Source: Melieria omissa (taxonomy: Eukaryota > Arthropoda > Insecta > Diptera > Ulidiidae). Taken from it: a stretch of 64,000 nucleotides of DNA. The stretch is taken from contig OZ020269.1 in NCBI GenBank assembly GCA_963971225.1, positions 37,407,264 through 37,471,263 of the forward strand. Reading direction: 5' to 3'. How positions within the stretch are numbered: position 1 is the first letter of the stretch; the number at the start of each line of letters is the position of its first letter. The notes beneath the pieces are model-generated. The model was not told the DNA's origin, ran no database searches, and saw only the letters and a list, made by a program, of their open reading frames with translations. The translations under genes and the position numbers were made by a program. Of this stretch, positions 1-64,000 are shown one piece after another.

Positions 1-1475
1 AAATTATAGAAACTCTTTTGTTACAGAGTTTAATTACCAATTAGCAAAATCGAATGTAATTAGTTGCAAGAATTCCGGCTGACGACATTTGTCATAGTCG
101 TATGTTCTAATTTGTATAAATTAATGTCAATAAAGAACAACTAACTAAGTAATCAACAAAACACTGTTAGGTCTGATCATATGATACTTTTGTTAAAACG
201 ACGACATAAAAATTTGTGCATTTTTTTAACGTGTTTCTATGTTTCTATGACTCGAAGCTCGCGCGATTTGCATGTTTTGCTTTGAATGACTTCAGTTGGA
301 ATTTTGCGAACTTGCGTAAAGCCAGTGATGAACTGGTGGTAATGAACTTCATCACTGTTAAAGCAACGAATTGAAGCAAAAGCAAGAGGTATTTATTAAT
401 TAATTTCTTTGTTTTTTAATTATTAATTGAATAATCAATTTATTATATTAATTGTAGGCGCAGTAGTGACGACGATATTTTATTGATTCAGGCCTCAAAG
501 AGTTTCGGCAGTCCACGTTCATTTTTTCTTAGAAATGCAATTGTTTGGTGCACGTATATTTTGTTTTTCATTCGGGATGCATTTTTGTTGTTTTAAAAAT
601 ATTTTTAAAATAAAATTAATATTTTAAAATTTCATTGTTTTATTTTCATTTATAAAATTCGACTGGTTAGAAAACTAAGCCAGAATAAACTACTTTGAAA
701 CTACTTGCTTCGCAACTGGTTTAGAAACTGTTTTACTTAGGACTGAATTTTGATTAGTTGCAAATGGGTGCATACAGGGACAATTGACTGTCGCCTAGGA
801 CATCGCCATGTTAAAAAGGTGAGTTTGCTCCAAGGAACCGAATCGGTTCAGAAGTCAGATATGACTGATAAGCAACAAGTTGAAAAATTACATTCGGACC
901 TGTCCGAATTCCTAGAGGGTATGTAAACTACATATACGTACATACCAAGCTCAATATTTTGGCTCTCACAGCAATAATGCTCTATAAAGAAGAGAGTAAA
1001 ATTTTAACAATCAACTTAGTCTTGGCCTTAATGTTTATATAATACTGCGACTAACTCGCACTTGGGGAGTGAAGCTTATCTTAAATTTTGCGACTCATGT
1101 TTACTTTCTCATATAGCGAATAGTAGGCGGTACGTTTAAAAACGAACTCTTGAGAAAACGCAACAGATACGACCGACTGCTAACAAGTGGCAATCTGTCT
1201 GATATGAGTTGAGCTACTCTTTGCTTTTAAGTTGTCTCAAATGCCTGAGTGAGCGTTTCCTCAATTTATCTCTCTAATTTCGACTAACTCCCAATATTGC
1301 GACGCTCGGAATGTTGATGTTATAACTTTTTTCAGAAAGTCTTGTGCATGGTACTATAAAAGGTATGGCAGATAGGGAGAGAACTTTTTAAGTATTGTGG
1401 AATGTCAATGAAAAATGCCAAAAACTTTGTATGTTTATGAATGTGCGATAGGTTGCACAAAATGAATTTTCACAA
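1..1475. other. AT-rich DNA without recognisable gene
   Basis: No open frame of family-like character, splice-bounded exon or inverted-end element was recognised here. The stretch is AT-rich with several short T and A runs. It may hold decayed repeats or intron/intergenic DNA. Confidence 0.4.
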
Positions 1476-1620
1476 TACAGTGGACGTCCAGTATAACGAA
1501 CTTCCCATTTAACGAATTTTCTATGGCCGTACGTTAAGGCCACATTTTTTCCATTGATGGTTCTTTATTACGACCAAAAGTGAAATTCGCTATTCGATAT
1601 AAGGAATATTTATGTTGTTT
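1476..1620 (+). mobile_element. Possible single end of a pogo/Tigger-like element
   Basis: A TA dinucleotide (1476-1477) is followed by CAGTGGACGTCCAGTATAAC and then by a related ...TTTAACGAATTTT block. A TACAGTG start followed by repeated TAACGAA motifs is typical of pogo/Tigger-type ends. I found no matching inverted end, so this may be a truncated element or chance. Confidence 0.3.
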
Positions 1621-2439
1621 GTTGTTTTTATTCACATTCTTTACAATAACAATGAATAGTTGGTTTCGTCAAGTGAACGGTACCTCAATTGTTTTTGTTA
1701 CGTTAAAACATTCAAATTTCCGTCAAGTTAGTTAATGTTCACAGGATTTGTTTTGCGTTCGGTCGGCTTTTTTCTTTTAAAAATAAAAATTGCAATAATC
1801 AATCAAGAGAAATTGCCAAACAGAAAACTTTACTTGCGGTACAGAGGCAATCGCGCATCGAAGACTTTTTCTCTGTACACACATAGCCATATTTGTATTA
1901 TGAAAATGCTGGAGTAAAACAAGATATTTGTTTAACCCTAATCCGTCGTTCGGGTGATTTTTCACCCATTTTCAACTTTGAGATGCTATAACTTTGTTAT
2001 ATATTTATCAAAATGATTAAGGTTTCTTGTATTTGTAGCAAACCAATATAAGTTTTAGAATTTATCTACAACATATTGATTATTTGATTATAACGGTGAT
2101 TACAAAAAAGTTACGTGGGCGACGTTCGGGTGATATTTCACCCATATACAAATTGTATGGAAATTCAACGCAACACATACAGAAAATGCCATACAATTAC
2201 GTCACTGGATTGAAAGTTTTGAACTGCTTTTATAGGCAAAACATTTTTATAGATCAATGGGCCTCCTGAATTTAACGGGAAAGTAATAGCTGATTATATT
2301 ATTTCAACTAAAGTTGGTATAACTCGCTATGCTTGAAGTCGTGTGTCAGCAATACAAGATGCCAATGAAGACCAATGTTAAAGATAGTAACTGCAAAAAC
2401 TAATGTTGAAGGTTCGCGAGTTCTTGGCAGTGAATGGAT

Positions 2440-3110
2440 CTGCGTTGGTGATATTCAGGCATAGTTTGGTATTTCAATTTTGAGTGGTGTTTATAAGTCG
2501 AATGGAGAATCTCTTGATAATCTGTAGAGTTGCACAACAGGCAGACCAATTTTTCGTTCTGTCGGTGACAAAACCACTCGCCAAGAACGTAACGATTGTA
2601 ATCAAGAATGAAGCTCGTTAACACCCATAAGAGATATATGAGAAAATTGGTTTTAGTGACAACTGCTATGTACGTCCTATGAAAAGGACACACTAAGTTA
2701 ACAAGAAGAAGATGCCCCTTTGAGCACTTTTCATCATAACCAGGATTATGGGTGACAAAAAATTACCCGAAATTATAGCGTTTTACAATAAATCAAAAGC
2801 AGTAGTTGACACTTAAGACCAATTGATTGTTCACTAACTATACTCTTAAGCAAAAACCAATTGCTGTCGATTCCATCTGGATCGCTTGTACAAAAAGTAC
2901 AAGTGGCGAATTTATCTTGAACACTTAGATTTGAGTTTAGTAAAGCTAAAGATTTTGCGTAGAGCAACGTTAGCGAAAGGAAAATCTTCATGCTGACTTC
3001 TTATCTCAATACAGCCATTTTTGCAAACCTTGTCAGAAAATCAGAGCGTAAAAAAGTAAAAGAACTATTGGAAGATAGCTAATTGGTATCAAAAACGATC
3101 GAAAGGCATA
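2440..3110 (+). pseudogene. piggyBac-like transposase remnant
   Basis: Broken coding remnant read in three frames. Around 2483 the frame gives SGVYKSNGESLDNL followed by a stop and then CTTGRPIFRS, matching the conserved 'GVYRS..NL..LW....GRPIF' block of piggyBac transposases. Around 2755 it gives KLPEIIAFYNKSKAVVDT, a stop, then DQL, matching the '.KP..I..YN.tKgGVDt.D.l' block that ends the catalytic domain in this family. The order of the blocks is right, but stops and frameshifts lie between them and the first catalytic region cannot be read. The product, when intact, would cut and paste at TTAA. No function is expected from this copy. Confidence 0.6.
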
Positions 3111-3174
3111 TTCTGCTTGCAATTCTTGAAAAAAAATATACTTGTGGTGAACATAAAGTTTTAGTTAACTACTG

Positions 3175-3350
3175 CCCTTCCTTGGCCCCTTTCCCCATCC
3201 GATTGAAATGAGTGCTGTAACATATATTCGAAAAACAGTATTACATACACATTTAAAAACGGGTGAAATTTGTGGTATATCACAACGGGTCTCATAATAG
3301 GCCTTCGAGTGTGTCTCTTACAGAGGCAGCCACAATAACCTAACCTAACC
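3175..3350 (+). repeat. Interspersed repeat with (CCTAA)n tail
   Basis: The block from GTGGTATATCACAACGGG (about 3272) through 'cgagtgtgtctcttacagaggcagcc' to CCTAACCTAACCT is repeated in reverse at 9365-9450. The upstream part (3175-3270, pyrimidine-rich, then GCTGTAACA, then ACGGGTGAAAT) recurs at 34535-34650. A tandem CCTAA tail after a conserved 3' end suggests the tail of a non-LTR retroelement or SINE, inserted within the piggyBac-like relic. The class is inferred. Confidence 0.5.
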
Positions 3351-3555
3351 TAGTTGCCCTAATTGCAAAAAAAGAGACAAATTTGTTAACTTATTTATCT
3401 GTAAGATAACAAAGATAATAAAGATTAAAGATAACAAATTATTTTGTATTATAATTGGTCAAAAAATTCATTAAAACAATGCAAAGTACCATATGGATGA
3501 AATATCACCCGAACATCTTATGTGTGAGTTTTTTTGAATGTCGGATGAGGGTTAA

Positions 3556-3772
3556 CCTTTTGTCTGTCCTTTGCTAAAAAATGGCGATCACTCTCCTTTG
3601 GGGTCAGGATGACCCCAATCAAACGGTTATATGATTTACTGACAAAACATGAAGAAATGTCGATTTGTTATTGGGTTGTAAGCGCGATTAACACTAAATA
3701 ACACAAGTAGACGACCGCTCAACCGTTTTTAATTCCGCCTGGGGTCAAATACCCCAAGGGACAGGCAGAAGG
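3556..3772. mobile_element. 217 bp TTAA-flanked MITE
   Basis: It is bounded by TTAA at 3552-3555 and 3773-3776. The ends are CCTTTTGTCTGTCC and, reversed, CCTTCTGCCTGTCC. It contains the near-palindromes GGGGTCAGGATGACCCC and GGGGTCAAATACCCC close to the two ends. It is too short to code. Its left TTAA is also the right TTAA of the piggyBac-like element at 1936-3551. Confidence 0.7.
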
Positions 3773-3776
3773 TTAA

Positions 3777-4748
3777 AAATTGAACATGTGAGACTTATTT
3801 CTTTAAGAAGGATGGTTTAAAACAAACAAAAAAATTGGTGGTCATTGAGTTTATGTTTTTTCAGTGATAAACAACCTTTCATTCGGACTGGTCGATATTG
3901 AAAAAAAAATCTATGAAATGATGTAAGAAGTTAAAGTTAAAGAAAATCAGCACAAGGACGTATGGATCTGCATGTAAAACATAAAATTAGTATTTTCCGA
4001 GAACCGGAGATCAACAGTTGATTCCCTAACCGACTTAACCATCACTTAGAAAAGCAATTGCACCTTAATATATAACCCCTTGCAATGTGTTGGCCTGTGC
4101 ACTAAAAGGAACATTGTTTTCGCAACGGCTACTATGTATATAAAGCTACTACTCGAGTTTCATCGATACCTATCATCCCAATTTATTTCGAATGAGCTTC
4201 CGATGGATCTTACCATTTTCACTGCAAGGATCGATTTCTATATCCGGGATTTACCAGAGCAGGCAGTGTATTAATTGTGGCATCTTCATTTGCTAGTCGC
4301 GAGATAGACCTATGCCACAGATAACTCATCATATAGATGTCCAGTCTCATACGACGAAAACGGCACACAAATTTCAAGCTCTGAATTACAGCTTTTTTCC
4401 GCAAAGCTATTTTACGCACACAACTGCATGTGCTCATCCAGAACTTTTGTCGGATTGAATTAATTTTGAATTTCTTTTCTGTGATATTCTTTTTTGCAAC
4501 ATATATTTATGATTTTAGCTTCAACGATCACGTACTGTATTTGGTGTAACAGGTAGACAGCACATCATTTATCCGTAATTTCTTTTTCGTAAATTTCGCC
4601 TCGGGTTCAAGGCTGGGCGAGAAGCAAAATTTTTCTTAACATTTAACGCTTTTTTTTATAAACCTTTTTAATCGGTTATACCGGAAATTAATAATGTGTT
4701 CAAAAAATGTGATATAAATGAATCGGCACTAAACATTTTGTGCATGAT
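3777..4748. other. Unassigned DNA with a shared repeat scrap
   Basis: No gene recognised. The stretch at about 4307-4352 (CACAGATAACTCATCATATA and on to GATGTCCAG) is shared with about 9645-9690 and, inverted, with about 9140-9165, so part of this region is repeat-derived. The rest is AT-rich. Confidence 0.4.
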
Positions 4749-4901
4749 CAAAGAATATAAAGAAAGAAAATAATTTTCTTTGGCATGATACATACACATC
4801 GTTGCTAAGGCAACGCATTGTCAATAGCTGCGGCGCCAGCAGGTCTATCCTCTGCGTCGGCGTAACTGTATTGCGACAATGAAGTGACCGCTGAACAATT
4901 A

Positions 4902-6224
4902 GGGTCAGATGGGGGAAATGTAAACAAGGGGTAAATGTAAACAGCGGTTATTTTATACTTTTAAAATTAAATGCAACAGACCATGACCCAAAAATATATT
5001 AATTTAACATGTCCTTAAACTGTCGCCGAACTTTCACGTCGGTGGCTTTCAAATATCAATGAAAGTTTTAGTCTTAAAGAGAACGTATGTTCTAAAAGTG
5101 AAAATCACTTTTGTAAGTATTTTTTAATTTGTGTGTGAAAGTGCTTAAACTAAAAATTCTTGTAATATTGTAACTTTGTTTATCAATCTTAGAGTGTAAG
5201 GAAATAAAATTGTTGCTGTCTTTCCCTAAATTTGTAATTGTTTTGTTGTTTTTTTCGTGTTTACATTTCCCCCAATAATTTTTAGCATGTGGGGTAAATG
5301 TAACCACTTTTTTGGGGTAAATGTTTTTGGGGTAAACGTTTTTTTCTGAGAGCCTTCCCGGTTCGTATCATTTCAAGTGATCAGAATGCCACGAACGTAT
5401 GTAAGGAAGAAGCCACTTGTAGAGTACGACGTAAAAAATGTAGAAAACGCTGATAATGATACTATTAGTAAGGAAAAAATCCAATTCCTAGACTTAAGCC
5501 AATGAAGTATAGTGAAGTTTTGACTTCTAACAAAGTTCTTAAGCGACTGAAGGAAAAAAGTCAAAAAGATAGCAAACAAAATCTCTAAGCCCAAGAGAAA
5601 GTCTGTTTTATAAGCTAAAAACCGCTTCCATAGAAAACACGAACCAAAAGCACGAGTACAAAGGACTCTGCAAATGGAAAATACGTTGTCTATAAAGATG
5701 GTAGTGCATGAGAACTTTGCAGTTGATGATGTAGATGAGAAGGAGGAGCTGGAATCCGTGGATCCAGCTAGGCTTACAAAAGGTAAATTTCTGTTTAAGG
5801 GAGATAGCAGATTAACTATACTTTTCAAATACGTATGCGTTATACAATCCTACCAACAAAATGACGATATTGACAAAATCTCCTCAAAAGTGTGGGCACC
5901 TTGAAGAAACCTTGAAGAATACCTACCTAGATACCGAAGTTCCGAGTGTCTTAAGGGAGCGAAAGCACTGTTTCCTTTTACCCCTGAATTTTAAAAATAA
6001 TTTGGGAAATGTAAACAACACCGGGATAAATGTAAACACCACTCTTTTGCGCTTCGTTGGTTTTAAAGAGCGAGTTACTGATCACCAGTGCAATACCTGA
6101 TGTTTTTTAAAAATAATGTTAATTTTTGAAAGTAGAAAAGGTGTCCTAAAAAGTATTTTTTCAGTTTTTTCAAAGTACTTGCGCAAAAAAAGCAAAAAGT
6201 GTTTACATTTCCCCCATCTGACCC
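4902..6224 (+). mobile_element. pogo-like TA-flanked DNA transposon
   Basis: A perfect inverted terminal repeat of about 24 bp begins GGGTCAGATGGGGGAAATGT and is flanked by TA on both sides (4900-4901, 6225-6226). The motif GGGGTAAATGTAAAC and variants recur as subterminal repeats near 4930, 5260-5340 and 6000-6035. The paralogous fold-back arm at 12041-12042 holds the uninterrupted site with a single TA. Remnants of a coding region lie inside. Confidence 0.8.
5386..5790 (+). pseudogene. Possible pogo-type transposase remnant
   Basis: The frame from the ATG at 5386 opens MPRTYVRKKPLVEYD, resembling the short basic start that precedes the helix-turn-helix of many pogo/Tigger-like proteins. 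It stops after about 40 codons. Further short acidic frames follow (for example from 5674, rich in D and E), which could be the acidic C-terminal tail seen in such proteins. No catalytic DDE block is visible, so most of the gene is missing. The assignment leans on the element ends as much as on the protein. Confidence 0.35.
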
Positions 6225-6639
6225 TACATTCGTTTTGGCAGATTTTGCCGATCTTTTCATTTTTTTTGCGAAAAGCGAGTGCGTACCCAGCAACAAATTA
6301 AGGGGGGCAAAGACATACACTCCGGGCCACCAGAATAGGTTCACATTTTTTTCTCGAGGAAAATGAGTAGTGTTCTTACAAAACACCGTTTTACCTCATT
6401 TATTGGTATCAAGATGTTCAAGGCATCTATTGTGAACCTACATGTCCAAAACACAATTTGACATTTATTTCATTTTTTGTTTTTGGCCCACTTTTGTAAA
6501 GTGAACCCCAAAACTGAGTACATTTTAGTGGGCCATCAGAATAGGTTCACATTCAAAATCGCTGCTTTTTTGGCGAATAACGGGACTTTTGGGAGCAAAA
6601 CCAAATTTGATCATTCCATTAAATGTTTTTCTTAACGTT

Positions 6640-8363
6640 TGTATGAAAATGGGCCACGGAAAAGCTCTAACTTCCGAAGAAATCGCTCAAATTAAAGTGC
6701 TTGAAAGCGAAAATTATTCTTTGCATAAAATAGCGTTTAAGGGGTTATATACCTTTTTCTGTAGGGGAAATACAGTGTTTTAATTTTTTTTTAAAGCATG
6801 TTACCATAGCTTTATTCAAATGCAATACAAAGTTTATAAAAGTACATGTTCTTATGTGAATTTGTATAAAATTTCAAGCGAAAATTCGAAAAATTGGGGA
6901 AGTTACAGTCCTTGCCGCAGAAGTCCTTTTGTTAGCAGTGGTTGACGGTGAGCATGAAATCGAGGTAACGGCTCAGCGAAAAAAAAACAAAAAAAAACCA
7001 CAAATAGTACACAGTGTTGTCTTGTTCGTGAACGAAGGATTTTACAAAAAAAAAATTTTTACAGTTACAGTGCTATTTTTTCCAAAAATGTCGATTTTTT
7101 AAGGTCGAAAAATTGAGTTTTTTGCCAAAAAAAAATAGAAGATTTTCATTCACGAATTAGCTATTGTTTGTACAAACAACCCCTCAAAATTTCAAACTGA
7201 TCGATGCAGTGGTTAGCGGGATATCGTGCTCACCGCGATGGCATTTTTCAAAAAACATCATTTGGAGAAAATCACGTTTAAAGTTTGAGTTGAATACTTG
7301 AGTTCCGGAAACTGCGCGCTATGAACGGCCGTATCTTAGGTTCTAGTGCCCCGATCTCGATGAAATTTTGCAGAAAAATTGTTAAAAGTATGTACTTCAA
7401 AAATAAGTCATAAAATTTTTTTCCGATTTTTGAGCCACAAAAAGGTATATAACCCCTTAAAATAAACAGAAGTCAAAATTTGGTGAGCAATTATTTGCGA
7501 AATAAAATCACTAATGGAAAAAACATGAAAGGCTGCACGCATTCGGTGACAACGTCTGCAGACAAGCGTGCCATACTGCGATGTGCTTCAAATTCCGCTG
7601 ACTCAGTTGCCAAAATCAAGGCTAAAACTGGACTTCTGCAAGCTATTCTACTATCAAACGTGTCATTCGGAATGTCCCCAACCTAAAAAGAAAAAAACTG
7701 CAAAAAGAACCACTGCTAACTGCTCAGCGCCAAGAAAACCGTTTGGAATTTCGCAGAAATTATATGGCATGGAACGACAAATGGAAGTAAGTCGAGTTTT
7801 CGGGCGAAAAACGGTTTAATCTTGATGGACCCGATGAATAGAATTTGTATTTCCATGACCTTAGAAAAAATGAACGCTTTTTAACACGCCACCACGTTTG
7901 AGAAGGTGGAATTATGGTATGGGGAGCGATTTCCTACTACGGAACTGTCAAGCTGAAATTTCAAACAGCTAGAATGGCGGTAATGGGCTATAAAACCATG
8001 CTTGAGAGAGTTTTTCCACAATTGTCTGTCTTGTTTGGTCCTATTAAGTGGATATTCCAGCAGGACAATGCACCCATCCATACTTTACGGGTCGTGAAGC
8101 AGTGGTTGATGCAGCAAAACTTTGATCAGCTGGAGCGGGCTCCCTATTTTGCTGATTTTAATATCATTGAAAACGTTTGGGGATGGTTGGTGAGGAAGGT
8201 CTATGCCTTCGGACGCCAGTTCGACAACAACGATGAACTTATTGGTGCCATTGAAGCAGCGTGGGAGACTATTTCTCTAGATTTAATTAAGTCTTTATAC
8301 GAGTCAATGTTGACGCGAACTTTTGAAGCCATACTAAATAAAGGTGGCCATACTCGCTTTTAA
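6640..8363 (+). pseudogene. Tc1-family DD34E transposase, disrupted
   Basis: The plus-strand frame starts at the ATG at 6640 (MGHGKALTSEEIAQIKVLES), the N-terminal helix-turn-helix region. It is cut after 'LHKIAF' by the MITE at 6740-7457 and resumes at about 7460. A frameshift near 7660 and stops at about 7790-7890 break the middle. The C-terminal 149 codons (7914-8363) are clean: VWGAISYYG, then the second catalytic Asp in QQDNAPIHT, then Glu in FADFNIIENVWG. I count 34 residues between them, hence DD34E. The first catalytic Asp is probably in FNLDGPDE near 7825. The stop codon lies just inside the right inverted repeat. Not functional as it stands. Confidence 0.8.
6740..7457. mobile_element. 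718 bp TA-flanked MITE inside the Tc1-like gene
   Basis: The ends are AGGGGTTATATACCTTTTT and its reverse complement, about 20 bp, each flanked by TA (6738-6739, 7458-7459). Removing it with one TA rejoins the transposase frame, which supports the boundaries. The interior has no coding potential. It contains A and T runs and a pair of similar 'accgcgatggc / tgcagtggttagcgggatatcgtgctcacc' blocks. Confidence 0.8.
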
Positions 8364-8864
8364 AACCAATAAATTTAAGTGTTGTTTACCAAACAGTCCA
8401 TATTATTTGCATTTACCACTGTTTCAATCTTAGTTTTCAGAGTGAACCTATTCTGGTGGCCCACTAAAATGTACTCAGTTTTGGGGTTCACTTTACAAAA
8501 TTGGGCCAAAAAAGAAAAATGAAATAAATGTCAAATTGTGTTTTGGACATGTAGGTTCACAATAGATGCCTTGAACATCTTGATACCAATAAATGAGGTA
8601 AAACGGTGTTTTGTAAGAACACTACTCATTTTCCTCGAGAAAAAAATGTGAACCTATTCTGGTGGCCCGGAGTGTAACTACATTTCCGAATTCAGAATAT
8701 AAAATTCAAATAGAATAGAATATAGATTTCTGAGCATATGATTTTCTGAGCAATTCACTAATCAAGAGATCTAGAAACCAAATAAATTGTTCATTCATCT
8801 TTTTTTCACGGGTCGTAAAAAAAGGAATATACATGTATTTAAAAAGAAGCCATTAAAAAATTTT

Positions 8865-8965
8865 AGGCGGCTACAGTGAGGAGTGAACCGCGAACTCGTC
8901 GTCCGAGACACTCCCGCTTACGCGTTTGACCATCAACACTCAATCCCGACTGGCTGCTTAAAAGG
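8865..8965 (-). repeat. tRNA-like segment in left fold-back arm
   Basis: Read on the minus strand this carries a B-box-like stretch and the GTCCGAGACACTCCCGCTTA block. It is the inverted partner of 11080-11165, where the B-box GGTTCGATCC is intact. It looks like a tRNA-derived stretch carried by the element, not a tRNA gene, since no acceptor-stem pairing is apparent. Confidence 0.4.
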
Positions 8966-9095
8966 TATGATAAGAGACAAGCGCCGTTTTGACTAGAAAA
9001 TCACATTTTTCTGTATCTCAAAACAGAGTACAATACGTGTGAAGCGGTGTTTGTGTGAGTGACATTAGAGGCCAAAAAGCTCTTATCGGAGGTCA

Positions 9096-9974
9096 AATTT
9101 GTCGAACTTTTTGACACATTTTTTCCTTGGCCGCTGGACATGTTATATGATGAGTTATCTGTGCCTATGCTATGACCCATGCCAAGAAGCATATCGAACC
9201 AGTCAGTGTTGTTGTCAAGACAGGACAGTCTCACGCTGACAATGTTTCTGAAGTATGTTTCACTGTTAGCTACGTTCCTCCTAACAGTGATATATATGTT
9301 ACAAATATGCATGTATGGCTATGTGCATATGTATATAATAACGTGCAACCTTATCAGACTTTAATTTAGGTTAAATTGAGTGAAGGGTGGCTGCCTCTCT
9401 AAAAAACACACTCGGAGGTCTGTTGTGGGGCCCATTGTGATACCACATATTGCATCCGTTTTTGAAATGCGTATACAACACTGTTTTCCCAACATGTCGC
9501 TCTTTGGCTGCGAGAAAATTGTTTCGAGTTTATGGCAATCCGGCATATGATAGATTATCTGTCAAAACCACGTTGTAAAAAAACTTTACTCATATGACGG
9601 CATAAATAATTTTTTGAAACCTTGAAATGCCTGCAATAGTAAACCACAGATAACTTATCATATAGATGTCCAGCGGCCAAGGAAAAAATGTGTCAAAAAG
9701 TTCGACAAATTTCCCTACAAGACGCGACTGACCGAAACTCCACTACATTCGCAACATTTTTTGAATTTACCAATACATTTGCATGAAATTTGGCCCATAT
9801 GAGACAACATATCGCTGCAATTTGTCTTTCATTCAAACTGAAACAAACCATTTAACAACCATAGAACCATTAATTGCTTATACACGCATGTGTAAGAATG
9901 AGACAACAATAGAAACAACTGCTGACAAGAACTCGCATCGGAGTTAATATAAATGATTAAGAGCCGTCGACTGC
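9096..9974. other. Fold-back loop, left half: repeat scraps
   Basis: This part of the spacer has no gene. It holds an inverted copy (9365-9450) of the CCTAA-tailed repeat seen at 3272-3345. It also holds two facing copies (about 9095-9165 and 9645-9715) of a block including TTGTCGAACTTTTTGACACA and GCCGCTGGACAT. These copies form a smaller inverted repeat within the loop. Confidence 0.5.
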
Positions 9975-10060
9975 CATAGCTACGTAGCTCAGCTGGTTAA
10001 CGCGCGCGCCGCGAGTCAAATACGACGCGCGAGCCCAAGTTCAAACTCCGTTGTTTCAAA
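9975..10060 (+). repeat. tRNA-derived SINE-like head
   Basis: It contains a perfect A-box consensus, TAGCTCAGCTGG (about 9986), and a B-box-like AGTTCAAACTCC about 50 bases on. Both are internal RNA polymerase III promoter elements. The stem arms do not pair as a tRNA, and related heads occur at 10594-10672 and 15800-15899, so a SINE family fits better than a tRNA gene. Confidence 0.5.
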
Positions 10061-10386
10061 CGCCGAAAAAAAGAAAAACAGAAAGAAGGTAAGAAATCGA
10101 ATTGAAATTTAATTTAAATAAATAATATTATTTGAATATTTAAATAACTCTGCACTTTTCAGTAACAACTTCAATATTGGGCCATAACAAGTACCGAAGC
10201 GCAAGACCAAGGAAGCCGATGCCAATGATGTCGCGCTAAGCAAACGCCTTCGATTGCGACAATATGGGGTCATCCAAGCAGGACCGCAAATGAATTTTTT
10301 TTTTAAATTAAATTTTTTTTTATTATTTTATTTAAATTAATTTAAATAAATTCAGACAGAAGTAAGAGCAAACGGTTTTTCCAAAA

Positions 10387-10389
10387 AAT

Positions 10390-10424
<35 letters not shown>
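10387..10424. repeat. (ATTT)n microsatellite
   Basis: About nine uninterrupted copies of a four-base ATTT unit. It lies a little upstream of a minus-strand SINE-like head (10594-10672) and could be a tail expansion. Confidence 0.9.
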
Positions 10425-10425
<1 letters not shown>

Positions 10426-10593
10426 GCCAAATGATACAAAATCTACAGGCTAGAAACTAAAAATTAATTAACACTTAAAAATAAAAAAGGCAATTTGGTT
10501 AAGAATAAAACTTAGAAACAAGTTCTTTAAACTTTTCTTTTGAAATACAAAAATCAATATCGGTGTTTGCTGCAACACCGAAAAAAAAGAAGT

Positions 10594-10680
10594 TTGCTGC
10601 AACGGTGAGTTGAACTCGCGGAGTCTTGACTCGCGGCCAACGCACTAGCCAGCTGAGCTACGGCGGCTGCCGCGGCAGCG
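10594..10680 (-). repeat. tRNA-derived SINE-like head
   Basis: On the minus strand it reads GCCGCCGTAGCTCAGCTGGC with an exact A-box, then a B-box-like GAGTTCAACTC. The same GCCGCCGT(A/G)GCTCAG start occurs at 15899 on the minus strand, which supports a common family. Confidence 0.5.
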
Positions 10681-11079
10681 ACGGTGAAATAGCCATTAAA
10701 AACTAAATATTTGGAGGTTGGAACACGTATGCGTTAGAGCAGAGCAAACACACTTTTCTTAATATGCAAAAGGTGTGTGTTAGAGTGAAACAAAAAATCA
10801 CACGTAAACGAGAGTTTCGGTCATTTTTTCACACCGCCTGTACAAAAATGGGAGAAACTTTGTTCGGAGAGCTGACCGAAACTTCGGTCAGGCATGTCGG
10901 TCATATGACCGATCATATGACCGTCACTGTTCTTGTAGGGTTGGCCTCCGATAAGAGCTTTTTGGCCTCTAATGTCACTCACACAAACACCGCTTTACAC
11001 GCATTGTGCTCTGTTTTGAGATACAGAAATATGTGATTTTTAGTCAAAACGGCGCTTGTCTGTTATCATACCTTTTAAG

Positions 11080-11165
11080 CAACCAGTCGGGATTGAGTTT
11101 TGATGGTCAAACGCGTAAGCGGGAGTGTCTCGGACGACAAGTTCGCGGTTCGATCCTTACTGTAG
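11080..11165 (+). repeat. tRNA-like segment in right fold-back arm
   Basis: It contains GGTTCGATCC, an almost exact B-box, preceded by AAGCGGGAGTGTCTCGGACG. It is the inverted counterpart of 8865-8965. No convincing acceptor stem was found. Confidence 0.4.
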
Positions 11166-11228
11166 CTGCTAAGATTTTGGTGACTTTTTTTAATAATATA
11201 TTTTTTTACGACCCGTGAGAACAATATA

Positions 11229-11651
11229 CAGTAGCGACTCGGTAAAAGCAACCGATTAATGACAGGGGCAGTTGCAACTACCGAGTTTGTTGCAATTATC
11301 GAGTCTAAATTTTTGTATGAAAATTTGCAAATTTCACAAAGTTTTATAAGGGTTTCATTAGAATTCATTATTATTTTATTCATATTTTGTTGTATTACAA
11401 AAAAAAGAACTTAAACTAATCACATTCATTGTGTTTAAGAAAAATCAAACAGAAACAAGAACTTCAAACATTTCTTAAAAAGGCTTTAATTAACAAAACA
11501 GTTTGATAACAATTGAGTTTACTGATTTAAAGAAACTAGAGAGAGAAACGGGACATCATGCTTTTACTGAGTCTATAATGTATAAAATTCGGTGGTTGCG
11601 ATAATCGAGGAGTTGCGCAAATCGAGGGTTGCTTTTACCGAGTCGCTACTG
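11229..11651. mobile_element. 423 bp pogo-like MITE
   Basis: The inverted ends of about 25 bp begin CAGTAGCGACTCGGTAAAAG, with TA at 11227-11228 and 11652-11653. Further copies of the 'GTTGCAAYTACCGAG' motif lie next to each end. It interrupts the right fold-back arm; the left arm at about 8780-8800 lacks it. Confidence 0.8.
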
Positions 11652-12781
11652 TAAATGAAAAATTTATTTGGTTTCTAGATCTCTTGATTAGTAAATTGTT
11701 TGGTTTTGGAGACACATATAATTGTTCGCAAGTTGTAAAATCAATCAACCAAGCGCAGCATACGGTTACAAACAACCATACAGCAAAAAGATTCGGTTGA
11801 TGATGACAGGCGCTCATGGGCGTACCTAGGTATGGGTAGAGGAGGGTAGTTCGCCCTCGTTATTCTATATTTTACATACATATGCACAGAAATCTATATT
11901 CTAATCTATTTGAATTTTATATTCTGAATTTGGAAATGTAGTTATGTCTTTGCCCCCTTAAATTTGTTGCTGGGTACGCCCAGGCACTTGCTTTTCGCAA
12001 AAAAGAATGAAAACAGCGGCACAATCTGCCAAAACTAATGTAATTGTTCAGCGGTCACTTCATTGTCGCAATACAGTTACGCCGACGCAAAGGATAGACC
12101 TGCTGGCGCCGCACCTATTGGCAATGCGGTGCCTTAGCAACGATGTGTATGTGTCATGCCAAAGAAAATAAAGACTTCATATTCTTTGATTATACCAAAG
12201 AATATGAAGTAATATAGAACGCGCATCTCATACAAGCAAACGCATTGTATGGCGGGTACTGCTGGTAGTACCCTCTGTTACTAACAGCAGAAATCTCTGT
12301 AGCTTCGGCGTAACATGTGAGTAGAAGCAAAGAAAATAAACATACGAAGGCTTGCTTTTGGTTGCGCTCACTGCAGCGAGTCTGCGTTAGCACACTGCTG
12401 CGGCGTGGGATGATTGGGAGATGAGGACGATGTTCTGTTGTTGTTGTTGTTGCGCTGGCGAAACGATGAAATTGTAAAACGATTTATATTTTCTAGCGGC
12501 TGGCTTTTGTTCTTCTTCTATAAGCCTGCACGGCGTTCCATATTGCTCATGAATTCACTGCCGACTGTAGTGTGCGCATAATCATAGAAAAGAAAATAAA
12601 ATATGGCTGGCGTGGTGACCTATATGATCGCTACAGGCAATTAAAAATAAATAAAAAGTAATCACAAAAGACAACTTAAAAGGGAAATTGGAAAGAAAGG
12701 AAGACGTTTTTATTAGCCCGTAATAATTTTCCGTCCCGTTCTTTGGAACTTTTTTACTGCCCACATATAATGCTTACTTAA

Positions 12782-14133
12782 CCCTAGTGTGTGTGCTGAA
12801 AAAACATCCTTACCCTTGTGATGGGGTACCCGGGTACCCCAGTACAAATTGTATGAAAATTTCTCACTTTTTGTTCGCACTGTAAGAAATTTTACTGTTT
12901 TTGCTTGGTTTTAAAGCTCTCACTAATATAAAAGTACATTTTGGGATTTTCCTTGTTACAAAAAATGACTTCTAAAATTGTTTTTTAATTTCCAGTAATG
13001 AATTTTTGTGCAATTTCGGATCCCGTTTTCATAAAAAGGGGAATACCATTCATACGCTGCTGTAAATTTCAATGGAAGGTCATTCCCCGCGGAAATTTGT
13101 TACATTTGAACTTTGTAACAAATTAATTAATCATTAGTAATTAGTTTCAATTGCATTGTGAAAGATCTGAGCAACTTCTGAAATGAGTTCTTATTCAGCA
13201 AGAGCTCGTTAGTAACGATAACCCACCAACGGCTATCTTTTAACCATAACTCAGAAACCTGACTCCTCAAACACAATCGATCTGTTCCTTCAATCCTTAT
13301 CACAACCTATAAAATCCCATACGTAAACAAATCCCAACAGCCGGTAACTCTCCAGTCGTTTTCTTCCACTTGAGTATCCATAAACCCTTATCGCAACATA
13401 CAGTATCACAAACGCAAACAAATCCTAAGTGGCTTCCTGCCTTATCATAAACATACAATATACATATATTTAAACATACAATATGCATATCGCAACAAAC
13501 CGAGGTTTCATTGTGAACTCTGTGCGTTGCAATATTTAGTTTTAAGTTGGAATTGAATAAAGAACTTCCTATAATACAGAACTCCTCGTTTAATTTACAA
13601 CGAGCGAATCAATTGAAATTTATTCTATAACTCGTTGTGAAAGATTTATCTCAACCGAAATTCAAGAAATAATGTACGAAAGTAAAAGTGATGAAGAGAT
13701 GATCTGAAGCCAATAGAAGCCTCTGACGCCTAGCCTGCGGGTTGCATAGAAACTGACCATCTCAGAATTTATATAACCAAAATCATTTTTTTTAATTTCC
13801 TCAAAATCGATTGAGTGATTGTTCTCGTTGATAAAATTGTTTTATAACAAATTAACTTTAAAAAGTTTTACTTACAGGAAAAATCTATGCAACTCCATAT
13901 AAAATGTATTGGGGTACCCGGGTACCCCAGCACACGGGTAAGGGTGTAAAAAGTAAAATGTTGCGCCGCACCCTCCAAAATAAAATAAATGGAATTAAAC
14001 ACCCGAAAATGAAGACAGAATACCATTTTGGGAGTTGTCATGAACATTCATCTTTCTAGGTTATCCGCAAATGTATAAAATTTCGATATAAAAGTGATTT
14101 GGGTACCCGGGTACCCCATCACACACATAAGGG
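12782..14133. mobile_element. TTAA-flanked element with GGTACCCGGGTACC palindromes
   Basis: TTAA lies at 12778-12781 and 14134-14137. The ends are CCCTAGTGTGTGTG and, reversed, CCCTTATGTGTGTG. The 18 bp palindrome GGGGTACCCGGGTACCCC occurs near the left end (about 12824) and near the right end (about 13908), with a slightly shorter version at about 14099. No transposase was recognised. It is inserted in the P-like element. Confidence 0.75.
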
Positions 14134-14395
14134 TTAAAAGAACTAAAATAAGAAAATGTTATATTGTAAATTTATGGTGACATCATTCGCCATGGAACAA
14201 TTCAGGTTCAGAAAATCACATTTTTCATATGACAAAATATTTGTCTTATTATTTATTTCTTTATTTAGTGCTTTAGTAGTGCTTTCGACATATTGAAAGT
14301 CAATAGACCTATTAAATTATGCTTGTCTATACAATCTTTTAACCCTTGGTTTGTCCGTTAGATTTCGATTTTAAAAAAAACTTAAAACACGTATC

Positions 14396-15359
14396 TAATT
14401 ATTTATGATTTCAAGTGTTTTTATGAATTTTGAAGTCAATGTAGCCATCAATTAATTTTTTTTCTAGTTTTCCCATATTCTCAAACTTGTAATCAACCAT
14501 GTGAAAATATAAACTAATAATTTTATTTCGAACTCACCACATAAAAATATTTGTAAACATTTTAAATTGGGATCAACCACCAAATTTAAAATCAATCAAA
14601 GCGTTGGCCATCAAAAAGCCATACACCACAAAGATTCGATTGATAGAAATATGATGGCAATTTGGGCAGCAAACCCGCCAATCGGCAACATAAAGAAGCA
14701 TACACACAATAATCGACAACAACAAAAACATTAGCGAATCCCGAGTCATCTTCGTTGAAACGATGATGACGATGCTTTGGTTCGTTGTTTGCTCTTTGCT
14801 TGCGATTCGGCAAACAAGATCAAGAAACATACATGCAAAAAATGATTGAGCGAACACTACGCTGCAACACAACCATTTAATTATTTATGATTTCAAGTGT
14901 TTTTATGAATTTTGAAGTCAATGTAGCCATCAATTAATTTTTTTTCTAGTTTTCCCATATTCTCAAACTTGTAATCAACCATGTGAAAATATAAACTAAT
15001 AATTTTATTTCGAACTCACCACATAAAAATATTTGTAAACATTTTAAATTGGGATCAACCACCAAATTTAAAATCAATCAAAGCGTTGGCCATCAAAAAG
15101 CCATACACCACAAAGATTCGATTGATAGAAATATGATGGCAATTTGGGCAGCAAACCCGCCAATCGGCAACATAAAGAAGCATACACACAATAATCGACA
15201 ACAACAAAAACATTAGCGAATCCCGAGTCATCTTCGTTGAAACGATGATGACGATGCTTTGGTTCGTTGTTTGCTCTTTGCTTGCGATTCGGCAAACAAG
15301 ATCAAGAAACATACATGCAAAAAATGATTGAGCGAACACTACGCTGCAACACAACCATT
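14396..15359. repeat. 482 bp tandem duplication
   Basis: 14396-14877 and 14878-15359 are head-to-tail copies with an offset of exactly 482 bases and no difference that I can see by eye. Each unit runs from TAATTATTTATGATTTCAAG to GCTGCAACACAACCATT. They lie in the P-like element and contain sequence related, inverted, to 38570-38650. The identity means a very recent duplication or an assembly duplication. Confidence 0.9.
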
Positions 15360-15584
15360 TCAATGTACACGAGTGAAGCCGTTGCGAACAAAAACATTGC
15401 TTTTTGCTGTTGTCCTACGAAAATCTAACAGAAAATGTTATGAACTTAACATTCTCAAATGCCTACGCTTCGCTCTTCCCGCTCGCATCATAGCAACCGA
15501 AAACACTTTTGTGCCCACATGCGCGTTCTATATTACTTCATATTCTTTGATTATACACAAAATGTTTAATAATAATTAATAATT

Positions 15585-15899
15585 GATTGGCACGACAGCC
15601 CGCTTACGCGAGACTAAGGCCTAGCTTCCCGCAACCACCCGTGTTGTGCGTGTGAATTTTGTACGCGGGTGGAAGGGACCTACAGTTTTATGCCGGTTCC
15701 GAACGGCAGGTTGGGAGCTTTTTCATAGGCAATTTTTACTCTCAGAGGTTTGCCATTTCCAGCTCAGAGGACAGCCACCGAAAGAGAAAACGAGTTTCCC
15801 GTTATTTTTTTAGGTGTTACTACATGCAGTATTCGATCTTGCGTCGCTCTGCATGCGACTCGTTGGACCGCGCACTAACCAACTGAGCCACGGCGGCTG
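15585..15899 (-). repeat. tRNA-headed SINE
   Basis: On the minus strand it starts GCCGCCGTGGCTCAGTTGGT, which contains an exact A-box, with a B-box-like AGATCGAATAC about 55 bases later. The body includes the 'CCGAACGGCA' and 'GGACCTACAGTTTTATGCCG' blocks that I recall as common in tephritid genomic repeats. The latter is remembered knowledge, not checked. Confidence 0.6.
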
Positions 15900-16194
15900 A
15901 AATTTATATATACTTTTCTTTTTTTGATTGGTTCGAGTAAGTATTCCGTACTTCTTTTAATTTCTCTTCTAATTTCGCGCAAAATCAATACATTTTTCAA
16001 CTCCATTAGTTGGAGTAGGATACTCGTATTTGACTCTTAACATCTGGCAAATATGTATATAAAGTTCAGGAAAGCAGTGGATGAAGGGGTTTGCCTCTAC
16101 GTGCCTAAACGTGTAAAATCCTTCTGTTTTTTATCTCGAAGCCTAAAACCAATGAAATCCCAAAATCCAAACAAAATTTTAGCAGTTCGTTCTA

Positions 16195-16660
16195 TATCTC
16201 TCTCACAATAATTCTTCGTGAGTCCTTTGGCTCAGGATGCGTATTCGATGAGTGGAAAATAACTTTTATTTCACCGATATATAAATCGTTAATTACTTAA
16301 CTAATCATAACAACCCGTTACCGGGCTACGACAAAAAAGCTCTCTCGAAATCCGGGGTAACAAATCATATCGAAAAATGCAGACCTATTGTGAAGCTTCT
16401 GTTATCCCCTGTTTTACATCTGTTACAAGCCTTACAGAACCATATCGTTACACCACAACATGGATTACTTACTTTTCTCAATTTTTATCAACGACGTCGC
16501 AAACTGCAATGCAATAACTTTCCAACGGAATAATACTCCCTTGACTCCTCGTAAGACTGTTTCAAAGGACTTATTGGTTTTGCTAGATTCCAAACTCAAG
16601 TATGACTTCCAAAGAGAATATGTAGTTAATTTTACTAAAACCACAGAACAAACAATATAC
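16195..16660 (+). pseudogene. Jockey/I-type LINE reverse transcriptase relic
   Basis: The plus-strand frame at about 16199 reads SLTIILRESF...EWKITFISPIYKS, matching the 'SL..G.FP..WK...I.PIYKSG' region of jockey-group reverse transcriptases. After a gap, KCRPIVKL (the YRPI block) and TPQHG follow. Then comes LLFSIFINDVANC (the 'LF..FINDI' block) running into KDLLVLLDSKLKYDF ('DLGVLLDSKL'). The FADD catalytic block is missing, and blocks are joined by deletions and frameshifts. It is interrupted by a short RTE 3' scrap at 16298-16345. Confidence 0.65.
16298..16345 (-). repeat. RTE LINE 3'-end scrap
   Basis: CATAACAACCCGTTAYCGGGYTACG matches the 3' ends of the two RTE copies (19706-19735 and, reversed, 43105-43135) with two differences, including the adjoining TTACTTAACT tail. 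About 50 bases are preserved. Confidence 0.6.
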
Positions 16661-17329
16661 AGAATGCGCATCTGGTGTAAAAAAAATTTTCTTTGCGGGT
16701 TCCAGCGGTAGGACCCGTTTGGAGATGCGGGGGAAGCAGTAAAAGGGACGAGAACGCACAGAGCGCGAGAGCGTAAGCTGAGAAGCTGCGACCGCGCACC
16801 ACACACTGTGGTTGTTGTTGTTGGGCAACAAAGCTATGTGCCGCTTGCATGTTGGTGGCAGTGTTGCCGTTTTGGTAGAATTCTACCAAATTTGGTTGAT
16901 TTTATTTCAAATTTTTAGTTTTGGTAGAATGGTAGAATTGTTTTCGATTTGGTAGATTTTCCAGAGGAAAATTGTTAAAACACATTCATTCCACAAAATC
17001 CTGAAAAAAAGTCTGGCAAGCCTTGAAAATGAACCGTCTGGCATTACTGCTTTTGTATGAGAATTGTACTATAAGTGGGAACGCAACAAACAGATTTACA
17101 TATTATAGCGTGAGATACCCAATTACAAAATGCGAGTAAGTGAGATAGCAAGAGTGTATGTACTTCGAAATTCCCGCCAAATTTCATCATCCTTTCGAAT
17201 TTGATTCATTATATTGTTGTGCGCGTTGGAGTTAGGCACAGTTCTGTTCTGTGATTTGTAAAAATGGATAGGTAAGAGCTGCAGCATTTATTTTAAGTAA
17301 AATAAAGTTTTTTCACCATTTTTGCAATG

Positions 17330-18020
17330 CAGCACTCCATTAGGCAGCAGGAAATTCCGCCTGGAATGGATACAAGAATTTCCGTGGCTCCGAGAAATGG
17401 AGGGGTGCGCCTATTGTGCGGCCTGCGAAAAGACCTTAACGCATCTAAGGAAACATGCAACCAACAACACTCACAAACAAAATTAAAACCACAAGAAATC
17501 ACAATTGAAACTGGATACATTTTTAACCAACAAAAAACGTGGCATACAACAGCAAGTATATTTAGCAGAATTAACAATGGTAATGTTCTGCATTCAAATA
17601 AACTACCATTTTTGTTAATGGACTTCTTGCCTAAACTGCTGGCTGAATGCTGTCCGCGACTCTGCGATTGCCAAAGCGCTTAAATGCGCACGCACTAAGT
17701 CTACAGAAGTCGCCGAAGTCCTAGGTACGAAAGCTTTGGCACAAATCGCTTCATCGCTGAGATCCAGTAAATTTTCGCTTATTGTGGATGAGACCACAGA
17801 CATCGCATCAAAGAAGTCGCTTGTACTGGTCGTACGGTGTGTGGATACACAATCTCGCATTGTTCGCGACCGATTTTTAAGTTTGTTGGAATTAAGCAAG
17901 TGCGATTCTACTACAATTTTTGAGACAATTAAAAGTTTTTTTTTGAAATATGAGATACCTATTACGAACTTAATTGGCCTCGCTACTGATGGAGCTAGTG
18001 TAATTCAGAAAAAATATTAA
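17330..18020 (+). pseudogene. hAT transposase N-terminal and core part
   Basis: One frame gives FRLEWIQEFPW...YCAACEKTLTHLRKH...H, a BED-like zinc finger (two Cys, then two His). After a frame change comes NAVRDSAIAKALKCARTKST and SLIVDETTDIASKKSLVLVV, the 'DETTD' block with the first catalytic Asp, then IGLATDGASV, the 'DGA' block with the second. The frame ends at about 18020, soon after. The downstream catalytic Glu and dimerisation domains are not found on this strand. They lie inverted at 18111-18359. Confidence 0.7.
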
Positions 18021-18110
18021 AAGTAACTGCTCGCAGACCAGATTGTCTTATTTTTTGTACTATTTAGCTCTGCGGCCAGCATTACATTGTTAATTGTACG
18101 AAAGTCTTGC

Positions 18111-18359
18111 TTATTTCTTTTTTTTTTTAATTAAAGCCAATTCCGAAAACATTCGCTCAGCAGCAGCGGAGCTATGAGGTAAACTCAAAAGATTAAAAAC
18201 AAATTCACATAAGTCTTTAAAACAACTTTCATTCATACCGTTTTTAATGTCACAAACTTTTCCCCAAAAACTATTTATATCCATTTCACTCGACAGATTT
18301 GTATGAGATAATCTTAAAATACTCCACTGTGTCACTATTTTATCTGGGTCGCAGTTCAC
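18111..18359 (-). pseudogene. hAT transposase C-terminal dimerisation domain, inverted
   Basis: The minus-strand frame contains NSFWGKVCDIKN and ends LLSLPHSSAAAERMFSELAL followed by IK and a lysine run. 'LP.SSAAAER.FS.L..IK' is the signature of the hAT C-terminal dimerisation domain. Its orientation is opposite to that of the N-terminal part in the same element, so the interior is inverted or comes from two copies. The lysine run reflects a T-run on the plus strand. Confidence 0.75.
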
Positions 18360-19685
18360 TAAAAATGAAAATTTATTTACAAGCGGTAGAATATTTATTT
18401 CGGAACTGGATATTACTTTTTGTGGAGTTATGCGTGATAAAAATGTTCCTTATTTATTCTACGTTTAGTATATAATGCGTACATGTACCTAATGGTAACT
18501 AACATATGAACAAACATATGCACGTTTCAAAGATAATTTTTGTTTATTATTAATTGCCTAATGAATTTTTTATTTTTTTGCAATGAATGTATATGTTAAA
18601 CTATGTAAATAAACAAATGTTGATCTCAGAATTTGAAAATAATTTTGGTAGAATTTTGGTAGAATTTTTAAAGGATTTTGGTAGATAATAATTTTTTGGA
18701 ACGGCAACACTGGTTGGTGGTGGCTCGTGCTCGCTCTCCGCTTGCTTTTTTACAAACAAGAACAAGAAGAGGACAGGCAAAGTTTTCATAGAAAAATTGA
18801 TTGAGCGATCGCCAAGGCACATAAGGTGGTAGCACTATGGGAAAAACCAAAATTCAAAGGATTTTTTTGGTCTGCTTGTAAAATAGAAGTTGTAATAAGT
18901 ACAAATGGGTACAATGAAAATAAATATATGTGTTAAATATTGAAACAACCAAGACGCATTAAGAAAGTGATAATAAGTGGAAAACTATTGCTACAATGTT
19001 GTGCTAATTATCAAAGAAACAAGTTTAATCAGTTCTGGTGCTGCAACTACCTATTGAATTTGCCTTGGCGATCGCTTTGCGAAATCAACCACCATTTCAA
19101 TGTGCACGAGTAAAGCCAAGCTGGCTTGCTGCGGAAAGCAACAACATTGCGTGTTGTTGTCGAAGTGAGAATAAAGCCCAAAACCATAGAATCTATGCGT
19201 GTACAATACATCAATTCGCGCTTACTCTCTCGGTTCCCTTTACATTTTCCTCACCTTTGTTGCTTCCCGCCCGCGTCTGTAATGAAATCGCAAAATTATT
19301 TCAGATGCGCCTTCTGTATACTGTTTATTCTGTGCTAATACGCAACTTTTTCTAACACGCAACTCTACGGATTTCATAAAATCACACACTCTAAAAAGCC
19401 TGTTCTCAAGTGTGGTCAGGTCAATATTGGAATACGCATGCAGACGAAAAATGTATGAAATTATTTTCATCGAAGATGTATGTTTGTGATATGATAATTC
19501 TGCCTTTCTATGTGCCGGGTAGATCGCCAAGAGTCCAATCAAAGCGTATTAATTCATCAATCACTATGCATGGTATGTGCGTTGTCACGTTAGCAAAACG
19601 GTTTTTAAAAAAATAATAAGAAAACATTTGTTTGGTCAAATTGATTTGCTTTTTTTAAACAGCCGCTTTCAGGCTCAGGCTAATA

Positions 19686-21869
19686 CTTACTTACTTACTT
19701 AACTGGCCATAACAACCCGTTATCGGGTTACGGCCTGCCGCAAAACTTCTCTCCAGGCGCCTCTGCTTCGCGCGCGCCTTCTCCAGTTGGTCACACCAAG
19801 AGATACCAGGGCCTCTTCCACTTGGTCCTTCCACCGGAGACACGGCCTCCCTCTTCGCCGTCGACCTCCAACCATCGCATCGAATACCTTTTTCGCCGGA
19901 GCTTCGTCGTCCATGCGACAGACATCACCGAGCCAGCGTAGCCGCTGGATGTTAATTCGCTGCGCTACGTCCATGTCCTTATACAGCTCATACAGCTCGT
20001 TATTGGTTCGTATGCGATAGTCGTCACCAACCCGAACAGGGCCGAAGATTTTGCGAAGCACCTTCCTCTCGAACACTCCAAGGGCCGCTATGTCGTTTCG
20101 TGTCATTGTCCATGCTTCAGCGCCATAGAGGAGCACGGGCAAGATAAGCGTCCTATAGAGTGAAAGTTTTGTCGGTCGAGAGAGGTCTCTACTTCTCAAT
20201 TGCCTACCGAGACCGTAGTAGCACCTGTTGGCAAGAGTTATCCTTCGCTTTATCTCCAGACTGACATCATTGCTGCTGTTGATGGCGGTGCCAAGGTAGA
20301 CGAATTCCTTGACAACTTCAAAAGCATACCTGTCGGCCTCGACGTGAGACCCTAGCCGCTGCGAGTCCCTGCGTGTAGACAGCATATACTTCGTCTTGCC
20401 CTCATTTACCACCAGACCCATTTTGGCAGATTCTCTTTCGATAGCCGCAAAGGCAGCGGTGACATCTCGCTTGTTACGTCCGATGACATCAATATCATCA
20501 GCGTAAGCAAGGAGCTGGACACTTTTGTTGAAAATTGTGCCATTACGATGTACACCGGCCTTGCGCAGAACACTCTCCATGGTGAAGTTGAAGAGGTCGC
20601 AGGACAAACGATCGCCCTGTCTGAAACCTCGAACGGTATCAAAGGGGTCGGAGAGGTCACTTCCAACCTTGACGGAGCTGCGCGTATTGCTCAACGTCGC
20701 TCTGCAAAGTCTAACGAGCTTTGCAGGGATACCAAGTTCAGACAATGCGGCATATAGGCGATCCCTTATCGGGCTATCGAATGCTGCCTTGTAATCGATG
20801 AAGAGATGGTGTGTATCGATTTGGTTCTCATGGGTCTTCTCCAGGACTTGGCGTAGAGTGAATATCTGGTCGATGGTGGACTTACCAGGTCTAAAGCCGC
20901 ACTGATAAGGTCCAATCAGCGCCTTGGCGAGTGGCTTTAGTCTTTCACATAATACGCTCGTCAGGACCTTGTATGCAATGGGAAGTAGGCTGATACCCCT
21001 GTAGTTGGCGCATATTGTTGGGTCGCCTTTCTTCAGTACAGGACAAAGGGCACTGAGGTTCCAATCGTTGGGCATTCGTTCCTCCAGCCATATTTTGCAA
21101 ATGAGCTGATGCATGCACCCAATCAGCTCACCGCCGCCGGCCTTGAACAATTCAGCTGGTAGCCCATCCGGCCCTGCAGCTTTGTTGTTCTTGAGTCGCT
21201 GGATAGCGACCCGGACCTCGTCATGGCTGGGCGGTGGCACATCCACACCGTCGTCGTCGATTGGTGCCATCTGGACATCTTCACCACTGGCGGTATTGTT
21301 CCTTTCGTCGCCTGCGAGCAGCTTGGTGAAGTGCTCCTTCCACAACCTCAGCACACCCTGCGCATCCGTAACCAGATCCCCGTTTTCGTCTCTGCAAGAA
21401 GATGCCCCGGGCTTAAATCCTTCCGTGAGACGCTTAACTTTTTGGAAGAATTTTCGGGCGTCATTCCTGCTCCTGCACTCCTCGATTTCCTCACGCTCGC
21501 GCCTTTCTTGCTCCCGTTTCTTGCGTCTAAAAAGGCACCTCTCTTTCTTCCTCTCCTCCTGGTATTTTTCTGTCATGGCTCGCGTGGCGGCCGACTGCAG
21601 GGTCTTCTTGTATGCAGCATTCTTCACTGCAGTGGCTGCGCGACACTCTTCATCGTACCATTGGTTTTTTGGTGGTGGGCGTCGAAAACCAAGGACATTT
21701 TCTGCGGCGGCGCGCATAGAGTGGGATAAGTGAGCTCATAATCCGCCGATGTCATCAGGTGGAGAGGGGGAGCGACCGAGCTGGTTGGAGAGTTGAGCGA
21801 AGTAGGCTTCGGCTACCCCTTGTGATCGCAGCTTACTGATGTCCAGCTTTCTTCGCAAACTAGGTTGTG
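19686..21869 (-). mobile_element. 5'-truncated RTE-type LINE
   Basis: This is the 3' two thirds of the same RTE family as 39895-43157, on the minus strand. It is flanked by direct repeats CAGGCTAATA (19676-19685, 21870-21879). The 3' end carries a (TTAC/GTAA)n tail of about four units. 5' truncation with a variable TSD is typical of target-primed reverse transcription. Its coding region differs from the full-length copy by only a handful of amino acids, so insertion is recent. Confidence 0.9.
19720..21869 (-). pseudogene. RTE reverse transcriptase, N-terminally truncated
   Basis: The frame is open on the minus strand to a stop at 19720. From an internal Met (21717) it encodes 665 residues. 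Visible blocks are NKAAGPDGLPAELFKAG, GDPTICANYRGISLLP, QCGFRPGKSTIDQIF, FIDYKAAFDS, GFRQGDRLSCDLFNF and the catalytic LAYADDIDVIG. A C-terminal tail includes LPVLLYGAEAWT. The endonuclease domain is missing because of 5' truncation, so it cannot move by itself. Strong similarity to the 994-codon ORF at 40134. Confidence 0.9.
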
Positions 21870-21879
21870 CAGGCTAATA

Positions 21880-22379
21880 AGTTTATTAAATTGTGAGCCG
21901 AGGTTTACTTCTACGTCCTTAATGACTTTTTTATCGGCAAATGCATTTTTTTGAAAAGGTGAAAGTGGCAGGTGTCACATTCGACTTTTTGTAAAAAATC
22001 AGTCGCAAGTGTCGATCGATGCGATGGCGACTTTCGAGATAAACGATCATCACCATAAACTTGATTCATCAAATTAAATGTTTCGGTCTAAACAATTTTA
22101 AAACAAAAGTTAATATTGGCTCTTTATTCAATGCTCCTTTTTGTACCGATGCACAGTGAATCGTTCCATAGACAAAATTCCAAAAATTTATGATCTCAGA
22201 ATTTTACGATTTTGATGTCATTTGAAAGAAAAAACTCTAACTAAGAAAACCCAAAAAATCTGTGCAAAAAATCAATTAGTGTCTGTGCAAAAACGGCTCA
22301 AAGTTGAAACTTTTTTCTCAAAAAATGGAAACTTACATTTTCTGGGTTTTAGTCTATTGAGTAAAAAAAATTTAAAAAA
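21880..22379. other. Unassigned AT-rich spacer
   Basis: No gene or element ends recognised between the RTE target duplication and the TA-flanked element starting at 22382. Short repeats of 'caaaaaatc' and T runs only. Confidence 0.4.
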
Positions 22380-22845
22380 TAGAGTAAGTTCGGGTAATGT
22401 GATATGGTCGGGTAATGTGATATAGTGGCTTATTTCACAAGTGCGTGGACCTGTTTCAAAATTAACCTTTTTAAAACATCATAAAAGCTAAAAAAATCGT
22501 GCTGCATGATTTTGTATGTATTTGCTTAAATAGTTTACAGTCAGTGTGATGAAGTGCTGTAAGTAGTGCTTGCACAAGTTTTTGGTCATTAAGTTTGAAA
22601 GCATAAAAGGTACAAAAAAATATTATAAGAAAGTTCGAGGCTAATCAGAAGTAAATCAGTGATATCGATTATGAGTTTGCGAGGTACGGTCTTAACAAAA
22701 TTATTATTGTTCTTTTATAATATTTTTTTCGCAAAAAGTAAATTTCGGGTAATGTGATATACCAAAGTTCGGGTAATGTGATATACTACATTACAGTACC
22801 CAAACTTATGACAGTAGTAATATTTGTATACAGAAATGTATATAT

Positions 22846-23305
22846 TGTTACGAATGCTAGTTCTAGTGGGCTAGTACGTATCACTGGATTGTGCAATTTG
22901 AAAATGAAACCACTTTGTTTATTCGAACGCAGCCAATTAAAAACCAACAGTCACTTTATTATTCACAGTTTACATTTTACTGTTCGTACACTTAAGTATT
23001 TGCTTAATTACTCCGCGTGGCTACTTCACTTGTCAAAACCAGACTCACTCGCTGCGCCGCACCCGGCTGCCTTTTATACCTGTCCGGCCATCGCGCGGAT
23101 CGTTCTCGCGCATTCCAGAGTGGACTAAAGGTTTCCATGATGATCGCAACCGTCGTTGCCAGGTTAGTTTAAAGTTATTATCGCGGCCGTCGTTGCCAGA
23201 TTGGACTAAAAGATACTATCGCGGCCGTCGTTGCCAGATTGGATTATAGCACGGCACGTAGCGGCAGGGTTGCTTTGCACAGCGACAGACTGTCTTATCG
23301 TTACG
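22846..23305 (-). repeat. 3' LTR of the gypsy element
   Basis: Direct copy of 28013-28472, starting TGTTACGAAT on the plus strand and ending ...TATCGTTAC. The purine-rich AGTGGTGGGCAG on the minus strand just inside it (about 23306-23320) is the probable polypurine tract. Three near-repeats of the 'atCGCGGCCGTCGTTGCCAGRTT' unit lie within the LTR (about 23145-23245). Confidence 0.9.
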
Positions 23306-23322
23306 CTGCCCACCACTTAGAC

Positions 23323-26300
23323 TTATTCGTCCCGAACAAGTGCCGAGGCTCCGCTGTGATGAGGCGCCAGGCGCTCCAAATGGACTACCTTCAGCTTAGC
23401 GCCTCTGTTGCTGCAACGTTGAATCCTGTATACCACGTCGTTAATCCTAGTCACGACTTCGTACGGTCCTTCCCATGACGCTTGAAGTTTCGGAGACAAA
23501 CCTTTCCTCGGCTGCGGGTTGTAGAGCATTACCAAATCGCCTTCTTGGAACCCTGCTGAGTTGGCCCGTAGATCGTATCTGACTTTCGCCTTATCGCTGA
23601 CCAGTTTGGTGCGGCCCCTTATAAACTGGTGAATTTCCTCCAGTTCCGCCCGCTTATTGACCACGTAATCCGTCTTAGCGCCTCCCGTCGCGCCGACAAC
23701 CCCGAACTTCAAGTCAGCGGGTAACCGCAACTCTGTGCCGAACACTGCTCGGGCTGGAGTGATGTCGTGTCGTGCGGGGCTGACCTATACGCCATCAGGA
23801 ACAGGGGGATATGCGTGTCCCAATCCTTTTGATTTCTGCCTACCACTTTTCGCAGGTATTCTTCCAGTGTCCGGTTAAAGCGTTCCACCATGCCGTCGGA
23901 CTGTGGGTGCAAAGGAGTGGTACGCGTTTTCTTTATCCCCAGCAGCTCACACACTTCCTTGAATACCGCAGACTCGAAATTCCGGCCTTGATCTGAGTGC
24001 AACTCCAACGGAACTCCGAACCTGGCTACCCAGTTGTTTACCAGCTTTTCCGAGATCGTAGTGGCCTCCTGGTTAGGAATAGGGTACACTTCGGGCCATT
24101 TGCTGAAGTAATCCATTACCACCAGCACATATTTGTTGCCTTGAGTGCTAGTTGGGAATGGGCCGGCGACGTCCATAGCGATTCGCTCGAAGGGCGCTCC
24201 CACGTTGTACTGCTGCATGCGGCCTCGAGATTTTCTTGTCGGTCCTTTCGCGATCGGTCGCAGCTCTTAATCCACTCGGCTATAGACTCCTGACATCCTA
24301 CCCAGTAGAATCGTCTTTTTATTTTGGCGACGGTTTTGGCGATGCCCAGGTGCCCTCCATTGGAGTCGTTATGGTATGCCTCGATGACCTCGTTGATTCT
24401 GCATTTCGGCACTACCATTAGAGAGTTGCTGGTCCGATCATCCGCGCTCTCCCATTCGCGGTACAGGCATCCTTCCTTCAGCCGCATACTTTTCCACTGT
24501 GCCCAGTAAGCCTTAGCGATCGGGCTTTCACCGGCTATCTCCTGCCAGTCCGGACGTGCGCCTTGCTCCTTGCCTTCGACGATTTTTGCAAGATCCGCAT
24601 CCTCACGCTGGTATTTTTGTAGCCTCTCCGCAGACCACTCTTCCTCTGGCATAACGCTTACCAACCGGACGTCCACTATCTGTTCTTTGCTCTCGGCTCG
24701 CGAGCATGGCCTGCATTCGACTTTGCACGGACGGCGTGACAAGGCATCGGCATTTCCATGGCTACTGCCCTTGCGATGCTCTATCGTGTAGTCGTAGCTC
24801 TGCAGTCGCTCGATCCACCGCGCCAATTGCCCTTCAGGATCCTTAAAGTTCAGGAGCCATCTCAATGCCGCATGATCTGTGCGCAGGCGAAACCTTTGTC
24901 CACACAGATATTTGTGGAAGTGTTTTACGCAGTCCAATACCGCCAGCAGTTCTCTCCGTGTCACACAGTAGTTGCGTTCCGGTTTCGATAGAATCGTACT
25001 GTAGTACGCTATCACTTGTTCCTGGCCGTCTATTATCTGTGATAGCACACCGCCAATACTATTCCCGCTTGCATCTGTATCCAGCACAAACATCTCCCCA
25101 GGCACGGGGAAGGCCAGAATTGGAGCACTGCACAGTTTTTCCTTTAGACGTGCAAAAGCCTGTTCCTGCTCCTCGTTCCACTCGAAAGCTTGGCTCTTTT
25201 TCGTCAGTTTTTACATGCTGCTGGCTATGTTCGCGAATCCCGGAACAAATCGGCGGTAGTATGTGCACAGGCCCAGTAAACTGCGGAGTTCGTGTAGATT
25301 GCGTGGCCGGGGCCACTCCTTCACCGCCGTGATTTTGCCTTCATCCGTATGTACTCCGCGGGCGGAAACCGTATGACCCAGATACTTGACCTCCTTTTGG
25401 AACAGCGAGCACTGCCACAAACCGTCGCCAACACTAAAAGCCGTTTTCTCCTTGTCCTTGTCTGCAAGCTCCACCTGCCAATAGCCGCTGCGTAAGTCGA
25501 GTGTGGAAAACCACTGTGTGCCTGACAGTGTGTCCAGGGTGTCATCGATTCGAGGTAGTGGATAGCTGTCCTTCTTGGTCACGTCATTGAGCTTTCGATA
25601 CACACAAATCGGTCCACACAAAATCGGGTACTGCCATCCTTTTTCTTGACTAACACGACCGGTGAACACCAAGGGCCTGACGAAGGCTCTATGATCTTTT
25701 CTTTATGCATGTTTTCAATTAAATTTGTGACCTCTTCCTTCTTGGCCAGAGGAACTCGCCTTGGCGGTTGGCGGATTGGTTTCGCACTTCCGGTGTCGAT
25801 GTTGTGCTTCACTATGGCTGTTCTTCCGCCTGTTTCTGCCGCAAATATTGACTCATAGTGCTGAAGAAAAGACCTCACCTTCTGTTTCTGCTTAGCCGTC
25901 AACTCGCTGCTCCACTGGTTCTCCTGCGGTATGACGTCCATGTTAAAACCGCTCTTCTTATTACCTCCAGGTGGGCTACTCTCGCAATTGACCACTGCTA
26001 CAGCTTCCTTACACTCGCCAATTACCTCATCTTTCCCGACATATCTGGATGCATTCAGGGGGTTCAGTATTCTGACTGGTATTCTGCCATTCTTAGGTTC
26101 CACTAATGTACGTCCGATGATGTTGTCGTGTCCTTGTTTTGGTGCTTCTACAACCCACAGCCGACTCGTCCCATCGTCCTCGTCCACCTTTGCCCACACA
26201 ATCGCCTCAGAATTCGCTGGTATCCTCCTGTGTTGACACGATACAACCTTCCTTACCGCCACGCTTCGCTCATAGCCGGTGTGCAGCGGGAATTCAACGT

Positions 26301-26607
26301 TGGCATATCTCAGCACATTTTCCTTCAGGTCCAGCGTAAAACCGTGCCTAATCATGAAATCCACGCCGATAATCACGTCATCCATTATATCCGCGACGAT
26401 GAACTCATGTTCCAGGCTGCTGGTGCCGATAGCAATTGTTTTTGTAACTTTCCCTCTTACCGGCGCGCGCTCGCCAGTCGCAGTCCGTAGCTGTATGCCA
26501 TGCAGCGGTTCCCAGTTCTTCAGCAACTTCCTTTTTATGATGGAATATGACGCTCCAGTATCCAGTGTCAACACGAACTTTCCATCTATCCTTCCTTCAA
26601 TTGCCAA
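23323..26607 (-). pseudogene. Gypsy pol: protease-RT-RNase H-integrase, broken
   Basis: The minus strand reads in order. Protease: LTLDTGASYSIIKRK near 26570, with the DTGA active site. RT start: IIEPSSGPWCSPVVLVKKKDG near 25690, then FSTLDLRSGYWQ. RNase H: FVLDTDASGNSIGGVLSQ near 25090. Integrase: zinc region HLGIAKTVAKIK near 24370, then the DDE core with MDVAGPF, HSDQG and MVERFNRTLEE (24218-23745), and a C-terminal domain with GDLVMLYNP. Frame changes occur near 25600, 24220 and 23730, and an in-frame TAA at about 25211. Between GDGLWQC and SLFQKEVKYLGH (about 25411) the stretch carrying the Y-x-D-D polymerase motif is missing in frame. Confidence 0.85.
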
Positions 26608-26696
26608 GCTGCTGGGCTGTCGTTTCAGCTGTGAGACAAGGACGGTGGGGCGGCAGATTGTGAGGATCAGCTCACGCCCCTTTGGGCTGACCCGTT

Positions 26697-27929
26697 TTAG
26701 TTTAACGACTCGCCGTCCTCAGCCCTGCGCTTGTTGGCTGGGCCTCGATTGTCAGCATTCCTCGCTTCAGGCGATTGCGATCGAGAACGGGAGCGCCTCT
26801 GTCGTTGGCGGGAGTCTCGTGATATGTGGCCCTGCTTGCCACATATCCAGCAAACAACTATAGAGGAGACCACCCGTGGCCTGTCCGGTATCTCAGAGCT
26901 TATGGCTTGGATCGGAATGTCGTTGTCCGCCTGAATCTGGCGTATCCTTGAAGGTGCATACCGAGTGCTCCCAATCCATGCCGCTTCATATGTCATCGCG
27001 CTGGTCACCGTTTCCTTAAATGTTGGCTTGCCCATCATCAACGCACTGCGACGTGTTTCTGGATCATGAAGACCTTCAATAAACGACTCAATCTTCATCC
27101 TCTCGAGATCATCAACACCAAATTTTGGGTAGCACAACTGTACGAGCCGCTCAATGTCTGCTGCATATGTCTGCAGCGCCAGTGCCAACCTCCGACCTTT
27201 CCTGATATCTGTCCACTGATTTTCCAAAGCAGCCAAGTCGAATTGCAATTTAAATGTATCGAACGGCGCAGCACCATCATAAGTAGGCACTTCTGTTCTG
27301 CCAGCAAAACCGTCCTGAACCGGTGGCAAACATTCTCGTGGCTGTACCTCCCGAAGTCGTTCGTCTATCTTTCTGTGCATCGAATCTTCCAGACTGTCAA
27401 CTCGTTTGTTCAAGGACTCATCCAGGTTGTCAACTCGTTTGTCCCAATTGTCCATGCGCGTCTCAAGATGCTCAACTTTCCCGTTCAGCCTATTGGAAAT
27501 TTCCTCTACCTTCTGCTCTATGCGCACAGAATTTTTCTCGACTTTTGCCGAAATTTCGAGATTCGTAGTTTCCAGCTTCGCCTCCATTTGCGCCACTATC
27601 TGCGCCGACATTTCGCGATTTTCACGATTTGAAGTCTCGAACATGCCTCTCATTGCAACCATAAGCTGGCTCATGTCCATTGCTTGTGGTGGCGCAGCCG
27701 CTGTAGCCGTACTTTGCATCGACGCAGCACCCGCAGGCGATTCCTCCACTTTGGCCGACGCCTCTTTTTCTTGCGCTCCGAACTCGTGCACAGTCCAATT
27801 GATGCCTCGTTCCTCACATGCTTCTCGCAAGCGCAAATGCAACTCCACCTTTCCGCCAGCAGTCGGCAAATTCCAGGCAGCCAGCTCCTTCTTCAGCTGG
27901 TCTACCTTCAGCAGCTCCAGTTTAACCAT
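26697..27929 (-). CDS. Gypsy Gag with N-terminal SAP-like motif
   Basis: 410 residues from the ATG at 27929, uninterrupted. Residues 1-40 (LELLKVDQLKKELAAWNLPT..GGKVELHLRL) fit the SAP DNA-binding motif. About 90-200 form a long coiled coil with repeats such as MDNWDKRVDNLDESLNKRVD. About 205-330 are the capsid-like part (VPTYDGAAPFDTFKLQFDLA). Near residue 370 a CCHC zinc knuckle reads CWICGKQGHISRDS, with Ser in place of the last Cys. It ends in an R/S-rich tail. Gag packages element RNA in virus-like particles. The knuckle change, and an apparent gap after RRLALALQ, suggest it is not fully functional. Confidence 0.85.
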   Translation of the reverse strand: MVKLELLKVDQLKKELAAWNLPTAGGKVELHLRLREACEERGINWTVHEFGAQEKEASAKVEESPAGAASMQSTATAAAPPQAMDMSQLMVAMRGMFETSNRENREMSAQIVAQMEAKLETTNLEISAKVEKNSVRIEQKVEEISNRLNGKVEHLETRMDNWDKRVDNLDESLNKRVDSLEDSMHRKIDERLREVQPRECLPPVQDGFAGRTEVPTYDGAAPFDTFKLQFDLAALENQWTDIRKGRRLALALQTYAADIERLVQLCYPKFGVDDLERMKIESFIEGLHDPETRRSALMMGKPTFKETVTSAMTYEAAWIGSTRYAPSRIRQIQADNDIPIQAISSEIPDRPRVVSSIVVCWICGKQGHISRDSRQRQRRSRSRSQSPEARNADNRGPANKRRAEDGESLN

Positions 27930-27992
27930 GTCCGTGCTTCTTGAATTTTATTTATTTATTTATTTTTTTTTGTTTATTTTCAATTTTCCACA

Positions 27993-28010
27993 ATCCCACT
28001 TCTGACACCA
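27993..28010 (-). other. Primer binding site, tRNA-Leu type
   Basis: On the minus strand TGGTGTCAGAAGTGGGA starts 2 bases after the 5' LTR. It is complementary to a tRNA 3' end ...TCCCACTTCTGACACCA, which I recognise as that of an insect leucine tRNA. The tRNA identity is from memory. Confidence 0.6.
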
Positions 28011-28012
28011 AA

Positions 28013-28472
28013 TGTTACGAATACTACGTCTAGTGGGCTGTTACGTATCACTGGATTGTGCAATTTGAAAATGAAACCACTTTGTTTATTCGAACGCAGC
28101 CAATTAAAAACCAACAGTCACTTTATTGTTCACAGTTTACACTTTACTGTTCGTACACTTAAGTATTTGCTTAATTACTCCGCGTGGCTACTTCACTTGT
28201 CAAAACCAGACTCACTCGCTGCGCCACACCCGGCTGCCTTTTATACCTGTCCGGCCATCGCGCGGATCGTTCTCGCGCATTCCAGAGTGGACTAAAGGTT
28301 TCCATGATGATCGCAACCGTCGTTGCCAGGTTAGCTTAAAGTTATTATCGCGGCCGTCGTTGCCAGATTGGACTAAAAGTTACTATCGCGGCCGTCCTTG
28401 CCAGATTGGATTATAGCACGGCACGTAGCGGCAGGGTTGCTTTGCACAGCGACAGACTGTCTTATCGTTACA
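28013..28472 (-). repeat. 5' LTR of the gypsy element
   Basis: Full 460 bp LTR, TGTTACG...CGTTACA on the plus strand. It should carry the promoter for the minus-strand transcript. Confidence 0.9.
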
Positions 28473-28957
28473 ATATGCTTAATTTTATAATATTTTAATT
28501 GTAATAGTCTCAAAAATCTGTTGTGGTTACATTTCAGATAAAAAAAACCCATGAAATCATGTTTTTCGATACAAATTTGTGACCCTTGGTTTACCCCGTC
28601 AGATTGTGATTTTCTTAAAAAAATGAGAAGTACGTCTCTAATTATTTTTGATTTGGAGTATATTCACTAAATTTGAAACTAATAGGTCTGTTAAATAACG
28701 TTTTTTCGGGTATATCACATTACCCGCCGATGGTATATCACATTACCCGCCACTTTTTTCAGACGCCAATTTTTGGATATTTTCATTTGTAATGAAAAAA
28801 CTTGTCAACAGTTTATCTTAAAGAGTTAAAAATCTTATATATACTAAATAATGCGTCACTGAGCAGTTTGAGACCAAAAAAAGTGTCTTTCAAGGCAAAG
28901 TGTGTCGGGATTCGCCGTAAAACAAACAGGTATATCACATTACCCGAACTTACTCTA

Positions 28958-30170
28958 CATGGTTACCAAGAAGTTGCTTAAACTTTCATTATAGTATAAA
29001 AAATGATGTGGCCATTTTCGCTTTTAACGTTTTCTCAAAATTTGGAAAGCGTAGGCTTTTACTTCACTTTTAATTCAAAAAATTTTTCTAAATTAAAAAT
29101 CTGAAAATTGGCAAGTATGTTCCTGGATTTTTTTATTTAAGAAGCATTATTTCTTTGTTGGATAATGTAATTACATCCTCCGATATCTTCCGATCTCAGA
29201 AAATAATTCAATTTGAAAAGTGGTCTAAACACGTATTTTTCGACAAAATTTATTTTATTTATGCCTAAAAGTATGCAATCAGCACGAAAACTGATAAAAT
29301 CTGCAAAAATGCAAAACATAAATCTATTATTATTGTTTTTATTGCAAATCCAGAGGGTCCTGAGACAATTTCTATTACTCTTTGGAATAACCAATGTTGA
29401 CGTTACCGATTAAATGTAAAATCTGAAAAATCTAGCCGACACACTTGGTGCTATAGCTTTCCAAAAATGACGAAATTTGAAAATTTAAGTCTCAGGCATT
29501 GCCAAACTACAACAGTTTAGGAAAAACAAAATGAAGATTTCAATTCAGAAGACCATGATTAACTGGTATCCTTCTAATTTTGATCCGCGGTTGTATGGAG
29601 TCGAATCACTGTGCGATGATACAAACATACTTTCACTTGAAACGCAATAACTTCACTACCAGTGAACCAAAATTCATGAAATTTTTCCTAAAAACCGGAG
29701 AAAAATGTAAATTTCTAATGCATTAAGACACATACAGGTGGCGCTACCACAAAATGCCCTATTTAAAAAGTGCAGTTTACTTTAAAAAGCACGTAATACT
29801 AAATTGACAAACAAACTTTTTTTAAAACCCCCCACGACTAAGTTTTGGCTACGCCCGATACACTAAAAAAATATATATTCAAAGATGAGATTTTAACTAA
29901 TTGTATGTGTAAACAAAACAAACTCAGCGGGACAGATATATTCACATATGAATATAAGACACCATTAGTTAGCACTATGATGACTTCTGATTTAAGTGGA
30001 AAGTCATGAAATGCTAACTCGCTCGCTTTAAGGTGCGTATTCACATATGAACATAGGTATGTACATCGATCAAAGTTGTGCATTGCATCGTCAAATGGAA
30101 GGGATTTTTATTGAACTTAATAGTTTGCATCTTTGTTATTGCGTTTATACGGTTTTCTATTTTAAATATA
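28958..30170. other. Unassigned AT-rich DNA
   Basis: No gene, element ends or splice-bounded exon recognised in about 1.2 kb between the TA-flanked element and the MITE at 30171. Base composition is like that of the window's other non-coding stretches. Confidence 0.4.
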
Positions 30171-30678
30171 CAGTACATTCCGTTTAGCTGCATTCACCTT
30201 CGATGCACATGATTTGGGGCACTTAAGCGAAAAATGCAGCTAAGTGAAATATCTAAAAAAGTTTTTGGAAACAGCTGAATTGTGCATATGTATGCACTGG
30301 ATATAATGAAAATATTTATGTACATATTCTTACTGATATGCTTTTATGTAAAACAATCGGTAAATTTACCCTGCTCATATTTCTTTTTTGACAATTTCAC
30401 AACCATTGCTTCCATTTCAAAAGCGACGAAATGAGGTAGATTGGTAATAAAATTGAACTCAAAAAATTTTCCATTTTCTAAACGAATTATTTTTCATACA
30501 AATCAAAGAAAACTTGCTCAAAAACAGGGCTGTTAAACGGAATAGTGCAGCTAAGTGAAATGCAGCTAAATGTGAAATTTTCAAAGAAAATTCGGTTTGC
30601 GAAGTAGTATTTTGGCCAAATCATGCAGCTAAGCAGAAAATACACCTAAGCCAATAGGCAGCTAAACGGAATGTACTG
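30171..30678. mobile_element. 508 bp pogo-like MITE
   Basis: The inverted ends CAGTACATTCCGTTTAGCTG continue one base further and are flanked by TA (30169-30170, 30679-30680). GCAGCTAARTGAAAT recurs inside at about 30236, 30547 and 30560, again an end motif multiplied internally. No coding region. Confidence 0.85.
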
Positions 30679-30884
30679 TATATGTAAGCATGCATGCATA
30701 TAAGTATGTAGTTATAGCAAAATTCAAACTCAGCGCATCTAACTTTGAGATGACTTCTTTCTTGAATATTGCTTCGATATTCGAATGGTTCTTGACACTC
30801 TTTGAACTTTGTTTGTTTGGTCCCTAACTTCAATTGATTAACTTAACGCATTATGAAAATGTAAAGCAAAGAATGTATAATATA

Positions 30885-32151
30885 TTGGATGAGTGTATAA
30901 GTTCGTGCCCGATTTTACTAGGTGGCGTTTCAATCGTTCACGTTTGGTACTTATGATTGAAATGTATACTTGTTGTAATTCTTTGTAAAGGTGACAAATC
31001 AATCTTTAAATTAAGCATCAAATCACTTTGATTTCTTTGAGTTTGCTTGTTGGAAAAGCGCATTGAAAATGGATAAGGAAAACGAACATTACCGTCATAT
31101 TATGTTATACGGAGTTTCGAAAGGAAAAAACTGTTGGCGCCGCAACGAAAGCTATTCAAGCAGTTGGTTTGGACCGTGCATCAGCGCTTCGCACAGTGAA
31201 GAAATGGTTTGCTAAATTTCGAGTTGGTAATTTTAACCTCAAAGACCAACCTCGCGCTGGACGGCCTTCCGACCTTGACGACGACGTTATTCGCACTCTT
31301 GTTGAGAACAATTCACGCATTTCAACGGAAGAGGTTTCCCAAGAACTGAACGTCAACAAATCAACTGCATTTCGTCTTTTAAAAAAGGTTGGGTACACTT
31401 TGAAGCTCGATACTTGGGTGCCGCATCAGTTGAGTGAAAAAAATAAAGTGGACCGTGTAACAACAGCTTCGACGTATCAAAAATTAGCCTTTTCTGGATC
31501 GGTTTGTGACAGGTGACGAGAAATGGATTCTGTACAACAATGTCCAACGAAAACGAACATGGAAACAGGCACACGAGAAGGCGGAACCGGTCTCCAAAGG
31601 TGGATTGCATCCGATGAAGGTGTTGCTGTGTGTTTGGTGGGATATCCGAGGAGTGATATATTTTGAGCTCTTGCCCGTTGGCGAAACGATTACCGCGAAT
31701 AAGTATTGGCCCAATTAAAGAAAGCAATTGAAGAAAAACGCCCGATTTTGGCCAATCGCAAAAGAGTCCTCTTCCACCACGACAACGCCAGACCACATGT
31801 TGCAAAACCGACTCTGTCCAAACTGAAGCAGATGAACTGGGAAATCATGTCGCATCCTCCATATTCACCATACATCGCGCCTTCTGATTACCACTTTTTC
31901 CGATCATTGCAGAACAATTTGAATGGAAAAAGATTTAAAACCGTGGACGACGTCAAAAACCACCTTGACCTCTTTTTTAACGAAAAAACGCCTGATTTTT
32001 ATGAATCCGGCATCCGTAAATTGGTTGATCGTTGGGAGTGGATTGCCGAACATGATGGCGAATACATAATTGATTAATAAAGATTTTGTTTTGAAAAATT
32101 TCAATTTGAGTTTTGACTTTAAATCGGGCACGAACTTATGCACTCAACCAA
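30885..32151 (+). mobile_element. mariner element (DD34D), inactivated
   Basis: Inverted ends TTGGATGAGTGTATAAGTTC and, reversed, TTGGTTGAGTGCATAAGTTC, continuing through CGTGCCCGATTT, with TA on both sides (30883-30884, 32152-32153). At 1267 bp it has the usual mariner size and contains one transposase reading region with frameshifts. Confidence 0.9.
31069..32077 (+). pseudogene. mariner transposase with frameshifts
   Basis: It starts at the ATG at 31069 (MDKENEHYRHIMLY). A 1-base insertion follows near 31111, then the helix-turn-helix region (AVGLDRASALRTVKKWFAKF, DQPRAGRPSDLDDD). Frame changes near 31495 and 31708 separate TGDEKWILYNN (first Asp), HHDNARPH (second Asp) and YSPYIAPSDYHFF (third Asp). 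I count 34 residues between the last two, the mariner DD34D signature. C-terminal frame 31706-32077 ends EHDGEYIID. Total length matches a 345-residue family norm. Inactive because of three frame breaks. Confidence 0.9.
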
Positions 32152-32252
32152 TATATATATTCGCATTTAAAGCAAATAAAATAAATGCCTTATTTTAGAT
32201 TTAGAATTTTATATTCCATCCATGTCAGTGCCAATTTGTATAACCAACTTAC

Positions 32253-32456
32253 CGGATGATTTATCTTTCTTTTGCTTGTCTTTCTCGTGACGTGGAAGCT
32301 TCGTAGCTAGTTCTCCAGACTGTGATACTGCTGGGTTCCCACTTTGGCCGATATCCAATGAGTCCCAATCCATTCGTCTCTTACGCGATCCACCGTTTGA
32401 GTAAATGGTCTGAACGTCGATTATTTGGGGTCCAGGTGATCCTTTGGAGTGTTCGT
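32253..32456 (-). CDS. Probable host-gene exon (downstream of pair)
   Basis: Minus-strand exon of 204 bp with acceptor TGTTTCAG before ACGAACAC and donor CCG/GTAAGT. It is open through DEHSKGSPGPQIIDVQTIYS, then GGSRKRRMDWDSLDIGQSG, and a lysine-rich end RHEKDKQKKDKSSG. The reading phase (phase 1) matches the exon at 32556-32670 exactly across a 99 bp intron. RKRR and the K-rich stretch look like nuclear localisation signals. I do not recognise the gene. It lies outside any element I can bound, between a mariner and a TTAA MITE, so a host gene with repeat-filled introns is the best reading. Confidence 0.6.
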
Positions 32457-32555
32457 CTGAAACACAGTTTTCAATTCAAATATTTACGTGGTTTAAGTTG
32501 TTGTTTGGTTTTCTTTTACGAGTGTAGGCGACGCGTGTGTCAAAAATGTACCAAC

Positions 32556-32670
32556 CTGTCCAGGATTCTTCGGAATTTGGTGGTGAGTCCACAAAGTTAA
32601 TTACATAATCTGATGTTTCGTTCTGATGATGGTAGCCAGTCATATAATTTCGATTTGATGCGGTTAAATT
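32556..32670 (-). CDS. Probable host-gene exon (upstream of pair)
   Basis: Minus-strand exon of 115 bp with acceptor GCTTTTTAG before AATTTAACC and donor ACAG/GTTGGT, a weaker donor. It encodes NLTASNRNYMTGYHHQNETS, then DYVINFVDSPPNSEESWT, open throughout. It ends in phase 1, so its last base and the first two of the next exon form an Asp codon. The hydrophilic, low-complexity-poor sequence looks like a conserved protein segment, but I cannot name it. Earlier exons would lie to the right and may be outside the window. Confidence 0.6.
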
Positions 32671-32783
32671 CTAAAAAGCATATATACAATGAAAATATTT
32701 TTAATAAAATCTGCGTATGTTCTTATTTATATTAAAGTTGAAGATAACGCTTGAATCACTTTAAAGTTTTAATAATACATTAA

Positions 32784-33008
32784 CCCTTTCGGGACGGAGT
32801 TTAATTTTGAAATCCAAAATACTCTCAGTAGAAATGTTCTCATATTATGAATGTCGAGGTTCGAAAATTATATTGGATGCTCACAAATTCTGAAACCATC
32901 TTTTTATGCCGGAACACCGAAATAGAAAAACTATTTTGCGTGAGTCGTAAGATTTGAATATTTCTTTTGAGAGGCGTTAAAAACTTGCTGGGACGTATTA
33001 TCCCAGGG
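32784..33008. mobile_element. Short TTAA-flanked MITE
   Basis: TTAA lies at 32780-32783 and 33009-33012. The left end is CCCTTTCGGGACG and the right end, reversed, CCCTGGGATAATACGTCCC, a partial match. A second TTAA at 33030-33033 leaves the right end uncertain. No coding capacity. Confidence 0.45.
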
Positions 33009-33039
33009 TTAAAGGGTAAGGTAAAAGGGTTAAAACAAA

Positions 33040-33370
33040 ATAAATTTTTTCCAAAATACAAAATTCTGGCAACAGTTTTTGGTAGAGAGGCCAAATAAAA
33101 TATACATGCACCGGCGTTTTGAAAGTTCATGTCTAATTTTTTTCGAGGGGGTCAAAGTTTTCACATTTTTATACATTCTTCTTACTTTACATTTTAGCTA
33201 TAGGATATGTTCAACAATTTCATTTAACACACTACGGGGCACATTTTTGTCGAACATTTTACATTTCCATCTCCTATTTTTCTGGGTAAATTTTACCCTT
33301 TTTCCTAAAATGCCAAAAATGTCCTGTGAAAAAGTATTTTTAAGGAATAAATGTACCACGTAAATACACT
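33040..33370 (+). repeat. Fragment of the 50.4 kb TTAA element family
   Basis: GGCAACAGTTTTTGGTAGAG to about 33360 parallels 50500-50850, with shared blocks CGGCGTTTTGAAAGTT, GGGGGTCAAAGTTTT and AAAATGCCAAAAATGTCCTG. It differs in the central palindrome: GGGTAAATTTTACCC here (33283-33297) against GGGTCAATTTGACCC there. Confidence 0.7.
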
Positions 33371-33956
33371 AAAGCTTGCAATCTAACTTGAACGCAGTAA
33401 GTCAAAACTAAAGATGTGTTTATCCACAGAATAAACAGTAATGCGCATGTCGACCGGGATGCGGGCCGAAAGCAGCAGGGGGAAATAACAGAGTTTAATA
33501 ATCAGAACTTTTGTGTCTGTTAATTTGTCGTGCGAGGAAGATATCTGTTTTGTCAACTTCGCTAAGTGCCGAGCGTTGCAGAGCGAGTTGGTGCGCCCAA
33601 CGTAGGCCAGAGAATAGAAATTATGGTTATTTTCAACCTTTTAATTGTTTATGTTGCCATTAAAATTAAAAAAAATACATTACATGATTAAACGAATCAA
33701 CTGTAATTTTTTTTCCTGAAAAAGGGCAAATAAAGATCTTTTAAAAAATTACCATTTTGAAATAAGTGACATTGTATCCACTGAACCGCTTTAGATGAAA
33801 TAAGTACCAAACGATTTCTTATGTGTGGAAGTAGTACATAGACTTTATGAGATTGACCACGCCCATCTCTGACGCTCACTATGGTAGAAAAACTTAACCA
33901 TGGTACACATGTGTAAAGTAATAAATCGGCCACACCCACTTTTCGCGTCCGTTTAA

Positions 33957-34450
33957 CCCATTGCTGCCGGGTACCAGTTCCGCCCATTCGATTTTGATAA
34001 AATTTCATACACGATCTGGAATTGACCCAAATTGATCAGAAACAAAATCAGCTTTCTATCTCTGCACGTTGGTGAGATAGTTATTAGGTATTTTGTTCCC
34101 ATTAGGCAGCAATAGTAGCTCTTTTCCATACTTTTTAAAGTGATCAGCTAAACACGTGAACAAAAGAAGGATTGTTTACAGGTGAGTTAGGAGGCAGATT
34201 TTTGTGAGGTTCTAGGGCCACAACGTTTCATCAGATTTTCCACCTCCGGAAAATTCACAATTTTTGGAGTCTGGTAACTCTAGCTAGATGGCGGAATTTT
34301 AGGGTGACCTCCACTAGACTAAGGTAGTTCCATCTTTACCCCAACCATCCCTATCAATGATTTTGAGATATCTCTACCACGAACGTTTCTGTGATTTTTT
34401 TAAAAAGTCAGTTTTCATGGGTAAAATTTTACCCATTAGGCAGCAATGGG
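33957..34450. mobile_element. 494 bp TTAA-flanked MITE
   Basis: TTAA lies at 33953-33956 and 34451-34454. The inverted ends are CCCATTGCTGCC and GGCAGCAATGGG. The 16 bp palindrome GGGTAAAATTTTACCC lies close to the right end (about 34421). No coding region. Confidence 0.8.
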
Positions 34451-34534
34451 TTAACTAGCAAATCAAAGTGAAATGAGCATAGGCTATATAAGATTGACCG
34501 GGCCCACTATAACGACATGAAATTAGTAATGGCG

Positions 34535-35050
34535 AAGGTCCCCTCCCCCCACCCTTTCCCGATCCGCTTGAAATGTGTGCTGTAACATTGTTACAAAAAA
34601 CAGTGTTTCATACACGTTTCAAAACGGGTGAAATATGAGATATCACTCTCCTCTCCTTCCCTATCCACCATGGGTATAGCAAAATCGTCAAAAATAGACT
34701 GAGTACTATGGAAGCCTTCCTGCCCACCTGTCATATGCCAAATGGAATACCTATGCCTCTGAAATGGTTGTTTCAACAGGACAACGACTCGAAACATACT
34801 GTAGACGTGCAAAAGATTGATTTCGGGACAATGGAGTTCAGGTCATGGCCTGGCCTGCTCAGTCACCTGACCTCAATCCCATAAAAAAAATCTATGAGCA
34901 AAGGTAAAAAGAGCGTTGTCCAGCACAGACTCCGGGCTATGAGGCATGACAGCAAATCCCACTTAAACAGTATCGCGACCTCATCGACTCCATGCTCCGT
35001 CGATGTGCAGCAGTAATAAAAGATTGCGGCTATTCAACAAAAAATAGATA
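34535..35050 (+). pseudogene. Tc1-like transposase C-terminal fragment
   Basis: From about 34755 a plus-strand frame reads LKWLFQQDNDSKHT, the second-Asp block of Tc1 transposases. A shifted frame near 34845 reads WPGLLSHLTSIP, or WPAQSPDLNPI in the alternative frame, the third catalytic block. Later codons are scrambled. The first 115 bases repeat the 3175-3270 sequence. No ends were found, so this is a stranded fragment. Confidence 0.55.
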
Positions 35051-35217
35051 ACTTCAGAACTTCATAGATAAATCTATTTTTTTTCTATTTGCTTATGTAT
35101 GACATTGATTTATGTGAAATACTCCTGTTATTTTAAACAGTGAACTATTAAGTTTTTTTTGTTTAAGTAATTTTTAATACAAATGTGTAAATAAAAATAT
35201 TTACTACACTCAGTTAA

Positions 35218-36878
35218 CCCTTTCGGTACTTTTTTTTTGTTTGTAACTTTAAAAATCATTATTTTTCATTTCATTACTGTTTTAGACTACATAATGAATA
35301 ATCAAAAGTCATTTTTTTAACCTTCACACTGTCACTATTAACATATGTTAATATTTCAATTTTGATTTTGCTATAACTTTTTGGGTTTAAGTCCGATTTT
35401 CATGCGGCTTCGGCTCAGTGGCCAATTTGTCAACCTCTTTCTATATATGTAATCAGAAAACTAAAAATTTAATTTTTTCCATCTTTTTTTTACAAATGAA
35501 AATGTTTACCCCTATTTTGGTTACATATTAACATATGTTAATATTTTTCTTCTCATCCGTTTTATAAAGACAGTTTTCATGTTTTGAGCTAAGTTGGTAA
35601 GCAAAAACATAAAATGGACTGTGCTAAAGAGATTTTAGGTTCACGTGTGGAAGGGGGATAAGGGATGAATGGGGTTTCAGCCCCTACAAAGTGGGCGAAT
35701 TTGTTGCTAAAAGAAATTGTTGTTTAAAAGAAATGCCATAAATTCTTTTTCAAATATATTCTCATCAAATTTCGTATTTAAGACTTTTAGGTAATACTAC
35801 ATCACATATCCAAATTTGAACGAGATCGGCCAACTATATCATATAGCTGCCATAGAAACGATCGATCAAAAATGTGTTGCATTGCGATTTGTACAAAAGG
35901 GCTAAATTGGTAACAATTGGTGCATTTTCAAATATATTTTCATCAAATTTCGTATTTAAGACTTTTAGATAATACTACATCGCATATCCAAATTATAACG
36001 AGATCGGCCAACTATCAGTTTTCAAATGCAAACGTTTGTTACCAATTTAGCCCTTTTGTACCAATCGCAATGCAACACATTTTTGACCGATCGTTTCTAT
36101 GGCAGCTATATGATATAGTTGGCCGATCTCGTTCAAATTTGGATATGTGATGTAGTATTACCCAAAAGTCTCAAATACGAAACTTGATGAAAATATATTT
36201 GAAAATGCACTTTTTATGGCATTTCTTTAAAAAATTCAACAAATTCGCCCACATTGTAGGGGCTGAAACCCCATTCATCCCTTTTCCCCCTTCCACATGT
36301 GAACCTAAAATCTCTTTAGCATAGTCCATTTTATGTTTTTGCTTACCAACTTACCTCAAAAACTGAAAACTGTCTTTATAAAACGGATGCGAAGAAAAAT
36401 ATTAACATATGTTAATAGTGACGGTTTCCGTATATACAAATTGGTGACAGTGTGAAGGTTAAATATTGTTCGAAAAAGTGGTTTTTGGGCATCATGCCAT
36501 ATGACTTAGTAAGAAATAAAAAAAATCGTACAGCCTTAGTGAACTATATTTGGGATCTAACTTTTTTTACACTTACTAAAGCAATAAATACCTACTAGAT
36601 TACTTACTTAAACCTATGAAATAAATTGATTTTTGTAATAGAATAAATAAAAGAACTTAGTGACCTCTTTTTGTAAAATACGCAGCTCGATAGGACTGCG
36701 CACTTTCTGAACCCCTACAATTTATTTGGTACACTAATCAAAATATTTTTTTCATTATTTGGTATAAAAACCTTCAGAGAAAAATACAAAAATATAAAAA
36801 TATTGTATCCATAAGTTTTTGACCTAAAACAGGCACTGAAAAGAGGCTATGCCATATGGCATAGAATAACCGAAAGGG
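35218..36878. mobile_element. TTAA-flanked element hosting a fold-back MITE
   Basis: TTAA lies at 35214-35217 and 36879-36882. The ends are CCCTTTCGGTA and, reversed, CCCTTTCGGTT. Near the right end sits TATGCCATATGGCATA, a 16 bp palindrome, with an imperfect partner ATGCCATATGACTTAG at about 36493. Its own sequence is only about 0.5 kb once the nested element is removed. No transposase. Confidence 0.75.
35321..36458. mobile_element. TTAA-flanked fold-back MITE
   Basis: TTAA lies at 35317-35320 and 36459-36462. The ends are CCTTCACACTGTCAC, perfectly inverted. The palindrome TTAACATATGTTAA occurs three times (about 35338, 35526, 36400). Arms of about 390 bp (35530-35919 against 36034-36400) are inverted copies around a 115 bp loop. 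The loop repeats the block at 35757-35845 in direct orientation. A single strand would fold into a near-complete hairpin. Confidence 0.85.
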
Positions 36879-36882
36879 TTAA

Positions 36883-37284
36883 CAATGTGTTTAAAATTAA
36901 TTACTGAATGAAAATCAAATTATTTTTAAGAAACAGATCTAGTTGGTTTTTGGCTTAAGCCACTCCTATTATTTTGAACACAATTGTATGTGTATGATAT
37001 ACGAACCTGGGGCTGCTTCACAACCGTCCAAATGTGACCAGGTTAGTCTTCTAGTTTGAATGTCATTAAGCATGTGTAGAATTACACAAGATTTCTTACA
37101 AAAAAAAAAAATAGTGAGGGTGGTTACAATTGAGGAGTGGGCGAAAGTCACAACATTTTACTGTCCCAAAATTGTAGAATTAATGTCTAAAATGTAAGAG
37201 ATGTGAAAAGCGATTACACCCATACCCCGCTTTGCGTCGTTTCGTTTTGCGTTGTTTCGAAGTTGCGTCGCTGCTAAATTACTA
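36883..37284. other. Unassigned DNA between elements
   Basis: No gene or bounded element seen; A-rich run at about 37100. Confidence 0.4.
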
Positions 37285-37971
37285 CATGGGCTGAAAAGTC
37301 TTTGGCCTGACATAGAGATGGCGCCAAAAAGAAGAATTATTTATTATTATATTAAGAATTATTGTGTTGTACATGGAAAACCATCCTTAACTTAGATTCT
37401 GTCAAAGTTTCATGACATTTGGTTGACTCGTTTTCAAGTTATTGCTTTCGAAGTGACGCTACCTCTGAATTTTTGTAAACAATGGAAAAAAGTGAATTTC
37501 GTGTTTTGATAAAACATTGCTATTTGATGGGCAAAAATACAGATGTATTATAACATTTATCAAGCCATACTTTTGTTTCCACTGTATTTTTGCCCATCAA
37601 ATAGCAATGTTTTATCAAATTATATCAAATTATATCAGACAAATCCATGAATTGGGCTACGAATTGCTCCCTCATCCCGCCTATTCACCCGATCTAGCCC
37701 CAAGTGACTATTTCTTGTTTCCAAACTTGAAGAAATGGCTCGGCGGAAAGAGATTTGCTTAATGAGCACACGAAATTCACTTTTTTCCATTTTCTTCTCA
37801 GTCAACGCGGTAGTCTGATATTAACGGCTGTCAAAAACAAACTAAATGTCGCAGCTTGTTCAATTTTTGACAAGAGTCAACTGACAGATGACTGTTGACG
37901 GGAGGAGTGTTGCCATTTCAATTAAGAGGCGGGTAATTTCAAAAAGTCACGGACTTATTGACCCGCCCTCG
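37285..37971 (+). mobile_element. Deleted mariner with internal hairpin
   Basis: Imperfect ends CATGGGCTGAAAAGTC and, reversed, CGAGGGCGGGTCAATAAGTC lie between TA dinucleotides (37283-37284, 37972-37973). A start codon frame at 37482 (MEKSEFRVLIKHCYLMGKN) is the mariner N-terminus. A C-terminal piece at about 37640-37760 reads YELLPHPAYSPDLAPSDYFLF and KWLGGKRF, the DD34D-type third-Asp block. The bulk of the transposase is missing. The 5' coding bases 37482-37545 are repeated in inverted form in two pieces (37578-37618 and 37768-37790). Confidence 0.65.
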
Positions 37972-37973
37972 TA

Positions 37974-38539
37974 TGATTGTATCCAACGGTGCTTGTGGAA
38001 CTAGATTCACTTGATTTTTTATAAATACCGACGAAAAATGATGGCATTATACAAAAACCATAAATTGTTTCGCTAACTTCTAGATTTTTTTTATGAAAAT
38101 TGTTTGTAGTTATCCTGTTGACATACCAACATTGTCTACAAAAGGTCTTTGAGTCAATCAAGGGTGAGAAACTACAATCTACCTGATTTTGTTCTTGCTT
38201 TTATCAGTTGTTGGATTGCGGCTTCCCTAAATAATGTTGATCTTCCAATTAAAAACTTGTGGTCTCGATAAACACTGGTCACGGTAACATTTTAACAACA
38301 ATGTAACCATCCAACAAATTTAGTTTTTTAGACAAAATTTTATATTATTTCAATTAGTATCAGTTCAGACAAGGTTCAACAATCTATATCAAAAAGTTCT
38401 CGCAACATATTTTCATGTTTCAAAATACGCTATAACTCCCAAACTAAGAAATCAAATGTAATAAAATTTCTGCCAGGCTTTCAACACAGTCATACTAACC
38501 CATTATATGCACATCTATGGTTCAACTATAAGGTTGTAG
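37974..38539. other. Unassigned DNA left of the P-like element
   Basis: No gene recognised. The last 40 bases before the P-like end (about 38500-38539, GTTCAACTATAAGGTTGTAGC) resemble 61455-61495 (GTTCAATAATAAGGTTATAG), so the P-like element appears to have inserted into a repeat. Confidence 0.4.
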
Positions 38540-39553
38540 CAAAGAATATGAAGTAATATAGAACGCGCAAAGCATCGTCATCATCGTTTCAGCGAAGATG
38601 ACTCGGGATTCGCTAATGTTTTTGTTGTTGTCGTTTATTGTGTGTATGCTTTTTTGGTTTTGCTGCACAAATTTCTGTAATGTCACTATCAATCGAAGCT
38701 TTGTGGCAGTGACTACGTCAGCGATAAAGCGATGTGAAACTGGGAGAGTAAGCCGATTTTTGTGCGTTTTTTGCAATTCACGTACACAGTCCGTGTGTGC
38801 TGGCAGTGATCAGCTCTTCACTGTGTCTGCTCTTTTCCCGATATTAGGGATTAGGGATTCCTTTCAATTATTTTCTTTTTAAAGTATGTTCTCATTAATT
38901 TTCTGCATTAAATGCCAACACATGAACTTTTTTGGTTTCATTATGTAAATATTAATGAAACATATACCAAAGAACACAAAACTAAATGCATTGAATATGA
39001 ATACGAATTTTATTTCGCATTTCTTCATTTAGCGAATCTCTAACCATCAGATCAGATCAGATATGCTTTTGGTGCTAAATGCTCTAGTTTGACCGCAGGG
39101 TTGTTTTTTTGGATGCAGCTAATAAAATCTTAATTTAATTAAATTAAAAGCATACCCAAGGATTAATTTGGCGCTTTTGGGCAATAATATATTTTTCTAG
39201 TCAATTTTATACAAACGTATTACGAAATGGCACCAAAAATATACAAATAAAAAGACAAATTTCTTTGGTCACAAAAAATGACTCACACCAGCAACACTGG
39301 AATTTTGAAATGAACTAGAACAACAACCCCGTTTTAGAAATTTATATGGAGGAAAAACTACGTTCCTGATCAAGCTTGGGGCCTACTAGTAGACCCCAAG
39401 GTTGCAATTTTGCAATAATATTAGTGTAATTCTGTGCATGTACAGGGTAGGTCATTTAAAGTGGAAGCATCTGGTAACCCTATATTTGACAGAGCTGTCA
39501 GATCGACTAATGACATAGCGCGTTGGAAGCGTCATTCCAAGACAATTTATACC

Positions 39554-39894
39554 ATGGAACAGTACACTCCAAAAGAACGTGCTGAAATTGTTCAGCTTTA
39601 CATTCAAAATAACTTCTCGATTGTGAAAACGTGCGTTTCGTGCGTTTCAGACGAGGCACATTTCACGTTGAATGGAGGCGTAAACAAACAAAATTCTCGC
39701 TTCTATGCCACTCAAAACCCTCAATTATTTGAGGAGCAGCCTCTATACGACCAAAAAGTCACAGTTTGGTGTGGTGTTTGCGCCGATATGATCATCGGGC
39801 CGTATTTTTTCCAAGACAACCGTGGAAAGACCTTATCCATCGATGGTGACCGTTATCGAGCCATGATAACCAATTTTGTGATGCCAATTGTTCG
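39554..39894 (+). pseudogene. Mariner (DD41D) transposase, N-terminal piece
   Basis: It opens at the ATG at 39554: MEQYTPKERAEIVQLYIQNN, a helix-turn-helix start. After only about 35 residues it reaches SDEAHFTLNG, the first catalytic Asp block, which normally lies about 150 residues in. So roughly 110-120 residues of the DNA-binding region are deleted. It continues DQKVTVWCGVCADMIIGPYF until interrupted by the LINE at 39895. The apparent frame beyond that point (to 40042) is LINE 5'UTR, not transposase. Confidence 0.75.
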
Positions 39895-40133
39895 GGAAGG
39901 AAGGGAGCGGACATACAAGGCAAAGTCTCTGATTGCGTTCAACCTGGCGAACGCCAGAACGATCCTTGTCCCTGTCCAATCCAAGCTGATGCACAGCCTC
40001 CGCGCGGCCCTTCTGGATAGCTATTTGGCATCCGCTGAATAGTGAACTAATGTGTGCAGCGAGTCCTATCCCCAGGACTTAAAATTTGGGTTGTGCGCAG
40101 GGTTTGGTGCCCGCCACGGAAAACCAAATACCA

Positions 40134-43118
40134 ATGAAAGCCAAAAAGCAAGCCTCGGAAGGAACCCACAATGTTGACGACCACAGCAAACGATTCAACG
40201 ACCATGATTTGAGGATATGCACCTGGAATGTCCGGACCCTCTATAGGGAAGGTGCCTCTATCCAACTGGCGGAAGCCCTCACGAAATGTAAGGCTGACAT
40301 CACCGCCATCCAGGAAATGCGATGGACAGGACAAGGTTGCTCCAAGCGAGCAGACTGCGATATCTACTACAGCTGCCATGCGGAGAAGCGCGAATTTGGC
40401 TGCGGATTTGTGGTCAGCAAGAGACTTCGCCACCACGTCTCTCGGTTCACTCCGGTGAACGAACGGCTGGTTTCGATCCGCATCAAAGCTAAATACTTTA
40501 GCATCAGCCTAATTTGCGCGCACGCCCCGACGGAAGAAAAGGACGATGCGACCAAGGATGCCTTCTATGCGAAGCTCGAGGACGTCTACGACAGGTGCCC
40601 GGCCCATGACGTCAAAATTGTCCTCGGGGACTTCAACGCAAAAGTCGGGCGAGAAGGCATCTTTGGCCCCACAGTCGGGCAGGTCAGCCTCCATGGGACC
40701 ACTACGAACAACGGTCTGAGGCTGATCGATTTCGCCGCGGCACGAAACATGGTAGTTAGTAGCACCAGATTCCAGCACCTCGATATCCACAAGGCCACCT
40801 GGTTATCCCCCGATCAATCCACCCGCAACCAGATTGATCACATTGTGATTGATGGAAGGCATGCTTCTAGCATTCTAGATGTGCGCACGTTCCGAGGACC
40901 CAACATCGACTCGGACCACTACCTTGTTGCAGCCAAGGTACGCATGCGTCTTTGCGCAGCGAAGACCGCACAACCTAGTTTGCGAAGAAAGCTGGACATC
41001 AGTAAGCTGCGATCACAAGGGGTAGCCGAAGTCTACTCCGCTCAACTCTCCAACCAGCTCGGTCGCTCCCCCTCTCCACCTGATGACATCGGCGGATTAT
41101 GGGCTCACTTATCCCACTCTATGCGCGCCGCCGCAGAAAATGTCCTTGGTTTTCGACGCCCACCACCAAAAAACCAATGGTACGATGAAGAGTGTCGCGC
41201 AGCCACTGCAGTGAAGAATGCTGCATACAAGAAGACCCTGCAGTCGGCCGCCACGCGAGCCATGACAGAAAAATACCGGGAGGAGAGGAAGAAAGAGAGG
41301 TGCCTTTTTAGACGCAAGAAACGGGAGCAAGAAAGGCGCGAGCGTGAGGAAATCGAGGAGTGCAGGAGCAGGAATGACGCCCGAAAATTCTTCCAAAAAG
41401 TTAAGCGTCTCACGGAAGGATTTAAGCCAGGGGCATCTTCTTGCAGAGACGAAAACGGGGATCTGGTTACGGATGCGCAGGGTGTGCTGAGGTTGTGGAA
41501 GGAGCACTTCACCAAGCTGCTCGCAGGCGACGAAGGGAACAATACCGCCAGTGGTGAAGATGTCCAGATGGCACCAATCGACGACGACGGTGTGGATGTG
41601 CCACCGCCCAGCCATGACGAGGTCCGGGTTGCTATCCAGCGACTCAAGAACAATAAAGCTGCAGGGCCGGATGGGCTACCAGCTGAATTGTTCAAGGCCG
41701 GCGGCGGTGAGCTGATTGGGTGCATGCATCAGCTCATTTGCAAAATATGGGTGGAGGAACGAATGCCCAACGAATGGAACCTCAGTGCCCTTTGTCCTGT
41801 GCTGAAGAAAGGCGACCCAACAATATGCGCCAACTACAGGGGTATAAGCCTACTTCCCATTGCATACAAGGTCCTGACGAGCGTATTATGTGAAAGACTA
41901 AAGCCACTCGCCAAGGCGCTGATTGGACCTTATCAGTGCGGCTTTAGACCTGGTAAGTCCACCATCGACCAGATATTCACTCTACGCCAAATCCTGGAGA
42001 AGACCCATGAGAACCAAATCGATACACACCATCTCTTCATCGATTACAAGGCAGCATTCGATAGCCCGATAAGGGATCGCCTATATGCCGCATTGTCTGA
42101 ACTTGGTATCCCTGCAAAGCTCGTTAGACTTTGCAGAGCGACGTTGAGCAATACGCGCAGCTCCGTCAAGGTTGGAAGTGACCTCTCCGACCCCTTTGAT
42201 ACCGTTCGAGGTTTCAGACAGGGCGATCGTTTGTCCTGCGACCTCTTCAACTTCACCATGGAGAGTGTTCTGCGCAAGGCCGGTGTACATCGTAATGGCA
42301 CAATTTTCAACAAAAGTGTCCAGCTCCTTGCTTACGCTGATGATATTGATGTCATCGGACGTAACAAGCGAGATGTCACCGCTGCCTTTGCGGCTATCGA
42401 AAGAGAATCTGCCAAAATGGGTCTGGTGGTAAATGAGGGCAAGACGAAGTATATGCTGTCTACACGCAGGGACTCGCAGCGGCTAGGGTCTCACGTCGAG
42501 GCCGACAGGTATGCTTTTGAAGTTGTCAAGGAATTCGTCTACCTTGGCACCGCCATCAACAGCAGCAATGATGTCAGTCTGGAGATAAAGCGAAGGATAA
42601 CTCTTGCCAACAGGTGCTACTACGGTCTCGGTAGGCAATTGAGAAGTAGAGACCTCTCTCGACCGACAAAACTTTCACTCTATAGGACGCTTATCTTGCC
42701 CGTGCTTCTCTATGGCGCTGAAGCATGGACAATGACACGAAACGACATAGCGGCCCTTGGAGTGTTCGAGAGGAAGGTGCTTCGCAAAATCTTCGGCCCT
42801 GTTCGGGTTGGTGACGACTATCGCATACGAACCAATAACGAGCTGTATGAGCTGTATAAGGACATGGACGTAGCGCAGCGAATTAACATCCAGCGGCTAC
42901 GCTGGCTCGGTCATGTCTGCCGCATGGGCGACGAAGCTCCGGCGAAAAAGGTATTCGATGCGATGGTTGGAGGTCGACGGCGAAGAGGGAGGCCGTGTCT
43001 CCGGTGGAAGGACCAAGTGGAAGAGGCCCTGGTATCTCTTGGTGTGACCAACTGGAGAAGGCGCGCGCGAAGCAGAGGCGCCTGGAGAGAAGTTTTGCGG
43101 CAGGCCGTAACCCGATAA
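40134..43118 (+). CDS. RTE endonuclease-reverse transcriptase, intact
   Basis: About 994 residues from the first ATG at 40134 (MKAKKQASEGTHNVDD) with no stop or frameshift. N-terminal apurinic-type endonuclease: ICTWNVRTLYREG, ITAIQEMRWTGQG, VLGDFNAKVG, QIDHIVIDGR, SDHYLVAAKV. An R/E/K-rich linker follows near 360-420. The reverse transcriptase has NNKAAGPDGLPAELFKAG, ANYRGISLLP, CGFRPGKSTIDQIF, FIDYKAAFDS, GFRQGDRLSC and LAYADDIDVIG with the catalytic YADD. The C-terminus has LLYGAEAWT and QRLRWLGHVCRM. It nicks DNA and copies its RNA into the site. The CG-rich codon use contrasts with the AT-rich surroundings, and the intact frame suggests possible activity. Confidence 0.95.
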   Translation: MKAKKQASEGTHNVDDHSKRFNDHDLRICTWNVRTLYREGASIQLAEALTKCKADITAIQEMRWTGQGCSKRADCDIYYSCHAEKREFGCGFVVSKRLRHHVSRFTPVNERLVSIRIKAKYFSISLICAHAPTEEKDDATKDAFYAKLEDVYDRCPAHDVKIVLGDFNAKVGREGIFGPTVGQVSLHGTTTNNGLRLIDFAAARNMVVSSTRFQHLDIHKATWLSPDQSTRNQIDHIVIDGRHASSILDVRTFRGPNIDSDHYLVAAKVRMRLCAAKTAQPSLRRKLDISKLRSQGVAEVYSAQLSNQLGRSPSPPDDIGGLWAHLSHSMRAAAENVLGFRRPPPKNQWYDEECRAATAVKNAAYKKTLQSAATRAMTEKYREERKKERCLFRRKKREQERREREEIEECRSRNDARKFFQKVKRLTEGFKPGASSCRDENGDLVTDAQGVLRLWKEHFTKLLAGDEGNNTASGEDVQMAPIDDDGVDVPPPSHDEVRVAIQRLKNNKAAGPDGLPAELFKAGGGELIGCMHQLICKIWVEERMPNEWNLSALCPVLKKGDPTICANYRGISLLPIAYKVLTSVLCERLKPLAKALIGPYQCGFRPGKSTIDQIFTLRQILEKTHENQIDTHHLFIDYKAAFDSPIRDRLYAALSELGIPAKLVRLCRATLSNTRSSVKVGSDLSDPFDTVRGFRQGDRLSCDLFNFTMESVLRKAGVHRNGTIFNKSVQLLAYADDIDVIGRNKRDVTAAFAAIERESAKMGLVVNEGKTKYMLSTRRDSQRLGSHVEADRYAFEVVKEFVYLGTAINSSNDVSLEIKRRITLANRCYYGLGRQLRSRDLSRPTKLSLYRTLILPVLLYGAEAWTMTRNDIAALGVFERKVLRKIFGPVRVGDDYRIRTNNELYELYKDMDVAQRINIQRLRWLGHVCRMGDEAPAKKVFDAMVGGRRRRGRPCLRWKDQVEEALVSLGVTNWRRRARSRGAWREVLRQAVTR

Positions 43119-43136
43119 CGGGTTGTTATGGCCAGT

Positions 43137-43157
43137 TAAGTAAGTAAGTAAGTAAGT
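43137..43157 (+). repeat. (TAAG)n LINE tail
   Basis: Five tandem TAAG/GTAA units at the 3' end of the RTE copy. The truncated copy has the same unit (19686-19700), so it is part of the element's replication product. Confidence 0.9.
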
Positions 43158-43166
43158 AATTGTTCG

Positions 43167-43528
43167 TGAAAATGGTTTGGATGACTTTTGGTTTCAACAA
43201 GACGGCGCTACATGCCATACAGCAAAACCATCGATTTATTGCGGCCATTGTTCCCCGGCCGAATCATATCGAAAAAAGGCGATTATGAGTGGCCACCGAG
43301 ATGACCCGATTTGACGCCGCCAGACTTTTTTTATGGGGCTACTTGAAGTCCAAGGTATACACCAACAAGCCAAGGACACTAGCTCAACTCAGAGCCAACA
43401 TACGCCGCGAAATAAGAGCCATATCGGCCGATACACTGGCAAAAATGATGGAAAATGCCGAAAAAAGGGGAAAATTTGCGGCCAAAGCTAATGGTGGCCA
43501 TTTACGCGATATCATTTTCAAAAACTAA
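43167..43528 (+). pseudogene. Mariner (DD41D) transposase, C-terminal piece
   Basis: Continues the interrupted gene: DDFWFQQDGATCHTA holds the second catalytic Asp. A frame change follows, then WPPR, a stop, and PDLTPPDFFLWGYLKSKVY with the third Asp. By eye, allowing the frame change, about 41 residues separate them, the rosa (DD41D) signature. A clean C-terminal frame (to 43528) ends GGHLRDIIFKN. Confidence 0.8.
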
Positions 43529-44461
43529 CTAGAAAATTTCTCCTTGGACCAAAATAAATGAATATCGAGATGAAAACAAAAAAAAACATTTTTTCCCTCT
43601 TTTTTTCAAAAACAAATGCTTCCACTTTAAATGGCCTACCCTGTATTTCTACCGGCTCTCCCAGTTTCACATCGCTTAATCGCTGACTACGTGACACGAA
43701 ACTGAGAGGAGAAATTATTTTCAGACCATTTTTTGCTTTTTCCAACCGTCCGATAGTGTACGGGTTTTTTTACCCAAACATTCGCACAGCGCCGGTTACC
43801 AGTCAATTGTTTGCATCTTAAAGTGATAACTTTTCTTATTTGCTGTAAATATAACGTTGCGAACCACCTTGTTTTACTGGTCGAAGTAATTTTGATTGTT
43901 ACCCGTACCAACAAAAAGCAGAAAAGAATTATTTCAGAGGTAAAGTCAGCAGATATTCGGATGCTTTTTATTTAGTTCATGTCTCATTGAGTTTGCGTTT
44001 CTAGTGCAGCAAGAAACAGTGATGGCAAGTTGAACTCTTTTCAAACGCAGAGCTGCAACACAAACAATTCAAACGTTAAGGCTTTAAGGGCAGTCAGCAA
44101 AAACTGAAGTAATTCATATTAAAACACGTTGGAACATACTTATGACGTTTTTCAGCAACATTTTTTTTGCAATCAATTTCCTATAAACGTACTACAGAAT
44201 GAAAGAAAAAATAATAATTATTTTATTTGCAAATAAACTTAGAACGCACCAGCAGCCCTTGCCCTGACTTTTGTATGGCGAATTTTCTGTACGAACCCTA
44301 ATCAACTCTGGGGCCTGGTTTGACCGAATTTGCGACTCTGGGGCCTGGTTTGACCGAATTAGCAACCGTGACTCCTCTTAGTTTCGCGTCATGTAGTCAT
44401 TGCTTTGTGGTGTATGGCTGTTTGCTCAAATGCCGCGCTTTGATTGATTTTTAAAACCTGC

Positions 44462-44835
44462 AAATATTTAGACGTGGTTGAATCCTATTTAAAATTTACA
44501 CAAATATTTTTACGTGGCGCATTCCAAGTAAAATTATTTGTTTATATTTTGACGTGGTTGATACCAATTTTGAACCTTTTGCAGTGGTTTTTTTTGACAA
44601 GGTTGAATGCAATTTGAAATTTCTACAAATATTTTTACGTGGCGCATTCTAAGTAAAATTATTTGTTTATATTTTGACGTGGTTGATACCAATTTTGAAC
44701 CTTTTGCAGCGGTTTTTTTTGACGTGGTTGAATCCAATTTGAAATTTCTACAAATATTTTTACGTGGCGTATTCCAAGTAAAATTATTTGTTTATATTTT
44801 GACGTGGTTGATACCAATTTTGAATTTTTTTAAGA
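44462..44835 (+). repeat. Three tandem 125 bp repeats upstream of THAP gene
   Basis: Landmarks TACGTGGCGCATTCYAAGTA occur at 44511, 44636 and 44761, an exact 125-base period. Each unit ends with GACGTGGTTGATACCAATTT. The array stops about 60 bases before the THAP start codon, so it occupies the position of the leader or promoter of the P-like transposase. Confidence 0.9.
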
Positions 44836-44895
44836 AGTATTTTAACGCCATTGTCGAACATTGTAATTCTATTTTGTGTTTCGGCTTGTTACAAT

Positions 44896-45279
44896 ATGGC
44901 TACAAATATAAAGACAAATAGAAATTCCTCAACGTCTGGAATTCAATGTTGTGTTCGCAGTTGCAAAAAATCGAGACGACAATGCGAGAATCTTAGATTA
45001 TTTAGATTCCCCGCTGCTGATTTCGTGTTTGGCCAAATTTGGCGCAAAAAATGCAATATATCTTATGACGACTATAACCGAAAACTGTATATTTGTGAAA
45101 ATAATTTCTCCAGTACTTATGTAGGAAAAAGGTTTCTAAAAAAGGATGCGATTCCAACCTTAAACTTAGACGAAGATCATGAGATTTCGGATGAAGAATT
45201 TTTAAAACCAGATTCTTCATTGAAACGACCACGTTATGATGACATAGTATGCAGTAATTGCGAAAAAACGTCAAAATAA
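44896..45279 (+). pseudogene. P-like transposase, THAP domain part
   Basis: From the ATG at 44896 (MATNIKTNRN) the frame reads IQCCVRSCKKSRRQCENLRL then FRFPAADFVFGQIWRKKC, the start of a THAP zinc finger. It then reads YICENNFSSTYVGKRF, where the C-x2-H pair should be. Here the His is Asn, so one zinc ligand is lost. A stop ends the frame at 45279. The next frame over continues with QKEIQRPIKKIQKINEKLRK, a leucine-zipper-like coiled coil expected after THAP in P-type transposases. Confidence 0.75.
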
Positions 45280-45372
45280 CCCATTATTACAAAAAGAAAT
45301 ACAGCGACCTATTAAAAAAATTCAAAAAATTAACGAAAAATTGCGAAAAGAAAAGCGCTTTATTTTAAAATC

Positions 45373-47238
45373 CAAGAATTTTTGTTCAAAGACTTTAAAA
45401 AATTCAATCGATTCTTTAAAACACTTAGCACCCGGCCAGAAGAATATTCTGACGAAGTGAAATATTTAGCGCAAAATATTTTTTATACTTCACAATCAAC
45501 ATATTCTTTCCTAAGAGATAAGTTAAATTTCAATTTGCCACATATCAGCACCTTAAATCGGTGGGCTCCAATAAAGTTTCCTTCAGCCCGGTATCAACAA
45601 TATGGGTTTTGAATTCATTAAAAAGATGTGCTTAGGGTTAAAGGAAAAAAAATGAAAATAATATGGTTCTTTTCATGGACGAAATGGCAATACGTAGAAA
45701 ATTACGATACAATCAAAAACTAGATTTAATTGACGAATTTGAATGCACAGGCTTCGAAAGAACAAAAAAAATTGGTAAGCAAGTATGTGTATTTATGTTG
45801 AAGTTCATGTTCTCAAGTTGGTGTTCAATTTTAAACTATTTTGTGTCAGAGAATGGATTAACAGCAGCAGATACCTTGTGCAAAATAATTAAAGAAAATC
45901 TTAAAATATTAAGTAATTTTGGTATAGTAGTGAACGTTTTGGTTTGTGATCAGGGGTCTTCTAATAGAAAGTGTTTCTCCTACTTAGGCGTATGTATAGA
46001 GAAACCATACTTTCAATTTCAAAATCAAAAAATTTATTACATGTTCGATTTCCCACATTTAATCAAGTCATTGCGAAATGGTTGGCTTAAATGCGAGAGG
46101 GAAGAAAATTGTAAAACCAAAATGTGCCCAAAATTGACTAGACAACACATATTTCCAAATTCATTTGACAAAATGCGTGTTGAATTTGCCACTCAAGTGT
46201 TCAGTAAAACAGTTGAAGCTGCTATCAGAACAATTTCAGACATAAGTGGATTTAAAAAATCTCACAAGAGGTAGCGTTATCCACAGCTGATTTTATAGCA
46301 AAAATTGATCAAATATTTGATTGCATGAATAGTGGATCCTTGTATGCAGATAACTGCTACCGATCTGCTCTTCAGATTAAGAAAGAATCGCACAGATTTA
46401 TTCAAACATTTTTATATTATCTAGAGGAAGTGAAATTTGTTGATGAAAAAAACAAGTTTTCTTCGTAGATGGCATGAAACTATCCTTAAAATCGGTCCTT
46501 CTACTTGTAGATGAAATGTTACAAGATAATTCGGACAAGTTTTTTATTATGACAAAGGCCTTTAACCAGGACAAGTTGGAGAATACGTTTGCTGTGTTAA
46601 GGCAAAAATGAGGTAATAACTGTAACTCCTCTGTAGCCGAACTTAATAATATCTTAGCCAGGTTATTAGCCTTTAAAATAATAAAGTTTAGCTCCTCTAC
46701 CAATTGTGAAGAGACGCAAGATTCAATGACTAATTTAGTTTCAAGCGCTTCTTTTAGTGAGGATGTTTTGCAGGCTAATGGCGATGATAATGACAATGAA
46801 ATCCTGGAAAATCTTGATCTAAGTAGTGAGATGCACGAGGCGTATTTTGTAGGTGACACCTTTTGTAATCAGAAAGATATTAACTTAGAGCTGGTTTCCA
46901 TGAGGTATTTTGTTGGATACGTAGCGTACAAAATCATTCCTAAATTAAATTGTGAAAAATGCGGTGACGAATTGAGAAAAAGGGATGAAGTTTTGACTGC
47001 TCCAAATGAAATTTTTATTTTTCACAAAAATTATCAGTCAATTTCTGATTTTGGTAATCTTTTTGCTCCTTCCAATTCCCTAATGAATGTATGCATAAAA
47101 CATATTTTAATTTTTCATAAAATCTTCGAAGCAGAACCTGAAAAATTGCTATTAAGGTACACGTTTTACAATCTTGTAAAAATGCTACACCTGAATGGTT
47201 CCATGGTGAGTGCTGTAACCATAGAGTCCAAATTTTAG
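45373..47238 (+). pseudogene. P-like transposase, catalytic part, broken
   Basis: Frame 45382-45612 holds SFLRDKLNFNLPHISTLNRW, the region before the RNase H fold. 45663-46274 holds VLFMDEMAIRRKLRYN (first catalytic Asp), VLVCDQGSSNRKCF (second) and FDFPHLIKSLRNGWL, a block shared by P transposase and THAP9. KLTRQHIFPNSFDKMRVEFA follows. Frames are broken near 45620, 46274 and 46600. A C-terminal part at 46726-47238 holds YFVGYVAYKIIPKLNCEKCG. A near-identical inverted copy lies at 61760-64000. Not functional. Confidence 0.75.
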
Positions 47239-47892
47239 ATTTTCTTATTTTAGTTCTTCTACGAAAACACTGCATGTGGGCTGTGCAAAAAGGAAGTTCG
47301 AAAGATCGAAAATTGAAAATAATTGTTGGCAAATAAAAAAATTCTTATTAAAAATTATTATTTATGAAAGATAAATTAAAACGAAAGTAAAACAATAAAC
47401 ATAAAACCTTACAATAATATTTTGAATAAATATGTAACTATAAACGCTCTTGTGCAACATGTTTGCACCCATATTTTACTACACCAAGTTCATGCATTTT
47501 TTTGCTAATTGTAATTTGCTTGTGATTATAAAAAAGAAAGCAGAAATAGCGACGCAACAATTACCAACAACATCAATGCTATCCCGCCTGCACGGCACAG
47601 CGCAAAAACAGTATACCGCTAACGTTTTTTTGTTTGCCAATATAATAACGCGATTCCCCGCGACAACAAAAGCAGCGTTCATCGTCATGTTTATCAAGTG
47701 GCGCAACAGCAGCGAGAATACGAATGAGTACAGAAGCGACTTCAATTCACATGTTACGCCGAAGTTACAGAGATTTCTGCTGTTAGTACAGAGCGTTCTG
47801 CTGTCAATAACAGAGGGTACTACCAGCAGTACCCGCCATACAACGCGTTTGCTTGTATGAGATGCGCGTTCTATATTACTTCATATTCTTTG

Positions 47893-48268
47893 ATACAACA
47901 CAAATGTATGTTATTGATTAAGTAACATTCTCAGAGGTTACTTTAAACAAAAATTTTCCGGACTACTAAGTTCATTTAAAGATATTTGATTCACAAGTTT
48001 TGTATGAAGACATACTGGTCACACTGTACATAGTATGTAAGTCGTTCCCTGATGGCTTGGTCATTCCGTCAGAACTAGTGGATGTGCAAATTGTTTGCTT
48101 GGTTTCTGTGGTCGATTATCCTTGTTTCAGCTGTGGTGTTATATTTTTTATGGATTTCAAGCAAAATAGTGCCCAACCGAAGCCACTTTTTTTGGTCGAA
48201 ACCGAAATAAAATAGTTGAAATAAAAATCACCCTATTAAGCATTTTTTTTCAACAAAGGAGTTTTACT
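47893..48268. other. Spacer between P-like and TTAA elements
   Basis: No gene recognised. The first bases (ATACAACACAAATGT) resemble those following the P-like element at 15549 (ATTATACACAAAATGT), so both may have landed in related sequence. Confidence 0.4.
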
Positions 48269-48272
48269 TTAA

Positions 48273-49256
48273 CCCGGCATCGGTGTGGTGGGGTATACCA
48301 TACCCCAGAGGTTGTATTTTTGTAAATATTACGCCTATCAGTTTTTTGTGGACACTATCGCTTCTAGTAGCTGTTTATAACAGTCCAACCTTACACATTT
48401 GCTGTCCAAAAACAACTTGAGTTTTACCAGATTTCAGTCAGATCCCGCTAAAGTTCATTGGGGTATGACATACCCCACCACACCAGTAACGTAACTTTTT
48501 GTGTAAATGATTTTGAATTCAAATTGATATTTTTGATGGTTTAGTAGTCATCGATTTATTCAAAAACTCACCGTACGGAAACATAAGAAGTAAATACGAA
48601 CTGTCCAACTGCTACGTGCAAGAAAAGCTCCCAGTTCAGTATTCGCATTTCGTCGCCGTAGAAAGCGAATGTCGTATGTTCCATTGAACTTAATAGCACA
48701 TACGACAATCGTTTTCATCGTATCATATGTTCCAAAAAATATCATTATTTTTGTACATTCTGTAAATCCTTGAGATAATGCGAAGCTGTAGCAAAACGTC
48801 GTCAGTACAGCACACAATGTTCGGTTTGTCTGAGAGCAAAAACCTTATACATCTTGCAAAAAATGCGCTAATTTGGAGACCTTGTATTTCGCTACTCTTT
48901 CACCGTAGCTACCGAAAATTGTATGTCACATAACTACATGTATGTCGTTTTTAAAACAGACTATGGTTTTTGGAAAATTATACAATGTAATTTTTTTAAA
49001 CCCCATTTTATGAAGTCAACCTATAAATCGCAGTATTTTTCGTTTATTTTTCTTATATTTGTTATTTTCTTTTACAAATTGATTGCACATGAAATTTTTT
49101 TGCATTTTCTTACGTAAAATTAAATGAAGAATAATATGTAATTGCTATCTTTTATATTTGTGTTGTTTCGTGGGGTTGGTGCTACATACAGTTTTGGGGT
49201 ATGTCATACCCCACCACACCAATAACGTAATTTTTTTTCACCACACCAACGCCGGA
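48273..49256. mobile_element. 984 bp TTAA-flanked element
   Basis: TTAA lies at 48269-48272 and 49257-49260. The ends are CCCGGCATCGGTGTGGTG and, reversed, TCCGGCGTTGGTGTGGTG. Palindromes GGGGTATACCATACCCC (left, about 48293), GGGGTATGACATACCCC (about 48462) and GGGGTATGTCATACCCC (right, about 49197) lie beside CACCACACC motifs. No transposase was recognised. Confidence 0.8.
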
Positions 49257-49260
49257 TTAA

Positions 49261-50421
49261 GTAAATAAAGAACAAACAATAAGCATAACAAAAATAAATA
49301 TGTAATTTTTGTATTTGGGGGAAAGGTTCGAACCCCACAAACTCAGCCACCTGTGCGCGTCACTGGGCCAAACCCATTTCATAATCGTGTGTAGTCTGGC
49401 GTAAGAACAGGTGCTTGGCATTTGTTATTTGATGTTTTCTATTTTTTCTTCGTTTAAATTATATATATTTTATAATTTTATATTTGAAAATCTATTATTT
49501 TGATAATAGGGTTGATGACAAAATACTTGCTAAATCAGCGTACCAAAAAAGCAATATGTCAAATATTGATCTCCATTGGAACTTTTTCTAGAGAATGTTT
49601 TCTGTCATTCCATGAGGATTTTCAGTCTTTTGTCATAATTTGAACCTTGAACAAATGACATTGTTGAAAAATATAACTGTTGTATATAAAAAACTGTTGT
49701 ATAATTGAAGTAGACTCCATAGACTCGAAACGCCTAGTTTATTTAGGGTGGAGGTCGAACAAATAGTGCTTGGTCTGTAACAATAAAATCCAAAATCTGA
49801 AAAGGAAATCCTGCCAAAATGCCAAAATTTGAAATATAAATGAAGAATATTATAAATAATAAATATTTGAAGTGCCTTTCGAACAGCCTGCCGTTTCTAA
49901 AAGCCTTTTTACCATTACTTATATTAATAGTCATCGAAATTCACAAACTCAAAAATACCATATTCAAACCCCCAAATAGCTGTTTGCTACGAAATTTTGT
50001 GGGTGGCAAATATAATTTCAAATAGCATTGGGCTCAAAGGTTGCGTCCAGAAACCCCCAAAATTAAATTAAGTAACATGCGCTACTTTTTGGTATTGGTT
50101 CTGAAGACTGAATGAATAGGTCTTAGCGTAGTAGTGGACGTAACTATAACAACTAGGGACAACGAAAAATTGATCGAGATGTTTGCGAACAATAAAAAAT
50201 TATTAAAACTGTTTTTCGAATGCTAAACAACGTAAACAATGTCGTGTCGCGGAACTTCACTTTAGTCTAATGAATATGTCTGAAAATTAATACAAATAAA
50301 AGCGTATATTAAAATAATTCTCAGGTACATATATTTTCATTATTCATTAAGCACACGTGATATTTAATAAACATACACAGTTGTACTGTGCTGAATGCGA
50401 TGTCTTTATAAATTCATGTCT
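49261..50421. other. Unassigned AT-rich DNA
   Basis: No gene or bounded element recognised over about 1.1 kb. Confidence 0.4.
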
Positions 50422-50800
50422 TTAACCCGGCGTGAGTGAGGTCGGGTATGTCATACCCGAGAAGTTTTTAAACGCAGATTACACTGCACAACACAAAAAA
50501 AATAACAAGGTTCTGACAACGGATTCTGGTAGAGGGGACCAAAAAAAAATACACGTGTATCGGCGTTTTGAAAGTTTACGTCTGAATTTTTTTTTAGGGG
50601 GGGTCAAAGTTTTCCCCTTTTTGCTCATTCTTATGGTGATTCGGCATACGAAAACCATGTAACCTCACATTTTAGGTATATGATGTGTTCAGCAATTTGA
50701 TGTAAATACTACGAAGAACATTTTTGTGGAGCATTTTAACCCTGTAACTCCTATTTGTATGGGTCAATTTGACCCTTCTTTTCTAAAATGCCAAAAATGT

Positions 50801-50974
50801 CCTGTAAAACAGGACTTTTTAAGGACAAAAGGTACCACGAAAATATTCGCCATAAAATTTTACTATAGGTCTCTGAATACATCAAAGCCTGTAAAACAGG
50901 ACTTTTTAAGGACAAAAGGTACCACGAAAATATTCGCCATAAAATTTTACTATAGGTCTCTGAATACATCAAAG
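50801..50974 (+). repeat. 87 bp tandem duplication
   Basis: Units 50801-50887 and 50888-50974 are identical by eye and start CCTGTAAAACAGGACTTTTT. The opposite arm at 60545-60630 has a single copy, so the duplication is confined to this arm. Confidence 0.9.
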
Positions 50975-52730
50975 CTCAGATATTAACCTGGACGCCAGAA
51001 TTAAGCCAAAACTGAAAATGTGTTTAAGTGTTTATTTCATACTTAATCAAAATTGGTACTAAAATCTCCTACAAAACTTGATTTTTGAGGGTTAGTGTGT
51101 ATGGGAAAAATGTTGAGTGCAAAATTTCAATATAAGTCACCGTACAAAAGAAAGCTCCTTCGAGCCGGAGGACCACAAAAATGAACACAGAAATAATTAT
51201 TTGTTTATTGAACGTTTAAACTTACAAATGTATTTAAGGCAGACAATGACAATGAACACAAAAATGACTATTTCTTTATGAGTTGCACGCTTTTCCTGCT
51301 CTCCTTCTTCGCTGCGAAAATGATGATAACAACATGGCCGCTGCTCTCTACGGGATGCTGAGGTAGTTTATGCAGCGTTGCATTGAGTTGTAGCACTAAG
51401 CAAATAAACACATAGAGGTGTCAACTGGCACAAATTTGCGTACCAGCGCAGTAGGTCCCATACGCACTTCGGCTATTCGAACATATTCGCGATGACTTCG
51501 GCAAACTTCTCAATTCGAAGTCAGCTTTCATAATTTGCTTTATGTTGATGTGGTCAGTCGCACATCAACTGTGCGCCAGAGACAATAAACACTTCGAGTT
51601 GTTCTCACTTATACAGACTCATTTCTTGCTGTCTAATAAATACCCGCTGTCACATAAATCCCCGAGCCAATAGATACATTTCGTGGTGTGTACATGAGTA
51701 CCCATGAGTACCCGAAAAATTGAATGTAGTATGTATCATAGAAGTCGTTTCTACATACGGCATTGCTTTACTGGTGCTGCCAAATAACCTTCCTACCATA
51801 CTTCATGGTGAACATAATTTGAATTCTTATCGTTTGTTTATTGTGCAGCAGACTACGCTGAGGACACCGAGGATTAAAAAAGAAAATAAATACCAATTTG
51901 ACTGTTAAATTAACGTTCGTATCTGTAGCATGTGATGAAATGTCGGGGTAGGTATATTTTTATTTATGATGCACTCCACGATATCGAACCCTTTGTTTGT
52001 TGCAGTAATTGCAACACGGACAAACTTCTTGCTTTATTTGTGCAAGTTAGAATTTATTTTGTTTTAAAGTTTTTTAATAAAAAACTCTATTCCCGAGTCG
52101 AAAGATAAGATTTTGCGTGTATCGCATTTGAAGTTTTTCAAATAATTTTTGTTGATAAAGGTAGAACTAACACTAACACTAATGTTTGTAATGCTACTAT
52201 CATCTTAAAAGACTATAAATTTTCAGTGCAGTTTTTCAGCAAATTCATTCAAAAAACTTGACGGAATTTTTGTATACTGTAAATCGCGTAAAACCGCTCA
52301 GGGTTAATATGTATATATTGCTTGTGTATATATGTTTTGCATGCTACTTCTTTAATTTATAAGTTCGCATTGTATTATATGTGACATGTATGTAATATGG
52401 CACATGTAAATATTTTGGTGCTGGTATTAAACAAATGTATTTATTGTACTTATATGCACTTCTCATATGTACTTATGTATATATAATTGTTAAGTTGTTG
52501 CACTTATATGCTTTTTGCTTTTTTTACATTTTTTGTGTGCACATTTTGTATCTTTAGTTTTCATTTTATTGTTTTAAAAATATGAATTTCTGATTTCTGT
52601 TTATTGGAGATATATTTTTTTTTGCACATTTTGTTAATTTAATTTTTTTTATTAATTTTTTTATTTTCTGTTTATTGGTGCAATCTACATGTGACTTATA
52701 TGTTCCTTATATTTTATGAAATGTTGTAAT

Positions 52731-52813
52731 GGGTGAAATATGCCTACAGGGGCACCAAAAAAAAAATATTCGGTAATGCGCCTATTTTGCATACCTCTAT
52801 GGTGGTGCGGAAA
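52731..52813 (+). repeat. 80 bp repeat, also at 54318-54400
   Basis: GGGTGAAATATGCCTACAGG to GGTGGTGCGG is repeated at 54318-54400 in the same orientation. One copy is outside and one inside the nested element 53342-56265. Nature unknown. Confidence 0.6.
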
Positions 52814-53845
52814 TGTAAAGATATTTATAAAGATATATCTATTACGTGTAATAAATTTTTATTATAAATGAATCAAGCATATTGTCATGTACATTAGTTA
52901 CTTGCAATAAGAGGAATCTTAAAATATTTGTGGTTTGGGTTGTAAGAATTTGCAAAACAAAAAATTACAATATATCAAAACTTAGCACAATACTTCTCAA
53001 TTTTTTGTTTTTCGAAATTACCCCGGGCGGCATCAGGTTGACGATGAAATATCAAATCCAACAGCTGATATTTTTTCACCACAACTTTTACCAATTGGCA
53101 GCACAAAATTTCTATGCAAAAGGGAGGCAGAATAATGCACAAATATAACAATATGAACGAACCACAACAATTTGGATTGCTGGCAAACTTTTTGACATCA
53201 CATTTAGATTACAGAATGAACACATATTCTTGTTCCGGCAGCGATTTTACTGTAAATCATAATTTTGTGCACAAACATCCATCCCCGAAAAAGTTTCAAG
53301 CAGAAAACAGCTGATTGGGTTTCACCACGAATTGTAAACGCCAAAGTAAATCCTAAGTAGCGCCACTCTTTGACAACCAGGCGTCGATTCTGTATGACAA
53401 GAACTGTCAAATTGTTGTTGTTCACGTGTAAAACTGAGCTCACCACGATGGCCGTACACTAGTGGCAGGATTGCGTGTACGTGAAAAATACTGAAAAAAT
53501 TGCAGTTAATATGAATTTCTTAAACGTAATTTAAGACGATTTTATAAAGGAATCGTTTACTTTTTATGTTGGTATAACCAGAGAAAAGAAAGCTAAATAA
53601 AATTCTCATAAATTATTTGGTTTTTACCAAAATTTATGAACAAATTTAAATTATTTCGTTTTTTATTCAAGAGCAACTCTGCCTTTCTTATATATATTCA
53701 CCACAAGTCAATGTTAGTTGGTAATGAAATTCAAATGGTATTCTTGTTTGAATTTCCAAAGGCGAAACGCAATTTTTGTAAGTATGGGCAATTTTTACGT
53801 TTTTATAAAGAAATTTTCATGTATTTTTATATTTTTTCCAGCATC

Positions 53846-53916
53846 ATGGCTAGAAAGTGTGTTTGCGGCTGCAAGGGAGCTGAAAGTGTTCATCGATTTC
53901 CGCGGGAGGCCACGCT
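53846..53916 (+). pseudogene. THAP-domain first exon of a P-type transposase
   Basis: A splice acceptor-like TTTTTTCCAG precedes CATC and the ATG at 53846. The exon encodes MARKCVCGCKGAESVHRFPR then EAT and ends CT/GTAAGT, a strong donor. 'C..C......HRFP' is the start of a THAP zinc finger. The remaining THAP and catalytic exons are not found downstream, so the transposase is truncated. Confidence 0.6.
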
Positions 53917-54578
53917 GTAAGTAATTTGTTTGTAGTTTAAAATGTTTTTTAAATTAATTTAGCCCAACGCCGGAGGCTGTTTTGTTGTGTTTTTAAATCC
54001 GTAGTGCCAAACGGTTTGCTATGTCGCGAGTTCTTAGTACTACCAGTGCTATAAACAAATATATTTCTATTCCTATTGTGCTAGAATTGTGAGCAAGGCA
54101 ACGTCTTAACGTATTTCGACGATTATAACTTTCTCAGGGCAATTTCAAAACACAAAAACATTTATTTTTTCCTTTCCCCACCACTTTGTTGCCTAGATTT
54201 GTATATGCTTAGGTGGATAAGTTAACTTAACTGTATATATCTTTTTTATATAATATATAAATTATATATATATTTATTTAGTATAAAAAAAATTTAAGTA
54301 TAAAAAAAATTGTAAGGGTGAAAATATGCCTACAGGGGAACCGAGCACCCAAAAAACATCGGTAACGCGCCATTTTGCATACCCCTTGGGTGGTGTGGAA
54401 AAAGCAAACACATTTTCAGATCTAGATGCTGCTAGCAGTAGGATGCCGCCTGCCGATAGTTGTTATGGTTGTTGATTCGATGTCTGCTTTTGCGTTTGGC
54501 TGAATTAGAAAAAGGGTTTAATAAAATGTAATACGACTTATGTGTGTATTGATGCTGTTCAATTGAACCAACCAAACA

Positions 54579-54903
54579 TCAAACTTTCGATTGCGTTTCA
54601 ATAGGGTGACACCGGTGCACCATAATGATCCTGTGCTGGCCGGCCGCCAGTGTACATGCCATGCCACATGCCATTGACGACGTGGACGATGAAATGTAGT
54701 CGCTAGTACTGCGTTTGCTGTAGTCATCGGTGCTTCGCTTTGCCGGCGCTGTAGTGTAATCATCAATAGCTGGCCGCTTGGAGCTGCTGCTTGTGTTATC
54801 GCCGCGCTTGGAATTGTCCAGGCGTTTCGTGGCCGTTGTGTAGCCGTCAATGCCACGCTTGCTGGAAGTTGAGCTGCCATAATCGTCACGCTTCTTATCG
54901 TAA
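54579..54903 (-). CDS. Captured host-like exon C (terminal)
   Basis: Acceptor TTTTATTCCGCAG, then minus-strand coding SYDKKRDDYGSSTSSKRG, KRPAIDDYTTAPAKRSTDDY and SKRSTSDYISS: a Lys/Arg/Ser/Tyr/Asp-rich repeat region like those of nuclear RNA-binding proteins. The frame runs to a stop at 54579. In the next frame the end would read GGRPAQDHYGAPVSPY and stop, which looks more natural, so a 1-base shift near 54665 may have altered the C-terminus. The gene is not recognised. Confidence 0.55.
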
Positions 54904-55001
54904 CTGCGGAATAAAATCAACACGCAAATAAATTAATAGAATGTTTTCAGAATATTTTTTTTCGGCCTAGGGAGAACAAGAGAATATAATGTAAAACGTA
55001 C

Positions 55002-55160
55002 CTTCTGGATGACACTAGACTTGCATCAAAATGTGGCGGTGGTGCCTCGAAACGACTGTCAGTGCCTGCTGGTCGCTTGCGATCTGCCACATCCACATAG
55101 CGTTCATCGCTGGGGCGTTTCGCCAAACGCTTAAGTGGATCTTCCCGTGCTTGTATAATC
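55002..55160 (-). CDS. Captured host-like exon B
   Basis: Minus-strand exon of 159 bp: IIQAREDPLKRLAKRPSDER, then YVDVADRKRPAGTDSRFEAP and PPHFDASLVSSR, with donor AGAAG/GTACGT. The acceptor is less clear (TTGAAG before GATTATAC). Its phase joins exon C exactly (Ser codon split AG/T). The conserved-looking, hydrophilic sequence suggests a nuclear protein; no name is offered. Confidence 0.55.
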
Positions 55161-55255
55161 CTTCAATTGGTCAACGACAAGACAGAGATCCAGGCAAAGT
55201 GGTGGGGAAAGAAAAAGCGACGTATTAGATATGTCTTCATTTAATTCAGACTTAC

Positions 55256-55383
55256 ATTACAATTCGCACATTGCATTTCGATGGAGCAAACCGAGGAATA
55301 TGCTCCTGCTCCTGGATATAATGGCTACCCGGCGAATTGCATTTCCGCGACTTGCTTCTGCAACTCGAGCGCAATATGGCTAC
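55256..55383 (-). CDS. Captured host-like exon A
   Basis: Minus-strand exon of 128 bp with a strong acceptor TTTTCTCTTTTAG and donor GTAAGT. In the frame that joins exon B (two leftover bases AT plus G) it is open: SHYIQEQEHIPRFAPSKCNV then RIV. A second frame gives IALELQKQVAEMQFAG then a stop, so the first is the one kept by splicing. Upstream exons would lie to the right but none was found inside the element. Confidence 0.5.
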
Positions 55384-57079
55384 CTAAAAGAGAAAATACA
55401 ATTTAAAAAAGTACGATTGATAGATACTCACCAGGTTTCACTTCTGCACTTTATTATATTTAATTATATTCATTTTTAATGTGTTTCGTTGCGATATTTT
55501 GTTCCTTTTGAACAATGTTATCAAAAATGACATTTCATTTCTGCATTGGAGGTGAAATTTGCACATATTGTGGTGAAAGTGGTCAAATTATTATAAGACA
55601 GGGTTGAAATTTTTGTTATCGATGGTGAATATAGAAATGTATTAAGATGGGAAATGTTTGTAATGATTATGATTTCATTAAAATTATTTCATTCAGTTCA
55701 GTCGCATCAAAGAAATTTAATAATGAATACGAAAATGTTCTTCTGAACACATTCATCATCTTTTGATTAAATTATCGTGTTGTGAGTTTATATTACCAAT
55801 CAAAATGAATAAAAACATATTTTTAGTACGTATTAAGAGCTCTGAAGATGCACGACATTACTATAACACACAAATTTTGAAATAATTTATTGCAAGAAAC
55901 TTTGTCGTTCGCATTTTACCTTATACAATAACAAAATTACCTTGATATTGATTCAGATTGTTTTATGTTTTTATCATGAAATTATTTTTAGGAAAGAAAA
56001 ATTGAAATTTTTATTCAAATGTTGTCTATTTTAATCAATTGTGGTAATAACTATTGTATTTCTCCAGTAATTTTACAGTTTTGTTAAGATATTTAATCTT
56101 TCAAATATTTCTTTATTTCTTGATTGGAAAGAGCAGTCAGAAAATTAGGCATAAAATTTACTCCCAAAACCAACAGAAAATCGTTATGGGGTAGCACTGC
56201 TTGTGCGGCAACACTGCCACTAGTGTACGGCCAAAAAAGAGTGGCGCTACTTAGGATTTACTTTGGTAAACGCATTGCAGAATTGAAACTTGTATGAAAA
56301 ATAGCCAATAAGCAATGCAAAATTATAGCAAACTTGAATGAGCTGTAAGCAATTTTATGATCGCGTTTTTCTTAGATATGAATAATTTATTGATTAATAT
56401 ACAGTAAGATGCTTCCGATTGCTGTTTTATTGGAAAACTAATTATCATTTTTCCGGCAGCAAAATAAGTCTGCGAGCTGCTCCGGACAATAGATAAATAG
56501 AAAAACCAGCTGAGCACCAATTCACCATGAATTGAATGCAACATAAAAAGGAAATTTTTATGGCAGAAGGCGAAAGTTTTACGTCAAATAACAGACAATC
56601 GACGCATTCTAAGACATTGTAAGGCACGCGATCCACATATATGTACTATCTGAGATGTTCAGAGTGAAAAACATTTATACCGGCAATCCTTTTCATATAA
56701 AACCAAATGCTTTCAATTTTTTCCCCGGCAACCAAATTGCAAACAGCTGATTTCTTTGATCTCACGGAGTTTTTATCTTGGTTATCTAGATAATCACACG
56801 TATAGGAAATTTCAGCTGTTTTTGGCAAAATGAGCGAGTGTAATGTCTTATTTGTCTCTGTGTGCGCTGTGGTGATGTTGCTGTTATGCGCCTTGCTTTC
56901 AGCGCAGCAGGTCCCATACGCACTTCGGCTAGCCGAAAATATTCGCAAAATTGTGTGCGTTGCCTTCACACGCAATGAAATAATCAACCACCAAAAAAGC
57001 CAACAAAAGCAACAACACAATTTCACTTGTTCGCGCTTATTTTTGTGTATACCTTTTTTTCGTTGACGATCGCTTTCGC

Positions 57080-58200
57080 TTCAACAAATTTGCTGATGAT
57101 GAAACTTCGACTGATGGACATATGTATTTCTTGGTCGATTATTTGCAGGTTATATGAATTGGATAAAAACAATTCAACCCGCCTTTGTCCCAAATTGACA
57201 ACAAAGCATATTCATCCTAATTCATTTGAAAAAATGAAGGTTAAATACGCAACTCATATTTAGCAATACTGTATCCGCAGCCATAAAATCTTTCGTTGAA
57301 AATGGCTGTTATAATGATTGCAAAGAAAAAGCTTCGTCCACAGCTATATTTATTGAAAAAACAAACAGACTTTTTGATTGTTTGAATAGCCATGTTCTTT
57401 TTGATAAAAAACCTTTCCGATCAGCTCTTCGTGAGAATAACAATATCCAAAATTATTTGAAGGAAATGAAAACCTATGTCAAAAGTTGTCAGTATTCTAA
57501 AACTGTATACTGTTGAAAAGGTATAGTTTTATCAATTACTTCCGTTTTGTCTCTTTCACAAGATATCTGGGCGGAAAAATCCAATTTTCTTTTATTATCA
57601 AGACTTAATCAAGAAAATCTTGATTATTGAAAATCTTTTTTATTTGGTAAGAAAAAGCGGAGTTACAAACAAAAATCCTTCACTTTTTGAGTTTGACCAT
57701 ATTCTTGCGATAATGATCTCAATGAAAATAATAGCATTTAAGGCAGGAACCTTCAATTGTGAACCAACTGACGAAGGTTCATTTATAATAATTGACAATA
57801 ATACCAGTTTGTTTGAACATATGAGTGATGGTTCCCTTCGTTATTCCTCTGGTTTCATATTGATGCAAACTATTGAAAAATTTGACTGTCATAACTGCAA
57901 AAAGTTAATAAAAGATGAGCTTTGTGATTTACAAAGAAACGAAATGTTTATATTTTTCAAAAATTTCAACTATTTTAACAGTAGTTTAAAACTAAAAGCT
58001 CCAATCGACTAATTTTTTTTGTTTCAAAAATCGTTTACAACACATTTTATACGTTTTTTAAGGAAAACCCTCATTCCTCCAATATAAAAAAAGCTTTTGT
58101 ACAATCTGTGTGTTGCAAACGTAACAAAGTAGATGAATACAAAATGGGATTTTCAGAACCGTCTACTTGTTGGGAACATGAGCAATTTATATTAGACTAG
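57080..58200 (+). pseudogene. P-like transposase remnant, second family
   Basis: Around 57170 RLCPKLTTKHIHPNSFEKMK matches KMCPKLTRQHIFPNSFDKMR of the 46.1 kb transposase. It is followed after a shift by SNTVSAAIKSFVENG. A C-terminal frame at 57620-58012 holds ILMQTIEKFDCHNCKKLI, parallel to YKIIPKLNCEKCG. Protein identity is clearly low, so this is a different family. The catalytic region is absent and the frame is broken several times. Confidence 0.65.
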
Positions 58201-59060
58201 CTGACCCGGCGAACTTCGTCCCGCACGTAGGAAAATATTAATGTATGCTTATTGAAAGAAATGGCGAATAGGCGTTTGCTTCTTGCGTTCACAAAGTTAC
58301 TTTTGAACCGCTTTTTCGTAGATTACCCTTGTATACCAACATATTCAGTGCTGTTGTCCTCAGCCCATGCTACTCCATGTAAAAATTTGGGCGTTCACTA
58401 TATTGAAGTGTTCACTACATAGGGTGTTCACTATACCCAGACACGTTTATATATAGATTTAAGTTATATAGGTGATGCCACGCCCCCTTGTTCAATACCC
58501 GCACCATCCCCTCTGTCGAAAGATTTGAATAAATGGTAGGTTCGTGCTTAATTTCATTGCTGTGCGACTTATAGTTCAGCGAAATATTTGGGTCACAAAA
58601 AATGTGCCTCGCCCCTTGTCCAACGCCCATCAAATCTTACCAGTAGAATGACTCATCTATGGGTCGACGCTATACCATATTTCAATGCTGTGCGCCTTAC
58701 AATTTCAAAGATATTCCATTATTAAGATTTAGCTTGTATGAGTGGTGCCATGCCCCCTCGTCCAATACCCGCCCCATTCCCTCTGTCGCAGGACATGACT
58801 AAATAGTAAGTTCGTAGTGAATTTGATTGATGTGTGACTTATGGTTCCAAAGTTATTATCTGAAAATATGCAAAATTCACGGTCAAAGATGGCATGGATT
58901 TTCCGAGTTTCCCAATAGATTTTCTGGAATTTTCTTTTGCCACGAACCTGAACTGACTTAATACGAATCGAACAAAACAAACCCCATGAAAATCGGCCGT
59001 TCCGTTTGAGCGTGATGCGGTCACACACATACTGCCACTCTCTTTTATATATATAGATTA
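58197..59060 (+). repeat. Interspersed repeat with GACCCGGCGAACTTCGT head
   Basis: It starts CTAGCTGACCCGGCGAACTT and ends TTTATATATATAGATTA. This head and A/T tail pair is, as I recall, common in arthropod genomes, but I do not assign it to a class. Internally the unit 'GCCACGCCCCCTYGTYCAATACCCGC...CCTCTGTCG' occurs at about 58476 and 58745, with a partial copy at 58607-58640. No TSD was established. Confidence 0.6.
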
Positions 59061-59809
59061 CTTTTAATAATTTTGCTAAGAAAAAATTGCACATGGTTAA
59101 GAGAGCAAATTGCAAGTAAAACGAAAAATAAGAATAAAATAAAAATACTAAAGAACACATAAAATTACTAAATAATATAAATTTTAAGGAAATGATAATA
59201 ATAAATAGTAATATGTTGCTGTTAATATATGAATTTGAAAAATTTATCGGTATGAATTTTATTAGGCCAGAAGGCAACGTAGCCTACATGAATGCCAACA
59301 TTGCACAGCAGAAATTCATGGTTTTAGTTTTTTTTTCAATAGGAACGCACACTCTACTGTACGCCTTTGCGAATTCACATGGTTCATTTTTCATAGCAGA
59401 ACCGAAAGCCATGGAAATTCAATTTGCTTTTTATCTTGTGCAGTTGCTCGTATTGTTTTCATTCACCTCAGCGCATACACAAGCAACACGCACATTTATT
59501 TTCACACGGACACACACCCTTGCATATTCGAATTTGCAAACGATACGCCGCGGCGCGCCGTTTCGTGCTCATCAGCACAGCACAGCTTGCAATTGATGTT
59601 CCTTGTCGAACATCCCACAAAGAATGAAGATGAACTTCGAAAATTGAAGTTTGGCGAAGCCAGCGACAAAACTTCGTATAGCCGAAGTACGTGTGGGACC
59701 TACTGTGCTAGATTTGCGTGACCGAAAAATTTTGTACTGCGTGGTACCTCTATGTGTTTATTTGCTTAGTGGTTGTAGACATCCCGGCCCCTCTTGAAAG
59801 AATCCGCTT

Positions 59810-60088
59810 TCAATCATCGACGAACAGGGGGCAGAGCTTACTAATTGGTCGCTTAACTGTTCCCTTAGCTGTGCGCACCGATACCACACGGACAAGCCCA
59901 TCAGAACCTGGATGAATTTCAACCACTCTGCCGATTGACCACTGGGATGGGGCGAGGTTATCGTCCTTAATTATGACAACGTCATTGAGGTCAAGATTTT
60001 TCAGCTTTTGAGTCCAGACTCCTTTAATGCTTTTCCATGCGACAATCTCATTTAGTGAAAGCATTTGATCGAATTCGGCGCTATGCAT
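59810..60088 (-). pseudogene. BEL/Pao retrotransposon pol C-terminal fragment
   Basis: The minus-strand frame (92 residues) contains NLDLNDVVIIKDDNLAPSQW, then SIGRVVEIHPGSDGLVRVVS and VRTAKGTVKRPISKLCPL. This is the domain at the end of BEL/Pao polyproteins (DUF5641-like: 'GD.V.IkDDN..P..W.lgRV.e.hpG.DG..RV...RT..G...RP..KL..L'). No LTRs or other domains are seen nearby, so it is a stranded fragment. Confidence 0.8.
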
Positions 60089-60099
60089 AACTAAGCCTT

Positions 60100-60425
60100 T
60101 TTATCTCAAGGACCAACAAAAACACCCGTTGTAATGAAAAAACGAGATTTTGTAAATTAATTGCATTCTAGCATTCATACCTTTTGCATCTTTACTTCGC
60201 TTAGTTTTCGGAACAATGTCTTCAGAAAGTTAAATGCCGATCCATTTGTATCCAAACACTCAACAAAATTGTTTATCACACCAAGTTTTATATGTAACGG
60301 TTGTAAAACAATTTTTTTTGTTGGCACAAGTGGGGGATGGAAAATATTATGCTCGCCTAATGTCCCTTCAGCTCTCGGCTCCCATTGTTTTTTGGGATAT
60401 TGGTTGCCCTTCCATCTGCTACTCC
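60100..60425. other. Unassigned DNA
   Basis: Between the BEL fragment and the right fold-back arm; no gene recognised. Confidence 0.4.
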
Positions 60426-61004
60426 ACGTGCAAGTTTTGTAGGACATTTTAGTACCAATTTTGAATAAGTACGAAATGAACACTTAAACACATTTTCAGT
60501 TTTGGCTTAATTCTGGCGTTCAGGTTAATATCTGAGCTTTGATGTATTCAGAGACCTATCGTAGAATTGTATGGCGAATATTTTCGTGCTACATTTTATC
60601 CTTAAAAAGTCCTGTTTTACAGGACATTTTTGGCATTTTAGAAAAAAAGGGTCAAATTGACCCATAAAAATAGTAGCTACAGGGTTAAAATGCTCCACAA
60701 AAATATTCTTCGTAGTATTTTACATCAAATTGCTGAACACATCATATACCTTAAATGTGAGGTTACATGGTTTTCGTATGACGACTCACCTTAAGAATGA
60801 GCAAAAAGGGGGAAACTTTGACCCCCCTAAAAAAATTCAGACGTAAACTTTCAAAACGCCGATACACGTATATTTTTTTTTGGTCCCCTCTACCAGAATC
60901 CATTGTCAGAACCTTTTTATTTTAAAAAAATTTTGATTTTGTTGTGCAGTGTTATTTAATGTTACTGTTGCCATGCGAGTCCTGTTGTTTCAGTAGCTGG
61001 AGGT

Positions 61005-61105
61005 AAGGGTGCGGGGGGCGAGGTACAGTCTCGAGTTTAGTGTTGCGCCGGCGGCCGCGGTAGATACGCGGGCGTACACGTGGCTGGGGTACGTCACACC
61101 CGACC
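61005..61105. other. GC-rich block in the right TTAA arm
   Basis: About 100 bases rich in G and C (GCGCCGGCGGCCGCGGTAGA and neighbours) in otherwise AT-rich DNA. It ends with GGGTACGTCACACCCGACCTCA, a variant of the GGGTATGTCATACCC palindrome near the left end of the same element, so it belongs to that element. Confidence 0.5.
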
Positions 61106-61759
61106 TCATTTTCCCCACCCACTTTTCAGTTCCTTTTTTATTTATAATAATAAGAAGACACTATTGTTATGTTGATTTACCAAAGAAGTTGGATTTTTGT
61201 TAGATTTTTATGCGAAAAGAAGTTAACTACCTAACTTGTATTTTTTCAAAGAAAATTTAGATATTTAGAATTTGTACTTAATGGTATTTTATTTACTAAT
61301 CCTGTTGAATGGATACTACTATTAATACATCTCAAGCATAAATGCTAATTACACAATCATAGTATCAACAATTTAACTTCAAAATTTTGCCTCATAGCTG
61401 GTGTAACAATTTCTCACCTCACTCAGGCCGGGTTAAATACACATGCTATGCATATCGATGTGCACAAAGTTCAATAATAAGGTTATAGCATCCCCGCAAC
61501 ACCAAAAACCACATGTATTTTGTTGGTAGGATCGTTTATCGCTACTGTCAAAATCAGCTGATATTTTCCGACGAAAGAGGGAGAAACTGAAAACAAACAA
61601 AACTGTTGCCAGACGATGCTGTATTTGAGTGAAAAAACGGGAAAAGTGCTCAGGTCAGTTGTTTTCAGTCAGGTATTCTCATTTCAACCGATGCGGCAAC
61701 ACAGCACATCGACGATTTTGACAAAAGCGATAAACGATCAGCCGGTGGTTTGCTACAAC

Positions 61760-64000
61760 CAAAGAATATGAAGTAATATAGAACGCGCATCTCATACAAG
61801 CAAACGCGTTGTATGGCGGGTACTGTTGGTACTACCATCTGTTATTAACAGCAGAACGCTCTGTACTAACAGCAGAAATCTCTGTAACTTCGGCGTAACA
61901 TGTGAATTGAAGTCGCTTCTGTACTCATTCGTATTCTCGCTGCTGTTGCGCCACTTGATAAACATGACGATGAACGCTGCTTTTGTTGTCGCGGGGAATA
62001 GCGTTATTATATTGGCAAACAAAAAAAAGTTAGCGGTATACTGTTTTTGCGCTGTGCCGTGCAGGCGGGATAGCATTGATGTTGTTGGTAATTGTTGCGT
62101 CGCTATTTCTGCTTTCTTTTTTATAATCACAAGCAAATTACAATTAGCAAAAAAATGCATGAACTTGGTGTAGTAAAATATGGGTGCAAACATGTTGCAC
62201 AAGAGCGTTTATAGTTACATATTTATTCAAAATATTATTGTAAGGTTTTATGTTTATTGTTTTACTTTCGTTTTAATTTATCTTTCATAAATAATAATTT
62301 TTAATAAGAATTTTTTTATTTGCCAAGAATTATTTTCAATTTTCGTTCTTTCGAACTTCCTTTTTGCACAGCCCACATGCAGTGTTTTCGTAGAAGAACT
62401 AAAATAAGAAAATCTAAAATTTGGACTCTATGGTTACAGCACTCACCATGGAACCATTCAGGTGTAGCATTTTTACAAGATTGTAAAACGTGTACCTTAA
62501 TAGCAATTTTTCAGGTTCTGCTTCGAAGATTTTATGAAAAATTAAAATATGTTTTATGCATACATTCATTAGGGAATTGGAAGGAGCAAAAAGATTACCA
62601 AAATCAGAAATTGACTGATAATTTTTGTGAAAAATAAAAATTTCATTTGGAGCAGTCAAAACTTCATCCCATTTTCTCAATTCGTCACCGCATTTTTCAC
62701 AATTTAATTTAGGAATGATTTTGTACGCTACGTATCCAACAAAATACCTCATGGAAACCAGCTCTAAGTTAATATCTTTCTGATTACAAAAGGTCTCACC
62801 TACAAAATACGCCTCGTGCATCTCACTACTTAGATCAAGATTTTCCAGGATTTCATTGTCATTATCATCGCCATTAGCCTGCAAAACATCCTCACTAAAA
62901 GAAGCGCTTGAAATTAAATTAGTCATTGAATCTTGCGTCTCTTCACAATTGGTAGAGGAGCTAAACTTTATTATTTTAAAGGCTAATAACCTGGCTAAGA
63001 TATTATTAAGTTCGGCTACAGAGGGGTTACAGTTATTACCTCATTTTTGCCTTAACACAGCAAACATATTCTCCAACTTGTCCTGGTTAAAGGCCTTTGT
63101 CATAATAAAAAACTTGTCCGAATTATCTTGTAATATTTCATCTACAAGTAGAAGGACCGATTTTAAGGATAGTTTCATGCCATCTACGAAGAAAACTTGT
63201 TTTTTTCATCAACAAATTTCACTTCCTCTAGATAATATAAAAATGTTTGAATAAATCTGTGCGATTCTTTCTTAATCTGAAGAGCAGATCGGTAGCAGTT
63301 ATCTGCATACAAGGATCCACTATTCATGCAATCAAATATTTGATCAATTTTTGCTATAAAATCAGCTGTGGATAACGCTACCTCTTGTGAGATTTTTTAA
63401 ATCCACTTATGTCTGAAATTGTTCTGATAGCAGCTTCAACTGTTTTACTGAACACTTGAGTGGCAAATTCAACACGCATTTTGTCAAATGAATTTGGAAA
63501 TATGTGTTGTCTAGTCAATTTTGGTTTTACAATTTTCTTCCCTCTCGCATTTAAGCCAACCATTTCGCAATGACTTGATTAAATGTGGGAAATCGAACAT
63601 GTAATAAATTTTTTGATTTTGAAATTGAAAGTATGGTTTCTCTATACATACGCCTAAGTAGGAGAAACACTTTCTATTAGAAGACCCCTGATCACAAACC
63701 AAAACGTTCACTACTATACCAAAATTACTTAATATTTTAAGATTTTCTTTAATTATTTTGCACAAGGTATCTGCTGCTGTTAATCCATTCTCTGACACAA
63801 AATAGTTTAAAATTGAACACCAACTTGAGAACATGAACTTCAACATAAATACACATACTTGCTTACCAATTTTTTTTGTTCTTTCGAAGCCTGTGCATTC
63901 AAATTCGTCAATTAAATCTAGTTTTTGATTGTATCGTAATTTTCTACGTATTGCCATTTCGTCCATGAAAAGAACCATATTATTTTCATTTTTTTCCTTT
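61760..64000 (-). mobile_element. P-like element, inverted copy, runs off window
   Basis: It starts with the same CAAAGAATATGAAGTAATAT end as 38540 and 47892 and reads on the minus strand. It is collinear with 45663-47892 in reverse, with only occasional differences (three in the 170 residues of the C-terminal frame). It is cut off by the window end, so the THAP part and second inverted end are not visible. Confidence 0.85.
62414..63978 (-). pseudogene. P-like transposase, catalytic part, inverted copy
   Basis: Minus-strand frame 63978-63511 repeats MVLFMDEMAIRRKLRYN, VLVCDQGSSNRKCF and FDFPHLIKSLRNGWL. It diverges at NCKTK, where a small deletion removes the MCP of the other copy and shifts the frame; KLTRQHIFPNSF then resumes. 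The C-terminal frame 62926-62414 matches 46726-47238 with D/E, V/I and R/W type changes. Shared breaks near 63250-63400 show the two copies descend from one already broken ancestor. Confidence 0.8.

Follow-up and report, generated by a model that had tools for sequence, protein, structure and literature searches.

Host-gene capture by transposons is well known in plants but barely known in insects, and its mechanism is debated for plant Pack-MULEs. Few cut-and-paste transposons of animals are understood as well as P elements, whose transposase has been solved and for which the genetics of gap repair is established in Drosophila. The family described here resembles the Drosophila P element in its transposase family, its 8-bp duplication, its ends of ~31 bp and its internally deleted copies. 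Pack-TYPE transposons of plants are described as DNA transposons without autonomy that take up coding sequence and mobilise it (PMC8903248); our family is alike in this respect, and differs from plant Pack-MULE/Pack-TYPE elements in belonging to the P superfamily, in having an insect host, and in carrying its host-gene cargo, SAFB (scaffold attachment factor B), also in copies with transposase remnants. For animals, a survey of Pack-TIR elements in 100 species gives 370 cases, 323 of them in hAT or TcMariner elements and four multicopy; the reference genomes of birds and insects contributed no case (PMC8277862). Those elements likewise hold captured host sequence between TIR ends and have distinct duplications that show amplification (PMC8277862), whereas the present family belongs to the P superfamily and has two cargos in tens of copies each. 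The same paper describes Ssk-FB4 of Drosophila populations, a fly gene captured and spread by a TIR transposon, in which, unlike here, a single gene is involved and FB4 is considered MULE-like; it also cites P-element capture in experiments, which differed in following artificial activation of the transposase (PMC8277862). Turmoil-1 of C. elegans is a further case of transduplication in an animal, in a different element and with its cargo within the inverted repeats (PMC2572040). Among the open-access papers listed by our literature searches, judged by title and the start of the abstract, none dealt with natural capture of genes by P-type elements in insects.

The element lies in a stretch of 64,000 nucleotides from Melieria omissa (the window; source genome, 490 Mb), where it occupies positions 53342-56265 (2,924 bp). 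A sequence-only reading of this DNA had proposed inverted ends of about 30 bp, an inner subterminal pair and a perfect 8 bp duplication, and all three were found. The left terminal inverted repeat (53342-53371, plus strand) and the right one (56236-56265, minus strand) are 30 nt long and perfectly complementary. The pair would measure 31 nt if the adjoining C/G were counted; this base pair sits outside the element, and sibling copies end in the identical 30-mer as 53342-53371. The subterminal repeats (53449-53474, plus strand, and 56208-56233, minus strand) are 26 nt long and 92% complementary, and the target-site duplication, recognised by its sequence GTAAACGC, flanks the element at 53334-53341 and 56266-56273.

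Between these ends the window copy consists of two arms. The left arm (53342-54120, plus strand) is family-wide, being 96-98% identical in siblings L010-L015, which diverge from the window copy at 54120. The right arm (54122-56265, plus strand) contains the SAFB cargo and recurs in L010, L013, L043 and L045, in interrupted form in L012, and only partially in L054 and L059; L010, L012, L013, L043 and L045 combine this cargo-bearing arm with transposase remnants. Next to the SAFB block, the right arms in the displayed part of the alignment contain a fragment of a dispersed repeat (54310-54400, 81% identical to 52724-52813). The window copy retains only the first coding exon of the transposase (53846-53916, plus strand), which starts with the ATG at 53846, reads MARKCVCGCKGAESVHRFPREA.. 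and is followed by GTAAGT at 53917. Since longer copies (L010, 6.5 kb in length, and L012, 9.4 kb) have extra sequence between the arms, at the point between 54120 and 54122, the window copy has arisen by internal deletion.

The family is abundant. A search for other genomic copies of the ends, as the sequence-only reading had proposed, yielded 572 candidates with the left 459 bp as query and 618 with the right 666 bp; of each set 40 were scored and all matched, at 94-100% and 97-100% identity, respectively. Among 21 copies with both ends, a perfect 8-bp duplication was present in 11 and a perfect 7-bp duplication in eight (one of the latter, L014, has a changed base at the element end), while L016 and L044 have no matching duplication. 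The perfect duplications differ between sites, demonstrating repeated transposition of the cargo-bearing element. Internal deletion is frequent, and neighbouring copies occur: L057 is a tandem partial copy, and in L061 a right end lies 8 bp from a left end.

The sibling L045 contains transposase sequence in two open pieces with one in-frame stop between them. In a Pfam search the first piece (L045:3890-5587, minus strand) matched TNP-like_GBD (3e-21) and TNP-like_RNaseH_N (1.5e-20), both above the curated cut-offs, and, below the cut-offs, the helix-turn-helix family Tnp_P_element (7.4e-4; 20.3 versus 23) and THAP (4.4e-3; 18.2 versus 23.9); its sole match in the PDB was the P transposase 6p5a (5.8e-13). 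L045 thus combines THAP, HTH, RNase H-like and GTP-binding insertion sequences, the domain set of the P superfamily. The second L045 piece matched no Pfam family. A C-terminal piece in L010 matched 6p5a at 0.0075 in the PDB and Tnp_P_element_C at only 0.099 in Pfam, and none of the six copy middles examined contained an unbroken transposase. The first exon in the window had earlier been assigned to a THAP domain; the exon itself stands, while the assignment is by eye, Pfam having returned only a sub-cut-off WBP-1 match for its open reading frame. This by-eye reading is backed by the next exon of L045, which matches the rest of the THAP domain, again below the cut-off. Taken together, the element at 53342-56265 is a mobile member of the P superfamily.

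The cargo of the right arm was traced by its translation. When the minus-strand exons were joined, their product matched the Glossina protein P0001 with 58% identity over 67% of the query, and a search of the genome with that protein, in which all 113 candidates were scored, led to the donor, so that the earlier suggestion of finding the donor gene by translated search was borne out. The best matches cover residues 1-305 of 308 at C1:63708835-63710043, and a second host locus, at C1:121403126-121404334, scores equally (C1:63.71 Mb and C1:121.40 Mb). Both carry residues 1-57, 58-191 and 172-305 in three exons, and all other matches are partial. The order at the host locus is a coiled-coil exon (..LELKRQQMK), an intron, an exon RIMQAREDP..VSSR, an intron, an exon SYDKKRDD.., an intron, and an exon ending in GRPGQDRYGAPVSRY and a stop codon. 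We call the donor SAFB because its Bactrocera latifrons relative (P0035, Scaffold attachment factor B2), whose coiled coil is nearly identical by eye to that of the host, carries that name. SAFB is a nuclear RNA-binding protein; Pfam and PDB searches with three SAFB relatives (P0001, P0005 and P0007) named nothing.

Donor and element are 90-95% identical, intron included, with 542 of 603 positions identical over 54674-55253. Read along the minus strand, the captured block begins at the boundary 55253/55254 with the 3′ end of donor intron 1 (55161-55253), followed by SAFB exon 2 (55002-55160; in agreement with the donor at 151 of 158 aligned bases), the retained intron 2 (54904-55001; GT..AG, with indels relative to the donor) and the 5′ part of exon 3 (54674-54903), delimited by the donor alignment and by the exons of siblings. 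It ends with the donor-derived C-terminus, native stop and 3′UTR (54503-54661; TGA at 54598-54600), which is identical to the donor (L065:1555-1399) at 151 of 159 positions. The window copy lacks 635 bp of donor sequence, namely the remainder of exon 3, all of intron 3 and the greater part of exon 4, while L050 and L051 retain slightly more of exon 3. Since the donor matches together with its intron, capture took place at the level of DNA, in agreement with the earlier claim that a P-type element had taken up intron-containing host DNA; the donor is still present in the same genome.

The SAFB cargo is itself multicopy. All 40 scored matches of 86 candidates for the block 54400-55450 were 92-100% identical, a few of them partial. 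The 115 matches to P0001 fall into 60 places, two of which are the host loci and ~58 of which hold other SAFB fragments, although insertions may have broken single copies into several of these and one group represents two copies. We fetched 20 loci with the SAFB block (L018-L037, among them the window copy), and in 18 of them the 4 kb retrieved contained one terminal repeat or more. It is close to certain that a P-type element has here taken up host DNA. The window copy lacks a transposase of its own, yet SAFB is also found in copies with transposase remnants; for SAFB, host sequence lies between the element's ends with introns retained, as in Pack-TYPE elements. We read the window copy, with a probability of roughly 0.85, as a non-autonomous, internally deleted P-superfamily member with Pack-TYPE behaviour that has a fragment of host SAFB captured in its right arm.

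SAFB appears not to be the only cargo. We fetched nine right-end copies (L054-L062) that were in the list of right-end matches and absent from the list of SAFB-block matches. A different gene block, on the minus strand, is present in five of them (L055, L056, L058, L061 and L062) beside the P right arm, as it is in L063, a fuller copy that reads to a stop and adjoins a right arm of 90% identity. The block encodes an alpha/beta hydrolase in two exons separated by an intron, and its sequence reads as ABHD12-like; alpha/beta hydrolase families match it just below or below the curated Pfam cut-offs, and its two PDB matches, distant hydrolase-fold chains of bacterial proteins, were set aside. Its protein-coding appearance and its intron suggest that it is probably host-derived. 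All 40 scored of 128 candidates matched the block (the place of the query included), with 35 of the matches spanning more than half of the query, and one further fetched locus (L064) contains it with no P arm within its 2.2 kb. Among the remaining right-end copies, L054 and L057 hold remnants of the SAFB-type right arm, and L059 has transposase sequence joined to the right arm from 55452. L060 was considered as a third cargo and ruled out, the sequence there being LTR-retrotransposon-like by eye.

SAFB-type and ABHD12-type copies part at 55479 and share a right-end core (55479-56265, plus strand), the matches of L056, L058, L060 and L061 beginning at el2198 (55479). Each cargo runs antisense to the transposase and includes the 3′ end of a gene. 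The presence of two cargos between the same ends indicates that there were probably two or more captures of host genes in the family and that both cargos were then amplified. In a tree of the right arm, built from 30 of 33 copies after those aligning over less than 550 bp had been dropped, L051 is deepest, and the five copies of the ABHD12 type form a weakly supported group together with L059 and L060 inside the diversity of the SAFB type; the tree gives no firm order of the captures.

As to how the cargo was acquired, we lean towards gap repair. Excision of a P element or an internal break would be followed by repair that copies host DNA by template switching; later deletions would trim cargo and transposase, and transposase from other copies would move the shortened elements, leaving duplications of 7-8 bp. 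Indirect support comes from the inner junctions, which have no terminal repeats in the copies read, from the frequency of internal deletions, and from L056, where a remnant of the P ends (12+6 bp) lies between copies of CTCGATAT; this excision-like scar is absent from the other listed matches spanning that place. No capture intermediate was seen among the copies. A less favoured route is composite transposition, in which two P elements flanking the SAFB region (and, separately, the ABHD12 region) moved together and later lost their inner ends. The neighbouring copies of L061 and L057 and the frequency of internal deletion speak for this route, but the copies read show neither an inner terminal repeat nor an inner duplication at the cargo junctions, and the common parting at 55479 would need the same deletion endpoint twice, an argument tempered by the 225 bp next to this point in SAFB-type copies, which do not derive from SAFB. 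We consider composite transposition unlikely. It is more improbable that the cargo arrived in another mobile element (e.g. a Helitron-like one) nested in a P element that then carried the nest: the dispersed-repeat piece beside the SAFB block would fit such an origin, but the match to the donor stops at 54503, leaving about 100 bp up to the repeat, and no such repeat was recognised by eye beside the ABHD12 cargo. A natural P family with at least one, and probably two, captured and amplified host genes makes the capture mechanism testable in flies, and shows that exon movement by DNA transposons can take place in insects as well.

The captured gene might also be expressed and useful to the element or the host, for instance by competing with SAFB in truncated form or by giving rise to silencing RNA; speculatively, SAFB or ABHD12-like copies might feed small-RNA silencing of host genes. 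In favour of a useful cargo, the native end (..GAPVSPY and stop) is kept in 16 of 22 distinct aligned SAFB copies, one of which (L033) has an earlier stop, the ratio of non-synonymous to synonymous change among the copies is 0.51, and the comparison of the donor with the 22 copies gives a pS of 0.115, a pN of 0.032 and a ratio of 0.28, a figure that includes, and is lowered by, constraint in the donor lineage itself. However, the C-terminal frame is shifted by a common 10-bp deletion in four of the 22 (the window copy and L019-L021), and L050 and L051 read another C-terminal frame. The copies show 28 distinct non-synonymous and 17 synonymous changes among themselves, and the number of variants per site is hardly lower in coding sequence (0.115) than in introns (0.122 and 0.143). 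Differences from the donor amount to 4.8% in intron 1, 5.0% in exon 2 and 5.3% in exon 3, with 23% in intron 2, which is indel-rich and poorly aligned. These figures suggest that constraint on the cargo is weak at most; a useful role appears very doubtful, and the SAFB cargo is most likely a passenger. A processed, mRNA-derived gene copy taken up by chance is refuted by the retention of intron 2 and part of intron 1, and nothing was found in its favour.

The capture of SAFB does not account for the whole right arm. The sequence-only reading had joined three minus-strand exons in one open frame, and they do join to 202 codons with AG/GT signals; two of them match the host gene, whereas the first, at 55256-55383 (minus strand), does not. 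This exon is open and flanked by AG/GT, but it lies outside the donor homology, which stops at 55253, and no SAFB relative examined matched it; because the capture starts inside donor intron 1, it is not a SAFB exon. A likeness to the Glossina residues NVRI, which had first pointed to a donor origin, is chance similarity. The earlier observation as a whole is confirmed in part: in its ends, its duplication, two of its exons and the intron between them, and not in 55256-55383 as a host exon. Since SAFB explains neither the 225 bp from 55253 to 55479 nor 54122-54502, the capture may be compound. We can offer only tentatively the broader picture of a P family that repeatedly captures host genes in the manner of Pack-MULEs and swaps cargo in a preferred slot inside the right-end core, with a transposase-coding lineage carrying the cassette and with the exon-like 225-bp piece beside SAFB as a possible third captured gene. 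The exon at 55256-55383 has the lowest diversity among copies (0.0088), and an exon-like stretch at 54400-54502 could join it across the SAFB block.

Between the boundary of the SAFB block, the host gene fragment on the element's minus strand, and the right core common to SAFB-type and ABHD12-type elements lies an exon-like stretch of 225 bp (55254-55478), within which sits the AG/GT-flanked segment 55256-55383. This segment displayed the lowest diversity of the aligned parts (0.0088, 23 aligned rows), and the stretch as a whole is possibly another captured piece. A second exon-like stretch (54400-54502) follows TTCTAATTCAG on the opposite side of the SAFB block from 55256-55383, with which it could pair across the block. 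The adjoining segment 54310-54400 is 81% alike to 52724-52813 and is a piece of a dispersed repeat, a piece of which is also present in the flank of the locus L001.

Among P family copies with both ends, 8 of 21 are flanked by a 7-bp perfect duplication instead of an 8-bp one. At L056, where the ABHD12-like hydrolase block lies beside the P right arm, we observed a tiny P remnant within the block (L056:2511-2560), retaining 12 + 6 bp of ends. Copies of CTCGATAT are found on both sides of this remnant, which looks like an excision scar. The long copies L045 and L012 contain nested open frames of other DNA transposons, mariner/Tc-like by eye.

In the genome holding the window (G000), P family copies are regularly spaced, as tandem element arrays would be, at C4:18795650-18806056, C3:75531083-75542518, C1:81574339-81609996 and C4:71119853-71126936. 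Two SAFB host loci with equal scores (C1:63708835-63710043 and C1:121403126-121404334) are located on the same contig of this genome in opposite orientation, the pair representing either a recent duplication or an assembly artefact.
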